DNA of 64,000 nucleotides, taken from assembly GCF_016918935.1 (NCBI RefSeq), contig NZ_JAFFOB010000030.1, positions 1 through 64,000 on the forward strand, read 5' to 3'. A program made the position numbers and the translations under genes. Origin of the DNA: Roseitranquillus sediminis (GTDB lineage Bacteria; Pseudomonadota; Alphaproteobacteria; Rhodobacterales; Rhodobacteraceae). Below are positions 1 to 64,000 of this stretch, piece after piece (the first letter of the stretch is position 1; every line of letters begins with the position of its first letter). Below the pieces are notes generated by a model. That model was not told the DNA's origin, made no database searches, and was given only the letters and a program-made list of their open reading frames with translations.

Positions 1-1
1 G

Positions 2-97
2 ATCGCGCCGATCGCGATGGAGGAGAAGCTCCGCTTCGCCATCCGCGAAGGCGGCCGCACCGTCGGCGCCGGCGTCGTAAGCAAGATCATCCAGTAA
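2..97 (+). CDS. tuf: Elongation factor Tu, C-terminal end (partial)
   Basis: The first 31 codons visible, ending at TAA, read as the conserved C-terminus of EF-Tu (…[20 protein letters not shown]…). EF-Tu is the GTPase that delivers aminoacyl-tRNA to the ribosome. The 5' part lies outside the window. Position directly before rpsJ is the usual str-S10 junction in proteobacteria. Confidence 0.93.
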
Positions 98-114
98 ACG
101 AGAACGGCCTCGAC

Positions 115-141
115 GTGGGGCGCGGGACCGCCGCGCTCCAC
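115..141 (+). other. Intergenic hairpin between tuf and rpsJ
   Basis: An 11-bp stem (115-125 paired with 131-141, one G-T wobble) around a 5-base loop. No T-run follows, so it is unlikely to be a simple intrinsic terminator. It may be an RNA processing or attenuation element that sets the relative output of tuf and the S10 operon. Confidence 0.5.
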
Positions 142-176
142 CTCTCGAACCGCCAAGCCGCGAAAGGCAAGACAAG

Positions 177-491
177 ATGGCACTCCAAAGCCAGAACATC
201 AGGATCCGGCTGAAGGCCTTCGATTACCGCGTGCTGGACGCCAGCACGCAGGAGATCGTCAACACGGCCAAGCGGACCGGTGCGCAGGTACGCGGGCCGA
301 TCCCGCTTCCGAACAAGATCGAGAAGTTCACGGTCCTTCGCGGCCCGCACGTCGACAAGAAGTCCCGCGACCAGTTCGAGATCCGCACGCACAAGCGGCT
401 CCTCGACATCGTGGATCCGACGCCGCAGACGGTGGACGCGCTGATGAAGCTCGACCTCGCCGCCGGCGTCGACGTCGAGATCAAGGTCTGA
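177..491 (+). CDS. rpsJ: 30S ribosomal protein S10
   Basis: Encodes the 104-residue S10 protein of the small-subunit head, also NusE in transcription antitermination. Length matches the family (about 102-105 residues). The N-terminus ([17 protein letters not shown]) and the [21 protein letters not shown] stretch are typical. ATG start follows an AAGGCAAG ribosome site. It is the first gene of the S10 operon, 14 bp upstream of rplC. No oddities. Confidence 0.97.
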
Positions 492-505
492 GGGAGGGCA
501 GGACG

Positions 506-1384
506 ATGCTGCGTTCCGGAGTGATCGCAAAGAAGGTCGGGATGACGCGCCTCTTCCTCGAGGACGGGCGTCAGGTTCCGGTGACCGTGCTGCAGCTCGA
601 TGGGCTGCAGGTGGTGGCTCAGCGCACCGCAGAGCGCGACGGCTATTCGGCCGTCCAGCTCGGCGCGGGCGTCGCGAAGCCGAAGCGCGTCTCCAAGGCG
701 ATGCGCGGCCATTTTTCGGCCGCCAACGTCGCTCCCAAGCGCAAGATCGCGGAGTTCCGCGTGGCGCCGGAGAACCTGATCGGGGTCGGCGAGGAGATCA
801 CCGCCGACCACTACTTCGAGGGTCAATTCGTCGACGTCTCGGGCACCTCGATCGGCAAGGGCTTTGCCGGTGCGATGAAGCGGCACAACTTCGGCGGCCT
901 GCGCGCGTCGCACGGCGTCTCGATCAGCCACCGCTCGCACGGCTCGACCGGCCAGTGCCAAGACCCCGGAAAGGTGTTCAAGGGCAAGAAGATGGCCGGC
1001 CACATGGGCGCCGCCCGCGTGACCACGCAGAACCTGCAGGTAGTGCGCACCGACGCCGACCGCGGCCTGATCATGGTCAAAGGCGCGGTGCCGGGCTCGA
1101 AGGGCGGCTGGGTCACGATCAAGGACGCGGTGAAGAAGCCGACGCCCGAGAACCTGATCTATCCCGCCGCGCTGAAGTCCGCGGCCGAAGAAGCCAAGCG
1201 TCTTGCCGAGGAGGCTGCCGCGCAGGCAGCCGCCGAGGAAGAGGCGGCCGCGAAGGCGGCGGCCGAGCAGGCTGCTGCCGAGCAGGAGGCCGCGCTGAAG
1301 GAAGCCGAAGAGGACATCGAGGCGCAGAAGGCCGCCGAGACGCCCGACAACCCGCAACAAGAAGGTGGCGACGATGAAAAGTGA
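506..1384 (+). CDS. rplC: 50S ribosomal protein L3 with Ala/Glu-rich C-terminal tail
   Basis: L3 binds 23S rRNA near the peptidyl-transferase centre and nucleates 50S assembly. The core includes the signature [20 protein letters not shown] around residues 150-170; its GQ glutamine is the residue methylated by PrmB in other bacteria. At 292 residues it is longer than the usual 205-240. The excess is a charged, alanine-rich, probably helical tail from about residue 222 ending in GGDDEK. The stop overlaps the rplD start by 11 bases, which suggests translational coupling. Confidence 0.96.
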
Positions 1385-1994
1385 CGTCATCAGCCTCGAC
1401 GCCAGCAAGGCGGGCGACATCGAGCTCTCGGACGAGATCTTCGGCCTCGAGCCGCGCGCCGACATCCTGCACCGCGTCGTGCGCTGGCAGCGTGCGCGCG
1501 CCCAGCAGGGCACGCACAAGGTCAAGACGCGGTCCGAGACGAGCTACTCGACGAAGAAGATCTACCGCCAGAAGGGCACCGGCGGCGCGCGCCACGGTGA
1601 CCGCAACGCGCCGATCTTCCGCAAAGGCGGCATCTACAAGGGCCCGACCCCGCGCAGCCACGCGCACGACCTGCCGAAGAAGTTCCGCAAACTCGGCCTC
1701 AAGCACGCGCTGAGTTCCAAGGCGCGGGACGGAAATCTCGTCGTGCTTGAGAGTTGCGCCATGGACGAGGCGAAGACCAAGGTGCTGGCCAATGCGGCGA
1801 AGGAGCTGGGTTGGAAGCGGGTCCTCGTGATCGATGGCGCCGAGGTTGACCAGAACTTCGCCCGTGCAGCGGCGAATCTGGCCGGTGTGGACGTGCTCCC
1901 GTCGATGGGCGCAAACGTCTACGACATCCTGAAGCGCGACACGCTCGTCATCACGCGGGCCGGTGTCGAAGCCTTGGAGGCCCGACTGAAATGA
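1374..1994 (+). CDS. rplD: 50S ribosomal protein L4
   Basis: 206-residue L4, a 50S assembly protein that lines the exit tunnel and in some bacteria represses its own operon. The signature [16 protein letters not shown] lies in the extended loop region. The start chosen is ATG 1374 because AAGGTGG lies just upstream; an in-frame GTG at 1365 would add three residues. It overlaps the end of rplC and its stop overlaps the rplW ATG (ATGA), so the genes are translationally coupled. Confidence 0.96.
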
Positions 1995-2287
1995 CCGCGA
2001 AACCCCAGCATTACGACGTGATCCGCAAGCCGGTGATCACCGAGAAGGCGACGATGGCCTCCGAGGCCAACGCGGTGGTTTTCGAGGTGTCGATGGATGC
2101 GGTTAAGCCGCAGATCAAGGCGGCGGTCGAGGAGCTCTTCGGCGTCAAGGTCAAGGCGGTCAACACCACCGTGACCAAAGGCAAGCAGAAGCGCTTCCGT
2201 GGCATCAAGGGCCGCCGCGCCGACGTGAAGAAGGCCTACGTGACCCTCGAAGAGGGCAACACGATAGACGTCACCACGGGCCTCTGA
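1991..2287 (+). CDS. rplW: 50S ribosomal protein L23
   Basis: 98-residue L23, located at the exit of the 50S tunnel where trigger factor and SRP dock. Family features are the N-terminal [15 protein letters not shown] segment and the conserved basic loop [19 protein letters not shown] overlaps the rplD stop by four bases. A hairpin and 114 bases separate it from rplB. Confidence 0.96.
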
Positions 2288-2302
2288 TACGAGGCGTCGA
2301 AT

Positions 2303-2327
2303 CTTCGGCCCCTTCGCGGGGCCGAAG
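2303..2327 (+). other. Perfect 10-bp hairpin between rplW and rplB
   Basis: cttcggcccc (2303-2312) pairs perfectly with ggggccgaag (2318-2327) around a 5-base loop. Only a short TCTTTC follows, so termination would be partial at best. It sits in the longest gap of the first S10-operon half, where nothing else is coded. It may be a processing site or partial terminator. Confidence 0.55.
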
Positions 2328-2401
2328 TCTTTCAAGGCCGGGCCGGTGGTCCGGAAGAAGAAACGGACCTTTAGGTCCAAGGCAGACGGAAGACAGGAAG
2401 C

Positions 2402-3244
2402 ATGGCACTCAAGTCGTACAATCCGACGACGCCTGGCCAGCGCGGGCTGGTTCTGATCGACCGTTCGGAGCTTTGGAAAGGCCGCCCGGTCAAGTCGCTC
2501 ACCGAGGGACTGTCGAAGAACGGCGGACGGAACAACACCGGACGGATCACGATGCGGCGGCGCGGCGGCGGGGCGAAGCGCCTCTATCGCGTCGTCGACT
2601 TCAAGCGCACCAAATTCGACGTCCCCGCTACGGTCGAGCGGATCGAATACGATCCGAACCGGACCGCGTTCATTGCGCTCATCCGTTATCAGGACGGCGA
2701 GCAGGCCTACATTCTGGCGCCGCAGCGCCTCGGCGTGGGCGACACGGTCGTGGCCGGCGAGAAGGTCGACGTGAAGCCGGGTAACGCGATGCGTTTCCAG
2801 GGCATGCCGATCGGAACGATCGTCCACAACATCGAGCTGAAGCCCGGCAAGGGTGGACAGCTGGCGCGCGCCGCCGGCACCTATGCGCAGTTCGTCGGCC
2901 GTGACGGCGGCTATGCGCAGATCCGCCTGAGTTCGGGCGAACTGCGTCTGGTCCGGCAGGAGTGCATGGCCTCGGTCGGCGCGGTGTCGAACGCCGACAA
3001 CTCGAACCAGAACTTGGGCAAGGCGGGGCGGAACCGGCACCTCGGCAAGCGCCCGAGCGTCCGCGGCGTCGTGATGAACCCGGTCGATCACCCGCACGGC
3101 GGCGGCGAGGGCCGCACCTCGGGCGGCCGTCACCCGGTCACGCCGTGGGGCAAGCCGACGAAGGGCGCCCGCACCCGCAACAAGAAGAAGGCGTCGTCGC
3201 AGCTGATCCTGCGTTCGCGCCACGCCCGGAAGAAGGGTCGCTGA
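2402..3244 (+). CDS. rplB: 50S ribosomal protein L2
   Basis: 280-residue L2, which binds 23S rRNA at the subunit interface and is needed for subunit association and peptidyl transfer. The C-terminal signature ([16 protein letters not shown], around residues 223-238) and the basic tail ([10 protein letters not shown]) are complete. Start ATG 2402 follows a purine-rich GACAGGAAGC ribosome site. rpsS begins two bases after its stop. Confidence 0.97.
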
Positions 3245-3246
3245 TC

Positions 3247-3525
3247 ATGACACGTTCCGTTTGGAAAGGCCCCTTCGTCGACAGCCACGTGCTGAAGAAG
3301 GCGGAGAAGACGCGCGAGAGCGGCCGCAACGAGGTCATCAAGATCTGGTCGCGCCGCTCCACCATCCTGCCGCAGTTCGTCGGCCTCACGTTCGGCGTCT
3401 ACAACGGCCGCAAGCACATTCCGGTGAACGTCACCGAGGACATGATCGGCCAGAAGTTCGGCGAGTACGCGCCGACGCGCACCTACTACGGCCACGCCGC
3501 CGACAAGAAAGCGAAGCGGAGGTAA
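3247..3525 (+). CDS. rpsS: 30S ribosomal protein S19
   Basis: 92-residue S19 of the small-subunit head. It starts [17 protein letters not shown] and contains the conserved [20 protein letters not shown] and [14 protein letters not shown] segments. The ATG at 3247 is right after the rplB stop; longer in-frame upstream readings run back into rplB and are not real. rplV follows after five bases. Confidence 0.97.
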
Positions 3526-3530
3526 GGGCG

Positions 3531-3911
3531 ATGGGCAAGCAGAAGAACCCCAGCCGTACGGCCGAGAACGAGGCGATGGCGAAGGCGCGCATGTTGCGCG
3601 CCAGCCCGCAGAAGCTGAACCTCGTCGCCGCGCTGATCCGCGGAAAGAAGGTCGAGCGCGCGCTGAGCGACCTCACCTTCTCGAAGCGGAGGATCGCGCA
3701 GGACGTCAGGAAGTGCCTGCAGTCCGCCATTGCGAACGCCGAGAACAACCACAACCTCGACGTCGACGAGCTGGTCGTCGCCGAGGCCTATGTCGGCAAG
3801 AACCTGACCATGAAGCGCGGGCGCCCGCGGGCGCGCGGCCGGTTCGGGCGGATCATCAAGCCGTTTTCCGAGCTTACCATCAAGGTCCGCCAGATCGAGG
3901 AGCAAGCGTAA
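3531..3911 (+). CDS. rplV: 50S ribosomal protein L22
   Basis: 126-residue L22, which binds all domains of 23S rRNA and extends a beta hairpin into the exit tunnel. The tunnel hairpin is recognisable in [17 protein letters not shown], the region where macrolide-resistance changes fall in other bacteria. ATG 3531 follows GGAGGTAAGGGCG. The TAA stop shares one base with the rpsC ATG. Confidence 0.96.
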
Positions 3912-4612
3912 TGGGTAATAAAGTCAACCCGGTCGGCATGCGGCTCCAGGTCAACCGGACCTGGGACAGCCGCTGGTTCGCCGACACCAAGGAATATGGC
4001 GACCTGCTGCTCGAGGACATCAAGATCCGCGAGTTCATCAAGCGCGAGTGCAAGCAGGCGGGCGTCAGCAAGGTCATCATAGAGCGTCCGCACCGGAAGT
4101 GCCGGGTGACGATCCATACGGCACGGCCGGGGGTCATCATCGGCAAAAAGGGCGCGGACATCGAGACGCTGCGCAAGAAGCTGGCGTCCATGACGGACAG
4201 CGAGCTGCACCTCAACATCGTCGAGGTGCGCAAGCCGGAACTGGACGCGCAGCTGGTTGCGGAGTCCATCGCCCAGCAGCTCGAGCGACGGGTCTCGTTC
4301 CGGCGCGCGATGAAGCGGTCGGTCCAGAACGCGATGCGGATGGGTGCGCTCGGCATCCGGGTTAACGTTGGCGGCCGTCTCGGCGGCGCCGAGATTGCCC
4401 GGACCGAGTGGTATCGCGAAGGCCGGGTGCCGCTGCACACGCTGCGGGCGGACATCGACTATGCGCTGGCCGAGGCAAAGACGCCTTACGGGATCATCGG
4501 GATCAAGGTCTGGATCTTCAAGGGCGAGATCCTCGAGCATGATCCCTCGGCCCGCGACCGTCGCCAGCAGGAACTGCAGGAAGGTCCCGCCTCGCGCGGC
4601 GGCCGGAGGTAA
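3911..4612 (+). CDS. rpsC: 30S ribosomal protein S3
   Basis: 233-residue S3, part of the mRNA entry channel and its helicase activity. The N-terminus [13 protein letters not shown] and the KH RNA-binding motif [18 protein letters not shown] (about residues 76-93) are clear, as is the C-terminal S3 domain with [15 protein letters not shown]. It starts at the last base of the rplV stop codon. The protein ends in a short basic tail. Confidence 0.97.
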
Positions 4613-4618
4613 CGAGAG

Positions 4619-5032
4619 ATGCTGCAACCAAAGCGCACTAAGTTCCGCAAGCTCCACAAGGGCCGGATCCACGGCGAGGCCAAGGGCGGCTTCGACCTGG
4701 CGTTCGGCACCTACGGACTGAAGGCGACGCAGCCGGAGCGGATCACCGCGCGGCAGATCGAGGCGGCGCGCCGCGCCATGACCCGCCACATGAAGCGCCA
4801 AGGCCGCGTCTGGATCCGTGTGTTCCCGGACACGCCGGTCACGTCGAAGCCGACCGAGGTGCGGATGGGCAAGGGCAAGGGCTCGGTCGATTTCTGGGCC
4901 GCCAAGGTAAAGCCGGGCCGGATCATGTTCGAGATTGACGGCGTCACTGATTCTGTGGCACGGGAGGCGCTCCGCCTCGCCGCCATGAAGCTGCCGATCA
5001 AGACGCGCACCGTGGTCCGCGAGGACTGGTAA
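4619..5032 (+). CDS. rplP: 50S ribosomal protein L16
   Basis: 137-residue L16, contacting the A-site tRNA and organising the peptidyl-transferase centre. Typical features are [16 protein letters not shown] at the N-terminus and [20 protein letters not shown] in the middle. It begins six bases after rpsC. A strong hairpin follows the stop, and rpmC lies 97 bases further on. Confidence 0.97.
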
Positions 5033-5040
5033 GAATTTTC

Positions 5041-5072
5041 CCGAAGCCCCGCGGCATGACGCGGGGCTTCGG
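5041..5072 (+). other. Perfect 12-bp hairpin between rplP and rpmC
   Basis: ccgaagccccgc (5041-5052) pairs with gcggggcttcgg (5061-5072) around an 8-base loop. The following ACGTTGTT is only weakly T-rich. The stem shares the CGAAGCCCC/GGGGCTTCG theme with the hairpin at 2303-2327. It is a candidate partial terminator or 3'-end stabiliser inside the S10 operon. Confidence 0.6.
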
Positions 5073-5129
5073 ACGTTGTTGGAAAAGCGGAGGGCGTGCC
5101 CTCTGACTTCTGATCGAGAGGACGCGGCG

Positions 5130-5345
5130 ATGAACGCCCAGGAACTGAGAGACAAGACGCCGGATCAGCTGCGCGACCAGCTGACGACGCTGAAAAAGGA
5201 GGCGTTCAACCTGCGCTTCCGCCAGGCCACGGGGCAGCTCGAGAACACGGCGCGGATGCGGCAGGTCCGCCGCGAAACCGCCCGCGTGCTGACGATCCTG
5301 AACGAAAAGGCCGTTGCCGCGGCCGCCGAAAAGACGGAGGCCTGA
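5130..5345 (+). CDS. rpmC: 50S ribosomal protein L29
   Basis: 71-residue L29, a small helical-hairpin protein at the tunnel exit near L23. The conserved [21 protein letters not shown] and the RRETAR segment place it firmly. ATG 5130 follows GAGAGGACGCGGCG. rpsQ begins one base after its stop. Confidence 0.95.
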
Positions 5346-5346
5346 G

Positions 5347-5580
5347 ATGCCGAAGCGTATCCTGCAGGGCACCGTGACGAGCGACAAGAACGACCAGACG
5401 GTTACCGTCCTGGTCGAGCGGCGCTACGCACACCCGCTTCTGCACAAGACCGTTCGCGCTTCGAAGAAGTACCGCGCGCACGATCCGAAGAACGAATTCA
5501 AGGTTGGCGACAGCGTCCGCATTCAGGAATGCGCGCCGGTCAGCAAGACGAAACGCTGGGAGGTCGTGGCGCAAGCCTGA
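5347..5580 (+). CDS. rpsQ: 30S ribosomal protein S17
   Basis: 77-residue S17, an OB-fold 16S rRNA binding protein needed early in 30S assembly. Family features are the N-terminal [19 protein letters not shown] and [19 protein letters not shown] near the C-terminus. The gene follows rpmC directly. A GC palindrome lies between it and rplN. Confidence 0.96.
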
Positions 5581-5602
5581 CATCCCGGTGCGATCGAAAC
5601 CC

Positions 5603-5618
5603 TGGGGGCGCGCCCCCA
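5603..5618 (+). other. 16-bp GC palindrome between rpsQ and rplN
   Basis: tgggggcgcgccccca is a perfect palindrome lying 20 bases before the rplN ATG. As RNA it can only form a hairpin by opening the central CGCG. It may influence rplN initiation or be a processing signal. No regulator is suggested by the sequence itself. Confidence 0.45.
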
Positions 5619-5637
5619 AAGGTCGGGAGACACCTAA

Positions 5638-6006
5638 ATGATCCAGATGCAGACCAATCTGGATGTCGCTGACAATTCCGGCGCGCGCCGGGTTCAGTGC
5701 ATCAAGGTCCTCGGCGGGTCGAAGCGGAAGTACGCCAGCGTGGGCGACATCATCGTCGTCAGCGTGAAGGAGGCGATCCCGCGCGGCCGCGTCAAGAAGG
5801 GCGACGTCCGCAAGGCAGTCGTCGTTCGCACCGCCAAGGAAGTTCGGCGCGAGGACGGCACTGCGATCCGCTTCGACCGGAACGCCGCCGTCATCCTCAA
5901 CAACAACAACGAGCCCGTGGGCACCCGGATCTTCGGCCCGGTCGTGCGCGAGCTCCGCGCGAAGAATTTCATGAAGATCATCTCGCTTGCTCCGGAGGTG
6001 CTCTGA
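5638..6006 (+). CDS. rplN: 50S ribosomal protein L14
   Basis: 122-residue L14, which forms intersubunit bridge contacts with 16S r[23 protein letters not shown] and [20 protein letters not shown] are highly conserved and complete. ATG 5638 follows GGTCGGGAGACACCTAA. Its stop overlaps the rplX ATG. Confidence 0.97.
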
Positions 6007-6311
6007 TGGCTGCCAAGCTGAAAAAGGGCGACAAGGTCGTCGTGCTCGCCGGCAAGGACAAGGGCAAGCAGGGTGAGGTCACCCGCGTCATGCCAAAGGA
6101 GAACAAGGCGGTCGTCGACGGGATCAACGTCGCGATCCGGCACCGCCGGCAGAGCCAGGCCGAGCAGGGGGGCCGCGTGCCGACCCCGATGCCGGTGGAC
6201 CTCTCGAACCTTGCCCTCATGGATGCGAGCGGCAAGCCGACGCGCGTCGGTTTTCGTTTCGAGGACGGCAAGAAGGTCCGCTTCGCCAAGACCACGGGGG
6301 ACGTGATCTGA
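6006..6311 (+). CDS. rplX: 50S ribosomal protein L24
   Basis: 101-residue L24, an initiator of 50S assembly. It has an N-terminal KOW motif ([20 protein letters not shown], residues about 6-25). The stop of rplN and the ATG here share a base, and the same holds for its own stop and the rplE ATG, so the three genes are tightly coupled. Confidence 0.96.
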
Positions 6312-6874
6312 TGCTCGACACGACGAACTATACGCCGCGCCTCAAGGCGCTCTTCCAAGATAGCGTTCGCCAGGCACTGACCGAGGAGTTCGGCTACAAG
6401 AACGGCATGATGGTGCCGCGGCTTGAGAAGATCGTGCTCAACATTGGCTGTGGTGCTGAGGCGGTGCGCGACTCGAAGAAGGCCCGTTCCGCGCAGGAGG
6501 ACCTGACGCAGATCGCCGGTCAAAAGGCCGTCATCACCAAGGCGAAGAAGTCGATCGCGGGTTTCCGTGTCCGCGAGGACATGCCGCTTGGTGCCAAGGT
6601 GACGCTGCGCGGGGACCGGATGTACGAGTTCCTTGACCGCCTTATCACCATCGCCATGCCGCGGATCCGCGACTTCCGCGGTGTCTCCGGCAAGAGCTTC
6701 GATGGCCGCGGCAACTACGCCACCGGCCTGAAGGAGCACATCGTCTTCCCTGAGATCAACTTCGACAAGGTCGACGAGGTTTGGGGGATGGACATCGTCA
6801 TCTGCACGACCGCGAAGACCGACGCGGAAGCCAAGGCGCTGTTGAAGCACTTCAACATGCCGTTCAACAGCTGA
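6311..6874 (+). CDS. rplE: 50S ribosomal protein L5
   Basis: 187-residue L5, which binds 5S rRNA and contacts P-site tRNA. Conserved segments include [35 protein letters not shown] and the C-terminal [19 protein letters not shown]. Length is normal for the family. rpsN follows after 14 bases. Confidence 0.97.
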
Positions 6875-6888
6875 GCCTGGGGGATTTC

Positions 6889-7194
6889 ATGGCCAAGAAA
6901 GCAATGATCGAACGCGAAAAGAAGCGCCAGCGCCTGGTCGCGCAGCATGCCGCCAAGCGCGCGGCGCTGAAGGATGTCGCGAACGACGAGTCGAAGCCGA
7001 TGGAGGAGCGCTTCAAGGCGCGCCTCAAGCTGGCGAAGCTGCCGCGGAATTCGTCGCCCAGCCGCCTGCACAACCGCTGCCAGCTGACCGGCCGGCCGCG
7101 CGGCTATTACCGCAAACTCAAGATGAACCGGATCGCGCTGCGTGACCTCGGTTCGAACGGCCAGATCCCCGGTCTGGTCAAGTCGAGCTGGTAA
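6889..7194 (+). CDS. rpsN: 30S ribosomal protein S14 (non-zinc form)
   Basis: 101-residue S14 of the small-subunit head. It is the long, zinc-free type: the C-terminal half reads [20 protein letters not shown] without the paired CxxC motifs of the short form. ATG 6889 follows GAGCCTGGGGGATTTC. rpsH lies 13 bases downstream. Confidence 0.96.
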
Positions 7195-7207
7195 GGAGGG
7201 CGATGCG

Positions 7208-7600
7208 ATGAACGATCCCTTGGGCGACATGCTCACCCGCATCCGCAACGCGCAGATGCGCCGCAAGTCCACGGTAGTGACACCCGCGTCCAAGCTGCGG
7301 GCCTGGGTCCTCGACGTGCTGGCGGACGAAGGTTACATCCGCGGCTACGACAAGACGACGGACGAGCGCGGCCACCCGGCGCTGGAGATCAGTCTCAAGT
7401 ACTATGAGGGCACTCCGGTGATCCGCGAGGTCAAGCGCGTCTCGAAACCCGGTCGCCGTGTCTACATGGCCGCGCGCGACGTCCCGCAAATTCGCGGCGG
7501 TCTCGGCGTATCGATCGTGTCGACGTCGAAGGGCGTCATGTCGGACACGGCCGCACGTCAGGCGAACGTCGGCGGCGAAGTGCTCTGCACCGTATTCTGA
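7208..7600 (+). CDS. rpsH: 30S ribosomal protein S8
   Basis: 130-residue S8, a primary 16S rRNA binder and, in E. coli, the translational repressor of the spc operon. The N-terminus [17 protein letters not shown] and C-terminal [20 protein letters not shown] are typical. ATG 7208 follows TAAGGAGGGCGATGCG, a strong ribosome site. rplF begins ten bases after the stop. Confidence 0.96.
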
Positions 7601-7610
7601 GGAGGGACGC

Positions 7611-8144
7611 ATGTCTCGTATCGGCAAGAAACCGGTCCCGCTTCCCTCGGGCGTCGAGGCGAAGGTCTCGGGGCAGCAGATCGAGGTGAAGGGGCCGAAG
7701 GGCACCCGCCAGTTCACCGCGACCGACGACGTGACGCTGGCGGTCGAGGACGGCGCGGTCAGCGTGACGCCGCGCGGCAACTCCAAGCGCGCACGTCAGC
7801 AGTGGGGCATGAGCCGCACGATGGTGGCGAACCTGGTGCAGGGCGTGACCGACGGCTTCAAGAAGGAGCTCGAGATCCAGGGCGTCGGCTACCGCGCCCA
7901 GATGCAGGGCAACGTCCTGAAGCTGAACCTGGGCCTCAGCCACGAAGTTAACTTCGAGGTGCCGCAGGGCGTGACCGTGACGGCGCCGAAGCAGACCCAG
8001 ATCGTCGTCGAGGGCATCGACGAGCAGCAGGTCGGCCAGGTTGCCTCCAACATCCGCGACTGGCGCCGCCCCGAACCCTACAAGGGCAAGGGGATCCGGT
8101 ATGCGGGCGAGTTCATCTTCCGCAAGGAAGGCAAGAAGAAGTAA
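7611..8144 (+). CDS. rplF: 50S ribosomal protein L6
   Basis: 177-residue L6 with two repeated domains, binding 23S rRNA near the GTPase centre. [19 protein letters not shown] and the C-terminal signature [21 protein letters not shown] are complete. Start ATG 7611 follows TGAGGAGGGACGC. rplR follows 13 bases later. Confidence 0.97.
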
Positions 8145-8157
8145 GGACGCGACAGAA

Positions 8158-8517
8158 ATGGCGAACACCAAGCGAGATTTGTTCCTAAAGCGCCGCCTGC
8201 GCACCAGGAACAAGCTGCGCACCCTGGCCGCCGGGCGTCCCCGCCTGTCGGTCCACCGCAGCAGCAAGAACATCAGCGTGCAGCTGATCGATGACGGCGA
8301 GGGACGGACCCTCGCCTCGGCCTCGACGCTCGAGAAGGACCTCGGCGTCGTCGGCAAGAACAACCTCGAGGCGGCGGCGACGATAGGTGCCGCGATCGCC
8401 GAGCGGGCGAAGAAGGCCGGTATCGAGGAGTGCTACTTCGATCGCGGCGGCTTCCTGTTCCACGGCAAGGTGAAGGCGCTTGCCGACGCCGCCCGTGAGA
8501 ACGGCCTGAAGTTCTGA
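8158..8517 (+). CDS. rplR: 50S ribosomal protein L18
   Basis: 119-residue L18, which with L5 binds 5S rRNA. Characteristic segments are [19 protein letters not shown] and the C-terminal [25 protein letters not shown] 8158 follows AAGGACGCGACAGAA. Eleven bases separate it from rpsE. Confidence 0.96.
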
Positions 8518-8528
8518 GGGAGACGAGA

Positions 8529-9098
8529 ATGGCAAGAGAACCGCAAGGTCGGGGCGGCCGTCGCGACCGCGACGAGAACCCCGAATTCGCCGATCGTCTC
8601 GTGGCGATCAACCGCGTGTCCAAGACGGTGAAGGGCGGCAAGCGCTTCGGCTTTGCAGCACTGGTGGTCGTCGGCGACCAGAAGGGCCGCGTCGGCTTCG
8701 GCAAGGGCAAGGCGAAAGAAGTCCCGGAAGCGATCCGCAAGGCGACCGAGCAGGCCAAGCGTGGCATGATGCGCGTGCCGCTGCGCGAGGGCCGCACCCT
8801 GCATCACGACATCGAGGGGCGTCATGGCGCCGGTCGGGTCGTCATGCGCACAGCGCCCCACGGCACCGGCATCATCGCCGGCGGCCCGATGCGCGCCGTG
8901 TTCGAGATGCTGGGGATCCAGGACGTCGTGGCGAAGTCGCTCGGCAGCCAGAACCCCTACAACATGATCCGCGCCACGCTCGATGGCCTGCGCAAGGAGC
9001 AGTCGCCGCGCAACGTCGCCCAGCGGCGCGGCAAGAAGGTGGCCGACATCCTGCGCCGCGGCGATGAGCCTGCGGACGCCGAGCCGGCGGAAGCGTAA
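8529..9098 (+). CDS. rpsE: 30S ribosomal protein S5
   Basis: 189-residue S5, a fidelity protein near the decoding site. The RNA-binding N-domain ([20 protein letters not shown]) and the [17 protein letters not shown] segment are clear. The C-terminus has a short acidic extension ([11 protein letters not shown]). ATG 8529 follows GAGGGAGACGAGA. rpmD starts 11 bases after the stop. Confidence 0.97.
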
Positions 9099-9109
9099 GG
9101 AGACACGCG

Positions 9110-9298
9110 ATGGCCAAGACGATCGTCGTCAAGCAGGTGGGCTCGCCCATCCGCCGCCCCGCCGTGCAGCGCCAGACGCTGATCGGCTTGGGCTTGAACA
9201 AGATGCATCGCACGCGCGAGCTCGAGGACACGCCATCCGTTCGCGGCATGGTCAACTCGATCCCGCACCTGGTGCAGATCATCGAAGAGCGGGGCTGA
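9110..9298 (+). CDS. rpmD: 50S ribosomal protein L30
   Basis: 62-residue L30, a small 50S protein often absent in other bacteria but regular in alphaproteobacteria. [28 protein letters not shown] is interpreted as the family core, followed by the [17 protein letters not shown] end. ATG 9110 follows TAAGGAGACACGCG. A 127-base gap with a repeated TTGCAA element separates it from rplO. Confidence 0.95.
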
Positions 9299-9322
9299 CC
9301 GGCCCCGCACTCCTACAAGTTC

Positions 9323-9361
9323 TTGCAAATCCGGTCTTGGAAACTTGCAGGAAGTTGAAAG
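9323..9361 (+). promoter_or_regulatory. TTGCAA-type element, copy 1 (rpmD-rplO gap)
   Basis: TTGCAA at 9323, cTTGCAG at 9345 and TTGAAA at 9355 (spacing 22 and 10) recur with the same spacing on the minus strand at 45084-45125. Over 42 aligned bases without gaps (9320-9361) 31 are identical. It is the only structured feature in the rpmD-rplO gap. It could be a regulator site, or a dispersed intergenic repeat. Confidence 0.6.
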
Positions 9362-9425
9362 TTCACGCCGAGGTCGGCCGCTTCCCGTCGCTTTGGGGGC
9401 CGCATCCGGCAAGAGGAGAAGCGAC

Positions 9426-9887
9426 ATGAAGCTGAACGAACTGAGCGATAATCCGGGCGCGACAAAGCGCAAGAAGCGCGTCGGTCGCGGTCCCGGCTCG
9501 GGCCTCGGCAAGACTGCCGGCCGCGGGATCAAGGGTCAGAAGTCCCGCTCGGGTGTCTCGATCAATGGTTATGAGGGCGGCCAGATGCCGCTCTACCAGC
9601 GGCTGCCGAAGCGCGGCTTCAACAAGCCGAACCGCAAGCGCTATGCTGTGGTCAATCTTGGGATGATCCAGAAGTTCATCGACGCTGGCAAGCTTGGCGA
9701 GGTCATCACCGAGAACGAGCTCGTCGACAGCGGCCTGGTCCGGCGCAAGCTCGACGGTGTGCGGGTGCTGGGCGCGGGCGAGCTGTCGGCCAAGGTCGAG
9801 ATGACCGTGACCGGGGCGTCGCGGTCCGCGATCGAGGCGGTCGAGAAGGCCGGCGGCTCGCTCACCGTCACGTCGGCGGCCGAATAA
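9426..9887 (+). CDS. rplO: 50S ribosomal protein L15
   Basis: 153-residue L15, a late 50S assembly protein. The N-terminal glycine/basic region [19 protein letters not shown] and [16 protein letters not shown] are diagnostic. ATG 9426 follows CAAGAGGAGAAGCGAC. A 228-base gap containing a terminator-like hairpin separates it from secY. Confidence 0.97.
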
Positions 9888-9939
9888 GCGGTTGTGGGCG
9901 GCGCTGGCGCCGCTTACATCGATCGCTGTGTTTTCCAAG

Positions 9940-9973
9940 CGCCGCCGACCGGAAGACGGTTCGGCGGCGTTTT
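9940..9973 (+). terminator. Terminator-like hairpin between rplO and secY
   Basis: cgccgccgaccg pairs with cggttcggcggcg (one bulged base) around a short loop and is followed by TTTT (9970-9973). It lies in the largest gap of the spc operon. Partial termination here would lower secY-adk expression relative to ribosomal proteins unless a promoter lies between 9974 and 10115. Confidence 0.55.
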
Positions 9974-10115
9974 CGCGAGTGGGCCGCGACGCGCGAGCGA
10001 AACTCCGTATTGCGGAGCTTTGCATCGGCCGTGGAGCGGCCGAGGCTCGCTGAATTGAACGAATGCTGACTCGCCACGCCTCGGTGACGGGCGCCACGAT
10101 GAAAAGGAACTCCTG

Positions 10116-11471
10116 ATGGCATCGGCAGCAGAACAGATGGCTGCGAACCTCAGCTGGGGGACGCTGGGCAAGGCGACCGAGCTGAGGCAGCGGATCCTCT
10201 TCACGATCGGCCTGCTGATCGTCTACAGGATCGGGACGTACATCCCCGTGCCCGGCATTGACGGCGGTGCCCTGCGGGACTTCATGGACCAGGCCGCCAC
10301 CGGCATCGGCGGGATCCTCAACATGTTCACCGGCGGCGCGATCAGTCGCATGGGCATCTTCGCGCTCGGGATCATGCCCTACATCAGCGCCTCGATCATC
10401 GTGCAGCTGATGACGGCGATGGTTCCGAAGCTCGAGCAGCTTAAGAAGGAGGGCGAGCAGGGGCGCAAGAAGATCAACCAGTACACGCGCTTCGGCACGG
10501 TATTTCTTGCGACCTTCCAGGCCTACGGGCTGGCGGTCAGCCTCGAGGCCGGCGACCTCGTGACGGATCCCGGCTGGTTCTTCCGCGTCGCCTGCGTCAT
10601 CACGCTAGTCGGCGGCACGATGTTCCTGATGTGGATCGGCGAGCAGATCACCGCGCGCGGCATCGGCAACGGCATCTCACTCATCATCTTCGTCGGCATC
10701 ATCGCCGAGGTCCCGGCCGCGCTTGCGCAGTTCCTGAGCCAGGGCCGGTCGGGCGCCATCAGCCCCATCGTCATCATCGGTGTGCTGCTGATGGTGATCG
10801 CTGTGATCGGCTTCGTGGTCTTCATGGAGCGGGCGCTCAGAAAGATCCACATCCAGTATCCGCGCCGGCAGGTCGGGATGAAGGTCTACGACGGCGGCTC
10901 TTCGCACCTGCCGGTCAAGGTGAATCCGGCCGGCGTCATCCCGGCGATCTTCGCCTCGTCGCTTCTTCTTCTGCCGACCACGCTCGCGACGTTCAGTGGC
11001 CAGCAGACCGGGCCGGTGATGTCGACGGTCCTGGCATACTTCGGACCGGGCCAGCCGCTCTATCTGCTGTTCTTCGCCGGCATGATCATCTTCTTCACCT
11101 ACTTCTACACGTTCAACGTCTCCTTCAAGACGGACGACGTGGCGGACAACCTGAAGAACCAGAACGGCTTCATCCCTGGCATCCGGCCCGGCAAGCGAAC
11201 CGAGGAATATCTCGACTACGTCGTGACGCGGGTGCTGGTACTGGGCTCCGCCTATCTGGCGGCGGTCTGCCTGCTGCCTGAAATTCTGCGTTCACAATTG
11301 GCGATCCCGTTCTATTTTGGCGGCACCTCGGTGCTGATCGTGGTGTCGGTGACGATGGACACGATCAACCAGGTTCAGAGCCACTTGCTGGCGCACCAGT
11401 ACGAGGGCCTGATCGAGAAATCGCAGCTGCGCGGCAAACGACGCGGCAAGAAGGGGACAGCACGCAGATGA
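10116..11471 (+). CDS. secY: Protein translocase subunit SecY
   Basis: 451-residue SecY, the ten-helix inner-membrane channel of the Sec translocon working with SecE, SecG and SecA. TM1 begins at [21 protein letters not shown]; the family motif [11 protein letters not shown] and the TM10 loop [20 protein letters not shown] are present. The basic C-tail ([15 protein letters not shown]) ends in an ATGA overlap with adk. ATG 10116 follows AAAAGGAACTCCTG. Confidence 0.97.
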
Positions 11472-12148
11472 ACATCGTACTCCTCGGGCCGCCGGGCGCG
11501 GGCAAGGGAACGCAGGCCCGACTTCTGGTGGACGAGAGGGGAATGACGCAGCTTTCCACCGGCGACATGCTTCGGGAGGCCCGCCAGAGCGGGACCGAGA
11601 TGGGGCGCCGCGTGGCCGACGTGATGGACCGCGGCGACCTCGTCACCGACGAAATCGTCGTCGGACTGATCGAGGAGAAGCTCGAGGCCGATCCGGGGGG
11701 AGACTTCATCTTCGACGGCTTCCCGCGCACTCTCGCTCAGGCCGACGCGCTGGCCGATCTGCTCGACCGGCGCGGCCTCCGGCTCGATGCGGTGATCGAG
11801 ATGCAGGTCGACGACGAGGCGCTGGTCCGCCGCATCTCCGGGCGCTTCACCTGCGCCAGTTGCGGCGCCGTCTATCACGACGAGACGAAGCAGCCTCGGA
11901 AGGCTGGCGTCTGCGACGTGTGCGGCGGCACGGAGTTCAAGCGGCGCGCCGACGACAACCCGGAGGCGCTGCGCACGCGGCTCATGGAATACTACAAGAA
12001 GACGTCGCCGCTGATCGGCTACTATCATGCCAAGGGCCGACTCGTGCGGATCGACGCCTTGGCGCCGATCCCGGAGGTGGCCGAGCGGGTGAGGGACATC
12101 GTCGAGGCACCGCGCGCCGCCCTTGACGAGCCGGCGCACTCTCTCTAG
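11468..12148 (+). CDS. adk: Adenylate kinase, zinc-LID type
   Basis: 226-residue adenylate kinase interconverting ATP + AMP and 2 ADP. The P-loop is [11 protein letters not shown] (residues 7-17), followed by the AMP-binding STGDMLREA and [10 protein letters not shown] segments. The LID domain carries CASC…CDVC, a four-cysteine zinc site usual in Gram-positive and several alphaproteobacterial enzymes but absent in E. coli. Its ATG overlaps the secY stop. Confidence 0.97.
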
Positions 12149-12201
12149 GACAGCCCATCTCGCAAGAGAATCGGTCGCTCGACCGGGCCATCGCATATCG
12201 C

Positions 12202-12228
12202 AAGCCCGTGGCATCAAGCCTCGGGCTT
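12202..12228 (+). other. Hairpin between adk and rpsM
   Basis: aagcccg (12202-12208) pairs with cgggctt (12222-12228) around a 13-base loop, followed by ACGTTGTG. There is no T-run. It marks the boundary between the spc and alpha operons and may act as a partial terminator or processing site. Confidence 0.4.
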
Positions 12229-12283
12229 ACGTTGTGAAAAAAGGTTCTGGCGCTACGGAACCGCAACGAAAGGAACAGACGAC

Positions 12284-12652
12284 GTGGCACGAATTGCCGG
12301 CGTGAACATCCCGACTGCAAAGCGGGTTCCCATCGCCCTCACCTACATCACCGGAATCGGCGCGTCGACGGCGCGGGAGATCTGCGAGGCGGTCGGAATC
12401 GACCAGTCCCGGCGCGTGAACGAGCTGAGCGACTCCGAGGTGCTGCAGATCCGCGAGCACATCGACGCGAACGTCACCGTCGAGGGCGACCTGCGTCGCG
12501 AGACCCAAATGAACATCAAGCGTCTGATGGATCTTGGCTGCTATCGCGGCCTGCGCCATCGCCGCAATCTCCCCGTGCGCGGCCAGCGCACCCACACCAA
12601 CGCGCGCACCCGCAAGGGCCCCGCGAAGCCGATCGCCGGCAAGAAGAAGTAA
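12284..12652 (+). CDS. rpsM: 30S ribosomal protein S13 (GTG start)
   Basis: 122-residue S13, which contacts the P-site tRNA and forms an intersubunit bridge. [21 protein letters not shown] and the C-terminal [20 protein letters not shown] are typical. The start is GTG at 12284, preceded by GAAAGGAACAGACGAC; no in-frame ATG fits the conserved N-terminus. No rpmJ (L36) gene lies between adk and rpsM. Confidence 0.96.
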
Positions 12653-12667
12653 GGGGAGAGCTCGAAT

Positions 12668-13060
12668 ATGGCACGTGATCGTCGCACGACGACCCGCAAG
12701 AAGGTCTCGAAGAACATCGCCGCCGGCGTGGCGCATGTGAACTCGTCCTTCAACAACACCAAGATCCTGATTTCGGACGTCCAGGGCAATGCGATTGCCT
12801 GGTCCTCCGCCGGAACGATGGGTTTCAAGGGCAGCCGAAAGTCGACCCCGTACGCGGCGCAGATGGCCGCGGAGGATGCGGGCCGGAAGGCGCAGGAACA
12901 TGGCGTCCGCACGATCGAGGTCGAGGTCCAGGGACCCGGTTCGGGTCGCGAGAGCGCCCTGCGTGCTCTGGCCGCCGTCGGCTTCAACATCACGTCGATC
13001 CGCGATGTGACGCCCATCGCGCACAACGGCGTCCGCCCGCCGAAGCGGCGCCGCGTCTGA
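12668..13060 (+). CDS. rpsK: 30S ribosomal protein S11
   Basis: 130-residue S11, part of the 30S platform near the mRNA exit. Core segments are [21 protein letters not shown] and [20 protein letters not shown], with the C-terminal [18 protein letters not shown] intact. ATG 12668 follows TAAGGGGAGAGCTCGAAT. rpoA lies 107 bases downstream. Confidence 0.97.
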
Positions 13061-13167
13061 CACCATATCGCGCCGAGCGTCCCGCGCTCGATCGCTCAAC
13101 GACATCGTCACCTCGGGAGCGGGCCGCTTACGGACATGGGCGGCTCGCAGGCATTGAGGAGAGCTAC

Positions 13168-14184
13168 ATGATCCACAAGAACTGGCAGGAACTGATCAAG
13201 CCGACGCAATTGGTCGTCCGCCCCGGCAACGACCCCGCCCGGCAGGCCACCGTCGTGGCAGAGCCGCTGGAGCGAGGCTTCGGCCTGACGCTCGGCAACG
13301 CGCTGCGGCGTGTCCTGATGAGCTCGCTGCAGGGCGGCGCCATCACCAGCGTCCAGATCGATAACGTCCTGCACGAGTTCAGCTCAATCGCCGGCGTCCG
13401 CGAGGATGTGACCGACGTCGTGCTGAACCTCAAGGGCGTCGCGATCCGGATGGAGGTCGAGGGGCCGAAGCGCCTTTCGATCTCGGCCAAGGGGCCGGCC
13501 GTCGTCACCGCCGGCGACATCTCCGAGAGCGCGGGCATCGAGATCCTGAACCGCAACCACGTGATCTGCCACCTCGACGAGGGCGCCGACCTGTTCATGG
13601 AGCTGACCGTGAACACCGGCAAGGGCTATGTCGCAGCCGACCGAAACCGGCCGGAGGATGCGCCGATTGGACTGATCCCGATCGACGCGATCTACTCGCC
13701 GGTCCGCAAGGTCAGCTACGAGGTCACGCCGACCCGCGAGGGCCAGGTGCTCGACTACGACAAGCTGACGTTGAAGCTCGAAACCGACGGCTCGGTCACG
13801 CCGGACGACGCGGTCGCCTATGCCGCGCGGATCCTGCAGGACCAGTTGGCGATCTTCGTCAACTTCGAGGAGCCGGAGAGTGCGCGCGAAGCCGGCATGG
13901 ACGACGGGCTGGAGTTCAACCCGCTCCTGCTCAAGAAGGTCGACGAGCTGGAGCTGAGCGTCCGCTCCGCGAACTGCCTCAAGAACGACAACATCGTCTA
14001 CATCGGCGACCTCATCCAGAAGACCGAAGCCGAGATGCTGCGCACGCCGAACTTCGGCCGCAAGTCGCTGAACGAGATCAAGGAAGTGCTCTCGGGCATG
14101 GGCCTGCACCTCGGCATGGACGTCGAGGAGTGGCCGCCGGAGAACATCGAGGACCTGGCCAAGAAGTTCGAGGACCAGTTCTGA
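13168..14184 (+). CDS. rpoA: DNA-directed RNA polymerase subunit alpha
   Basis: 338-residue alpha subunit. The N-terminal dimerisation domain includes [20 protein letters not shown], which nucleates core assembly. The C-terminal domain, which binds UP elements and activators, shows [20 protein letters not shown] and [14 protein letters not shown]. Start ATG 13168 follows TTGAGGAGAGCTAC. Two tandem hairpins lie between it and rplQ. Confidence 0.97.
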
Positions 14185-14190
14185 GACCGA

Positions 14191-14219
14191 CGCCAGCGGC
14201 CGCGCAAGCGCCGCTGGCG
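14191..14219 (+). other. Hairpin 1 between rpoA and rplQ
   Basis: cgccagcggc (14191-14200) pairs perfectly with gccgctggcg (14210-14219). No T-run follows. With the next stem (14251-14272) it forms tandem structures in the 114-base gap, so full termination is unlikely and RNA processing or stability is the simpler idea. Confidence 0.5.
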
Positions 14220-14250
14220 ACCCGACCCCGGGCAACCCGCCCCAAGGTGA

Positions 14251-14272
14251 GCGGGCCGCACGCACGGCCCGC
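14251..14272 (+). other. Hairpin 2 between rpoA and rplQ
   Basis: gcgggccg (14251-14258) pairs perfectly with cggcccgc (14265-14272) around a 6-base loop, ending 26 bases before the rplQ ATG. It could also affect rplQ translation. Confidence 0.45.
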
Positions 14273-14298
14273 CGGACAAAGCACAAAGGAGATACATC

Positions 14299-14718
14299 AT
14301 GCGTCACGCAAGCGGTTATCGCCGCCTCAATCGCACTCACGAGCACCGCAAGGCGCTCTTCGCCAACATGGCCGGGTCGCTGATCGAACACGAGCAGATC
14401 AAGACGACCCTGCCCAAGGCGAAGGAGCTGAAGCGGGTCGCGGACAAACTCATCACGCTTGGCAAGCGCGGCGATCTGCATGCCCGTCGGCAGGCCGCGG
14501 CCCAGCTCAAGCAGGACATGCACGTCGCGAAGCTTTTCGACGTCCTCGGCCCGCGCTATGCGGAGCGGCCGGGTGGGTACGTCCGGGTTCTGAAGGCTGG
14601 CTTCCGCTACGGCGACATGGCCCCGATGGCGATTGTGGAGCTTGTGGACCGTGATCCCGAGGCCAAGGGCGCGGCGGATCGCGCCAGGCTGGCCGAGGAG
14701 GATGCCGCCGAGGACTGA
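14299..14718 (+). CDS. rplQ: 50S ribosomal protein L17
   Basis: 139-residue L17, a 50S protein near the tunnel exit. [21 protein letters not shown] and [21 protein letters not shown] are the family core; the C-terminus has a short acidic extension (LAEEDAAED). ATG 14299 follows CACAAAGGAGATACATC. A strong terminator 70 bases downstream ends the alpha operon. Confidence 0.97.
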
Positions 14719-14788
14719 CCTTCCGGCGGAGCCGGTACGTTATTTCGGCCGTTCGCCCCGCGCGTCGCGCCGAAGTCGGATCGAGGCG

Positions 14789-14827
14789 AAGATCGCTTCG
14801 AGGTTGTCCTCGAGGCGATCTTTTTTT
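14789..14827 (+). terminator. Rho-independent terminator of the rpoA-rplQ operon
   Basis: aagatcgcttcgag (14789-14802) pairs over 14 bases (one G-T wobble) with ctcgaggcgatctt (14809-14822); the stem runs into seven T residues at 14821-14827. This is the strongest intrinsic terminator of the first 15 kb and separates the ribosomal block from luxR. Confidence 0.9.
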
Positions 14828-14894
14828 GTGTTCGCCGTCAGCAGGTGCAGAAGATCGGCATGATCCTCGGGGCCGAGGGCAGCAAGTGTGTGGG

Positions 14895-14909
14895 TTAACT
14901 GTGCCTTAA
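14895..14909 (+). promoter_or_regulatory. CtrA-type box TTAA-N7-TTAA upstream of luxR
   Basis: TTAA (14895-14898), seven bases, TTAA (14906-14909) matches exactly the full recognition site of the cell-cycle regulator CtrA in alphaproteobacteria. A further TTAA half-site is at 14918-14921. In this GC-rich DNA TTAA is rare, so a full site 89 bases before the luxR ATG is notable. CtrA control of quorum-sensing genes is known from Dinoroseobacter. Confidence 0.6.
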
Positions 14910-14934
14910 ACAAGCTCTTAAAATCCCTCGGAAA

Positions 14935-14978
14935 TTGGTTAGCTTGACCCTTCCTGCATATAGTGGATCGTTAACCAA
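14935..14978 (+). promoter_or_regulatory. Putative luxR promoter region with TTGGTTA/TAACCAA inverted repeat
   Basis: TTGGTTA (14935-14941) and TAACCAA (14972-14978) form a perfect 7-base inverted repeat flanking TTGACC (14944-14949), a possible -35 element, and an AT-rich TGCATATAG (14956-14964). The arms are 30 bases apart, about three helical turns. Promoter assignment is tentative. Confidence 0.4.
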
Positions 14979-14997
14979 ACAACTTGTCTAAAAGAGC

Positions 14998-15609
14998 ATG
15001 TCGGTCAGATCGGATATCGAAGCGCAACTGGATCAGCTCGCGGGCATGGCGCCCAGCGGCTTCTTCTTCGCCCTGCACATCAGGTTCGCGCTGCCCTTGC
15101 TGCACCACCAGACCTACGATCCGGGCTGGACCGACCATTATACCGAGCAGGCATACGCCCTTCGCGACCCGATCATCGCGTGGGGCTTTTCAACGACGGG
15201 AACAGCGCGGTGGAGCGAGATCGAGATTCCGGACCCCTTCGGCATCCTGGAACAGGCGAAGGACTTCGGCATGGTCTATGGCTTCGCGGTATCCTGCGGA
15301 CCGGTCAAGTCGCGGACGATTGCATCCGCGGCAAGATCCGACCGCGAGTTCACGTCGGAAGAAATCGACCGCTTCGCGCACATCATCTACGCGCTGCACG
15401 ACCGAACCGAGCCGCCGACCAGCCTGACTAGAGCCCAGATCGACGCCCTGCGCCTGATTGCGGAGGGGGACCGTCATGCAGCTGCCGCGGCGAAGCTCAA
15501 GATCTCCGAAAGCGCCCTGAAAGCCCGCCTCAACTCGGCGCGCCAGCGTCTGCTCGCGCGGACGACGGCCGAGGCGATCCAGCGCGCGCGCGACTACCGG
15601 CTGATATGA
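14998..15609 (+). CDS. luxR: LuxR-family acyl-homoserine-lactone-responsive regulator
   Basis: 203-residue quorum-sensing regulator. The N-terminal autoinducer-binding domain keeps the usual landmarks: W44, Y48, Y53, D57-P58 and W72. The C-terminal HTH starts at LTRAQIDALRLIAEGD (about residue 142) and continues to KARLNSARQRL. It is shorter than the usual 230-250 residues and its HTH departs from the common GerE consensus. luxI follows after 66 bases. The ATG is preceded by CTAAAAGAG. A CtrA-type box lies upstream; no clear lux box was found. Confidence 0.88.
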   Translation: MSVRSDIEAQLDQLAGMAPSGFFFALHIRFALPLLHHQTYDPGWTDHYTEQAYALRDPIIAWGFSTTGTARWSEIEIPDPFGILEQAKDFGMVYGFAVSCGPVKSRTIASAARSDREFTSEEIDRFAHIIYALHDRTEPPTSLTRAQIDALRLIAEGDRHAAAAAKLKISESALKARLNSARQRLLARTTAEAIQRARDYRLI

Positions 15610-15675
15610 CATGCCCCTCCGGCGCCGGGCTGAACGTTTCCTGACCCCAACCCAACCTCAGCCGGAGTAGTAACG

Positions 15676-16263
15676 ATGCAAACCACGACGCTTTCTTTCG
15701 AGAACATGCACAACTATGGCGATCTCTTCGCCAACCTTCTTCGCGCCCGCCGACAGTCGTTCATCGTCCAGAACGAGTGGGACCTGCCCGAAGCCATGGG
15801 AATGGAATACGACCAGTACGACACGCCCGCCAGCCGCTGGGTAGCCGTCCATGACTTCGGCAAGGTTCTGGGCGGAATGCGCCTCACGCCGACGACGGCC
15901 CGTTGCGGCATCTACAGCTACATGATCCGCGATGCGCAGAAGGGCCTCCTGCCCAGCATTCCCGAGGACCTGCTGGACTGCGAGGCGCCCGTTGCGCCGC
16001 ACATCTGGGAGGTCACGCGCGGCTTTGTCGCCCACGACGTGCCCGCGAATATCCGGCGGAGCGTGCACGCTCAGATGGTGGTGCAACTCTCGACGGCCGC
16101 GCGCGAGTTCGGCGCCAGCCAGATGCTGGCGCTGCTGCCCGCGAACTGGACGCGGTGGGCCCGGCGCTGTGGCCTCGCGATGAGCGCCGGCGGCAGGGTC
16201 ATGGTGATGGACGGCATTCGATACCAGGTGGTCTCGATGGATTTCTCCCGTCGGCTCCACTGA
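15676..16263 (+). CDS. luxI: LuxI-family acyl-homoserine-lactone synthase
   Basis: 195-residue enzyme making acyl-homoserine lactone from S-adenosylmethionine and an acyl carrier. Family-invariant residues are visible: R26, F29, W35, D46 and D49 in MEYDQYDTP, R69 in GGMRLTPTT, and E112/R115 in WEVTRGF. Length is normal. It sits downstream of luxR in the same direction, the standard arrangement of a quorum-sensing pair. Acyl-chain specificity cannot be read from the sequence. Confidence 0.92.
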   Translation: MQTTTLSFENMHNYGDLFANLLRARRQSFIVQNEWDLPEAMGMEYDQYDTPASRWVAVHDFGKVLGGMRLTPTTARCGIYSYMIRDAQKGLLPSIPEDLLDCEAPVAPHIWEVTRGFVAHDVPANIRRSVHAQMVVQLSTAAREFGASQMLALLPANWTRWARRCGLAMSAGGRVMVMDGIRYQVVSMDFSRRLH

Positions 16264-16350
16264 CACCGGACGTCGATCGGCCACGTAGACGCGGTCGCGG
16301 CGCCGTCCCACCGCAGTTGCGGCGGGCGGCGCCGAAGCGCACGTTGGGGC

Positions 16351-17661
16351 ATGGCCGATCTCTTCGAAACGACCGCAGCCCCGCCCTCCGAAGCGCCGCG
16401 TCCGCTGGCGGACCGGCTCCGCCCCCGGCGCCTGGCGGATGTCGTGGGCCAGGAGGCGCTGCTGGCCCCTGAAGGTACCCTTGGCTCGATGCTGGCCGCG
16501 CGGCGCCTCTCGTCGCTGATCCTCTGGGGGCCGCCCGGCGTCGGCAAGACCACGATCGCCCGGCTGCTGGCGGACGAGACCGACCTCGCCTTCATCCAGA
16601 TCAGCGCGATCTTCACCGGCGTCGCCGAGCTGCGGAAGGTCTTCGAGGCGGCGCGGATGCGCCACGCCAACGGTCGCGGAACGCTGCTCTTCGTCGACGA
16701 GATCCACCGATTCAACAAGGCCCAGCAGGACGGCTTCCTGCCACACATGGAGGACGGCACGATCCTGCTGGTCGGTGCCACGACCGAGAACCCGTCCTTC
16801 GAGCTCAACGCCGCGCTGCTCAGCCGCGCGCAGGTGCTGGTGCTGAACCGGCTGTCGGCGGACGATCTCGAACGTCTGGCGCAGCGGGCCGAGGCCGAGC
16901 TCGAACGCCCGTTGCCGCTGACGGAGGACGCGCGCAGCGAGCTCATCGAGATGGCCGACGGGGATGGGCGCGCACTTCTGAACCTCATCGAGCAGATCGA
17001 CGGCTGGGGGGCGGAGGGTGCGCTCGACCGCGCCGCGCTGTCGAGCCGGCTGGCGCGGCGGGCGGCGCAGTACGACAAGAGCGGCGACGCGCACTACAAC
17101 CTGATCTCGGCGCTGCACAAGTCGGTGCGAGGCTCGGATCCCGACGCCGCGCTCTACTGGCTTGCGCGGATGCTCCAGGGCGGGGAGGATCCGCGCTACC
17201 TGATGCGGCGGATTACGCGGATGGCGGTCGAGGACATCGGCCTCGCCGACCCGCAGGCGCAGCGGCTCTGCCTCGACGGGTGGGAGACCTACGAGCGGCT
17301 GGGCAGCCCCGAGGGCGAGCTGGCGCTGGCTGAGGCAGTGGTCTACCTCGCCCTCGCGCCAAAGTCGAACGCCGTCTACACCGCCTTCAAGTCGGCCATG
17401 GCCGCGGCGAAGTCGACAGGGTCGGAGCCGCCGCCGCGCCACATCCTGAACGCTCCGACGCGCCTGATGAAGGAGCAGGGATACGGTGCCGGCTACCAGT
17501 ACGACCACGACGCCGAGGGCGCCTTTTCCGGCCAGAACTACTTCCCCGATGGGATGAAGCGCGGCGTCTACTACGTGCCGCCCGAGCGCGGCTTCGAGCG
17601 CGAGCTGAAGAAGCGGCTCGACTGGTTTGTCAGGCAGCGCGCTCGCCGGAGCGAGGATTGA
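16351..17661 (+). CDS. rarA: Replication-associated recombination protein A (AAA+ ATPase)
   Basis: 436-residue clamp-loader-like ATPase (RarA/MgsA) acting at stalled forks. Walker A is GPPGVGKTT (residues 60-68); Walker B is LLFVDEIHRFNKAQQD. The C-terminal part carries the MgsA tetramerisation region with RRITRMAVEDIGLADPQ and NYFPDGMK. ATG 16351 is preceded by GTTGGGGC, a weak ribosome site. crcB starts 31 bases after the stop. Confidence 0.95.
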   Translation: MADLFETTAAPPSEAPRPLADRLRPRRLADVVGQEALLAPEGTLGSMLAARRLSSLILWGPPGVGKTTIARLLADETDLAFIQISAIFTGVAELRKVFEAARMRHANGRGTLLFVDEIHRFNKAQQDGFLPHMEDGTILLVGATTENPSFELNAALLSRAQVLVLNRLSADDLERLAQRAEAELERPLPLTEDARSELIEMADGDGRALLNLIEQIDGWGAEGALDRAALSSRLARRAAQYDKSGDAHYNLISALHKSVRGSDPDAALYWLARMLQGGEDPRYLMRRITRMAVEDIGLADPQAQRLCLDGWETYERLGSPEGELALAEAVVYLALAPKSNAVYTAFKSAMAAAKSTGSEPPPRHILNAPTRLMKEQGYGAGYQYDHDAEGAFSGQNYFPDGMKRGVYYVPPERGFERELKKRLDWFVRQRARRSED

Positions 17662-17692
17662 CAAGGGCGTGCCCGGCGACGACAGAAGCGCC

Positions 17693-18067
17693 ATGTCCGC
17701 TACGCTCGTGCAGATCGCCGCCGGCGGCGCCGCCGGGGCCGTCCTGCGATACCTGACCGGTGTCGCGGCGCTCCGCGCCCTCGGAGCGGGCTTTCCCTGG
17801 GGCACGCTCGTGGTCAACGTGGCGGGATCGTTCCTGATGGGCGTCTGCGTCGTCTGGCTGATGACGCGCGGGCTGCAGGTCCTGTCGCCGCTGCTGATGA
17901 GCGGCTTTCTGGGTGGATTCACCACCTTCTCGGCCTTCTCGCTCGATACAGTCAGCCTCGTGGAGCGCGGGGAGCCTGCGCTGGCGGCGCTCTACGTCGT
18001 GCTCTCCGTGTTGCTGTCGGTAGGCGCGCTCACGCTGGGCCTCTGGCTGGCGAGGGCCGCGGGATGA
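17693..18067 (+). CDS. crcB: Fluoride ion channel/exporter CrcB (Fluc)
   Basis: 124-residue four-helix membrane protein that exports fluoride as a dual-topology dimer. Signatures are GGAAGAVLRYLTG, PWGTLVVNVAGSFLMG and GFLGGFTTFSAFS. ATG 17693 gives a start matching the family; a longer frame from 17627 overlaps rarA. No crcB-type fluoride riboswitch was seen upstream, but the 31-base gap leaves no room for one. The stop overlaps the next ATG. Confidence 0.93.
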   Translation: MSATLVQIAAGGAAGAVLRYLTGVAALRALGAGFPWGTLVVNVAGSFLMGVCVVWLMTRGLQVLSPLLMSGFLGGFTTFSAFSLDTVSLVERGEPALAALYVVLSVLLSVGALTLGLWLARAAG

Positions 18068-19104
18068 GCGGCGTGCAGACCCTCGTCGTCGGCGCCGACG
18101 AAGGCGGGCAACGCCTTGATCGATGGTTCCGGCGCCGGTTCGAGCACGTGCCGCAGGGCCGGCTCGAGAAACTGTGCCGCAAGGGCGAGATCCGCGTCGA
18201 CGGCGGCCGAGTCAAACCCTCGACACGGATCGAGCCGGGGCAGGAGGTGCGCATCCCGCCGCTCCCGGACGCCGAGGCGCCAGCGCCGCGGCGGCAGGAA
18301 GTCAGCGAGGCGGATGCCGAGATGATGCGGCGCGCGGTCATCTATCGCGACGACCACATCATCGCGCTGAACAAGCCTCCGGGCCTCGCGGTGCAGGGAG
18401 GCAGCGGCCAGCGCCGTCACGTCGACGCCCTGTCCGAGGCGCTGCGCTTCGATCGCGAGGAAAAGCCGCGCCTGGTGCACCGGCTCGACAAGGACACCTC
18501 CGGCCTCCTGCTGCTGGCGCGCAGCAGGAACGCGGCCGAGGCGCTGACGCGGGCCTTTCGCGCGCGCGAGACCCGCAAGATCTACTGGGCCGCGGTTGCC
18601 GGAGTGCCGCAGCCACGCATGGGGACCATTCGCTTCGCTCTGGTCAAGGCGCCCGGCCACGGCAAGGGTGGCGAGGGCGAGAAGATGCACTGCGTCCACC
18701 CGGACGTTGCGGACAGCACGCCCGGCGCCAAGCGCGCGGTGACGGACTACGCCGTCCTCTCCTCGCTCGGGTCGCGTGCGTCTTGGGTGGCGCTGGTGCC
18801 GGTGACCGGCCGCACGCACCAGCTTCGCGCGCATATGGCCGCGCTCGGCCATCCTGTGGTGGGCGACGGAAAGTACGGCGGCTCGGGCCAGGAGAACTTG
18901 GGCGACGGCTGGGGCGCGCAACTCGGCGGCGAATTCAGCCGAAAGCTCCACCTCCATGCGCGCGCGCTGCGCCTGACGCACCCCTTCACCGGAGCGGTGC
19001 TCAACCTCGGCGCGCCGCTGCCGGAGCACATGGCGCGCACCTGGCGCTTGCTCGACTGGCGCGAGAACGACGTACCGGGCGACCCGTTCGAGGGCGAGGT
19101 GTGA
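18064..19104 (+). CDS. rluC: RluA-family 23S rRNA pseudouridine synthase (RluC-like)
   Basis: 346-residue enzyme converting uridine to pseudouridine in large-subunit rRNA. An S4 RNA-binding domain occupies about residues 15-65 (RLDRWFRRRF…LCRKGEIRVDGGRV). The catalytic motif is HRLDKDTSGLLLLAR with the family's aspartate at D142. The C-terminal GRTHQLRAHMAALGHPVVGD is typical. It shares four bases with crcB at the start and overlaps the next GTG start at its end. Confidence 0.9.
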   Translation: MSGVQTLVVGADEGGQRLDRWFRRRFEHVPQGRLEKLCRKGEIRVDGGRVKPSTRIEPGQEVRIPPLPDAEAPAPRRQEVSEADAEMMRRAVIYRDDHIIALNKPPGLAVQGGSGQRRHVDALSEALRFDREEKPRLVHRLDKDTSGLLLLARSRNAAEALTRAFRARETRKIYWAAVAGVPQPRMGTIRFALVKAPGHGKGGEGEKMHCVHPDVADSTPGAKRAVTDYAVLSSLGSRASWVALVPVTGRTHQLRAHMAALGHPVVGDGKYGGSGQENLGDGWGAQLGGEFSRKLHLHARALRLTHPFTGAVLNLGAPLPEHMARTWRLLDWRENDVPGDPFEGEV

Positions 19105-19763
19105 CCTTGCGCCTGATCGTGTTCGACGTGGACGGCACGCTGGTCGACAGCCAGCGGCAGATCGCGGCGGCCTATACGGCAGGGTTCGCAGCCATCGATC
19201 GCCCCGCACCGCGACTTGCCGAAGTGAGGTCGGTGATCGGACTGTCGCTGCCGCTCGCCTTCACTCGGCTGGCGCCGGATGCAACGCCGGGCGAGGTGGA
19301 GCGCGGCATCCTCGCCTATCGCCGAGCCTTTTCCGCGGGTCCCGAGGCGCCGCTCTTCCCGGGCATCGCCGAGATGCTACGCCGGCTGGGGTCGCGGCCG
19401 ACAACGCTCCTCCGCATCGCCACCGGAAAGTCGCGGCGGGGCGTCGACCGCCTGCTGGCGCATCACGCGCTGGAAGGCCTGTTCCAGACGGTACAGACCG
19501 CGGACCTGCACCCGTCGAAGCCGCACCCGGCGATGCTGACGGCGGCGCTGGACGCCGTAGGCGTGACGCCGGAGCACGCCGTCATCGTCGGCGACGCGAC
19601 CTTCGACGTCGAGATGGGTCGCGCCGCCGGCATTGGCGCCTTGGGTGTCGCCTGGGGCTATCATCCGGCCGCCGCCCTGCACGGCGCGGGCGCCATCGGC
19701 GTCGCGGAGGACGTGGCGGCTCTCGAGGCGATGCTCGGCGCAGGCGAAATGGCGGTCGCATGA
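19101..19763 (+). CDS. HAD-superfamily phosphatase, Gph-like (GTG start)
   Basis: 220-residue hydrolase. Motif I is FDVDGT with D9 and D11, the threonine/serine region is RIATGKS, and motif IV is VGDATFDVEMG. The order and size fit phosphoglycolate-phosphatase-like HAD enzymes, but the substrate is not settled by sequence. GTG 19101 overlaps the preceding stop (GTGA), and its own stop overlaps the ATP12 ATG, so the three genes form a translationally coupled run. Confidence 0.88.
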   Translation: MTLRLIVFDVDGTLVDSQRQIAAAYTAGFAAIDRPAPRLAEVRSVIGLSLPLAFTRLAPDATPGEVERGILAYRRAFSAGPEAPLFPGIAEMLRRLGSRPTTLLRIATGKSRRGVDRLLAHHALEGLFQTVQTADLHPSKPHPAMLTAALDAVGVTPEHAVIVGDATFDVEMGRAAGIGALGVAWGYHPAAALHGAGAIGVAEDVAALEAMLGAGEMAVA

Positions 19764-20488
19764 GCGAGTGGGCTGTCAAGCGCTTCTGGGCGACCGCGAG
19801 CGTTCGGCGTGAGGGCGCGGACTGGTGCGTCCTCCTAGACGAGCGGCGGCTGATGACGCCGGGCAAGCGGCCCCTCTTGCTGCCGACGCAGGCGATGGCG
19901 TCAGTCGTGGCGGAGGAATGGGATCGGCAGCGTGAGCACGTCGAGCCGGGGACGATGCCCGTCACGCGGGCCGCGAACGCCGCGATAGACAAGGTGGCGC
20001 CGCAGCATGCGGAGGTGGTGCAGGCGCTCGCGGCCTATGGCGAGACGGACCTGCTCTGCTACCGCGCGGAGACTCCGGAGGGGCTCGCCCGCCGGCAGTC
20101 GGAGGCCTGGGACCCGCTGCTCGAATGGTCCGCGCAGGCGCTCGGGGCGCGGCTCGTCCCCATTGCGGGCGTGATGCCGCAGCCGCAGCCGCGCGAGGCG
20201 GTCGCGCGGCTGGCGGCGCAGGTCGAGGCGATGGATGCCTTCGCCCTGACGGCGTTTCACGACCTCGTCATGTTGTCGGGCTCGCTGGTGCTCGGCTTCG
20301 CCGTCCGGCATCGCCACCTCGACGCGATGGCCGCGTGGGAGCACTCGCGCATCGACGAGAGATGGCAGGCCGAGCAGTGGGGCGAGGACGCCGAGGCGGC
20401 GGAGGCCGAGGCCGTCCGGTGCGAGGCCTTCCTCGCAGCCGAACGCTTCGACGCGCTGGCACGGGAGCACGCTGCAGCCGGCGGTTGA
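19760..20488 (+). CDS. ATP12-family F1-ATPase assembly chaperone
   Basis: 242-residue relative of mitochondrial Atp12, which guards the alpha subunit during F1 assembly. The N-terminal KRFWATASVRREGADWCVLLD and EEWDRQREHVEPGTMPVTR stretches are diagnostic and typical of alphaproteobacteria, the mitochondrial sister group. It overlaps the HAD gene by four bases. About 170 bases without a gene follow before bztA. Confidence 0.9.
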   Translation: MSEWAVKRFWATASVRREGADWCVLLDERRLMTPGKRPLLLPTQAMASVVAEEWDRQREHVEPGTMPVTRAANAAIDKVAPQHAEVVQALAAYGETDLLCYRAETPEGLARRQSEAWDPLLEWSAQALGARLVPIAGVMPQPQPREAVARLAAQVEAMDAFALTAFHDLVMLSGSLVLGFAVRHRHLDAMAAWEHSRIDERWQAEQWGEDAEAAEAEAVRCEAFLAAERFDALAREHAAAGG

Positions 20489-20660
20489 GAAGGTTCCGTT
20501 ACATCACGGTCCCGGATCACGGCCTTGACTGCATGGAATGAATACGCCCAAACTTCCGGCACCGAAGGGGATGGGGAAGGACCTCCCTCACCATAGCGCG
20601 TTCACGTCGTGGACCGGGCGCCCAGCCCGGTTTTCGGGTGGGCTACAGGAAGAGGTAAAG

Positions 20661-21674
20661 ATGAAGAGATCCGTATTTTTCGGCGCAATGGCCGCAGGTC
20701 TCGTCGCGGGGGCCGCGTCGGCTGCGACGCTGGACGACGTTCAGTCGCGCGGAACGCTGAACTGCGGCGTGTCGACCGGCCTGCCCGGTTTTTCGTCGCC
20801 GAACGCCCAGGGCCAGTGGGAAGGCTTCGACGTTGCGGTGTGCCGTGCCGTTGCCGCCGCCGTGCTTGGCGATCCGCAGGCGGTCGAGTTCGTGCCCACC
20901 ACCGGCCAGACCCGCTTCACCGCCCTCGCCTCGGGCGAGATCGACATGCTGGCGCGGAACACGACCTGGACATTCAGCCGCGACAACGACCTGAAGTTCG
21001 AGTTCACCGGCATCAACTACTACGATGGCCAGGGCTTCATGGTGCCCAAGGCGCTCGGCGTGACTTCGGCGCGCGATCTCAGCGGCGCGACAGTCTGCAT
21101 CCAGACCGGCACCACGACCGAGCTGAACTTGGCGGATTACTTCCGCGCCAACAACATGGACTACGAGCCGGTCCCGATCGAGACAAACGCCGAGGCGCAG
21201 CAGCAGTACCTCGCCGGCGCGTGCGACGTCTACACGACCGACCGGTCCGGCCTCGCCGCGACCCGCGCGACGTTCGAGAATCCCGGCGACCACGTCATCC
21301 TGCCCGAGACCATCTCGAAGGAGCCGCTTGGACCGCTCGTGCGCCATGGCGATCCCGAGTGGGGCGACATCGTGCGCTGGACGCTCAACGCGCTCGTCGC
21401 CGCCGAAGAGTACGGCGTCACCTCCGCAAACGTGGACGAGCTGGCGCAGGGGACGGAGAACCCCGAGATCAACCGCCTCCTCGGGACCGAGGGCGAATTG
21501 GGCGCGATGATCCGGCTGGACAACAACTGGGCCGTCAATGCCATCAAGGCCGGTGGCAACTACGGCGAGCTGTTCGAGCGTTACCTGGGCGAGGGCACGC
21601 CCATCGGCCTGCCGCGGGGCCTCAACGCCCAGTGGCAGAACGGCGGTCTGCTCTACGCACCGCCGTTCCGGTAA
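20661..21674 (+). CDS. bztA: Polar amino-acid ABC transporter, periplasmic binding protein
   Basis: 337-residue solute-binding protein of the Glu/Gln/Asp/Asn (BztA/AapJ) type. A signal peptide is clear (MKRSVFFGAMAAGLVAGAASA), then the mature start TLDDVQSRGTLNCGVSTGLPG. ATG 20661 is chosen since AGGAAGAGG precedes it and it opens the signal peptide. Followed by a perfect 11-bp stem and two permease genes and an ATPase gene in the same direction. Confidence 0.93.
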   Translation: MKRSVFFGAMAAGLVAGAASAATLDDVQSRGTLNCGVSTGLPGFSSPNAQGQWEGFDVAVCRAVAAAVLGDPQAVEFVPTTGQTRFTALASGEIDMLARNTTWTFSRDNDLKFEFTGINYYDGQGFMVPKALGVTSARDLSGATVCIQTGTTTELNLADYFRANNMDYEPVPIETNAEAQQQYLAGACDVYTTDRSGLAATRATFENPGDHVILPETISKEPLGPLVRHGDPEWGDIVRWTLNALVAAEEYGVTSANVDELAQGTENPEINRLLGTEGELGAMIRLDNNWAVNAIKAGGNYGELFERYLGEGTPIGLPRGLNAQWQNGGLLYAPPFR

Positions 21675-21683
21675 GCAGAAGCG

Positions 21684-21710
21684 GTGAAGGGCGCGGCAGG
21701 TCCGCGCCCT
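21684..21710 (+). other. Stem-loop after bztA
   Basis: gaagggcgcgg (21684-21694) pairs perfectly with ccgcgcccttc (21700-21710). No T-run follows. Such structures after a binding-protein gene commonly protect its message and lower permease expression, which fits the need for more binding protein than permease. Confidence 0.6.
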
Positions 21711-21798
21711 TCGCACATCCACCAGAGGCCTTGACCGTCCGCAGCGTGCAAACCGTGCGAGGCTGGTCGATCATGGGCGAAACGGGGGAACCGCCAGA

Positions 21799-23016
21799 AT
21801 GACGACGACCGCAGCCGAGCCACCGAAGCAGTCGTTCCATCTCGGCCAGCTCATATACGACACGCGCTATCGCTCCCTCACGATCCAGATCGTGGCGCTG
21901 GTCCTGCTCATGCTGTTCTTCTCCTGGCTGGTCTCGAACACGGTCCAGAACCTCGCGACGCTCGGCAAGGACTTCGACTTCAGCTACCTCGGCCAGCGCG
22001 CAGGCTATGACATCAACCAGCGACTGATCGACTACTCCTCCGAAAGCACCCACGCGCGCGCGGCCCTCGTTGGCATCCTGAATACCCTGCTCGTGGCCTT
22101 CATGGGCTGCGTCGCCGCGACGATCATCGGCGTCATCGCCGGCGTGCTGCGGCTCTCGTCGAACTGGATCGTCTCGCGCCTGATGACGGTCTATGTCGAG
22201 GGCTTCCGCAACGTCCCCCTGCTGCTCTGGATCATCGCCATCTTCGCGCTGATGACCGAGGGCACGCCGCAGCCGCGCGACTTCCGCGAAGGCGGTACTG
22301 CCTCGATGCTGCTCTTCGACAGCGTGGCGATCTCGAACCGCGGCGTTTACGTTCCCGCGCCGGTCTGGGGGCCGGGGTCCCTCGCGCTCGGCATCGTCTT
22401 TGTTCTCTCAATCGTGGGGATCTGGGCCTGGCGGCGCTACGCACACGCGCGCCAGGAGAGGACCGGCGAGATTCTCCCGGTCTTCGCCGTCTCGCTGGCA
22501 CTCCTTCTGGTTCCGTCGGTGCTTGCCTACTTCGTCCTCGGCGCACCGATCGGCCTCGACTACCCCGAGCTGGGCGGCTTCAATTTCGCCGGCGGACTGC
22601 ACCTGCGGAACTCGTTGATCGCTCTCTGGCTGGCGCTTTCGCTCTACACCGGGGCGTTCATCGCCGAGATCGTGCGCGGGGGCATCCTCGCCGTGTCGCG
22701 GGGTCAGACCGAGGCGGCCTTCGCGCTCGGCCTCAGGCCGCGTCGCACGATGAACCTCGTCATCCTGCCGCAGGCGCTGCGCGTGATCATCCCGCCGCTC
22801 ATCTCGCAGTACCTGAACCTCACCAAGAACTCATCTTTGGCCATTGCGGTCGGATACATGGACGTGCGCTCCACCCTTGGGGGCATCAGCATCAACCAGA
22901 CGGGGCGCGAGCTGGAGGGGATGCTCCTTCTCGGCGGCTTCTACCTGCTGCTCAGCCTCGTCATTTCCAGCGCCATGAACTTCTACAACTCGCGCGTGAA
23001 GCTGAAGGAGCGGTGA
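21799..23016 (+). CDS. bztB: Polar amino-acid ABC transporter permease 1
   Basis: 405-residue inner-membrane permease. An early hydrophobic segment (IQIVALVLLMLFFSWLV) is followed by further membrane spans. The EAA loop that docks the ATPase is FIAEIVRGGILAVSRGQTEA…ALGLRPRRTMNLVILPQAL near the C-terminus. Length is close to R. capsulatus BztB. The next permease gene starts one base after the stop. Confidence 0.92.
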   Translation: MTTTAAEPPKQSFHLGQLIYDTRYRSLTIQIVALVLLMLFFSWLVSNTVQNLATLGKDFDFSYLGQRAGYDINQRLIDYSSESTHARAALVGILNTLLVAFMGCVAATIIGVIAGVLRLSSNWIVSRLMTVYVEGFRNVPLLLWIIAIFALMTEGTPQPRDFREGGTASMLLFDSVAISNRGVYVPAPVWGPGSLALGIVFVLSIVGIWAWRRYAHARQERTGEILPVFAVSLALLLVPSVLAYFVLGAPIGLDYPELGGFNFAGGLHLRNSLIALWLALSLYTGAFIAEIVRGGILAVSRGQTEAAFALGLRPRRTMNLVILPQALRVIIPPLISQYLNLTKNSSLAIAVGYMDVRSTLGGISINQTGRELEGMLLLGGFYLLLSLVISSAMNFYNSRVKLKER

Positions 23017-23017
23017 G

Positions 23018-24334
23018 ATGAGCGACACGCACGCGCAGACCGTCGCCTTCGTTCGCGAGAGCATGGTGCCACCCGCCGACCCGCCGCTGGGCGAGACCGG
23101 CATCTTCAAGTGGGTGCGCGAGAACCTTTTCTCGTCGTGGTTGAACGTGCTCCTCAGCGTGCTGTCGATCGCCTTCGTCGTCTGGGCGCTCGCGCATCTG
23201 CTGCCCTGGTTCCTGCAGTCGGTCTGGGACGCCGGCAGCCTCACCGAGTGCCGCGAGATCCGGGACGCGCGCTATGGCGAGGGCGCCGCATCCGCGTGCT
23301 TCGCCGTGATCACCGAGCGCTGGAACCAGCTCCTCTTCGGCTTCTACCCGCCCGAGCATTACTGGCGCCCGGTGCTGGCCTTCGTGCTCTTCCTCGTCGC
23401 GGTGTCGCCGGTCCTCTTTCAGGGACTGCCCCGTCGGCTGCTCGCCTTCACCGCGATCTATCCCTTCATCGGCTACTGGCTCCTCTGGGGCGGCACGATC
23501 TGGGGCCCGCTCCTGGTCATCGCGGGCTTCGTGATCGGGTGGGGCGCCTTCCGCCTCGCCGAGCCGCGCCTCGGAACGCTCGCCGCAGCGATCGCCGCGA
23601 TCCTGCTGCCGCTCGCCTGGTGGTTCTTCGCCGTGGGGCCGATCGCGGGGGACCTGGCGCAGATTGCGCCAATCGGTCTCGTGCGCATTGGATCCGGGGA
23701 TTTCGGCGGTTTCATGCTCGCCTTCATCATCGGCGTCGCCGGCATCGCGCTGAGCTTCCCGCTTGGGATCCTTCTCGCGCTCGGGCGGCAGTCGCATCTC
23801 TTCATCATCAACAAGAGCTGCGTCGGCTTCATCGAGATCATCCGCGGCGTGCCGCTGATCGTGTGGCTCTTCACCGCGTCGCTGCTGCTAAACTACTTCC
23901 TGCCGCCGGGGACGAACTTCGACCTGATGCTGCGGGTCATCATCATGGTGACGCTCTTCGCCGCCGCCTACATGGCCGAGGTGATCCGCGGCGGTCTGGC
24001 GGCGCTGCCGCGCGGCCAGTACGAGGCGGCCGATGCGCTCGGCCTCGACTACTGGAAGGCAATGCGACTCATCATCCTGCCGCAGGCGCTGAAGATCTCG
24101 ATCCCGGGGATCGTCAACACCTTCATCGGGCTATTCAAGGACACGACGCTGGTGGTCTTCATCGGCCTGCTTGACCCGATCGGCCTCTCGAACGCGATCC
24201 GCGCCTCGACCGAATGGAACGGCATCTACTGGGAGCTCTTCGTGTTCATCGGCCTGCTGTTCTGGATCTGCTGCTTCAGCATGTCGCGCTATTCCATGTA
24301 CCTCGAGCGGAAGCTCGAGACCGGCCACCGTTGA
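23018..24334 (+). CDS. bztC: Polar amino-acid ABC transporter permease 2
   Basis: 438-residue second permease forming the heterodimeric channel. Several membrane spans precede the EAA loop ([20 protein letters not shown], then [18 protein letters not shown]). Length matches BztC-type permeases, which carry a long N-terminal extension. bztD lies 10 bases downstream. Confidence 0.92.
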
Positions 24335-24344
24335 GGAAAACGCC

Positions 24345-25136
24345 ATGACCGACGCCGCCATCGACACCGCGCCTCGTTCTCCGCGCCTCAGCGTCAGCGA
24401 CGAGGTCGCGATCTCGATCCAGCGGATGAACAAGTGGTACGGCGCGTTCCACGTCCTGCGCGACATCGACCTCACGGTCTACCAAGGCGAGCGCATCGTG
24501 ATCTGCGGCCCCTCGGGCTCGGGCAAGTCGACGCTCATCCGCTGCATCAACCGTTTGGAGGAGCATCAGAAGGGCAAGATCATCGTCGATGGAACCGAGT
24601 TGTCTTCGGACCTCAAGAACATCGATCGGATCCGCTCCGAGGTCGGGATGGTGTTCCAGCACTTCAACCTTTTCCCGCACCTGACCATCCTGGAGAACTG
24701 CACGCTGGCCCCGATCTGGGTGCGCAAGACGCCGCGGCGGGAGGCGGAGGCCGATGCCATGCACTACCTCGAGAAGGTCAAAATCCCCGAGCAGGCGCAC
24801 AAGTATCCCGGCCAGCTTTCTGGCGGCCAGCAGCAGCGAGTCGCGATCGCCCGCGCCCTCTGCATGCGCCCCAAGATCATGCTCTTCGACGAGCCCACAT
24901 CGGCGCTCGACCCCGAGATGATCAAGGAGGTGCTCGACACGATGATCGAGCTCGCGCAGGAGGGTATGACCATGCTCGTCGTGACGCACGAGATGGGCTT
25001 CGCCCGCCAGGTCGCGAACCGAGTCATCTTCATGGACCAGGGTCAGATCGTCGAGCAGAACGAGCCTGAGGAGTTCTTCAACAACCCGCGCTCGGACCGG
25101 ACGAAGCTGTTTCTCAGTCAGATCCTCGGCCACTGA
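24345..25136 (+). CDS. bztD: Polar amino-acid ABC transporter ATP-binding protein
   Basis: 263-residue ATPase energising the transporter. Walker A is GPSGSGKST (about residues 54-62), the Q-loop follows at [14 protein letters not shown], the ABC signature is LSGGQQQR and Walker B is [15 protein letters not shown] 24345 follows TTGAGGAAAACGCC; upstream in-frame reading overlaps bztC. It is the last gene of the operon. Confidence 0.94.
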
Positions 25137-25294
25137 TCCGATCAGCGGGGCGATCTTCTGGTCCGCAAAAGCACGTTGGCCCAGGCTCTCTCGATCATCC
25201 GCGCGCCATTGCGGCGGCAGCCCCTCGAACGCTCGGACCACGAGCATCAGGCCCATCGGGAACACCGGCTGGTAGCCTGCGAAGTCCTGTCCGA
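25137..25294. other. Non-coding or degraded stretch after bztD
   Basis: No gene, clear terminator or repeat was recognised. On the minus strand the codons around 25141-25262 look protein-like in part but have no identifiable family. It borders the cpaA remnant and may be eroded sequence of the same locus. Confidence 0.35.
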
Positions 25295-25627
25295 CGGGGT
25301 ACCTCTGCCCATCCGGCCGTGCTGGCGCTGGTCGCGGTTTTCGCGCTGGTAAGGCCGCTGGGGTTGCCGCTACCGAGCGCAGACTGCGCTGGCTTCACCT
25401 CGTCGTCGTCCTGCTGGTCGGCTTCACCGCCAACGTCTTGGCGCTGATGGACGCGGGCGATACGAAATTCCGCGCCGTTGGCGCCGTTGGTCGCGCGCGA
25501 GGAGGCAATTCTTTTAGCCTCGGCCCTCGCTGCGGCGACCGCCGTCGGGCTGGCGCACGACCCAGCGGGAAAAGCTGGCGCTGCCCTCGCGACTTCCCTT
25601 TGTTCTCGCCGTCACCGCATCAGTTGA
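25295..25627 (+). pseudogene. cpaA: Remnant of prepilin peptidase cpaA/tadV
   Basis: Three plus-strand frames, read in order, give a CpaA-like protein: AVLALVAVFALV (25319 onward), RRLRWLHLVVVLLVGFTANVL with LMDAGDTKF (from 25375; the family active-site region is GAGDxK, here DAGDTK), then VAREEAILLASALAAATAVGLA (from 25490) to a stop at 25625. At least two frameshifts separate them and the N-terminal active-site segment is not found. CpaA would cleave Flp prepilin. It converges on, and slightly overlaps, the TPR gene. Confidence 0.72.
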
Positions 25628-26474
25628 CGACGCTGGCCTCGAGCGCGTCGAGCGACCGCGCGGCCGCCTCGAAGTACTGCGGGTGCGTCTCGATCGCCTG
25701 CGAGAGCAGCGCGCGCCCGGTCGAGACGTCGCCCTGCTTGATCGCGCTCAGCGCGGCGGTGTGCAAGAGCATCGCCCGCTCGGTCTGGGTCATCTGCACC
25801 ACCGGCAGGTCGTAGGCCCGCCGCGCCCCGCGGGCCATGACGAGGTTGTTCTTCGCGGTGAAGAGACCGGGGTCATAGTCCAGCGCCCGGTCGAACAGGC
25901 GCTCCGCGCCCGGCGCGTCGCCCCGGCTGAGCTTGGAATAACCCCAGTTGTTGAGCACGCCGGCGGGGCGAGTCGTCAGGCCGGCGGCGGTCTCGTAGAA
26001 CGCGTCGGCCTTGCTCCACTCCTGATTGCTGTCGGCGATCATCGCGGCGAGGCGGTAGCGCTGGTGCGTCTCGTAGGTCGGCGGGACCGCGTCCAGCACC
26101 GCCTCGGCGCGCGACCAATCCCCGGCGCGGATCAGCGCATCGGCGAGGTCCACCCGGTCCTCGTTCATGGCCTGGGGGTGCGCGGCGACCTGCTCCCACG
26201 CCGCCACGGCCTGAGCCGGCTGCTTCGCGCGGATCAGCGCGGCGGCAAGGCCACGGCGCAGGTCCAGACGGTCGGGCTTGGCTGCGGAGGCTTTGGCGAA
26301 ATAAGCCACCGCCTCGGCCGGGTCAGCCGAGGCCAGCATCACGTCGTTGAGGTTCGCCTCGTCGATGACGCTCACCGCGTCGAGCGCGCGCTCGACATCC
26401 GCGTCGCGCCCGCGCTGGCACCCGGCGGTGAGGATCGCCGCGGCGGCAAGCGCGGCGATGAGGGGGTGGCGCAT
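25620..26474 (-). CDS. TPR-repeat lipoprotein of the tad locus
   Basis: 284-residue protein with a lipoprotein signal (MRHPLIAALAAAAILTAGC, lipobox LTAGC with Cys19). The rest is built of TPR-like helical pairs, e.g. DRLDLRRGLAAALIRAKQPAQ and GVLNNWGYSKLSRGDAPGAE. In Rhodobacterales tad loci such a gene usually follows tadD. The reading frame is intact although the locus around it is decaying, so it may have a separate role or have decayed last. Confidence 0.8.
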   Translation of the reverse strand: MRHPLIAALAAAAILTAGCQRGRDADVERALDAVSVIDEANLNDVMLASADPAEAVAYFAKASAAKPDRLDLRRGLAAALIRAKQPAQAVAAWEQVAAHPQAMNEDRVDLADALIRAGDWSRAEAVLDAVPPTYETHQRYRLAAMIADSNQEWSKADAFYETAAGLTTRPAGVLNNWGYSKLSRGDAPGAERLFDRALDYDPGLFTAKNNLVMARGARRAYDLPVVQMTQTERAMLLHTAALSAIKQGDVSTGRALLSQAIETHPQYFEAAARSLDALEASVVN

Positions 26475-26506
26475 CAGACGCTCCCGACTGCTCGATCTCG
26501 TCCGCT

Positions 26507-27058
26507 TCAGTCCGGGTGGGGCAGGATCAGGTAGTCGCCTCTGCCGCGTCGAACGAGTGCGAACTTGCGTTTCTGCAACTCAGGATAGTCGCGCGCCTCG
26601 ACCTTGGACAGGGCTAGGCGCAGGTTGTCGCGGATGGCGGCAGATCGGCCACTGTCGAGCGCATAGGCCCGGCGGAAGACGCGCTCCGCCTCGCCCGCGC
26701 GCCCCTGCTCGATCAGCACGACGCCGAGATTGTTCCACGCGGTCACCGCCTCGGGCTCGGCCTCGACCGCACGGCGCAGCAGGCGCTCGGCCTGTCCCAG
26801 CCGGCCGAGCCGCAGGTTGGCCGAGCCCAGCCCCGCCAGCACCTCGACCGACGGCCCCTCCTCGAGCGCAGCCCGGGTGTAGGCACGCAGCGCCAGCTCG
26901 TGCTCCCCGGCCTCCATCAGCCGGTGGCCGGCGGTCAGCTGGCCCGACGCCTCTTCCCCCGGCGCAAGCCCCGGCGCCCACGGCCCCTCTGGCGTCTGCC
27001 CGGCGCACCCCGCGAGGAAGAGCGCCAGGATCGCGGCGCGCGGGTCTATCGGCGTCAG
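26507..27058 (-). CDS. tadD: TadD-like TPR lipoprotein, start codon lost (CTG)
   Basis: In frame with a conserved TPR region (VLAGLGSANLRLGRLGQAE, AVTAWNNLGVVLIEQGRAGE) lies an upstream lipoprotein signal ILALFLAGCAGQ. The frame opens with CTG at 27058 where an ATG overlapping the upstream stop would be expected; the first ATG (26917) lies after the signal. TadD is the pilotin-like lipoprotein of the Tad system. Either CTG is used weakly or the gene is inactivated. 183 codons from CTG. Confidence 0.65.
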   Translation of the reverse strand: MTPIDPRAAILALFLAGCAGQTPEGPWAPGLAPGEEASGQLTAGHRLMEAGEHELALRAYTRAALEEGPSVEVLAGLGSANLRLGRLGQAERLLRRAVEAEPEAVTAWNNLGVVLIEQGRAGEAERVFRRAYALDSGRSAAIRDNLRLALSKVEARDYPELQKRKFALVRRGRGDYLILPHPD

Positions 27059-27526
27059 AATGCTCCACTCCCGAGGGTAACGAAGATGTCGTAGATGGTC
27101 GGCGCCAAGCGCTTGATGAGCAGCGGCGGCACCGGCGGCATCATTGTGACGAGCGTCATCGTGGTCGGCAAGGTGTTTGCCGCCTCCTCGGCGGCATCGA
27201 CCGGCGAGCGCGTTGGCGAACGAGGTGCCGAAGGACCGGCGCCTGCATCAGCGCGACCACGACGCACGTCACGTCCGCCACACCGGTGCGTTCTGCGAGA
27301 TCGCGCGGCACGGCGAGCTTGCAATTGCCGACGCGGATCTCGTGCGAGGCTGATCGACCGGCCGAAGGCAACCAGGGTAGATGCCCTCGACCACCAGGAA
27401 GACACCGACGAAGATCGCGCCGCAGATCGGGATTTCCTCGAAGATTTGCGGCGGCAGGTCTAGGCCCCACATCCGGAAGCGTATGTTCCTCGGCGCGGGC
27501 GGCGGTGCGGCGCCACTGGCCGTCAT
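27059..27526 (-). pseudogene. Fused remnant of tadB (N-terminus) and tadC (C-terminus)
   Basis: Minus-strand frames read in order give a TadB-like N-terminal membrane segment (CGAIFVGVFLVVEGIYPG, ORF start 27526), then TadC-like LAERTGVADVTCVVVALMQA, then the TadC end AEEAANTLPTTMTLVTMMPP … IYDIFVTLGSGAF with a stop at 27055-27057. Frameshifts separate the pieces and hundreds of codons of both genes are missing. TadB and TadC are the inner-membrane platform of the pilus. The identification is by recalled family patterns. Confidence 0.72.
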
Positions 27527-27552
27527 TGCCCGACCTCAAGGAAACGATGGCT

Positions 27553-28197
27553 CTATTCGTATGTCGTCGTCTCGGTTGCACTGGCGGTCGGTGCCTGCGG
27601 CACCGCGCTTGCCACATACTCGCGCATGATGACCTGCGCGTATTTCCCGTTGAGCACCATCGGATGCGATCGCACAAAGCTCGAGACTTCTGTCACCGTG
27701 CGGCGGTTGCGCATCTCCGGGCTCTGGACCGGGACGAGCGGCCGGGTTTCCCCGTAGGAGACGAGAGCGCGGAGGCGGTCTCGCGATACGCCCTGGCTGG
27801 CGAGATAGGCGACGGCGGCTTCGGCCCGGCGCCGGCCCAAGGCTTCGTTATAGGCAGCGCTGCCAACGAGGTCCGTATGGCCGTACACGCTGAAGCGGAG
27901 CTCGGGGAACTGGCGGATGAAGTCGGCCTGCCGCCTGAGGATCGCCTGCGCCTGCGGGGTCAGCCTCGCGCTGTCGAACGGGAACATCACCATCGTCGGC
28001 ACGCTGGCAGCGAAGCGGGCGTTGAGATCGGCGACGTAGCCCTGCTCGCCCGTCATGGAGAGGCGGTTGTTCAGCGTGGCGTTGCCGAAGCTGCCTTCGT
28101 CCAGCTCTGCGCCAGCGACGCGCGAGCCCATGTCGCGCGCGCAGCCGGCGACGAGGACGAGGCCGGCGAGGGCGGTGATGCGGAAGACGCCCCTCAT
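27553..28197 (-). CDS. OmpA-family lipoprotein of the tad locus
   Basis: 214-residue protein with a lipoprotein signal (VFRITALAGLVLVAGC, Cys19) and a C-terminal OmpA/MotB peptidoglycan-binding domain: MFPFDSARLTPQAQAIL, then FSVYGHTDLVGSAAYNEALG with the family's D, and GRRRAEAAVAYLASQGV. The ATG overlaps the secretin stop by three bases (ATGA), which ties it to cpaC. In Rhodobacterales tad loci an OmpA-like gene commonly replaces cpaD here. The frame is intact. Confidence 0.86.
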   Translation of the reverse strand: MRGVFRITALAGLVLVAGCARDMGSRVAGAELDEGSFGNATLNNRLSMTGEQGYVADLNARFAASVPTMVMFPFDSARLTPQAQAILRRQADFIRQFPELRFSVYGHTDLVGSAAYNEALGRRRAEAAVAYLASQGVSRDRLRALVSYGETRPLVPVQSPEMRNRRTVTEVSSFVRSHPMVLNGKYAQVIMREYVASAVPQAPTASATETTTYE

Positions 28198-29609
28198 TCC
28201 ATCACGTATCCGTAGGAGCCGCCGAAGTCCTGCCGCGCCACCTCGGCGGCTGGCCCGCTGGTGGGCCGCGACCCGACGCTGCCGCGCAGGAAGAGCTCGT
28301 TCTCGGTCGGCGGGCGGATCCGGTCGGTGGGCAGCGCCAGCGCCTCGCCCCTGACCGGGCTCACAAGGTGCGGCGTCACGATGATGACGAGCTCGCTCTG
28401 GTCGCGCTCGTACTGCGAGCTGCGGAAGAGCGCGCCGAGCACCGGGATGTCGCCCAGCCACGGGACCTGTCCGACGAGGTCGCGGAAGTCGTCCTCGAGC
28501 AGGCCCGCGATCGCGAAGCTCTCGCCGTCGCGCATCTCGACCGTCGTCGAGGTCTCGCGCCGCCGGAAGGCATTGACCGCAAAGGCGCCGTTCTGGAACG
28601 TCACCGCAGTGTCCAGGCCCGAGACGGCAGCGTTCAGCTGCAGGTTGATGCGATCGCCGTCGACGACGCGGGGCGTGAAGGTCAGCTCCACGCCAAAGGG
28701 TTTGTAGGTGACGACGATGCCCCCTTCATCGTCGAGCGTCGGGATCGGGTACTCTCCGCCCGCAAGGAAGGTCGCCTCCTGTCCTGAAAGTGCGGTGAGA
28801 TTGGGCTCGGAAAGGGTGCGGACGAGCCCTTTCGACTCCAGCGCCTCCAGCAGGACGGAGAGGGCGAGGTCGCCGATCTCGCCGCCGATGGCTACACCGC
28901 CCACGGCGTCGGGTGCGAGGTTGAGCAGGGTTGAGGCGCCAGACCCGATCGCCGTGCCGGGCACCAGCGAGCCCGCGCCGCCGGCGGCGGAGATCGCAAC
29001 GTCGCCGCTCGCGCCGACTATGGTGATCCCCGACGAGAGCCCTTTGCGGACCGACCGCTGCATCTCGGCGAAGCGCACCTTGAGCATCACCTGCTGCGTG
29101 CCACCCACCGTCATCAGGTTCGAGATGCGGTCCGGCGCGTAGCGCTGCGCAAGGTCGAGCGCCCGGTCGAGCGCCGTGATCGACGAGACCGTACCCGAGA
29201 GCACGATGCCGTCGTTCGCGGTGCGGACCTCGATCGTCTCGCCCGGCAGGATCTGCTGCAGACGCTCCTTGAACTCTGCGATGTCAGGGACGACCTGCAC
29301 CTCCACGTTCGTGATCAGACGCCCGTCGGCGCCGAGCAGCGTCAGCGTCGTTCGCCCCGGCGACTTCCCCAGCACATAGATGGTGCGGTCGCTCAGCGAC
29401 GAGATGTCGGCGATGTTCGGGTTGGCGATGGACAGCTCGACGAACGGCACGTCGGATTCAACCACCACGGCCCGGCTGGTCGGTACGACCAGGTCACGCG
29501 AGGTCGCGTCGTTCATCACGGTGAGCGTCTGCGCCGGTGCTTGGCCTGCGGTGGGACAGGCGAGGGTCAGGGCCAGGACAGCCGTGGTGATCCAGCGCCT
29601 GACTCCCAT
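28194..29609 (-). CDS. cpaC: Tad/Flp pilus outer-membrane secretin CpaC (RcpA)
   Basis: 471-residue secretin. A signal peptide (ITTAVLALTLACPTAGQAPAQ) is followed by the N-terminal pilus-assembly domain (VVVESDVPFVELSIANPNIAD), a BON-like region and the secretin core with VPWLGDIPVLGALFRS and ELVIIVTPHLVSPV. The frame is complete and length is normal. Upstream cpaB is broken and the downstream platform and ATPase genes are lost, so a functional pilus from this locus is unlikely. The stop overlaps the ompA-like ATG. Confidence 0.9.
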   Translation of the reverse strand: MGVRRWITTAVLALTLACPTAGQAPAQTLTVMNDATSRDLVVPTSRAVVVESDVPFVELSIANPNIADISSLSDRTIYVLGKSPGRTTLTLLGADGRLITNVEVQVVPDIAEFKERLQQILPGETIEVRTANDGIVLSGTVSSITALDRALDLAQRYAPDRISNLMTVGGTQQVMLKVRFAEMQRSVRKGLSSGITIVGASGDVAISAAGGAGSLVPGTAIGSGASTLLNLAPDAVGGVAIGGEIGDLALSVLLEALESKGLVRTLSEPNLTALSGQEATFLAGGEYPIPTLDDEGGIVVTYKPFGVELTFTPRVVDGDRINLQLNAAVSGLDTAVTFQNGAFAVNAFRRRETSTTVEMRDGESFAIAGLLEDDFRDLVGQVPWLGDIPVLGALFRSSQYERDQSELVIIVTPHLVSPVRGEALALPTDRIRPPTENELFLRGSVGSRPTSGPAAEVARQDFGGSYGYVME

Positions 29610-29639
29610 GCGATCCCGCCCCTGCCGCCCGTAGTTGTC

Positions 29640-30180
29640 CGCGCATCTAGTGCGAAGTCTTGCGGCGGATCATGCGAGCGGCGGGGAAAGCGGTCAACGA
29701 ACAGTAAGTTGGAAGCCGCGCCTCATGTGGGCAAAATGCAACTGACGCGAGAGCGCCGAACGCGTTCGCCCAAGCGTGGGAGTTCGAGACGCAGGACGCG
29801 ACGTCGACGCGGAGCGCGAAGGCGCGCATCCCGCAGTCGAGCCGCAAGCGACGCTGATATCCTCGCCCGCACGTTCAGCTTGAACTCGAGCAGCAACTCG
29901 TTCGGCATAATAGCGCGCAGCAGGGCGCGGGGCGTGTCGTGCCCCTTCGGAAGGAGCTGTTTCTCGGTGAGGACGGCTATTTTGGGTGCGGCTTTTCCGA
30001 GCCGGCGGACCGCCCGCACGTCCCCAGGCATCAACCGGTCGCAATGGCGCAGCGTGCGGGCCGCGAGGTGGAGGTCGACCCGTGCCGGCCATCTCGGGAG
30101 GTGCCGCGCGGCGCCGGAGGTTGACGGGCGCGCAAGTCGGACGTCGTGAAAGGGCGGCATCCCCGATGCGGCCCCTCCCA
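29640..30180 (-). pseudogene. cpaB: Remnant of cpaB/rcpC
   Basis: Minus-strand pieces in two or more frames match CpaB: GHDTPRALLRAIMPNELLLE and FKLNV (frame ending at 29723), AGEDISVA in another frame, and GMRAFALRVDVAS (about 29832-29793), the well-known CpaB SAF-domain segment usually followed by GVSGF and PGDRVD, which here is garbled. The order between flp and cpaC is where cpaB belongs. No open frame covers the gene. Confidence 0.7.
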
Positions 30181-30199
30181 TGCGTCTCTAGAGCGCTCG

Positions 30200-30415
30200 T
30201 TACTCTGTCGTTCCCTCCGTTCCGCCGCCGGACGTGGGATCGGAGGTCAGGAGGGTGGAGCCGATGCCGTTGGCGAGGGGCAATGGGCTCGACTTGAAGG
30301 TGGCGAATAGGCCGACCGAGAGGCCGACTAAGGCAGCGGTCAGCACGACCCAGTCCACCGTGACGGCGCCGTCTTCGTCCTTCGCGAAGCGAACGAGGAT
30401 GTTCTTGAGGTTCAT
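30200..30415 (-). CDS. flp: Flp/Fap-type pilin
   Basis: 71-residue pilin with a short basic leader and the processing site DGAVTVDWVVLTAALVGL: cleavage after the Gly leaves A1…D5, with Asp in place of the usual Glu5 as in many Rhodobacterales pilins. One hydrophobic helix follows, then a Gly/Ser/Thr-rich tail. It heads the tad locus on the minus strand. Its peptidase gene cpaA is broken in this window. Confidence 0.85.
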   Translation of the reverse strand: MNLKNILVRFAKDEDGAVTVDWVVLTAALVGLSVGLFATFKSSPLPLANGIGSTLLTSDPTSGGGTEGTTE

Positions 30416-30764
30416 GTCTTGTCTCCGAGGTCTGCTGGCTACGGGCAGCGTCATTCCGGCGCGGCCGGTGCGGTCTCCATTCCCGTGGCGATGGTGTCGT
30501 TCGCGGCGTCGGGGCCGCCGCCGATGATGGCGATCATTCCGAGGCAGAGGCCGATCGATCCGGCGGCCGGTGTAGGCTTTCCCGTTTGGCCGCCGCGCTC
30601 GCATGGTCGAAGCTGGCCGGCGCATCCAGGCAAGAGTGAGGCGGAGATGGTACAATTTGCGGTCGCGGCTGCCGTTGCCCGTAATCCGCACCACGGGAAC
30701 TTTCGCGCCGCCGTTCTCGGAAGGGCCGCGACGCGTCACCCCAGTCGCGGACTACGATGGCGTC
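30416..30764. other. Divergent spacer between flp and the lytic transglycosylase gene
   Basis: No gene could be supported. A 60-codon minus-strand frame (30451-30633, TTG start) with a hydrophobic core LCLGMIAIIGGG is possible but lacks a recognisable family or ribosome site. The flp promoter should lie at the left end of this stretch and the transglycosylase promoter at its right end. Confidence 0.4.
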
Positions 30765-31440
30765 ATGACGCGGCGTCTGGCCCTGCTGATCTTCTTCACG
30801 ACCTTTGCGGCAGCGTCGGTGCGCGCCGAGGGTGACTTCACCTTCCGGCGCGTTGGTCTGCCGCCTGCGGGGGCGGAGCGGCGCATCGACGTCCAGATCG
30901 CGTTGCTGCCGCAGATGCCTTTCACGGAGGCTCCGACCGACGAGGCGCCAGGCGCCGTGCCCCCTCCGCCCGAGGCCGGCTACCTGGCGCGCCTGGCCGC
31001 GCGCTGGGGGCGCGAGATCGCCAGCGCCACGGCGGGCACGCGCGTCTCGCCGGCCCTTGCGCTCGCGGTGATAGCCGTGGAGTCGGGGGGGGCGGCCGGA
31101 TGCACTGAGCTCGGCCGGTGCGCAGGGTCTGATGCAACTCATGCCCGCGACCGCCGCGCGCTTCGGCGTGCCGGACCCGCTCCGGCCGGCGGAGAACATC
31201 CGCGGCGGCGTCGCCTATCTGGACTGGCTCGCCGAGTTCTTCGCAGGCGACCCGCTGAAGGTCCTCGCGGGCTACAACGCGGGCGAGGGGGCGGTCCTGC
31301 GGCACGGCGGCGTCCCACCCTACGACGAGACGCGGGACTACGTGCCCAAGGTGCTCGCCGCGTTCGATCTCGCGCGCACGCTCTGCGAAGTACCGCCGGC
31401 GAGCATTGCCGACGGATGCGACTTCGCGCCATGGCCCTGA
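30765..31440 (+). pseudogene. Lytic transglycosylase (SLT domain), frameshifted
   Basis: ATG 30765 opens a signal peptide (MTRRLALLIFFTTFAAASVRA) and an SLT domain with the catalytic-Glu segment ALAVIAVESGG. At a run of eight G (31085-31092) the frame is lost; reading it as seven G gives ESGGRPDALSSAGAQGLMQ, and the domain continues in the other frame as MPATAARFGV, GYNAGEGAVL to the stop at 31438-31440. Such enzymes cleave peptidoglycan glycan strands. It may be a true pseudogene, a phase-variable tract or a sequencing error. Confidence 0.85.
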
Positions 31441-31450
31441 GGCGCCTGCG

Positions 31451-32080
31451 TCAGTTGACGATCGTGGCCTCGGTCGCCGCGCGGATCTCGTCCTCCGTCA
31501 CGCCGTCGGCCGTCTCGACGATCCTGAGACCGCCCTCGACCACGTCCAGCACGCCGAGGTTGGTGATGATCCGGTGGACGACGCCGGTGCCGGTCAGCGG
31601 CAAGGTGCACTTCTTCAGCACCTTGGACTCGCCAGCCTTGTTGGTGTGGTCCATCACCACGATGACCCGCTGCACGCCGGCCACGAGGTCCATCGCGCCG
31701 CCCATGCCCTTGACCAGCTTGCCCGGGATCATCCAGTTAGCGAGGTCACCGTTCTCGGCCACCTCCATCGCCCCAAGGATCGCGCAGGCGATCTTGCCGC
31801 CGCGGATCATGGCAAAGCTCTGCGCGCTGTCGAAGTAGGACGTGCGCGCAAGCTCGGTGATCGTCTGCTTGCCGGCGTTGATGAGGTCGGCATCGATCTC
31901 GTCCTCGGTCGGGAAGGGTCCCATGCCGAGCATCCCGTTCTCCGATTGGAGCGTGATGTCCACGTCATCGGGGATGTAGTTCGCGACCAGCGTCGGGATA
32001 CCGATGCCGAGGTTGACATACATCCCGTCCTCGAGCTCCTTCGCCGCGCGCGCGGCCATTGCGTTCCGGTCCCAGGGCAT
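31451..32080 (-). CDS. scoB: 3-oxoacid CoA-transferase subunit B
   Basis: 209-residue beta subunit of succinyl-CoA:3-ketoacid CoA-transferase. The catalytic glutamate is in [14 protein letters not shown]; the N-terminus [21 protein letters not shown] is typical. It lets cells activate acetoacetate with succinyl-CoA for ketone and PHB turnover. The A subunit is encoded 1.06 kb upstream, with a LOV histidine kinase gene inserted between the two. Start ATG 32080 is nine bases after the kinase stop. Confidence 0.94.
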
Positions 32081-32089
32081 GGTCAGCTC

Positions 32090-33124
32090 CTATTTCACGA
32101 TTTCTATCGCCGAGGCGGGAAGGTCCAGGTTCACGACCGTCCCGACGGGCCCGCGGCGCACCTCCAGTTTGCCGTCGAGCCCCTCGACGAGGCCCACGAC
32201 GATGCGGCCCCCGAGGTTGCTGGCGTTTGGCCAATCGACGTCATCGGGCATCCCGATCCCGTCGTCGGAGACATGGAGCTGGAGGCCGTCTCGCTCGCGC
32301 GACGTCACCCGCACCTCGATGTTGCCTTCCGCGCGGCCGGTAAAGGCGTGCTGGAAGGCGTTGGTAAGGACCTCCGACAGGATCAGGCCCAGGCGGAGCG
32401 CAGTGTCGGTGGCCACGTAGACCGGCGCCACGTCGATGCTGACGCGCACGCCGGCGCGGCCGTCGAGGTGCGAGATGGCCGACGCGACGCGCCCGAGATA
32501 GGAGCCGAGCGAGACCCTGCGTTCGCTCTCCGCCCCCGGAAGGCTCAGCTCCTCGTAGAGAAGCTGCAGGCTCTCCACCCGGTGGGCGAGGGTGTCGAAA
32601 TCCTGCGGCTGGGGAGAGGTGCGCGCCTGCATCCGGATCAGCCCCACGATCATCGCGAGGTGGTTCTTTACCCGGTGCTGGATCTCGACCATCGAGCGGT
32701 CCGCGGCCAGGCGCGGGCGCTCGGCATCCTCCTGCGTGATGTCTTTCTGGATGCCGAGGAAGTAGGTCACCTCCCCCTGACCGTCGAAGATCGGCGTCAT
32801 CAGGAGACGGTTCATGAACGTCTCGCCGTTCGCGCGATAGTTCAGCAGGTCGATGGAGACCTCGCGCTTTTCGTGGACCGCACGCCGCAGCGCCAGAACG
32901 TCCTCCTTCGATGTCTCGGGCCCCTGCAAGAAGCGGCAGTTGCGGCCCACCGCACTCGCCCAGGAATAGCCGGTCACCCGCTCGAACGCGCGGTTGACGT
33001 AGACGATCGGGTTGTCGTCCTGATGAGGGTCGGTAAGCACCATCGCGACGCTGGAGCGCGAGAACGCCAGCAGCGCCTCACCTTCGCTCAGGTCCGAGAG
33101 CGGGTCCTTCTGGGTGTCCGCCAT
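32090..33124 (-). CDS. LOV-domain blue-light sensor histidine kinase (HWE/HisKA_2 type)
   Basis: 344-residue soluble sensor. The N-terminal PAS/LOV domain (about residues 15-130) contains GRNCRFLQG with the photo-adduct cysteine C63, followed by NYRANGETFMNRLLMTPI and YFLGIQKDIT. The kinase half has the phospho-acceptor region EIQHRVKNHLAMIVGLI with H150, an ATP-binding N box LILSEVLTNAFQHAF and DDGIGMP. No transmembrane segment and no partner response regulator nearby. It lies in one tight minus-strand run scoA-kinase-scoB (20- and 9-base gaps). Confidence 0.9.
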   Translation of the reverse strand: MADTQKDPLSDLSEGEALLAFSRSSVAMVLTDPHQDDNPIVYVNRAFERVTGYSWASAVGRNCRFLQGPETSKEDVLALRRAVHEKREVSIDLLNYRANGETFMNRLLMTPIFDGQGEVTYFLGIQKDITQEDAERPRLAADRSMVEIQHRVKNHLAMIVGLIRMQARTSPQPQDFDTLAHRVESLQLLYEELSLPGAESERRVSLGSYLGRVASAISHLDGRAGVRVSIDVAPVYVATDTALRLGLILSEVLTNAFQHAFTGRAEGNIEVRVTSRERDGLQLHVSDDGIGMPDDVDWPNASNLGGRIVVGLVEGLDGKLEVRRGPVGTVVNLDLPASAIEIVK

Positions 33125-33144
33125 GTCGTTCTACCGGATCAGGT

Positions 33145-33840
33145 TCAGGCCGCCCGCACCGTGCGCTGCTCGATGCGCTTCTCGTGCTCGCCTTGGATCA
33201 GGCGGTGCACGTAGATGCCGGGCAGGTGGATGCAGTCGGGGTCGAGCGAACCACGCGGCACGATCTCCTCTACCTCGGCGATGCAGACCTTTCCGCAGGT
33301 TGCCGCCGGGGGGTTGAAGTTCCGGGCGGTCTTGCGGAAGACGAGGTTACCCGTGTCGTCGGCCTTCCACGCCTTGACGATCGAGAGGTCGGCCACGATC
33401 CCGCGCTCAAGAATGTAGGTTTCGCCGTCGAAATCCTTGTGTTCCTTGCCCTCGGCGATCTGGGTGCCGACGCCGGTCCTGGTGTAGAAGCCGGCGACGC
33501 CAGCGCCACCCGCGCGCATCCGCTCCGCAAGGGTGCCCTGCGGGTTGAACTCGAGCTCGAGCTCGCCCGAAAGGTACTGACGCATGAATTCGGCATTCTC
33601 GCCCACGTAGGAAGAGATCATCTTCTTCACCTGCTTCGTCTGGAGCAGGATCCCGAGCCCGAAATCGTCCACACCGGCGTTGTTCGAGGCGACCGTCAGA
33701 TCCTTGGTGCCCGCGTCACGTATGGCCGCGATCAGCAGCTCGGGGATGCCGCAGAGGCCGAACCCGCCTGCCGCGATCAGCATTCCGTCGAAGAGCACGC
33801 CGTCGAGCGCCGCCTCCGCCGATTCGTAGACCTTTTTCAT
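33145..33840 (-). CDS. scoA: 3-oxoacid CoA-transferase subunit A
   Basis: 231-residue alpha subunit with the CoA-binding glycine motif [17 protein letters not shown] and [18 protein letters not shown] 33840 fits the family start ([14 protein letters not shown]); an in-frame start ten codons earlier is possible. It is the first gene of the scoA-LOV kinase-scoB run. Confidence 0.94.
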
Positions 33841-33912
33841 GCGTCCCTCGCTCGCGTCGTCGCGCCTCATTTATTGGTCGGGGCACGCTGAAGTCAAACC
33901 TTGGCCATGCGG

Positions 33913-34404
33913 TCAGCCGGCCGTACCGCCTTCGCCGTCGTCGAGCAGGTTCGAATCGAGCACCGGCGCCGCGTCGAAGTCCGTGGCGTCGAGCATCGCC
34001 GCCACCCGCTCAAGCGCGGCCACGATCATCGCCTGCTCCCAGTCCTGGAGCGACTCGAATTGACTGACGTAGCGCTGCTGCAGCGGGTCGGGCGCCCGGT
34101 GAACGGCGTCGCGCCCTGCGCGGGTGATGACGACGTTCTTCTGCCGGCGGTCCACCTCGGACTTCTGCCGCTCCACCATCCCCTTGGCGGCGAGCCGGTC
34201 GAGGAGCGACGTCATCGTCGGTGGCGACACGCGCATGCGCTGTGAGATGTCCTTCGGCGTCGCCGCGCCCGTTTCCGCAACGATCTGAAGGACGCGGATC
34301 TGCACCGGGGTCAGCCCCGCGGCCCTGGCGAGCTCGCGGCCATAGGTCTGCGTGGACCGCAGGATCCTGCGTATCGCAATCAGGCTCTGGTCTGTCCGGT
34401 CCAT
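33913..34404 (-). CDS. ectR: MarR-family regulator, EctR-like
   Basis: 163-residue winged-helix regulator. The DNA-binding region is LTPVQIRVLQIVAET, then PKDISQRMRVSPPTMTSLLDRL and the wing VERQKSEVDRRQKNVVIT. It is divergent from ectA, as EctR is in many halophilic bacteria, where it represses ectABC under low salt. Two matching palindromes lie between the genes, one just upstream of this gene, suggesting autoregulation. Confidence 0.85.
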   Translation of the reverse strand: MDRTDQSLIAIRRILRSTQTYGRELARAAGLTPVQIRVLQIVAETGAATPKDISQRMRVSPPTMTSLLDRLAAKGMVERQKSEVDRRQKNVVITRAGRDAVHRAPDPLQQRYVSQFESLQDWEQAMIVAALERVAAMLDATDFDAAPVLDSNLLDDGEGGTAG

Positions 34405-34439
34405 CTGTTGCTCCTGAGCCGCCGCTGTCGAAAAATCCT

Positions 34440-34449
34440 TAGTTAACTA
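34440..34449. promoter_or_regulatory. Palindrome TAGTTAACTA, candidate EctR operator 1
   Basis: A perfect 10-base palindrome (13-base context TTAGTTAACTATC) located 36 bases upstream of the marR-type start. It shares the TTAGT…ACTA half-sites with the palindrome ahead of ectA. Inference: autoregulatory site. Confidence 0.55.
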
Positions 34450-34533
34450 TCGTAATCTTGTCGGGCGCTTTGCGCCTTGTGGGCATTGCTCCAGCCTTGT
34501 GGGGGTGGTTCGGCATAGTTCGCTTCAAGGGGC

Positions 34534-34562
34534 TTGATCCAGCGCACTACATGATTTACTTA
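34534..34562 (+). promoter_or_regulatory. Candidate ectA promoter
   Basis: TTGATC (34534-34539), a 17-base spacer and TACTTA (34557-34562) resemble a housekeeping-sigma promoter, ending 32 bases before the ectA start. The -10 overlaps the palindromic operator at 34560, which fits repression by steric block. Confidence 0.45.
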
Positions 34563-34572
34563 GTGACACTAA
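34560..34572. promoter_or_regulatory. Palindrome TTAGTGACACTAA, candidate EctR operator 2
   Basis: A perfect 13-base palindrome overlapping the proposed -10 of ectA. Known EctR sites have TTAGT/ACTAA-type half-sites near the ectA promoter, so this is the best candidate for salt-dependent repression. Confidence 0.65.
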
Positions 34573-34594
34573 TCAATACGGAGATGTATGGACA

Positions 34595-35125
34595 GTGTTT
34601 GAGAGCCCGACACCGATCAAGCCCGCAGCCATCGAGCTGCGCAAGCCGACCGATGCCGACGGCGCCGCCGTGTGGTCGCTCATCAAGGAGTGCCGCCCGC
34701 TCGACGTGAACTCGATGTACTGCAACCTCATCCAGTGCGACCACTTCGGCGAGACCTGCGTTCTCGCGGAACGCGCGGGCGACGTGGTCGGGTGGATCTC
34801 CGCCTACATCGTGCCCGACGACCCCGAGACGCTGTTCGTCTGGCAGGTGGCCGTCTCTGAGCGCGCCCGCGGCCAAGGTCTCGCGCAGAAGATGCTCAAG
34901 GAACTGCTGGAGCGTCCGGCCTGTGAAGGCGTGCAGCAGCTGAAGACCACGATCACCAGGGACAACGAGGCGTCCTGGGCGCTTTTCAGCCGCTTTGCCG
35001 AGCGCGAGGGGGCCGAGCTGGACAGCGAGGCGCACTTCAAGCGCGACGAGCACTTCGACGGACGCCATGCGACCGAGCACATGGTCACCATCACATTCGC
35101 AGAGGCGATGAGCGCGGCCGCCTGA
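34595..35125 (+). CDS. ectA: L-2,4-diaminobutyrate acetyltransferase EctA (GTG start)
   Basis: 176-residue GNAT enzyme that acetylates diaminobutyrate, the second step of ectoine synthesis. Diagnostic segments are ELRKPTDADGAAVWSLIKEC, LDVNSMYCNLIQCDHF and the acetyl-CoA loop VAVSERARGQGLAQKML. The conserved N-terminus is only in frame with GTG 34595, preceded by GGAGATG; nearby ATGs at 34584 and 34588 are in other frames. First gene of ectABC-ask. Confidence 0.94.
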   Translation: MFESPTPIKPAAIELRKPTDADGAAVWSLIKECRPLDVNSMYCNLIQCDHFGETCVLAERAGDVVGWISAYIVPDDPETLFVWQVAVSERARGQGLAQKMLKELLERPACEGVQQLKTTITRDNEASWALFSRFAEREGAELDSEAHFKRDEHFDGRHATEHMVTITFAEAMSAAA

Positions 35126-35174
35126 GGCCCCATCGCCCTCGACCTTGCTGAACCGAAATTCGAGAGGTACCTCG

Positions 35175-36461
35175 ATGTCGACTGTCACGACAGCCGAACC
35201 CACGATCTTTTCCCGCCGCGAGAGCGAGGCGCGCAGCTACTGCCGCGCGTTCGACGCGGTCTTCACCCGCGCCAGCGGCTCCACGCTGATCGACCGCGAG
35301 GGGCGCGAATACACCGACTTTCTCTCGGGCTGTTCGTCGCTGAACTACGGGCACAACGACCCCGACATGAAGGCGGCGCTGATAGAGCACATCACGAACG
35401 ACGGCATCGCCCACGGCCTCGACATGTATACCGAGACCAAGCAGGCGTTCCTCGAGGCCGTCGAGCGCGTAGTGCTCGAGCCGCGCGGGATGGCGCACAA
35501 GGTCATGATGACCGGCCCGACCGGCACCAATGCCGTCGAGGCGGCGCTCAAGCTGGCGCGCAAAGTCACCGGGCGCAAGAACGTCATCGCCTTCACCAAC
35601 GGCTTTCACGGCATGACGTTGGGTGCCTTGGCTGCGACCGGCAATTCCGGAAAGCGCGGCGGTGCGGGCGGCGTGTCGCTGAACGACATGACCCGGATGC
35701 CCTATGACGGTTCGCTCGGCGAAGTGGACACGCTGCAGGTGATCGAGGCGATGCTCGACAACCCGTCGAGCGGCGTTGACGCGCCGGCCGCGTTCCTGGT
35801 CGAGCTGGTGCAGGGCGAAGGCGGCTTGAACGCCGCGCGTCCCGAATGGGTCCGCGGCATCGCAGCGCTCGCCAAGAAGCACGGCGCGCTGCTGATCGTC
35901 GACGACATCCAGGCTGGCATTGGCCGGGCCGGCACCTTCTTCTCGTTCGAGGAGATGGGCGTCGAGCCGGACATGGTCACGCTTGCCAAGTCGCTCTCGG
36001 GCTTCGGCCTGCCGTTCGCGGCGCTGCTGATCCGGCCCGAGCACGACATCTGGAAGCCGGCCGAGCACAACGGCACCTTCCGCGGCAATACCCATGCCTT
36101 CGTCACCGCGCGGGTCGCGTTGGAGAAGTTCTGGGCGGACGATGCATTCCAGCGCGAGATCGCGGAGAAGGCCGAGGTTCTGACCGACAGTCTGCAGCGC
36201 ATCGCGGACCGCATTCCGGGTGCCCGGCTCAAGGGCCGCGGGATGATGCAGGGCGTCGACGTAGGCTCGGGCGAAGTCGCCGCCGACATCTGCGCCGAAG
36301 CGTTCCGCAACGGGCTCGTCATCGAAACCTCGGGCGCACACGATGAGGTCGTGAAGGTACTTGCACCGCTCACCACGCCGATGGAGCAGTTCCGCGCCGG
36401 CCTCGCCACGCTCGAGGCCGCTGCCGAGACCTGCCAAGTCACGCCGATCGCCGCGGAGTAA
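35175..36461 (+). CDS. ectB: L-2,4-diaminobutyrate transaminase EctB
   Basis: 428-residue class-III PLP aminotransferase converting aspartate semialdehyde to diaminobutyrate. [17 protein letters not shown] and [15 protein letters not shown] open the protein; the PLP lysine is in [14 protein letters not shown] and the acceptor site in [16 protein letters not shown] 35175 follows GAGAGGTACCTCG; the 10 upstream codons lack a ribosome site. ectC follows after five bases. Confidence 0.95.
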
Positions 36462-36466
36462 CAGAC

Positions 36467-36853
36467 ATGATCGTTCGCGATTTCAACGAGCTGAAGAAGA
36501 CCGACCGTGCCGTGTCGGACGCCCGCTGGACCTCGGTCCGGATGCTTCTGGCCGACGACAAGATGGGATTCTCGTTTCACATCACCACGCTCGAGGCCGG
36601 GTCGGAGCACACGTTCCACTACAAGAACCACTTCGAGAGCGTCTATTGCATGTCGGGCAAGGGGTCGATCACCGACCTCGGCACCGGCCAAACGCACCAG
36701 ATCCGGCCCGGCGTGATGTACGCGCTGAACCTGCACGACAAGCACACCCTGCGCGCCGAGGAGGAGCTGGTGATGGCCTGCTGCTTCAACCCGCCCGTCA
36801 CAGGCACCGAAGTCCATCAGGAGGACGGATCCTATGCCCCAGCCGATGCTTGA
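36467..36853 (+). CDS. ectC: L-ectoine synthase EctC
   Basis: 128-residue cupin closing N-acetyl-diaminobutyrate to ectoine. [38 protein letters not shown] and [16 protein letters not shown] are characteristic, with metal ligands in the cupin strands. The following aspartate kinase gene starts inside its last codons (20-base overlap). No ectD hydroxylase gene is present, so the product should stay ectoine rather than hydroxyectoine. Confidence 0.96.
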
Positions 36854-38306
36854 GACTGTAGAGACACCTGCCGAACGCGGCACCCACACCGTAGAAAAAA
36901 TCGGCGGCACCTCGATGTCGCGCGTGTCAGAACTGGTCGAGACGCTGTTCAAGCGCAGCCGCGAGGGCTCCGGCCCCTACGGCCGCATCTTCGTCGTCTC
37001 GGCCTTCGGGGGGATCACGGACCTCCTGCTCGAGCACAAGAAGTCGGGCGAGCCAGGCGTCTACGCGCTCTTCGCCAGCGCCGAGAGCGACCATGGCTGG
37101 TCCGATGCGCTGAGCCGGGTGGCCAGGGCCATGACCGAGGCGCACGACCGGGTGCTCGACCATCCCGCCGACCGCGAGCTCGCCGCGACCTTCGTGCGCG
37201 AGCGGATCGAGGGGGCGCGCAACTGCCTGATCGACCTGCAGCGGATCTGCTCCTATGGGCACTTCCGCCTGTCGCAGCACATGCTCATCATCCGCGAGCT
37301 GCTGTCGGGGCTGGGCGAAGCGCATTCGGCCTTCGTCACCTCGCTGCTGCTGCGCCGCAGCGGCATCTCGGCGCGCTTCGTCGACCTCTCGGGCTGGCGC
37401 GACGAGACGGAGGTAGATCTGCAGGAGCGTATTCGCGAGGGGCTGGATGGCATCGACCTGACGCAGGAGATGCCGATCGTCACCGGCTACGCGCAATGCA
37501 CCGAGGGCCTCATGCGGCAGTTCGACCGCGGCTATTCTGAAGTGACCTTCAGCCAGATCGCCGCCCTGACGCGGGCACGCGAGGCGATAATCCACAAGGA
37601 GTTCCACCTCTCCTCGGCCGACCCGAAGCTGGTGGGCGCGGATGCCGTCCACAAGCTCGGCCACACCAACTACGATGTGGCGGACCAGCTCTCGAACATG
37701 GGGATGGAGGCGATTCACCCGAACGCGGCCAAGGCGCTGCGCCAGGCGGGGGTGCCGCTGCGCGTGACCAACGCCTTCGAACCTGACGATCCGGGCACCC
37801 TGATCGACGACGAACCGGCCGGCCAGCCGGCGGCAGAGGTCGTGACCGGCCTCGACCTCAAGGCGCTCGAGGTCTTCGAACAGGACATGGTCGGCGTGAA
37901 AGGCTATGACACGGCCATTCTCGAGGCTCTGACGCGGCACAACGTGCGGATCGTTTCGAAGATCTCTAACGCCAACACGATCACGCATTTCGTCGATGCG
38001 CCGCTCAAGACGATCCGGAGGGTCGAGAACGACCTCAGGCAGCGCTATCCGCAGGCCGACTTGACCGTGCGCTCGCTTTCGATCGCCTCGGTCATCGGGC
38101 GCGATCTCGCTGGGCTGCGCGTGCTCTCGCGCGGGTTGGCGAGCCTCGACGAAGCGGGCATCGATGTCATCGCGGCGACGCAGACGACGCGCGGCGTGGA
38201 CGTCCAGTTCGTCGTGAATCAGCAGGATCTCAAGGGCGCCATCAAGGCGCTACACGCCGCTGTCTGCGAAGGGGGCACGGAGGCAGCGGAACGACGCGCC
38301 GCCTGA
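36834..38306 (+). CDS. ask: Ectoine-pathway aspartate kinase (Ask_Ect)
   Basis: 490-residue aspartokinase feeding aspartyl-phosphate to ectoine synthesis. The N-terminal substrate motif is [16 protein letters not shown]; the C-terminal part carries ACT regulatory domains ([35 protein letters not shown]). Ask_Ect enzymes are an osmolyte-dedicated branch with relaxed feedback control. ATG 36834 lies inside ectC; a second ATG at 36846 is possible. A GC hairpin follows at 38333. Confidence 0.93.
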
Positions 38307-38332
38307 GGGATCGTCGTAGGACCTGCAAGGAG

Positions 38333-38355
38333 CCGGCCGCCGTCGAAGCGGCCGG
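38333..38355 (+). other. Hairpin downstream of ask
   Basis: ccggccgc (38333-38340) pairs perfectly with gcggccgg (38348-38355), followed by ACCCATTT. T-content is low, so it is a weak intrinsic terminator candidate for the ect operon. Confidence 0.45.
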
Positions 38356-38478
38356 ACCCATTTCCGTATGTGCTAGCATCTCGCCCTCGGCGACAATCCG
38401 CTCAATCTTATGGTTCTCGGCTTGATCGAGCACGTCCACCAGAGGTTGAATTAGGTGAATCGTCTGGGAGGAATCGAT

Positions 38479-38721
38479 TTGGCGCTCGCGATGATCTTCT
38501 TCGGCGGCGTGGTCGGGTTGACACTTGCCTCGGGCATGGCCGCACTCGCGCATGTCGGGGTGCTGGGCTTCGTCGGGATCTGGGCCTTCGGAAGTGTCCT
38601 CGGCACGCTCGGCAGTGCGATGCTGGTGGTGGCTTTCAGGCCGGGTTCTTCGACGAAGGAAAACGGCGCGCCGCACACGAGTCTGACGGGCCGCATCAAC
38701 GGGACCTGGCGCGGAACGTGA
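38479..38721 (+). CDS. Small two-helix membrane protein, unknown function
   Basis: About 80 residues. Two hydrophobic segments (MIFFGGVVGLTLASGMAALA and VGVLGFVGIWAFGSVLGTLG) precede a polar tail. TTG 38479 is chosen because GGGAGG lies seven bases upstream; the in-frame GTG at 38455 has no such site and ATG 38491 is too far. No family is recognised. It stands between the ectoine operon and a cold-shock gene. Confidence 0.5.
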   Translation: MALAMIFFGGVVGLTLASGMAALAHVGVLGFVGIWAFGSVLGTLGSAMLVVAFRPGSSTKENGAPHTSLTGRINGTWRGT

Positions 38722-38870
38722 AGCTTGCGCGACTCACGACCTCGCGCTAGGAGGCGGGCGCTACGCCTACTCTATCGACCACTGTCTCCCTAAAGGCTTC
38801 AGTCCCTCGATGACGCAGACGAAGCCGGCCTGCCGCAATTTCGCGGGCAGGAAGACCAAGGAGACGACGG

Positions 38871-39077
38871 ATGGCCAACGGCACCGTGAAGTGGTTCAAC
38901 AGCACCAAAGGCTATGGGTTTATTGCGCCTGAGGGCGGCGGCAAGGACGTGTTCGTGCACATCTCGGCCGTCGAGCGTTCGGGCCTGCAGACCCTGAACG
39001 ACGACCAGAAGGTGACTTTCGATCTCGAGACCGGCCGCGATGGCCGCGCCTCGGCGACCAACATCTCGGTCGCCTGA
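38871..39077 (+). CDS. cspA: Cold-shock protein, copy 1
   Basis: 68-residue CspA-family RNA chaperone. RNP1 is KGYGFIAPE and RNP2 is VFVHISAVE; the start MANGTVKWFNSTKGYG is typical. ATG follows CAAGGAGACGACGG. The upstream 149 bases contain a CCTGCC/GGCAGG stem typical of a structured csp leader. A second copy lies on the minus strand at 44715-44921. Confidence 0.95.
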   Translation: MANGTVKWFNSTKGYGFIAPEGGGKDVFVHISAVERSGLQTLNDDQKVTFDLETGRDGRASATNISVA

Positions 39078-39104
39078 TCGATTGACGATACTCAGCGGGG
39101 CGGA

Positions 39105-39731
39105 TCAGTCGATCATGCCCCGCACTTCGGCCCAGAGTGCGCGGACCTCCTCGGCCGCCTTGCCCGCTCGGGTCATCTCCACCACGCCTCGCCCCTGACC
39201 GGTTGCTTCCGCGTAGACCACGCGGTTTCCCAGCATCGTCACCAGGCGCGGCGCCTCGATGTCCCCCAACGCCGCAACGACCTCGTCCATCAGCCGCGCG
39301 CGCGGTGCGGATCGGTTGAGCACGATCGCCGAGCGCCGCTTTTCGCGTGCGGCCAAGTCTAGGACGCTTTCCGTGGCCCAGAGGTCGAGGTGGCTCGATG
39401 CAACGGGCACCAGGATGAGCGAACTCTCCCTCAGCGCCGGGCGCAGGTCCGCGTCGACCTTCGGTGGCGTATCCACGATGACGATGTCGGACTGTCCGCG
39501 CAGCTTGTCGCACTCGTATGCGACGCCCCAGGCGCTCGATGTCGAGAAGCTCATGCCGGGGTCCATCGCTTGGCGCCGACGCATGAACCACTGGCCGAGG
39601 CTGCCCTGCGGGTCGGTGTCCAGCAGCGCCACGGACATCCCGTCCTCAATCGCGGCGCAGGCGATATTCAGAGCCAGCGTCGTCTTGCCTGACCCGCCCT
39701 TCTGCTGAGCCAGGCTGATTACTTGCCCCAT
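39105..39731 (-). CDS. Orphan ParA-family ATPase
   Basis: 208-residue MinD/ParA-type ATPase with the deviant Walker A KGGSGKTT (residues 11-18), DTDPQGSLGQW and VDTPPKVDADLR. It is shorter than plasmid ParA proteins and has no ParB gene nearby, so a cargo-positioning role other than chromosome partition is likely. ATG 39731 fits MGQVISLAQQKGG; upstream in-frame codons look non-coding. Confidence 0.88.
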   Translation of the reverse strand: MGQVISLAQQKGGSGKTTLALNIACAAIEDGMSVALLDTDPQGSLGQWFMRRRQAMDPGMSFSTSSAWGVAYECDKLRGQSDIVIVDTPPKVDADLRPALRESSLILVPVASSHLDLWATESVLDLAAREKRRSAIVLNRSAPRARLMDEVVAALGDIEAPRLVTMLGNRVVYAEATGQGRGVVEMTRAGKAAEEVRALWAEVRGMID

Positions 39732-39795
39732 GCGCCTCCGCCCCGTTCCATGCCGCGACGCAGCGTAACCGCGGGGGCCCGCCACGGCAACCGGC

Positions 39796-40173
39796 TCAGA
39801 AGGCGGCGGCCGTCCGGCTTCGCGAGGACATGAGACCGCGCACCACTACCACGAGGTCGTCGGAGAAGACGGGTCGGCCGAGCGCGCTCCAGCCTTCCCG
39901 CTCGGCCGCAGCGCGATCGGCATCAAGGCAGATGATCCAGCCGCCCCGTTGGCGGATCAGCTCGGGCAACATCGTGTCGCGCAACGCATCAACGCCGACG
40001 CCGATCACCGCCCCCTCGAGGCGGTCCCACTGCTCGACCTCGTGTTCGGCAGCTGACAGCGACTGGAGGCGCGCGACCTGCGCGTGCGGAACCAGCTCTT
40101 CGAGCGACTGCGCAAGGTCCATCTGCACCAGCGTGTGCGGCTCGACGACGAGGAATCTGACGATGCCGTCCAT
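39796..40173 (-). CDS. Receiver-like protein lacking the phospho-acceptor Asp
   Basis: 125 residues. RFLVVEPHTLVQMDLAQSLEEL resembles the first strand and helix of a response-regulator receiver. The expected acceptor position falls in GAVIGVGVDALRD, where the strand-end Asp is missing, and the Lys region reads GRPVFSDDLV. It may be a pseudo-receiver or fold relative. It is divergent from a Crp/Fnr gene and next to the orphan ParA gene. Confidence 0.65.
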   Translation of the reverse strand: MDGIVRFLVVEPHTLVQMDLAQSLEELVPHAQVARLQSLSAAEHEVEQWDRLEGAVIGVGVDALRDTMLPELIRQRGGWIICLDADRAAAEREGWSALGRPVFSDDLVVVVRGLMSSRSRTAAAF

Positions 40174-40270
40174 GTCGCGTCATCCTTGGTTTGCGGCGAA
40201 TGGCGTTCGTCTTGGGGGATTGGCCGGAGCGTGTCATTAACATACGACATACGCCGCAGCGGAGTCCTTG

Positions 40271-40999
40271 ATGAATATCCTCTGCAGGTCCTGCATCCTG
40301 CGCGGCAGAGCCCTGTTTAATCCGATGTCCGCCGAGGAAGTCGACTACATGCAGGAGTTCCGCAGCGGCTTTCTGGAAGTCGAGCGGGGGACGTCGCTCT
40401 TCGAAGAGGGCGCCAGCAGCCATCAACTTTATACGGTCATCAGGGGGATGGGCCTGCGCTACAAGACGCTGCCAGACGGTTCGCGGCAGGTCCTCAACTT
40501 CGTCTTCCCCGGCGACTTCCTCGGGCTGCAATCGGGCCTGATGCTCGAGATGGGACACAGCGTCGAGGCCACGACTCAGATGTCGCTCTGCGTGTTCGAG
40601 CGCAAGGCGCTTTGGCGGCTCTTTCGCGACCAGCCCTCGCGTGCGCTCGACATCACGTGGCTCGCCGCGACGAGTGAGCACTTTCTCGGTGACGCCCTGA
40701 CGGCGGTGGGGCGAAAGGATGCGACCCAGCGCGTCGCGTGGGCCCTGGTCCGTATATGGGGCCGATGTGAGGCACTGGGGCTGACGCAAGGCATGAGCTG
40801 CCCGATGCCGTTTCGTCAGCAGGACCTCGCCGACGCCTTGGGCCTGTCGCTCGTCCATACGAACAAGACGCTCGGACGGTTGCGCAAGAGGCAGCTCGCA
40901 GACTGGACCGAAGGCAGGTTGCAGATCATGGACCTCGATACGCTCGCTGAGATCGGGATGGTGGAAGAGGTGGTGCCCGCGCCGCGGCCACTGATCTGA
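40271..40999 (+). CDS. Crp/Fnr-family transcription regulator
   Basis: 242 residues: N-terminal cyclic-nucleotide-like domain (LFEEGASSHQLYTVIRG, VFPGDFLGLQSG) and a C-terminal winged helix (FRQQDLADALGLSLVHTNKTLGRL). The N-terminus has CRSC but lacks the full FNR iron-sulfur cysteine set. ATG 40271 is preferred over the adjacent TTG. The ligand is unknown. First of three such regulators within 3.7 kb. Confidence 0.88.
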   Translation: MNILCRSCILRGRALFNPMSAEEVDYMQEFRSGFLEVERGTSLFEEGASSHQLYTVIRGMGLRYKTLPDGSRQVLNFVFPGDFLGLQSGLMLEMGHSVEATTQMSLCVFERKALWRLFRDQPSRALDITWLAATSEHFLGDALTAVGRKDATQRVAWALVRIWGRCEALGLTQGMSCPMPFRQQDLADALGLSLVHTNKTLGRLRKRQLADWTEGRLQIMDLDTLAEIGMVEEVVPAPRPLI

Positions 41000-41196
41000 T
41001 CGCAGGCGAGGCTGTCCCGGAACCGGCGCGGGAAAGGCTTCGTTCTGTCGCAAAGGGCGCCAGAGCGCCTAGAGCACTGCCAGGAGCACCGAATGCGACA
41101 AGGCTATGCCCGGCGCGCGCGCGCCGGCGGCGGCGAATTGCGGTCAGTTCGATGGCGCCGGCTCGCGACCCGCCTCTGTCCACCCGGGATGACCAG

Positions 41197-42165
41197 ATGA
41201 CCCGGAACGACAGTATCGCCATCGTTGTCGGCGGCACCGCCGGCGTGGGGCGCGCCGTTGTCGAGGCCTTCCTCGCCGAAGGTTACCGCGTCGGCGTGGT
41301 GGCGCGCGGCGAGGCGCGCCTGCAGGCGATGGAGAACGAATTCCCCGGGCGCGTGAAGACAGCGTCGGCCGACGCCGGGGTCGCGGAGCAGCTTGACCGG
41401 GCGACGGACAATCTCGTGCAGGCTCTGGGCATCCCTCGGGCCTGGATCAATTGTGCAATGCTGACGAGCTTCTCGCCGTTCGAGATGATGGAAGTGGAGG
41501 AGTTCGAACAGATCACACGCGCCACTTACCTCGGCCAAGTGAACGGCACCCGTGCAGCGTTGCGTGTGATGGGGCGCGGAAACATCGTCAACGTAGGTTC
41601 CGGGCTCGGTTACCGAGCAATCCCCTTCCAGTCGGCCTATTCCGGCGCCAAGCACGCGATAAACGGCTTCACCGCCGCCGTGAGGTCCGAGCTGATGCGC
41701 GACGGGCATCCCGTTAAGCTGAGCCTCGTCCAGCTGCCGGCCATGAACACGCCGCAATTCGACTGGGCTCGCAATAGGCTTCCCGAGCGGCCGCAGCCGG
41801 CGCCGCCGGTATTCCAGCCGGAGGTCGCGGCCCGCGCGGTGCTGCGCGCCATCGAGACGGGGCCGAGAGAGCTCTTGGTCGGCAAATCGGTCCTGCAGCT
41901 TGTGTTCGGCGACATGGTTCTGCCGGACTGGCTGGACCGGAAGCTGGCGGACGAGGGGGTGGAGATGCAGAAGTCGGGCGAGCGCGACAGCGGCAACAGG
42001 CCCGACAATATCTACGAGCCTGTCGACCATCCCAGCACCGCCCATGGCCGGTTCGAGAAACGCGCGAAGGACAGCGGGATCATCGTCGACGGAGACGTGG
42101 CACGAAAGGTGGTCTTCTTCGGGATTCCAGCCGTCGCGTTCCTCTCGGGCGCCGTGATCTTCTGA
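41197..42165 (+). CDS. Short-chain dehydrogenase/reductase with C-terminal extension
   Basis: 322-residue SDR. The Rossmann motif is VVGGTAGVGRAVVEAF, the catalytic region is NVGSGLGYRAIPFQSAYSGAKHA (S, then YxxxK). After the SDR domain comes about 80 residues ending in a hydrophobic VVFFGIPAVAFLSGAVIF, possibly a membrane anchor. ATG 41197 is preferred to ATG 41152 because it places the Rossmann strand at the usual distance. Substrate unknown. Confidence 0.87.
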   Translation: MTRNDSIAIVVGGTAGVGRAVVEAFLAEGYRVGVVARGEARLQAMENEFPGRVKTASADAGVAEQLDRATDNLVQALGIPRAWINCAMLTSFSPFEMMEVEEFEQITRATYLGQVNGTRAALRVMGRGNIVNVGSGLGYRAIPFQSAYSGAKHAINGFTAAVRSELMRDGHPVKLSLVQLPAMNTPQFDWARNRLPERPQPAPPVFQPEVAARAVLRAIETGPRELLVGKSVLQLVFGDMVLPDWLDRKLADEGVEMQKSGERDSGNRPDNIYEPVDHPSTAHGRFEKRAKDSGIIVDGDVARKVVFFGIPAVAFLSGAVIF

Positions 42166-42320
42166 GTCCAGCCGTTTGGACATGAGCCGCCTCGGCGGGT
42201 TGCTTTCTGGCGCGGGGAACGGCAGTCGCGAGCCGCGCGTTTGCTGCGCATGGACGGAGGCTCGATCAACACAGTGCTGATCTTCATCGGCCTGCTTGCC
42301 GCGAAGGGCGCGGGCAGGCC

Positions 42321-43055
42321 ATGAGTGACGGCTGCCTCGTTTCGCGACTGCGGCGCTACATGGCGCTCACGCCAACCGAATGTGCGGTGCTGGCCGACAT
42401 GGAGCGAGAGGAGGAGCAGAAAGAGGCCGGCAAGATCGTGATCCGTCGCGGCGACTCCTCCGAAAACGTCCACGTTCTGAAGAGCGGGTGGGCCGTCTCG
42501 CGCAGTGTCGGGCCCGAGGGCAGGCTGCAAATCCTGCGCATCTTCCTGCCGGGCGACATCGTCGGTCTCGCCGAGGTCGGGCCGCCGGAATCGCCCCATG
42601 AGGTGGTGATGCAGACGAGCGGCGTTCTCTGCTCCTTTCCGCGCGCCGGCCTCTCACGTCTCTTCATCGAGACTCCCCGCTTGGCGGCGCTCTTCTTCGC
42701 GCTGGGGAGCCTCGATCAGGTTGCGCTTCGGGACCGGGTAGCATCGCTCGGTCTGCATTCGGCCGAGGACCGGATCATCCACTTCCTGCTCGACCTGCGC
42801 GCCCGGCTGGCGATCACCAATGCCCAGCTCGAGGACAGCTTCCGGCTACCCTTCAGCCAGGCCGAGATCGGCCAGATCGTTTCCCTGACCCCGGTTTATG
42901 TGAACCGCCTGCTGAGGCGGATGGCAAGGGAGGGCCGCGTGGAGATAGACAAGCCCTTCATCCGCCTGCTCGACCGCTCCGGGATGGAGCGCCAGATCGG
43001 ATTCACGGATCGCTACTATACCGCCGACACCTCCTGGTTTCCGCCCCCTGCCTAA
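42321..43055 (+). CDS. Crp/Fnr-family transcription regulator
   Basis: 244 residues. The sensor domain shows IVIRRGDSSENVHVLKSGWA and FLPGDIVGLAEVG; the HTH is FSQAEIGQIVSLTPVYVNRLLRRM. No FNR-type cysteine cluster. A possible 24-codon frame (42250-42324) overlaps its ATG by four bases. Ligand and targets cannot be read from sequence. Confidence 0.88.
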   Translation: MSDGCLVSRLRRYMALTPTECAVLADMEREEEQKEAGKIVIRRGDSSENVHVLKSGWAVSRSVGPEGRLQILRIFLPGDIVGLAEVGPPESPHEVVMQTSGVLCSFPRAGLSRLFIETPRLAALFFALGSLDQVALRDRVASLGLHSAEDRIIHFLLDLRARLAITNAQLEDSFRLPFSQAEIGQIVSLTPVYVNRLLRRMAREGRVEIDKPFIRLLDRSGMERQIGFTDRYYTADTSWFPPPA

Positions 43056-43166
43056 GGCGACAGGCGCAGGACGGCGCGGCTCTCGCGGCCATAACGACAG
43101 CAGCCGCCGGGGGGTGCCAAACACGCGTCGTTGCTTGCCGGCCAGCGGGCCTCTACCTTTCGGCGG

Positions 43167-43958
43167 ATGACAGAGCCCTTCCTGATCCGCCACGGTCGCG
43201 GCATCGCAGTGTGGCGCGACGCCGGGTCTCGAGGCCCCGCCCAAGGCTGCGACAGCTGCCCGATCCGGCGTCGGACCGTCTGCTCGCTGTGCGAGCCGGA
43301 GGAGCTGAGGCGCCTCGAGAAAATCAAGTACTATCGCACCTACGAGGCTGGCCAGCCGATAATGTGGGCCGGCGACCGGATCGAGTTCGTGGCTTCCCTC
43401 GTCTGCGGTGTCGCGACGCTGAGCCAGACGATGAAGGACGGGCGTACCCAGATGGTAGGGCTGCTATTCCCGTCCGACTTCCTTGGGCGGCCGGGCCGCA
43501 CGTTGGCAGTCTTCGACGTGGTGGCAGTGGCGGAGACGACCCTCTGCTGCTTTCGACGCCGGCCCTTCGAGGCGCTCATGCGCGATACGCCTCACATCTC
43601 GCAGAGGCTCCTGGAAATGGCGCTCGACGAGCTCGACGCGGCGCGGGAGTGGATGATCCTCCTCGGGCGCAAGACCGCCCGCGAGAAGATCGCGAGCTTC
43701 GTGGCCATGACAGCGCGGCGGCAGGCGGCACTCGACGCGACGGCGCCGCGACCAGGAATGGCGGTGACGATCCCCCTGACGCGCGATGACATGGCGAACT
43801 ACCTGGGACTGACGCTTGAGACGGTGAGCCGGCAGATCTCGGCGCTCAAGCGCGAGGGGATTGTGCGACTGGATGGAAACCGGCGGATCGTCATCCCGGA
43901 CTTCGATCGCCTGATCGCGCAGACCGGAGACGACCCGGAAGACGGTCTGCCGGTCTGA
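43167..43958 (+). CDS. fnrL: FnrL, oxygen-responsive Crp/Fnr regulator
   Basis: 263 residues closely following Rhodobacter FnrL: the N-terminal iron-sulfur cysteines in CDSCPIRRRTVCSLC, then LEKIKYYRTYEAGQPIMWAGD, GRTQMVGLLFPSDFLGRPG, LDELDAAREWMILLGRKTA and the HTH DDMANYLGLTLETVSRQISAL. It controls microaerobic respiration and tetrapyrrole genes in relatives. ATG 43167 precedes the conserved region; earlier in-frame codons are unlikely. A tRNA gene follows on the other strand. Confidence 0.94.
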   Translation: MTEPFLIRHGRGIAVWRDAGSRGPAQGCDSCPIRRRTVCSLCEPEELRRLEKIKYYRTYEAGQPIMWAGDRIEFVASLVCGVATLSQTMKDGRTQMVGLLFPSDFLGRPGRTLAVFDVVAVAETTLCCFRRRPFEALMRDTPHISQRLLEMALDELDAAREWMILLGRKTAREKIASFVAMTARRQAALDATAPRPGMAVTIPLTRDDMANYLGLTLETVSRQISALKREGIVRLDGNRRIVIPDFDRLIAQTGDDPEDGLPV

Positions 43959-43968
43959 AGTCCGGGCC

Positions 43969-44044
43969 TGGCAGGGGCGGAGGGGCTCGAACCCCCGACC
44001 CTCGGTTTTGGAGACCGATGCTCTACCAACTGAGCTACACCCCT
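43969..44044 (-). tRNA. tRNA-Trp (anticodon CCA)
   Basis: On the minus strand AGGGGTG pairs with CGCCCCT to form the acceptor stem. The D arm (GCTCAGTTGGTAGAGC), anticodon arm TCGGT-CTCCAAA-ACCGA with anticodon CCA, and T arm (GGGGGTTCGAGCCCC) are complete. Discriminator G and an encoded CCA end follow. Length 76 bases with CCA. Confidence 0.97.
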
Positions 44045-44230
44045 AGGCCGTGCGGCTGATTACGCCGCTCGTTTCTTTATTTCAAGCGCGAAACGGGCGG
44101 TGGCGCGCGGGCGGAGACCCGCCGGTCCCGAGGCCGGCGGTTGAAAGCCGAGCGCGCACTCACAGGTGTAGGACACGCCGTCGGCCGGTACGCCGGTCGG
44201 CAATGGAGAAAGCAACGAAAGGAGGTCGCG

Positions 44231-44638
44231 ATGCACCTCACCAACCAACTCGCCGCATCGGCGGCAATGCTGACGATGGCGCTGGGCGCTCAGGCGCTGG
44301 CCCAGACGACGCCGCAGACGCAAGGCGGGGCGCAGGCCGAGACGCAGGCGCTGGAGTTCAACGACGACAAGCTGCGCGCCTTCGTGAACGCCGCTCTCGA
44401 GGTCGAGGCGGTGCACCGCGACTTCGCCGCTCAGGCCGAGGACGCCGAGGGAGACGAGGAGCTGCAGAACATCGCCGAGGAGGCGAACCAGTCCATCATG
44501 CAGACGATCGAGGGCGCCGAGGGCATCACGATGGACGAATACGTCGCCATCAGCGAGGCGGCGAAGACGGATGAGGACCTCGTCCGTCGCATCGCGCTGC
44601 TGCTCCGAGAGTCCACGGGGGAGCCGAGCGGCGGCTAG
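44231..44638 (+). CDS. Exported DUF4168-type protein
   Basis: 135 residues: signal peptide (LAASAAMLTMALGAQALAQ), a Gln/Thr-rich linker, then a helical domain with FNDDKLRAFVNAALEVEAVHRDF and MDEYVAISEAAKTDEDLVRRIA, matching the DUF4168 pattern. ATG 44231 follows a strong AAAGGAGGTCGCG. Likely periplasmic; function unknown. A bidirectional terminator follows. Confidence 0.8.
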   Translation: MHLTNQLAASAAMLTMALGAQALAQTTPQTQGGAQAETQALEFNDDKLRAFVNAALEVEAVHRDFAAQAEDAEGDEELQNIAEEANQSIMQTIEGAEGITMDEYVAISEAAKTDEDLVRRIALLLRESTGEPSGG

Positions 44639-44657
44639 GAGCGGTCCCTGAAACGCG

Positions 44658-44690
44658 AAACGCCCGGCTTCGGCCGGGCGTTTTTTCTTT
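44658..44690. terminator. Bidirectional terminator with UUCG loop
   Basis: acgcccggc (44660-44668), TTCG, gccgggcgt (44673-44681), followed by TTTTTTCTTT on the plus strand and preceded by AAA runs that serve the minus strand. It separates the convergent DUF4168 and cold-shock genes. Confidence 0.9.
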
Positions 44691-44714
44691 TCCGATCAGC
44701 GGCTTTCGCTGTGA

Positions 44715-44921
44715 TCAGACGGCCGAAAGGTTCGCCGCCGACTCGCGGCCCTGGCGGTCGCGCTCGAGGTCGTAGGTGACCTTCTGGCCGTCTTCCAGCG
44801 AGGAGAGGCCGGCGCGCTCGAGCGCGGAGATGTGCACGAACACGTCGCGCGAGCCGCCCTCGGGCTGGATGAAGCCGTAGCCTTTGGTGGTGTTGAACCA
44901 CTTCACGGTACCATTTGCCAT
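44715..44921 (-). CDS. Cold-shock protein, copy 2
   Basis: 68-residue CspA-family protein with RNP1 KGYGFIQPE and RNP2 VFVHISALE, about two-thirds identical to copy 1 at 38871. ATG 44921 follows an AAAGGGATACAAAATC leader. A long upstream region (to 45160) holds a candidate promoter and the TTGCAA-type element. Confidence 0.95.
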   Translation of the reverse strand: MANGTVKWFNTTKGYGFIQPEGGSRDVFVHISALERAGLSSLEDGQKVTYDLERDRQGRESAANLSAV

Positions 44922-45043
44922 GATTTTGTATCCCTTTAAAGATCCGCCCGCGGGAGTGCGGCGGCTTGGCTCAGTCGGTCGCGATCGAGACTGAAGCCGG
45001 TGAGGGAGACAGCGGTTCGACAGAGATAACGTAGCGAGGAAGC

Positions 45044-45071
45044 ATATGCGCGCTCCACCGCCGCGTGGCAA
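45044..45071 (-). promoter_or_regulatory. Candidate promoter of cold-shock copy 2
   Basis: On the minus strand TTGCCA (45071-45066), a 16-base spacer and CATATG (45049-45044) resemble a sigma-70-type promoter. It would give a leader of over 100 bases, which is common for csp genes. Confidence 0.35.
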
Positions 45072-45083
45072 GGGGGAACCGGG

Positions 45084-45125
45084 TTCTTGCAACTTCGTGC
45101 AAGTCCACAGGCCCGGTCTTGCAAA
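45084..45125 (-). promoter_or_regulatory. TTGCAA-type element, copy 2 (upstream of cold-shock gene)
   Basis: On the minus strand TTGCAA (45124-45119), ACTTGCA and GTTGCAA (45092-45087) have the same 22- and 10-base spacing as the copy at 9320-9361; 31 of 42 bases agree. On the plus strand CTTGCA-N6-TGCAAG (45086-45103) is a perfect inverted repeat. One more TTGCAAG lies further upstream at 45150. Confidence 0.6.
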
Positions 45126-45224
45126 TACTTCAACGACATCGGCGGCATCTTGCAAGAACAGGTATGCACGTACATGGCGCGCCTCGCGGCATCACCGTGC
45201 ATCGTCGCACAGCCTCCGCGATTG

Positions 45225-45385
45225 GCGGGCGGCGCGACGCGGGTCCACTTCCACTGGCCGGCGAGGACCGGCACTGGCGGGAGATCGGACCGATGGCACC
45301 GACGCAACGCAACAGGCACGGGTTCGTGGAGCGGCCCGAGGCGTGGCCGTATTCGTCGGTCCACGGGGGCGATGCGCGAGGGTCG
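45225..45385 (+). pseudogene. Remnant of a RAYT (REP-associated tyrosine transposase)
   Basis: The frame at 45310-45363 reads NRHGFVERPEAWPYSSVH, closely resembling the conserved C-terminal part of RAYT/Y1 transposases (NPVxHGLVxxPxDWPxSSxH). Upstream frames contain HWREIG and other garbled pieces. No full open frame remains. A REP-like inverted pair follows at 45394-45486. Confidence 0.65.
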
Positions 45386-45393
45386 GTTCGAGC

Positions 45394-45486
45394 CGTAGGG
45401 CGGGGTTCACCCCGCTACCGCGCACCATCGTGGTCCGGGACGCGCGGGTGGAGGCGGAGGAATGGCGGGGTAAACGCCGCCCTACG
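45394..45486. repeat. REP-like inverted pair
   Basis: The 22 bases at 45394-45415 (core GTAGGGCGGGGTTCACCCC) and the reverse complement of 45465-45486 agree at 20 of 22 positions, 49 bases apart. Such GTAGGG(C/T)GG palindromes flank RAYT genes in many proteobacteria. Each arm also has internal dyad symmetry (GCGGGGT/ACCCCGC). Confidence 0.7.
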
Positions 45487-45491
45487 CCTTG

Positions 45492-46594
45492 CTACGACTT
45501 ACTTGCATGGTGCATGCACGCAGCCGCGAAGTCCTCACCAAAGGCCGTAATTTGATAGCTGCAATTGAACGAAGTCTGCGCGAAGGAAATGCTGAGCTCC
45601 GGATCTCCTTGCCTTGAATTCAGGTATTCCCTGATGCTGCCTACCCACTTGTGCAAATCGACCGCAAGCTGAATTGCGATCTTGTTTACTTCATCTCCTT
45701 CGAGCTTAAGGAAATCACTTGCGTCGATGCTGCCGTAACTGTAATCAAGCCGATCCACTAAATCTCTATAGGCCGGAGAAAATTTCCAAGACTCGGCGCG
45801 ATCGCGGAATCCTGGTGGTCCTCCTGAAAACCGGGATTGAATAAGGTCAAGGCGCGTCAGGTTCAGGCGAATCTGCCGAAGCTTTTCTCCTACGTCTTTC
45901 TCGAGTGCCTCCCAAACTTCACGCAGCCTCCCGAATTCTCGCGTGGCAAAGTCCTTTCTATCCTCTCTCAGTCGCTTGTTCTCTTGGTCGATGCTATCTT
46001 TCTCTGATGCGAGGCGGGACTTCTCCTCTCCATCATCAAGAGCTGCATCAATCTTCTTCTGTATTTCGAAACTTGCCTGATAGAGCTCTTTTTCTGTCGC
46101 TGCCTTGAACTCGCGCACAGCCTTGCTGATGCGCTCAGCTTGAACAATGATTTCTAGCACTCTGGCATCAATGGGGGCGAGACCGCGAAGCACATCGCTA
46201 TAGATATTCGTTCGTTCATCAGAGAAATCTGGATCCATCGACGAGGCTAGGAGGTGCGCCCACATCTCGGAAAGATGCTTGTCTTCGGCTGTGGATGCTC
46301 CATTGAAAATCGCATAAAGCTCGCCGTTGGGCAGCTGTCTCGCATCGTTTAAGGGTATTCGGCGCTCCTCAAGGAACTTCGCGGTCTTTTCCAAGCAACC
46401 GACTAGATTGCGTGTTCGCCACTCCCGTAGCGGGTCGCCAACAAGACCACCCCACAAGTCAGAAGCGCTTCTCCGAACACCGCCAGACAGCCCTGCTGTC
46501 GCCGCGTGGAGAACGGTAAGGGCGCTGGGAGTTAAGCTGCCGAGTACGGTTGGGGAGGCGGTGCTTTCGTCGTCTCGAGCGTCCGAGCGAGGGG

Positions 46595-46598
<4 letters not shown>
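45492..46598 (-). CDS. Abi-alpha (DUF4393)-like candidate defence protein
   Basis: 368 residues with no signal or membrane segment. The N-terminal half has [20 protein letters not shown], then [19 protein letters not shown] and [20 protein letters not shown], the pattern of Abi-alpha/DUF4393 proteins. A charged coiled-coil-like region follows ([20 protein letters not shown]), then a C-terminal domain of unknown type. The gene is visibly AT-richer than its neighbours, suggesting transfer. Its ATG overlaps the ettA stop (ATGA). A longer in-frame reading back into ettA is an artefact. Confidence 0.72.
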
Positions 46599-48250
<1,652 letters not shown>

Positions 48251-48432
48251 GATCCGCTCCCTTGGGTTTCGTCGGTCTTTTAGAGGCGCGGGCGGCAGCA
48301 TTCAATTCGAGGGTCGGGATGCTTCGATCGGCCGGTATCCGCCTGTTTATACCTGCGCGGGAACCGGTTGATGATGAAGTTGTTGACAGTGGAAATCCGC
48401 GGATGGCGCGGATCCGAATCGGAGGATAGACG

Positions 48433-49353
48433 ATGCGGAAACTGTTGCTCACGACGGCGCTGATCATGCCCATTGGGGCCGGCGCGGCCTTTGCGCAGGA
48501 GGCCCAGACGCAGGAAAACGAGACGGTCATCATCCAGAGCGATCAGGCCGAGGCCGGTGAAACCGTCGAAGGCGCCGCCGAGGAAGCCGGCGCGGCCGTC
48601 GAGCAGGGCGCCGAAGCTGCCGGCGAGGCCGTGCAGGAAGGCGCCGAGGCCGCCGGAGACGCGGTGGAAGGCGCGGCCGAGAATCTCGAGAGCGAGATGC
48701 AGGAGGTCGAAGTCGAGACCGAGACCGTCGAGGGCGAAATGGAGGCCGAGACCGTCGAGGGCGAGATGGAAGCCGAGGGCGAGGCACAGTTGTCGGCCGA
48801 GGCCGAGCAGTCGATCTCGCGCGAGCAGGCGCCGAACGAGCTGCGGGTCGACTGGATCACCGGCGCGTCGGTCTCGTCGCCCGATGGCGAGAACATTGGT
48901 GACGTGAACGACCTGATCCTCGACCGGGAGACCGGCCAGCTGACGGCGGCGGTCATCGGCGTGGGCGGGTTCCTCGGCATCGGCGAAAAGCAGATCGCGG
49001 TGAACTGGGACGATCTGCAGGTCGACTATGACGCCAACGAGATCACCTCGAACCTGACGCGCGAGGAGGCTGACGCCGCGCCGGAGTACGTGTTCCGCGA
49101 TCAGGAGGACGCGCCGGCAGCGACGGGCATGGAAGGTGGCGGCACGGCACCGCTCAACGGCATGGCGCCGGCACCGGCTGGCGGAGTGGCGCCCGCCGAT
49201 GGAGCGACCCCGCCAGGCGGGATGGTGCCGGCCGATGGCGCGGCCCCGGCGGATACGCAGCAGATAGAGCCGGTCGAGACTCCTGCGGAAGGCGAAGCGC
49301 CGGCCGAGGGCGAGGAGATCGAGGAGGTCGAGACGCCACCGGCCAACAACTGA
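48433..49353 (+). CDS. Exported acidic PRC-barrel protein
   Basis: 306 residues: signal peptide (LLLTTALIMPIGAGAAFAQ), an Ala/Glu-rich repetitive segment (about 40-125, EAAGEAVQEGAEAAGDAVEG and ETVEGEMEAE repeats), a PRC-barrel domain (about 138-205, VDWITGASVSSPDGENIGDV … AVIGVGGFLGIGEKQIAV) and a Pro/Ala/Gly-rich tail. Strongly acidic, as expected in a salt-adapted periplasm. Start ATG 48433 follows ATCGGAGGATAGACG. The role is unknown; PRC-barrel proteins often bind other proteins. Confidence 0.83.
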   Translation: MRKLLLTTALIMPIGAGAAFAQEAQTQENETVIIQSDQAEAGETVEGAAEEAGAAVEQGAEAAGEAVQEGAEAAGDAVEGAAENLESEMQEVEVETETVEGEMEAETVEGEMEAEGEAQLSAEAEQSISREQAPNELRVDWITGASVSSPDGENIGDVNDLILDRETGQLTAAVIGVGGFLGIGEKQIAVNWDDLQVDYDANEITSNLTREEADAAPEYVFRDQEDAPAATGMEGGGTAPLNGMAPAPAGGVAPADGATPPGGMVPADGAAPADTQQIEPVETPAEGEAPAEGEEIEEVETPPANN

Positions 49354-49407
49354 TCCGTTCCGTCTGAACCGGGCGCCGCCGGCCATGTGCCGGCGGCGCG
49401 ATTGCCG

Positions 49408-50907
49408 TCAGGCGACGCGAAAGCCGGGCCGCTTCGCACCGTGGTCGAAGAGAGCCATCTGCGCGCTGGCCCAGGCGCGGATGTCATAGCGCTCCACCGC
49501 TTCCCTGAGACCCGCGAGTCGCGTACGCCGCTCGTCCTCGGGCATGACGAGAGCCTTCTCGAGCGCCTGGTCCATCGAGCGGTGCGAGTAGGGGTTCACG
49601 ATCACCGCGTTTCCGAGCTGGACTGCCGCGCCCGCGAACTCCGACAGGATCAGGACGCCGTCACCGTCGAGCCGGCTCGACACGAACTCCTTGCAGACAA
49701 GGTTCATCCCGTCGGCCAGCGGCGTGATCCAGCAGACGTCGGCCGCCTGATAGTAGGCGATGAGCTGGTCGAACGGAATCGCCCGGCTGATGAGCGCGAT
49801 CGGCTGCCACTCGAAGGTGCCGAAGCGGCCGTTGATGCGACCCGCGACCTGCTCGATCTCGTTCTGGATGTCGAAATAGACGCGCATGTTGCGGTTGGCG
49901 CTGACCGAGACGTGCATCAGGCGCACCTTGCCGCGCAGGTCGGGGCGGTTCTCGAGAACACGCTCGAAGCTCTCCAGCTGCTGCGCGCCGCCCTTGGTGT
50001 AGTCGGTGCGGCCTACCGACAGGACCATCTGCGCCTCGCCGACTTCTTTCCTGATAGCGCGGGCCTGCTCCGTCGTGCTCTCCTCGGACGCGAGCTGGCG
50101 GATGTAACCGACGTCGACCCCGACCGGCGTCGCGGCGACGGCGATCTCTCGCCCCTCGTAGGAGATGCGGGTGGGCGAACGGCGTTCGGCCAGAGCGCTG
50201 CGCTCGTCGAGCTCGCTCTCGGCCACGTACTGGCGCTCGACCACTTCGATGTCGAACATCGACTGCGCCACCTGCACGAAGTTCGCCACGAAGCGCGCGA
50301 TGTGGAAGCCGACGACGTCGCAGGCCAGCAGGCTCTCGACGATCTCGCGCCGCCACGGCAGCACGTTGAACATGTCGGCCGCGGGAAACGGTGTGTGGTG
50401 GAAGAAGCTGATGCGCACGTCGGGGCGCAGCTTGCGCAGGTAGCCCGGCACCAGCCAGAGGTTGTAGTCGTGGACCCAGACCACGGCGTTCTCGGCCGCC
50501 TCCGCGGCGGCGGCCTCGGCGAAGGACCAGTTCACCTCGCGGAAGGTCGGCCAGTCGACGGGGTCGTAGTTATACTTCTCCTTGAAGGAGTGCAGGATCG
50601 GCCAGAACGCCTCCTTCGACGTGACGTGGTAGAAGGACGACACCTGCGCCGGCGTCAGCGGCAGGCGCGAGACCGAATAGTCGCCGTAGCTGTCGGAGAT
50701 TTCGACCACGCGTTCGAACTCGGGATTCGAGGGATCTTCCGCGGCCTTCCAAGCGACCCAGGCGCCGTGATCGACGCGGCCGAAGAAGCTCTTGAGGGTG
50801 GGGACGATCCCGTTGGGGCTCGCGTTCTCGCGGAACTCGATCTTCCCGTCGACCTCGACCTCCTCGTAGGGCTGGCGGTGATAGACGATGACCAGGTCAG
50901 AAGGCAT
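49408..50907 (-). CDS. ggpS: Glucosylglycerol-phosphate synthase
   Basis: 499-residue GT20 enzyme making glucosylglycerol-phosphate from ADP-glucose and glycerol-3-phosphate. The sequence follows cyanobacterial GgpS rather than OtsA: SPNGIVPTLKSFF (30-42), YHVTSKEAFWPILHSF (93-108), HDYNLWLVPG (146-155), FFHHTPFP and SVGRTDYTKG. The N-terminus lacks the OtsA trehalose-synthase pattern. It overlaps the upstream phosphatase gene by 11 bases and gpsA lies further upstream, so donor of glycerol-3-phosphate, synthase and phosphatase form one operon. Confidence 0.9.
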   Translation of the reverse strand: MPSDLVIVYHRQPYEEVEVDGKIEFRENASPNGIVPTLKSFFGRVDHGAWVAWKAAEDPSNPEFERVVEISDSYGDYSVSRLPLTPAQVSSFYHVTSKEAFWPILHSFKEKYNYDPVDWPTFREVNWSFAEAAAAEAAENAVVWVHDYNLWLVPGYLRKLRPDVRISFFHHTPFPAADMFNVLPWRREIVESLLACDVVGFHIARFVANFVQVAQSMFDIEVVERQYVAESELDERSALAERRSPTRISYEGREIAVAATPVGVDVGYIRQLASEESTTEQARAIRKEVGEAQMVLSVGRTDYTKGGAQQLESFERVLENRPDLRGKVRLMHVSVSANRNMRVYFDIQNEIEQVAGRINGRFGTFEWQPIALISRAIPFDQLIAYYQAADVCWITPLADGMNLVCKEFVSSRLDGDGVLILSEFAGAAVQLGNAVIVNPYSHRSMDQALEKALVMPEDERRTRLAGLREAVERYDIRAWASAQMALFDHGAKRPGFRVA

Positions 50908-51691
50908 CTCTCGCTCCTTTCGGCAAAGGGTGGAGGTCGAAGGCGGCGATGGCTTCGAGGATGCCGGCGGCGCCGATCGCGCGCGCCTTGTGGACGTGCG
51001 CGAGGTGCCGGACGCGGGTGAGGAGCGGCTCCTCCGAGCCGCCGACGGCGACGGCGGGCAGGCCGAGCTCGAGCATGGAGAGGTCGTTCATCGTGTCGCC
51101 CGCGACCAGCACGCGGTCCTCGGCAACGCCCATGTGCTTGACGAAGCGGCGCAGCGACGGACCCTTGCTGACGCCGCGCGGCAGGACGTCGAAGTAGCGG
51201 TCGGCGGAGATGAGGGTGTCGAGGCCGAGCTCGGCGATCGCATCGTGCGCGCCGGGATCGAACTCGTCCGGCACGAGGTCGTAGCTGACGCGGTAGCGGA
51301 AGTCGGTCGGTTGCAGCGTCAGGCCGGGATGCTCGTTCAGGCGCTCGCGCACGCTCTCGCCGGCGTCGCTCCAGCGCTCGGCGATGTCGGCCTCGAGGTC
51401 GGGGATCGGGACCAGGCGGCCGCCGGGCTCGACGTGGGCGATGGTGGTGCCGACGTCGCCGACGACGTATTCGGGCCAGGGCACGAGGCCCGCGCAGAGG
51501 TCGCGGATGAAGTCGGGATCGCGGCCGGTGACGAAGACGAGGCCGACGGTCGCGCGGTTCCCTTCGATCCAGTCGTAGAGCCGGCGGCGGTCCTCGTCCG
51601 AGCCGCCGAGGAAGGTGCCGTCGAGGTCGGTCGCCAGCACCATGCGGCGGTCGGCGAGCGGGGGCAGGTCGGCGAACTGGTCGGGCGTCAC
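50897..51691 (-). CDS. HAD-IIB phosphatase, probable glucosylglycerol-3-phosphatase (GTG start)
   Basis: 264 residues. Motif I ATDLDGTFLGG has D22 and D24, motif II is VFVTGRD, the late Lys is in SKGPSLRRF and motif IV is AGDTMNDLSMLELG, as in sucrose-phosphatase-like HAD-IIB enzymes. GTG 51691 overlaps the gpsA stop (GTGA) and its end overlaps ggpS. Context makes dephosphorylation of glucosylglycerol-phosphate the likely role; it is not related to cyanobacterial StpA by the visible motifs, so that step is an inference. Confidence 0.82.
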   Translation of the reverse strand: MTPDQFADLPPLADRRMVLATDLDGTFLGGSDEDRRRLYDWIEGNRATVGLVFVTGRDPDFIRDLCAGLVPWPEYVVGDVGTTIAHVEPGGRLVPIPDLEADIAERWSDAGESVRERLNEHPGLTLQPTDFRYRVSYDLVPDEFDPGAHDAIAELGLDTLISADRYFDVLPRGVSKGPSLRRFVKHMGVAEDRVLVAGDTMNDLSMLELGLPAVAVGGSEEPLLTRVRHLAHVHKARAIGAAGILEAIAAFDLHPLPKGARDAF

Positions 51692-52815
51692 TGGAACCTT
51701 TCCGTATAGGCGTCGATCGCCTCGCGATCGGTGGGCTGGGTGAGCGAGATGTCGAGATCCTGCGGTTCGGCCGTGATAGGGCGCGACCAGACCTGGGCGA
51801 ACGCGACCTTGAGCGGCACGCCCTCGTGCAGGATGGCGTGGACCGCCTCGCAGATCGGCATCGGCACGTGGATGCGGCGGGCGAGCTGCACGACCGAGAC
51901 GGCGTTGACCTCGCCCTCGACCACGACAGGGCGGCCCTCGAAGCACTGGTCGCGCGGGATGCCCTGGCCGAGCTGGACGCCGAGCGACATGTTGCGCGAG
52001 GTCTGGCTGGAGCAGGTGAGCACGAGGTCGCCGGCGCCGGAGAGGCCGGTCACCGTCTCGCGCCGGCCGCCGAGGGCCTCGGCGAGCTTCTTCATCTCGT
52101 TCATGCCGCGGGTGATGAGGGCGGCGCGGGTGTTCTCGGCGAAGCCCGCGCCGGTCATCATCCCGCAGGCGATGGCTATGACGTTCTTGACGGCGCCGCC
52201 GATCTCCACGCCGATGAGGTCGTCGGAGATGTAGGGGCGGAAGCTGTCGCTGCTCATCGAGACGGCGACGCGGGCGGCCACGGAGCGCGACGGCTCCTGG
52301 CGGTCTTCGTGACCGAAGGGGAATGCGACCGTCGCTGCGGTGGGGTGCCCGAGTGCCGTCTCGTGGGCGAAGGTCGGGCCGGAGAGCGCGCCGATGGAGT
52401 GGCCGGGCAGCTCGGCGCCCGCGACCTCGGTAAGGAGGAGGCCCGAGCCCTGCTCGATCCCCTTGGCGCAGAGCGTGACCGGCACGTGTGGACTCAGGTG
52501 CGGCGCGATCATGCGGCAGATGTCGCGCAGAGTCCGGGAGGGGGTCACGATCAGCACCGCCTCGGCGCCGTCGAGGGCGCTGGCGATGTCGGTGGTGGTG
52601 CGGATGCCGGCCGGCAGCTCGATACCGGGCAGGTAGCGGGGGTTCTCGCGCCGCGTGGCGATCGCCTCGAGTACCTCGGCGTCGCGCCCCCAGAGGGAGA
52701 CCTCGCGGCCGGATCGGCGCGCGACCCCGGCCAGCGCCGTGCCCCATGCGCCGGCGCCGACGACGCAGACCCGGGAGTAGGGCTCTGCGCGTATTGAGAG
52801 GCGTTCGGTGGCCAT
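51688..52815 (-). CDS. gpsA: Glycerol-3-phosphate dehydrogenase [NAD(P)+] GpsA
   Basis: 375-residue enzyme reducing dihydroxyacetone phosphate to glycerol-3-phosphate. The nucleotide motif is VVGAGAWGTALAG (18-30); the catalytic Lys is in GVEIGGAVKNVIAIACG and the substrate loop SGAGDLVLTCSS follows. It is longer than housekeeping GpsA (about 330), with extensions at both ends. As first gene of the run with the HAD phosphatase and ggpS it supplies the acceptor for glucosylglycerol, perhaps as a dedicated second copy. Confidence 0.92.
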   Translation of the reverse strand: MATERLSIRAEPYSRVCVVGAGAWGTALAGVARRSGREVSLWGRDAEVLEAIATRRENPRYLPGIELPAGIRTTTDIASALDGAEAVLIVTPSRTLRDICRMIAPHLSPHVPVTLCAKGIEQGSGLLLTEVAGAELPGHSIGALSGPTFAHETALGHPTAATVAFPFGHEDRQEPSRSVAARVAVSMSSDSFRPYISDDLIGVEIGGAVKNVIAIACGMMTGAGFAENTRAALITRGMNEMKKLAEALGGRRETVTGLSGAGDLVLTCSSQTSRNMSLGVQLGQGIPRDQCFEGRPVVVEGEVNAVSVVQLARRIHVPMPICEAVHAILHEGVPLKVAFAQVWSRPITAEPQDLDISLTQPTDREAIDAYTERFQ

Positions 52816-53386
52816 GTCGCCCGCTTGATAGCAAGTGCGGCTGTCGCCAGAAAGGCCCGACACCTGCTGGCTGTGCCGAGCTCCAAGAAGTTCACCTGAT
52901 GTCGGTGCGTGCGCCAACCGCGAACGGCCGATTCGCGCCGTCTTGGCGCCTGCCGCCCAATTTAGTGGCACGAGTTCAACGGCAGGTAGTCGTTCTACTG
53001 TTGCATATCCATCTCAGAGGTAGACGAAATGCGCTGGCGCACGCGCAAGTGTCGAGGTGGTTAACGGGAGCTGCAGGTGCCGAGCGTATGCTCCATCTGC
53101 GGGCGATTGCTCAATCCGGCAACTGCCTCAAGACGTTGCGGAGATGCGCTGTGCGGCGCTTTCACGGGTCGCGCGAAATAGAGCCAGATCATACTCGCAC
53201 TACGCGCGTGGCGCTGCGGAAGCGGCATCCAGGGCTGGTCTTGCCGGGCTGGACCGAAGGCGGATTTGCGTCATGATCGGCACCGCTGCAGTGCAAGGCC
53301 GCCTGTCAATGAGTCGGCAACGTCCAGATGCTAGCGCTCGCAGTCAATGGTGGGTCCGTACAGCCCTGGTAACGTTAGGAGCGCAC
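52816..53386. other. Divergent regulatory region between gpsA and glgP
   Basis: 571 bases with no supported gene. Open frames through it have no ribosome site or family match. It must contain the promoters of the glucosylglycerol operon (left) and glycogen operon (right). An AT-richer patch lies at about 52959-53015. No operator could be named. Confidence 0.6.
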
Positions 53387-55822
53387 ATGGTCAGAGTTCG
53401 GCTCAGGGATGCGGTGCCCGATCACCTGAAGTACGCGATCGGCAAGGACCCGAAGCATGCCAACCTCTATGACTGGCGGATGGCGTTGTCGCTGTCGGTG
53501 CGTGACCGGATCGTCGACACGTGGTTCGACTCGACGCGTGCCAGCTACGCGGCCGGCAAGAAGCGCGTCTACTACCTGTCGATGGAGTTCCTGATCGGGC
53601 GCCTGCTGGAGGACGCGATCAAGAACCTCGGGCTGCTCGACGAGGCCGAAGCGGCGATGCGGCCGACAGGTCTGTCCCTGGAGCAGGTGATGTACGACGA
53701 GCCCGACGCGGCCTTGGGCAACGGCGGCCTTGGGCGTCTGGCGGCCTGCTTCCTCGAGTCGCTTTCGTCGCTGGGCGTGCCTGCGATGGGCTACGGCATC
53801 CGCTACGAGCACGGCCTCTTCCGCCAGCGCTTCGACAACGGGCGCCAGGTCGAGGAGCCCGAGGACTGGCTGCGGCAGGCGCATCCGTGGGAGTTTGCGC
53901 GGCCCGAGGCCGCCTTCGAGGTCGGCATCGGCGGCGAGGTCCGGCAGGAGGGGCCGCGCACCGTCTGGCAGACGTCGCGGAGCGTGCTGGCGCAGGCGTT
54001 CGACACGCCGGTCATCGGCTGGCAGGGGCGCTGGGCGAACACGCTGCGCCTCTGGGGCGCGCTGCCGACGCACCTGTTCGACCTCGGGCGGTTCAACGCA
54101 GGCGACTACGTCGCGGCGGCCGAGCCCGAGACGCTGGCGCGGACGATCAGCCGCGTGCTCTATCCGGACGACAGCACCGAACGCGGCAAACAGCTGCGGC
54201 TGGTGCAGGAGTACTTCTTCACCGCCGCCTCGCTGCGCGACATCCTTCGCCGATTCGAGAGCGAGTATCAGGACCTGAGGCTGCTGCCGCAGAAGGTGGC
54301 GGTCCAGCTCAACGACACGCACCCCGCGATCGCCGGTCCGGAGCTGGTGCGGCTCCTGCACGACGAGCGCGGCATGGGCCTCGACGAGGCGATCGAGACG
54401 GCGCGGCGGTGCCTCAATTATACGAACCACACGCTCCTGCCCGAGGCGCTGGAGAAGTGGCCGGAGCAGCTCTTCTCGCGGATGCTGCCGCGCCACATCC
54501 AGCTCATCGAGCGGATCGACGACGCCCACGCCAAGGCGCACCCCGACCGCCGCGCGCGGATCCGTGACCATGGCGACGTGCGGATGGGCGACCTGAGCTT
54601 CATCATGGCGAACCGGGTGAACGGCGTCTCGGGGCTGCACACCGAGCTGATGAAGAAGACGGTCTTCGAGGACCTGCACCGGCTGCATCCCGAGAGGATC
54701 GTGAACCAGACCAATGGCGTCACGCCCAGGCGCTGGCTCCTGTCGTGCAACCCGCGGCTCTCGGCGCTGATCACCGACTCGATCGGCACCGGCTGGGTGG
54801 ACGACCTGGAGGAGCTGCAGCGGCTGGAGCAGGTGGTGGACGATCCCGCCTTCCTCGATCGCTATGCCGCGGCGAAGCGGGCCAACAAGTCCGACCTCAG
54901 CGACTGGCTGGCCGACACCCGCGGCGTACGGGTCGACCCGCAGGCGATGTTCGACGTTCAGATCAAGCGCATCCATGAATACAAGCGCCAGCACCTCAAC
55001 ATCCTGGAAGCGATCGCGCTCTGGCTCGAGATCCGCGACAACCCGAACGGCAACTGGGTGCCGCGGGTCAAGATATTCGGCGGCAAGGCGGCGCCGGGCT
55101 ACTTCTACGCCAAGGAGATCATCCACCTCATCAACTCGGTCTCGCGCGTGCTGAACGCGGACGCGCAGACGAACCAGTACCTGCAGGTGGTCTATCCGGC
55201 GAACTACAACGTGAGCCTGGCGGAACGGCTGATCCCGGCCGCGGACCTCAGCGAGCAGGTCTCGACCGCCGGCAAGGAGGCGTCGGGCACCGGCAACATG
55301 AAGCTCGCGCTGAACGGGGCGCTGACGGTCGGGACGCTCGACGGCGCCAACGTCGAGATCCGCGAGCAGGTGGGCGCCGACAACTTCTTCCTCTTCGGCA
55401 TGACCGCCGATCAGGTCGAAGAGCGGCGCCAGGTGCACGACCACGCGGCCGAGGCCGTCGCGCGGGATCCGCGGCTGCAGCGTGCGATCGAGGCGATCCG
55501 GAACGGTACCTTCTCGCCCGATGAACGCGACCGGTTCGCGAACATCGCGGACGACCTGGCGCGGCGGGACTACTTCCTGGTGAGCTCGGACTTCAGCGAC
55601 TACTGGCGCGCACAGCGCGAGGTGGATGGAGCGTTCCGCGAGACCGGCCGCTGGACGCGGATGGCGGCGCTCAACACCGCGCGATCGGGCTGGTTCTCGT
55701 CCGACCGCACCATCCGCGGCTACATGGCCGACGTCTGGGGCGCCGAGGCGGTGGGTCTCGGCGAAACAATCGAGGCTGACGGCTTGCCGTCGGAACGCAA
55801 TGCCATACCCTTGGAGGCATGA
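53387..55822 (+). CDS. glgP: Glycogen phosphorylase
   Basis: 811-residue PLP enzyme releasing glucose-1-phosphate from glycogen. [34 protein letters not shown] and the PLP-lysine region [16 protein letters not shown] are diagnostic. ATG 53387 follows TTAGGAGCGCAC and gives the normal family length; the frame is open further upstream (to 53057) but that part is not conserved. The stop overlaps the glgB ATG (ATGA). First gene of the glg operon. Confidence 0.95.
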
Positions 55823-58023
55823 GCCCGGATAACTCGGCAACGGCCCCCGCCCTGAACCTGTCGTCCGATGTCATCGGTCGGCTCGACTCGGGAATGCATG
55901 ACGACCCGTTCGCGGTCCTCGGCCCTCAAGGCCAGGGGCGCGACCGGATCGTGACCGCGCTCGATCCCGGTGCCGAACGGCTCTGGGTCCTGACGCCCGA
56001 GGGTGAGCACGAGCTGGAGCGCGTGGGCCAGATGGTCTTTTCCGGGTCCGCGCCGGGCGAGGGCGCCTACCGCCTGAAGGGCGAAGGCCACGGCCGGACC
56101 TGGGAGTACGAGGACGCCTACCGCTTCGGCGCGGTGATGGGCGAGCTCGACGAGTACCTTCTCGGCGAGGGCACGCACCTCAGGCTCTGGAACGCGCTGG
56201 GCGCCCACGTGATGGAGCACGAGGGCTGCCGCGGCACGCACTTCGCCGTCTGGGCGCCGAACGCGCGACGCGTGTCGGTGGTGGCGGGCTTCAACGGCTG
56301 GGACGGGCGCCGCCACGTGATGCGCAGGCGTGGCGCGACCGGCGTCTGGGAGATCTTCGTTCCCGGCATCGGCGAGGGCGAGGCCTACAAGTACGAGATC
56401 ATCGGCCCGGACGGCAGCCTGATGCCGACGAAGGCAGACCCGGTTGGCTTCGGCAGCCAGCACCCGCCCGAGAACGCCAGCGTCGTGCGCGACATCAAGG
56501 GCTACGGCTGGAAGGATTCCGGCTGGATGGACAAGCGCCAGGAGCGCAACGCCCGGACCGCGCCGATCTCGGTCTACGAGGTGCATCTCGGCTCGTGGCG
56601 TCGCCGCGTAAACGAGGGCAACCGTCCGATCAGCTACAAGGAGGCCGCCGAGGAGCTGATCGGCTACGTCAAGGACATGGGCTTCAGCCATATCGAGCTG
56701 CTGCCGATCAGCGAGTTTCCGTTCGATGGCTCGTGGGGCTATCAGCCGGTCGGAATGTTCGCGCCAACGATCCGGTTTGGTCCCCCGCACGAGTTCCGCG
56801 ACCTGGTCGAGGCCGCGCACGCGGCCGACATCGGCCTGATCCTCGACTGGGTGCCGGGGCACTTCCCGACCGACCCGCACGGCCTTGGTCGTTTCGACGG
56901 AACCGCGCTCTACGAGCATGCCGACCCTCGCGAAGGCTTCCACCAGGACTGGAACACGCTGATCTACAATTACGGTCGCGTGGAGGTCGCCAACTACCTC
57001 GTCTCCAATGCGCTCTACTGGCTGGAGGAGTACCACATCGACGGGCTGCGCGTGGATGCGGTGGCCTCGATGCTCTACCGCGACTATTCGCGGCAGGAGG
57101 GCCAATGGGTTCCGAACATCCACGGTGGGCGTGAGAATTACGAGGCGATCGCCGTGCTGCAGCGGATGAACGTCGAGACCTACGGCAACCATCCCGGCAT
57201 CATGACCGTGGCCGAGGAATCGACCAGCTTCCCGGGCGTGTCGCAGCCGGTGGACTGCGGCGGACTGGGCTTCGGCTACAAGTGGAACATGGGGTGGATG
57301 AATGACACCCTGAGTTACATGCAGAAGGATCCGCTCTACCGCCGGCACCATCACCATCAGATGACGTTCGGCCTGCACTACGCCTTCAGCGAGAACTTCA
57401 TCCTGCCGATCAGCCACGACGAGGTCGTGCACGGCAAAGGTTCGATGCTCAACAAGATGCCCGGCAACGGCTGGGAGAAGTTTGCCAACCTGCGCGCCTA
57501 CTACGGCTTCATGTGGGGCCATCCGGGTAAGAAGCTCCTGTTCATGGGGCAGGAGTTCGCCCAGGCAGCTGAGTGGAACCACAACACGCAGCTCGACTGG
57601 CACGCCGCCCAGCAGCCGGCAAACGCCGGAATCCAGCGCCTGGTGCGTGACCTGAACACGCTCTACCGCGACCATCCGGCGTTGCACGTCAAGGACTGCG
57701 AGCCGGAGGGATTCCGCTGGATCGAGGCGAACAACGCCGATGAGTCGATCTATGCCTGGTGCCGCTACGGCGACGAGGGCGACCCGCCGGTGGTGGTGAT
57801 TTGCAATTTCACTCCGGTCGAGCGGACCTGGCGCTGCGGCCTGCCGCTCGAGGGCCGCTGGAAGGAGGCACTCAACACGGACGCCGATATCTACGGCGGT
57901 GGCAACCGCGGCAACATGGGTGGTGTCGATGCCGCTGCCGAAGAACATCATGGCCAGCCGGCCTCGGCCACTGTTACGCTTCCCCCACTGGCAACGGTGA
58001 TCCTGACCTACGAGGGCGCCTGA
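55819..58023 (+). CDS. glgB: 1,4-alpha-glucan branching enzyme
   Basis: 734-residue GH13 enzyme adding alpha-1,6 branches. Two N-terminal CBM48-like domains (the second with [21 protein letters not shown]) precede the barrel. Catalytic regions are [16 protein letters not shown] (nucleophile Asp), [13 protein letters not shown] (acid/base Glu) and [13 protein letters not shown]. It overlaps glgP by four bases; glgC follows after 25 bases. Confidence 0.96.
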
Positions 58024-58048
58024 ACAACAAGCAGACCGGGGGGAAGCA

Positions 58049-59311
58049 ATGGTACATCCGACGCAGCGGCTAACCAGCCGCAGCATGGCGTTCGTGCTTG
58101 CGGGCGGACGCGGGAGCCGGCTCAAGGAGCTGACGGATTACCGGGCCAAGCCGGCGGTTCCCTTCGGCGGCAAGGCGCGGATCATCGACTTCGCATTGTC
58201 GAACGCGCTGAACTCGGGCATCCGCAAGATGGCGATTGCCACGCAGTACAAGGCGCATAGCCTGATCCGGCACTGCCAGCGCGGCTGGAACTTCTTCCGC
58301 GCCGAGCGGAACGAGTACCTCGACATCCTGCCGGCGTCGCAGCGCGTGAGCGAGACGCAATGGTACCTGGGCACCGCCGACGCGGTGACGCAGAACATCG
58401 ACATCGTCGACAGCTATGACGTCGACTTCATCGTCGTGCTGGCGGGCGATCACGTCTACAAGATGGACTACGAGGTCATGCTGCAGCAGCACTGCGACAG
58501 CGGCGCCGACGTGACGGTCGGGTGCCTGACGGTGCCGCGCATGGAGGCCGTGGCGTTCGGCGTGATGCATGTGGACGAGGACGACCGCATCACCTCGTTC
58601 CTCGAAAAGCCGGCCGATCCGCCGGGCACGCCCGCCGATCCGAACGTGGCGCTGGCCTCGATGGGGATCTACGTCTTTGCCTGGCCCTACCTGCGCGAGC
58701 TGCTGCGCAAGGACGCTGCGGACCCGCAGAGCAAGCACGATTTCGGCGGCGACATCATTCCGGACATCGTGAAGCACGGGAAGGCGGTCGCGCACCGCTT
58801 CGACGAGAGCTGCGTGCGGCCGGACGGCGACCCGGCCTACTGGCGCGACGCGGGCACGGTCGACGCATTCTGGAAGGCCAATGTCGACCTGACCGACTTC
58901 GATCCCGATCTCGACCTCTGGGACCGGGAGTGGCCCATCTGGACCTATTCTGAGCAGATGCCGCCGGCCAAGTTCATTCACGACCAGGAGGACCGGCGCG
59001 GCGTGGCGATCAGCTCGCTGGTGTCGGGCGGGTGCATCATCTCGGGCACTGAAGTGCGGAACTCGCTGCTCTTTACGCAGGTCCACGCCAATTCCTACTC
59101 GACGCTGGAATACGCGGTCGTGCTGCCGCGCGTGACGATCGGGCGCCGGGCGAGCCTGAAGCGGGTGGTGATCGATTCCGACGTCAACATTCCCGAGCGG
59201 CTGGTCGTGGGCGAGGATCCCGAGGAGGACGCGAAGTGGTTTCGCGTCACCGACGGCGGCGTCACCCTCATCACCCAGGACATGCTGAACAGGCGAGCCG
59301 CCGCCCAATGA
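58049..59311 (+). CDS. glgC: Glucose-1-phosphate adenylyltransferase
   Basis: 420-residue ADP-glucose pyrophosphorylase, the committed step of glycogen synthesis. [20 protein letters not shown] is the nucleotide site, [21 protein letters not shown] and [14 protein letters not shown] follow, and [10 protein letters not shown] is the glucose-1-phosphate region; a left-handed helix domain ends the protein. Its ADP-glucose is also the donor for GgpS encoded nearby. The stop overlaps the glgA ATG. Confidence 0.96.
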
Positions 59312-60729
59312 GGGCGGTGCTGTCGGTCGCATCCGAATGCGCGCCGCTGGTCAAGACCGGCGGTCTGGCGGACGTGGTCGGTGCGCTACCGGCGGCGCTC
59401 GCCCGGCAGGGCTGGGACATGCGGGTGATGCTGCCGGCCTATCCGCAGGTCCGCGCGGCGGTCGAGCCGGGCCCGACGGTGATGGAGGAGGACGACCTCT
59501 TCGGCGGCCCCGGCCGGGTCGTGCGCGCCACGGCGGCCGGTCTGCAGCTCTACCTCGTCGATGCGCCGCACCTCTTCGAGCGGGAGGGCTCGATCTATCT
59601 CGGCGCCGACCGGCGCGACTGGCCGGACAACCCCGAGCGCTTCGCGGCGCTCTCGTGGCTAGCCGCGCGGCTGGCGCGCGAGGGGGACGGCGAGTGGCGC
59701 CCGGAACTGGCGCACGGGCACGACTGGCAGGCGGGGCTGATGCCGCTCTACCTCGCGCGGCACGTGCCGACGATCATGACCGTGCACAACATCGCCTTCC
59801 ACGGCCTCGCGCCGGCGGACCGTCGCCACTGGCTGAGGCTGCCGGAGGCGGGCTTCAACGCCGACGGCTATGAGTACTGGGGGCAGGTGAGCGCGCTGAA
59901 GGCGGGGCTGGTCCATGCCGACCGGCTGACGACCGTCAGCCCGACCTATGCCGAGGAGCTGCAGACGCCCGAGTTCGGGATGGGGCTCGACGGGCTGATC
60001 CGGCACCGGGCCGGCGCGCTCCAGGGCATCCTGAACGGCATCGACACCGAGGCGTGGAACCCCGCGATGGACCCGGCGATCGCCGGCTACGACGCGCCTG
60101 AGGGAAAGGTCGCGGCGCGGCGCGACCTGATGATCGAGATGGGGCTGGAGGAGGGGACGGGTCCAATCGCCTGCGTCGTCTCGCGGCTCACATCGCAGAA
60201 GGGTCTCGACCTCTTGCTCGAGGCGCTGCCTGCGCTGCTCGAGCGGGACGGGCGGCTCGTGCTGCTGGGCTCAGGCGACGCTGAACTCGAGGACGCCTGG
60301 CGGCGGATGGAGGAGGCGCATCCGACGCGGGTCGCGGTGCGCATCGGCTATGACGAGGCGCTGTCGCACCGGATCATCGCCGGCTCGGACGCGATCCTCA
60401 TCCCGTCGCGGTTCGAGCCCTGCGGTCTGACGCAGCTCTACGGCCTGCGCTACGGGACGGTCCCGGTCGTGGCTCTGACTGGCGGACTGGCGGACACGGT
60501 GATCGATGCCAACCCGATGGCGCTGCGCAGCGGTGTCGCGACCGGGCTGCAGTTCCGCCCGATCACCGCGCTGAAGCTCACGAACACGCTCTGCCGTCTC
60601 TGCGACCTCTTCGACCGGCCGGAGCTTTTCCGCGAGATCCAGAACAACGCGATGCGCCAGCCGGTGGGCTGGGACGCCTCTGCCGCCGACTACGCGGCGC
60701 TCTACGCCGAGGTGACGGCGGCCCCATGA
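59308..60729 (+). CDS. glgA: Glycogen synthase (ADP-glucose)
   Basis: 473-residue GT5 enzyme extending alpha-1,4 chains. The ADP-glucose motif [13 protein letters not shown] lies near the N-terminus, with [16 protein letters not shown] and the C-terminal [20 protein letters not shown]. The ATG overlaps the glgC stop (ATGA) and the gene's own end overlaps glgX, so translation is coupled across the operon. Confidence 0.96.
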
Positions 60730-62819
60730 CGAGCCACGCAATCAGGGGCGGGCGGCCTGCGCCGCTCGGCGCAACGTTTGAGGGTGACGGCGTCAACTTC
60801 GCCGTGTTCTCCGTCCACGCAACGAGGATGGTGCTCTGCCTCTTCTCCGACGACGGACGGACCGAGGTGCAGCGGATCGACCTGCCCGAGCGCGACGGCG
60901 ACGTCTGGCACGGCTTCATCCCGGGCCTGCGCCCCGGGCAGATGTACGGCTTCCGCGCCCACGGCCCCTACGACCCGCGGCACGGACACCGCTTCAATGC
61001 CAACAAGCTCCTGATCGACCCCTACGCCAAGCGGCTGACCGCGCATCCGCGCTGGCACGACGCGCTGATGGGATACCGCGTCGGCCACGCCGACGGCGAC
61101 CTTTCCTTCGACACCCGCGACAGCGCGCCCTACATGCCGCGCTCGGTCGTCGAGGACCCGACATTCTCGTGGGGGCGCGACAGGTCGCCTGCCATACCGG
61201 CTGACCAGACGATCATCTACGAGGCGCACGTCAAGGGACTGACGGCGCGGCACCCGCGGGCGGCGCATCCCGGCACCTTCCTCGGGCTCGCCTCGGACCC
61301 GATGCTGGAGCACCTGACGGACCTCGGCATCACGGCGATCGAACTCCTGCCCGCGCAGGCATTCCTCAACGACCGTTTCCTGGTCGACAAGGGCCTGACC
61401 AACTACTGGGGCTACCAGACCTTGGGCTTCTTCGCCCCCGATCCGCGCTACCTTCATGCCGGGCAGATCGCCGAGTTTCAGCAGATGGTGGCGCGGCTGC
61501 ACGCGGCCGGCATCGAGGTGCTGATGGACGTGGTCTACAACCACACCTGCGAGGGCGATGAGCGCGGGCCGACCCTGGCCTTCCGCGGCCTCGACAACGC
61601 CAGCTACTATCGCCTGATGCCGCAGGACCGGCGCTACTACGTCAACGACACCGGCACCGGCAACACGGTCAACGTGGATCATCCGATGGTGCTCCGGATG
61701 ATCATGGACTCGCTCCGATACTGGGTCGAGGTGATGCATGTCGACGGTTTCCGCTTCGACCTCTGCGCCACGCTCGGCCGGGTGAACGAGGGCGGGTTCG
61801 ACAGCGGCGCGGCGTTTTTCGATGCAGTGCGGCAGGATCCGGTCCTGACCCGCGTCAAGCTCATAGCCGAGCCGTGGGACATTGGGCCCGGCGGCTATCA
61901 GCTCGGCGCCTTCCCGCCGCCCTTCATGGAGTGGAACGACAAGTTTCGCGATGGCATTCGCCGCTTCTGGCGTGGCGACAAGGGCATGGTCCCCGAGGTC
62001 GCCGACCGCCTGACAGGTTCGGCCAACCAGTTCGATCATTCGGGCCGGCCGGCGACTGTGAGCGTCAACATGCTGACCTCGCACGACGGATTCACGCTGA
62101 CGGACGTGGTCAGCTACAGCCGACGGCACAACCTCGCCAACGGCGAGCAGGGCCGCGACGGCCACCCGGAGAACTTCTCCGACAACATGGGTCACGAGGG
62201 GCCGAGCCGCGATCCCGCCATCGTCGCCGCGCGCGCCCGGCGCCGGCGCAACATGATGGCGACGCTGCTCCTCAGCCAAGGCACGCCGATGATCCTGGGC
62301 GGCGACGAGATCGGCAACAGCCAGCGCGGCAACAACAACGCCTACAACCAGGATAACGCGACGGGCTGGATCGACTGGACACGCGCCGACGACGCCTTTC
62401 TCGAATTCACAAGGAAGATGATCGCCTTCCGCAAGGAGCAGCCGATTCTGCGCCAGAAGCGTTTTCTGCACTCTCGCGAGCGAACCGAAGACCGCATCGA
62501 GGATTTGTTCTGGCGTCGTCCCGATGGAAAGAGGATGACGCGCAAGGACTGGGAGGATCCCGAGTTGCAGATCGTTTGCGCCGAAATCAGGACCGCCGGC
62601 GGATCGCCGTCCTACGCCGCGCTGGCCGACGCGGTCTTCGCCGTCTTCAACGCAGGCGCGGAGGTCGAGGTGACGCTGCCCGAGCCGACCGAAGGCCGTC
62701 ACTGGACCTGGTGCATCGACACCGCCGAGCCCGAGCGCGAGGAGGCCTCCGTCTCGGGAAGCGTGACCGTGGCGGGGCAGTCGGTCGCAGTCTTCGTCAA
62801 GAGCGCCGACGATGACTGA
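60726..62819 (+). CDS. glgX: Glycogen debranching enzyme
   Basis: 697-residue isoamylase-type GH13 enzyme trimming short branches. An N-terminal CBM48 domain (ATFEGDGVNFAVFSVHATRM) precedes the barrel; catalytic regions are FRFDLCATLGRV (nucleophile), LIAEPWDIGPGGYQLG (acid/base) and LTSHDGFTLTD. It overlaps both glgA and malQ ends by a few bases. Confidence 0.95.
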   Translation: MTSHAIRGGRPAPLGATFEGDGVNFAVFSVHATRMVLCLFSDDGRTEVQRIDLPERDGDVWHGFIPGLRPGQMYGFRAHGPYDPRHGHRFNANKLLIDPYAKRLTAHPRWHDALMGYRVGHADGDLSFDTRDSAPYMPRSVVEDPTFSWGRDRSPAIPADQTIIYEAHVKGLTARHPRAAHPGTFLGLASDPMLEHLTDLGITAIELLPAQAFLNDRFLVDKGLTNYWGYQTLGFFAPDPRYLHAGQIAEFQQMVARLHAAGIEVLMDVVYNHTCEGDERGPTLAFRGLDNASYYRLMPQDRRYYVNDTGTGNTVNVDHPMVLRMIMDSLRYWVEVMHVDGFRFDLCATLGRVNEGGFDSGAAFFDAVRQDPVLTRVKLIAEPWDIGPGGYQLGAFPPPFMEWNDKFRDGIRRFWRGDKGMVPEVADRLTGSANQFDHSGRPATVSVNMLTSHDGFTLTDVVSYSRRHNLANGEQGRDGHPENFSDNMGHEGPSRDPAIVAARARRRRNMMATLLLSQGTPMILGGDEIGNSQRGNNNAYNQDNATGWIDWTRADDAFLEFTRKMIAFRKEQPILRQKRFLHSRERTEDRIEDLFWRRPDGKRMTRKDWEDPELQIVCAEIRTAGGSPSYAALADAVFAVFNAGAEVEVTLPEPTEGRHWTWCIDTAEPEREEASVSGSVTVAGQSVAVFVKSADDD

Positions 62820-64000
62820 GCCGCTGGAGGATCTGGCCCGTGAGGCGGGCGTCGCGGTCTCCTACGTGGATCAGATGGGCGACATCCGGACCGCCTCGCC
62901 AGAGACGCTGCGGGCCATTCTCGCCGCACTCGAGATGCCGGCGGCCACCGACGGCGAGGCAGCCGAGACGCTTGGCGCGCTGCGCGAGCGCGATGGGGCG
63001 CGCCGGGTGCCGGAATGGCAAGTGGTGGAGGCGGGGCGACTTGCCCCGGCCGAAACGGACTGGGCCGTCACCACCGAGGCCGGCGAGACGGTCGAGGGCG
63101 GAGCGGCTGACACCGTAGACTTGCCGCCCGGCTATCACCGTCTGCGGGTCGGGTCCGACACCTGCCTGCTGCTGGCGGTGCCGCCGCGCGCGCCGCTGCC
63201 CCAGCGGGACTGGGGCGTCACGTTGCCGCTCTACGGCCTGCGGCCGGCCGAGGTGGGCGGCATCGGCGACTACGCCGACCTTGCCAGCGCGGTGCTGGCG
63301 CTCGGCAGGCAGGGCGCGAGCTTCGTGGGCATCAACCCGATCCACGCGGGCTTCCTTGAGGATGCCGGCGCGGTCAGCCCCTATTCGCCGTCGCACCGCC
63401 GGCGGCTCAACGCGCTGCACGTGGCGGTGCCCGAGGGCGACCATCCCGGCTGGAGCCTCATCGACTACGACGAGGCGGTGCCGGCCAAGCGGGCGCGGCT
63501 CGCCCGCGCCTTTGAGCGCTTCCGCGCAGGAGGCGGAGATGCGGAATTCGACGCCTGGGTGGCCTCTGAAGGCGAGCCGCTCAGGACATTCGCCGTCCAC
63601 CAGGCGCTCTCCGAGGTCCACGGCTCCTACTGGTCCGGCTGGCCGAAGGCGCTGCAGGATGCGCGCTCGCCCGAGGTCGCGGCCTTTGCCAACGGAGCGG
63701 GCGATCGGATCGTCTACCACCAGTTCCTGCAGTGGCGGGCGGCACAGCAGCTCGGCGCAGTGGCGCGGGCGGCGGACCAGGTGGGGATGAGCCACGGCCT
63801 CTACCTCGACCTCGCGGTCGGCACGCACCCGCACGGAGCGGAGACCTGGACCGACCCGGGCGCCTTCGCGAGCGGCGTCTCGCTTGGCGCGCCGCCCGAC
63901 GCCTTCTCCGCCGAGGGGCAGAACTGGGGCCTGGCGCCGCTGTCGCCGCGGGCGCTGGTGGCGGATGGCTTCCGGCCGCTGATCGAGACGCTGCGAATGC
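62812..64000 (+). CDS. malQ: 4-alpha-glucanotransferase, 5' part (cut by window end)
   Basis: 396 codons are visible, open to the window end. MalQ transfers maltodextrin segments between glucans and recycles debranching products. Recognisable parts are the N-terminal helical region, LPLYGLRPAEVGGIGDYADL, INPIHAGFLEDAGAVSPYSPS and GLYLDLAVGTHPHGAETW. The ATG at 62812 overlaps the glgX stop region by eight bases. It completes the glgP-B-C-A-X-malQ operon. Confidence 0.93.
   Translation, partial: MTEPLEDLAREAGVAVSYVDQMGDIRTASPETLRAILAALEMPAATDGEAAETLGALRERDGARRVPEWQVVEAGRLAPAETDWAVTTEAGETVEGGAADTVDLPPGYHRLRVGSDTCLLLAVPPRAPLPQRDWGVTLPLYGLRPAEVGGIGDYADLASAVLALGRQGASFVGINPIHAGFLEDAGAVSPYSPSHRRRLNALHVAVPEGDHPGWSLIDYDEAVPAKRARLARAFERFRAGGGDAEFDAWVASEGEPLRTFAVHQALSEVHGSYWSGWPKALQDARSPEVAAFANGAGDRIVYHQFLQWRAAQQLGAVARAADQVGMSHGLYLDLAVGTHPHGAETWTDPGAFASGVSLGAPPDAFSAEGQNWGLAPLSPRALVADGFRPLIETLRM

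Follow-up and report, generated by a model that had tools for sequence, protein, structure and literature searches.

A dispersed element of two TTGCA-box palindromes in the genome of Roseitranquillus sediminis, perhaps kept as paired protein-binding sites

Background

The Rickettsia palindromic elements (RPEs) are small palindromic elements dispersed in the genome of an alphaproteobacterial host, some of them lying in frame inside protein genes (excerpts of PMC10969869). In REPINs, or REP doublets, what is dispersed is a pair of palindromic units at a preferred spacing, with a less conserved spacer between them (excerpts of PMC3116915). Two types of regulator sites are also to be considered: the Lrp-type regions, which are clusters of imperfect dyads whose centres lie two or three helical turns apart on the same face (excerpts of PMC2995911), and the ScfR-type sites (PccR, RamB, PrpR), which are paired boxes, TTTGCAAA-type in PrpR, lying 1 bp apart for PrpR and 18 bp apart for RamB (excerpts of PMC6765138 and PMC10370305).

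We report here on a sequence of Roseitranquillus sediminis which recalls each of these systems in part. It was noticed in a stretch of 64,000 nucleotides (contig NZ_JAFFOB010000030.1, positions 1 to 64,000), called the window in what follows.

Results

A family of 16 copies

The alignment of positions 9320-9361 (plus strand) with positions 45086-45127 (minus strand) is ungapped and has 31 identical bases out of 42. The initial annotation had given this gap-free match correctly, except that it placed the minus-strand copy at 45084-45125, two bases off, a register in which 11 of 42 bases are identical. Taken alone, a similarity of 31/42 is commonplace within the window, where 48 clustered pairs reach it (27 direct and 21 inverted, the noted pair counted), as one would expect if the resemblance were due to chance. 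Chance is nevertheless refuted, and we give it practically no credit: the pattern CTTGCANGAAGTTGNAAG, taken from the two window copies and searched with at most 2 mismatches, has 19 matches in the 3.73 Mb genome versus 1 for the reversed control. These 19 matches correspond to 16 elements: besides the two window copies there are 14 others, and all have a second unit at 32 bp. It is this genome-wide test, and not the identity found within the window, which shows that the pair is a real family. Hence the two window stretches are members of a dispersed family of 16 copies in their own genome. The initial annotation had hesitated between an undescribed operator and a dispersed repeat; both halves are partly borne out, as the element is a dispersed repeat and its conservation, we infer, is that of a protein site.

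A sequence-only profile model was built from the 16 aligned copies. In their own genome the 16 elements score 43-59 bits with this model and, besides weaker re-matches of the same places, the next unrelated place reaches 12.6 bits over a fragment of 25 bases. The E-values of the model are circular for the copies from which it was built; what supports the family without circularity is the two-copy pattern, together with the second unit which the further copies have at 32 bp. The first pass scored 150 of 422 candidates, and weaker copies may have been missed. The total length of the contigs devoid of any copy is not unusual (P 0.11), which gives no sign of a clustering of the copies on a part of the genome.

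Architecture of the element

The core of the element is 52 bp long and consists of a first unit (20 bp), a spacer (12 bp) and a second unit (20 bp). The consensus of the unit, TCTTGCAnGAAnTTGCAAGA, is an imperfect 20-bp palindrome, and the two units are 32 bp apart from centre to centre, which is about three helical turns. The four TTGCA boxes start at 0, 10, 32 and 42 (spacing 10-22-10); three such cores had been described at first, with the right spacings of 22 and 10 but one box too few. There is no indel in the aligned cores of the 16 copies, and no solitary unit was found in the genome at 2 mismatches or fewer. The spacer is poorly conserved and often begins with CCGG. The G+C content of the element cores is 46%, versus 67% for the window. 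Both window copies (Table 1) sit between genes, in agreement with the non-coding position first given for them.

Table 1. Positions in the window of the two element copies, of their parts and of the adjoining genes; the genes which we take to be rpmD, rplO and a cold-shock gene were named from their sequence.
Feature	Position	Strand	Remark
rpmD	9110..9298	+	stop 12 bp before element core
Element copy, rpmD-rplO gap (core)	9311..9362	+	alignment columns 6-57; profile match 9309-9366, 46.2 bits
Unit 1 of rpmD-rplO copy	9311..9330	+	imperfect 20-bp palindrome
Spacer of rpmD-rplO copy (12 bp)	9331..9342	+	poorly conserved except CCGG
Unit 2 of rpmD-rplO copy	9343..9362	+	
rplO	9426..9887	+	start 63 bp past element core
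Cold-shock domain gene	44715..44921	-	start 163 bp past element core
Element copy upstream of cold-shock gene (core)	45085..45136	-	profile match 45080-45139, 55.2 bits
Unit 2 of cold-shock copy	45085..45104	-	
Spacer of cold-shock copy (12 bp)	45105..45116	-	
Unit 1 of cold-shock copy	45117..45136	-	left box is a GTTGAA variant
Extra CTTGCAAG box at cold-shock copy	45149..45156	-	31 bp before right box of unit 1

The extra CTTGCAAG box at the cold-shock copy is a possible degenerate third unit. An extra partial box is also seen beside the element in two other loci (L020 and L026). Near the cold-shock copy there is moreover an inverted repeat of the GTAGGGCGGGGTTCACCCCGC type (45382-45415 and 45465-45498), with 34-nt arms which are 79% complementary.

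Constraint on the half-sites

We read each half-site from its outer end as tcTTGCAnG, with the positions counted from 0. Of the ten half-site positions, two (T3 and A6) are invariant, being present in all of the 64 half-sites; T2 is present in 58, C5 in 53, G4 in 50 and A7 in 44. In order to reduce the discovery bias, we counted again, taking in each element only the unit with the poorer fit to the search pattern: T3 and A6 are still found in 32 of 32 half-sites, T2 in 26 and G4, C5 and A7 in 22 each. Since both units are within 2 mismatches of the pattern in 3 of the 16 elements, this control is clean for 13 of them. Over the 120 pairs of copies, identity is 100% for the T3 and A6 columns, 67% for the other unit columns and 44% for the spacer. 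The best pair of copies is 83% identical and the median is 66%; recent copying would be expected to leave near-identical pairs, so there is no sign of it. In three half-sites (in L012, L015 and L001) we observed the same double change from GC to CA (TTCAAC for TTGCAn), with T3 and A6 kept.

The units are able to pair with themselves, and eight of the 16 copies lie just ahead of a start codon in our reading of the open reading frames, as an RNA stem-loop (a leader or a processing element) might. The hairpins of the units do not behave in this way: 74.6% of the cells are paired versus 75.3% after shuffling, pairs changed on both sides number 2 versus 2.6, and there is no covariation, pairs being broken without compensation. 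This pairing count covered the hairpins of the two single units; RNAalifold, run on the aligned copies, predicted zero pairs and hence no consensus fold. When the 16 loci were compared with Rfam at gathering scores, only a serC leader and one tRNA were matched, neither of them at an element. As the copies also have, in our reading, mixed orientations with respect to the genes, we consider an RNA stem-loop very improbable. The serC leader RNA (RF00517) lies ahead of serC (L021, 287-338, plus strand), and the same locus has a copy of the element in its serC-serA gap.

The invariance of T3 and A6, the poor conservation of the spacer and the lack of covariation together agree with a protein site acting at the DNA level, of the dimer-of-dimers type, better than with a hairpin in the RNA or with a newly spreading repeat. 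This constraint is deduced from the 16 copies of one genome.

Distribution in other genomes

With the profile model, no full copy was found in any of three partly overlapping sets: 40 relatives, 294 genomes which each represent a further genus of the family, and 384 further genomes of the class. The filters were stricter in these scans, and under them the copies of the own genome were still detected (16/16 in the scan of the family, 14/16 in that of the class). The relatives contain partial matches, at 21.8 bits in one genome (G052) and 20.6 bits in another (G612). The gene content of the own genome, and a serA match of 79% to Pseudorhodobacter turbinis, point to the Rhodobacteraceae. The genome-wide search advised by the initial annotation has thus given 14 further copies and no conserved copy in relatives; a lack of further copies and a lack of conservation had both been named beforehand as arguments against the element, and we found the second but not the first.

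Two templates, each fitting 5 of the 16 copies, were searched for elsewhere: the exact one of 20 bases is present in six stretches of genome contigs (three Anaerococcus records, a Clostridia MAG, a Treponema MAG and one Lacrimispora), and the looser one of 18 bases in 54 viral contigs. Applied to all 60 of these loci, the profile model gave four matches at E=1 or lower, of which the Treponema MAG has two (24.7 and 23.6 bits), the other two being weaker. The Treponema matches have 29-30% G+C and lie in a run of TTGCAAG repeats. We take these outside matches to be, in all likelihood, due to chance in low-complexity sequence. Searching plasmids with the serC-serA copy as the only query gave no match. 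In the CC-licensed full-text literature, as far as titles and the beginnings of abstracts tell, there is no description of the element.

The loci of relatives contain paired 20-bp palindromes with other arms (L062, L088, L096, L110, L134, L137, L145, L078, L263, L264 and L280). Their centres are 23-24 bp apart in ten pairs, versus one pair in one shuffle of the 127 relatives' loci, while one genome (G065) has pairs at 32-33 bp in three places (L145, L078 and L264). The arms differ between genomes and within a genome. In 464 kb of the own genome, near-perfect palindrome pairs are no commoner than after shuffling (7 versus 11.7). The pairs of the relatives are possibly a family-wide class of paired palindromes.

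Positions of the copies in the genome

The positions given here come from our reading of the open reading frames and from family scans. Besides the two window copies, there is a copy in the serC-serA gap, about 15 bp ahead of serA, and others are found ahead of a LivF-like ATP-binding gene, of lpd, of arfB, of a gene with a weak phd-family match and, after cobT, of an M24 peptidase gene. One is flanked by a carboxyltransferase-like and a macro-domain gene, and another by a histidine kinase gene and a divergent gene whose NF007413 match is below the cutoff. Three are located at gene ends: for a cytochrome c gene this is the stop codon, and for dxs and a HinT-like gene the 3' end. The copy of the HinT-like gene faces a 449-codon open reading frame without family match, on which the convergence at this copy depends. 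One copy is near the start of contig C16, and the last two are intragenic, in glyS and valS.

In our reading, eight of the 16 copies have an end which is at most about 35 nt away from a start codon. By itself this says little, since 52 bp placed in a short gap must be near a start codon. The orientation relative to the adjoining gene is mixed. The neighbouring genes show no clear common pathway, and among them no transcription-factor gene was seen beside a copy, besides the gene with the weak phd-family match (phd-type antitoxins bind DNA). The link with genes of growth and translation which the window copies had suggested does not extend to the family: other neighbours are cytochrome c genes, dxs, the histidine kinase gene and the macro-domain gene, and there are the intragenic and gene-end copies.

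Evidence for insertion

In glyS, the element is a 15-residue in-frame addition. The own protein reads SVR-KSCKNLQEGVESHASSSKNAPITH-FVTVAN, with 33 residues between the anchors, where 23 parsed relatives have 17 or 18, and it is 15 residues longer here than 28 of the 29 relatives examined. The segment is missing in all 29 relatives' loci (29 were fetched of the 58 relatives with a match), including six which were read by eye, and the best GlyS chain of known structure has a gap at this place. In valS, the copy lies in a long loop of 37 residues, versus 24-34 in the 23 relatives which could be parsed (from 29 loci of the 39 relatives with a match), and at this loop the best ValRS chain of known structure is shorter. 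The evidence for an insertion is weaker here, because the length of the loop varies among relatives. The strand and frame in which the element is translated are the same for glyS and valS (S..NLQ), but at least six of the 16 copies have a stop in this frame.

The serC-serA gap measures 78 bp, versus 50-199 bp in 21 of 29 relatives (five mis-parsed and three unparsed ones being excluded), and the rpmD-rplO gap 127 bp, versus 99-272 bp in the ten parsed of 40 fetched relatives. Both gaps are within the range of the relatives, so that an insertion is not established at these two places; in the parsed relatives, other sequence fills the place of the element. Palindromes of the GTAGGGTGGGC type are present in the serC-serA gaps of some relatives. 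No target duplication was seen by eye, in flanks which carry little signal and with insertion ends which are not base-exact. Judging from the glyS addition, the valS loop, the operon gaps and the gene ends, the element seems to have moved.

The copies could be those of a miniature mobile element of a selfish kind (similar to RPEs, MITEs or REPINs), the conserved boxes serving its mobilising enzyme and the copies having no role for the host. The in-frame segment of glyS, the long loop of valS, the scattering over gene gaps and gene ends, the fixed two-unit architecture without solitary units at 2 mismatches or fewer and the lack of a full copy in the scanned relatives are all in favour of it. 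However, no pair of copies exceeds 83% identity, target duplications were not seen by eye, and the RAYT-type domain Y1_Tnp (PF01797) has 0 matches in the genome, 5 of 14 control genomes being positive. The weak point of a mobilising enzyme is the invariance of T3 and A6 while the rest has diverged, and we regard a purely selfish element as rather unlikely, albeit a serious candidate.

The site-like conservation with its poorly conserved spacer and the nearness of half of the copies to start codons (in our reading) would also suit a set of ordinary operators for a single transcription factor, each site having arisen separately. Such a set would hardly include a site within the extra segment of glyS and others at 3' ends; no solitary site at 2 mismatches or fewer, no full site in relatives and no common pathway were seen either. 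We consider this origin improbable.

Discussion

The reading we favour, with about as much doubt as confidence, is that of an old, lineage-restricted dispersed element of about 52 bp, the copies of which are kept as paired protein-binding sites. The element would have spread by insertion long ago and would later have been retained as paired sites for a candidate DNA-binding protein; we infer both of these steps. The two dyads three helical turns apart, with invariant positions placed symmetrically, would suit two dimers which cooperate on the same DNA face. The candidate protein might bind in the manner of Lrp or of a LysR-type tetramer, the sites of LysR tetramers having a similar geometry. 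Bound beside start codons or in operon gaps, it could modulate transcription or the local architecture of the DNA. The copies of glyS and valS and those at 3' ends speak against paired binding sites, as they are unlike promoter operators.

A further possibility, which we put forward tentatively and hold to be unlikely, is the domestication of a mobile palindromic element: it would have scattered ready-made double operators through one lineage, into glyS and valS too, and the 16 copies would now be selected for binding a chromosomal protein.

The usual view of small dispersed repeats is that they are decaying selfish DNA. Here the median identity between copies is as low as 66%, yet every half-site has the same two letters and the spacing is the same, even in the copies which lie within two genes for aminoacyl-tRNA synthetases. 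Should the copies bind a protein, this would be a dispersed element which provides binding sites ready for use, and a direct search for the binder is possible.

Among the known systems, the likeness to the sites of PccR/ScfR regulators pointed out by the initial annotation is unsupported. The boxes are spaced 10-22-10 in the present element, versus 1 bp for PrpR and 18 bp for RamB, and TTTGCAAA is not present in the window. The genome has one ScfR match, whose 3.35-kb stretch contains no TTGCAA. We rejected an ScfR/PccR operator on the spacing and on this locus.

The Lrp/AsnC-type regions, as far as the excerpts of PMC2995911 describe them, resemble the present element by their imperfect dyads and three-turn geometry, and it is the geometry alone which matches: those control regions have identified regulators, whereas no protein or pathway is tied to the present element. 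The excerpts of PMC5343134, on regulons of Proteobacteria, do not mention Lrp and hence offer no motif for comparison.

With REPINs, the present element shares a dispersal unit made of two palindromic units around a less conserved spacer. It differs from them in that REPINs have compensatory hairpins and RAYT genes, neither of which was found here; a REPIN/RAYT reading was rejected for want of a Y1_Tnp match and of hairpin covariation.

The RPEs differ from the present element in being about 150 bp long with an open reading frame for a conserved peptide, a feature not found here, where the element is a 52-bp double dyad with invariant T and A. What the two have in common is that they are small dispersed palindromic elements of an alphaproteobacterial host inserted in frame into coding genes, which is seen here in glyS and, less firmly, in valS.
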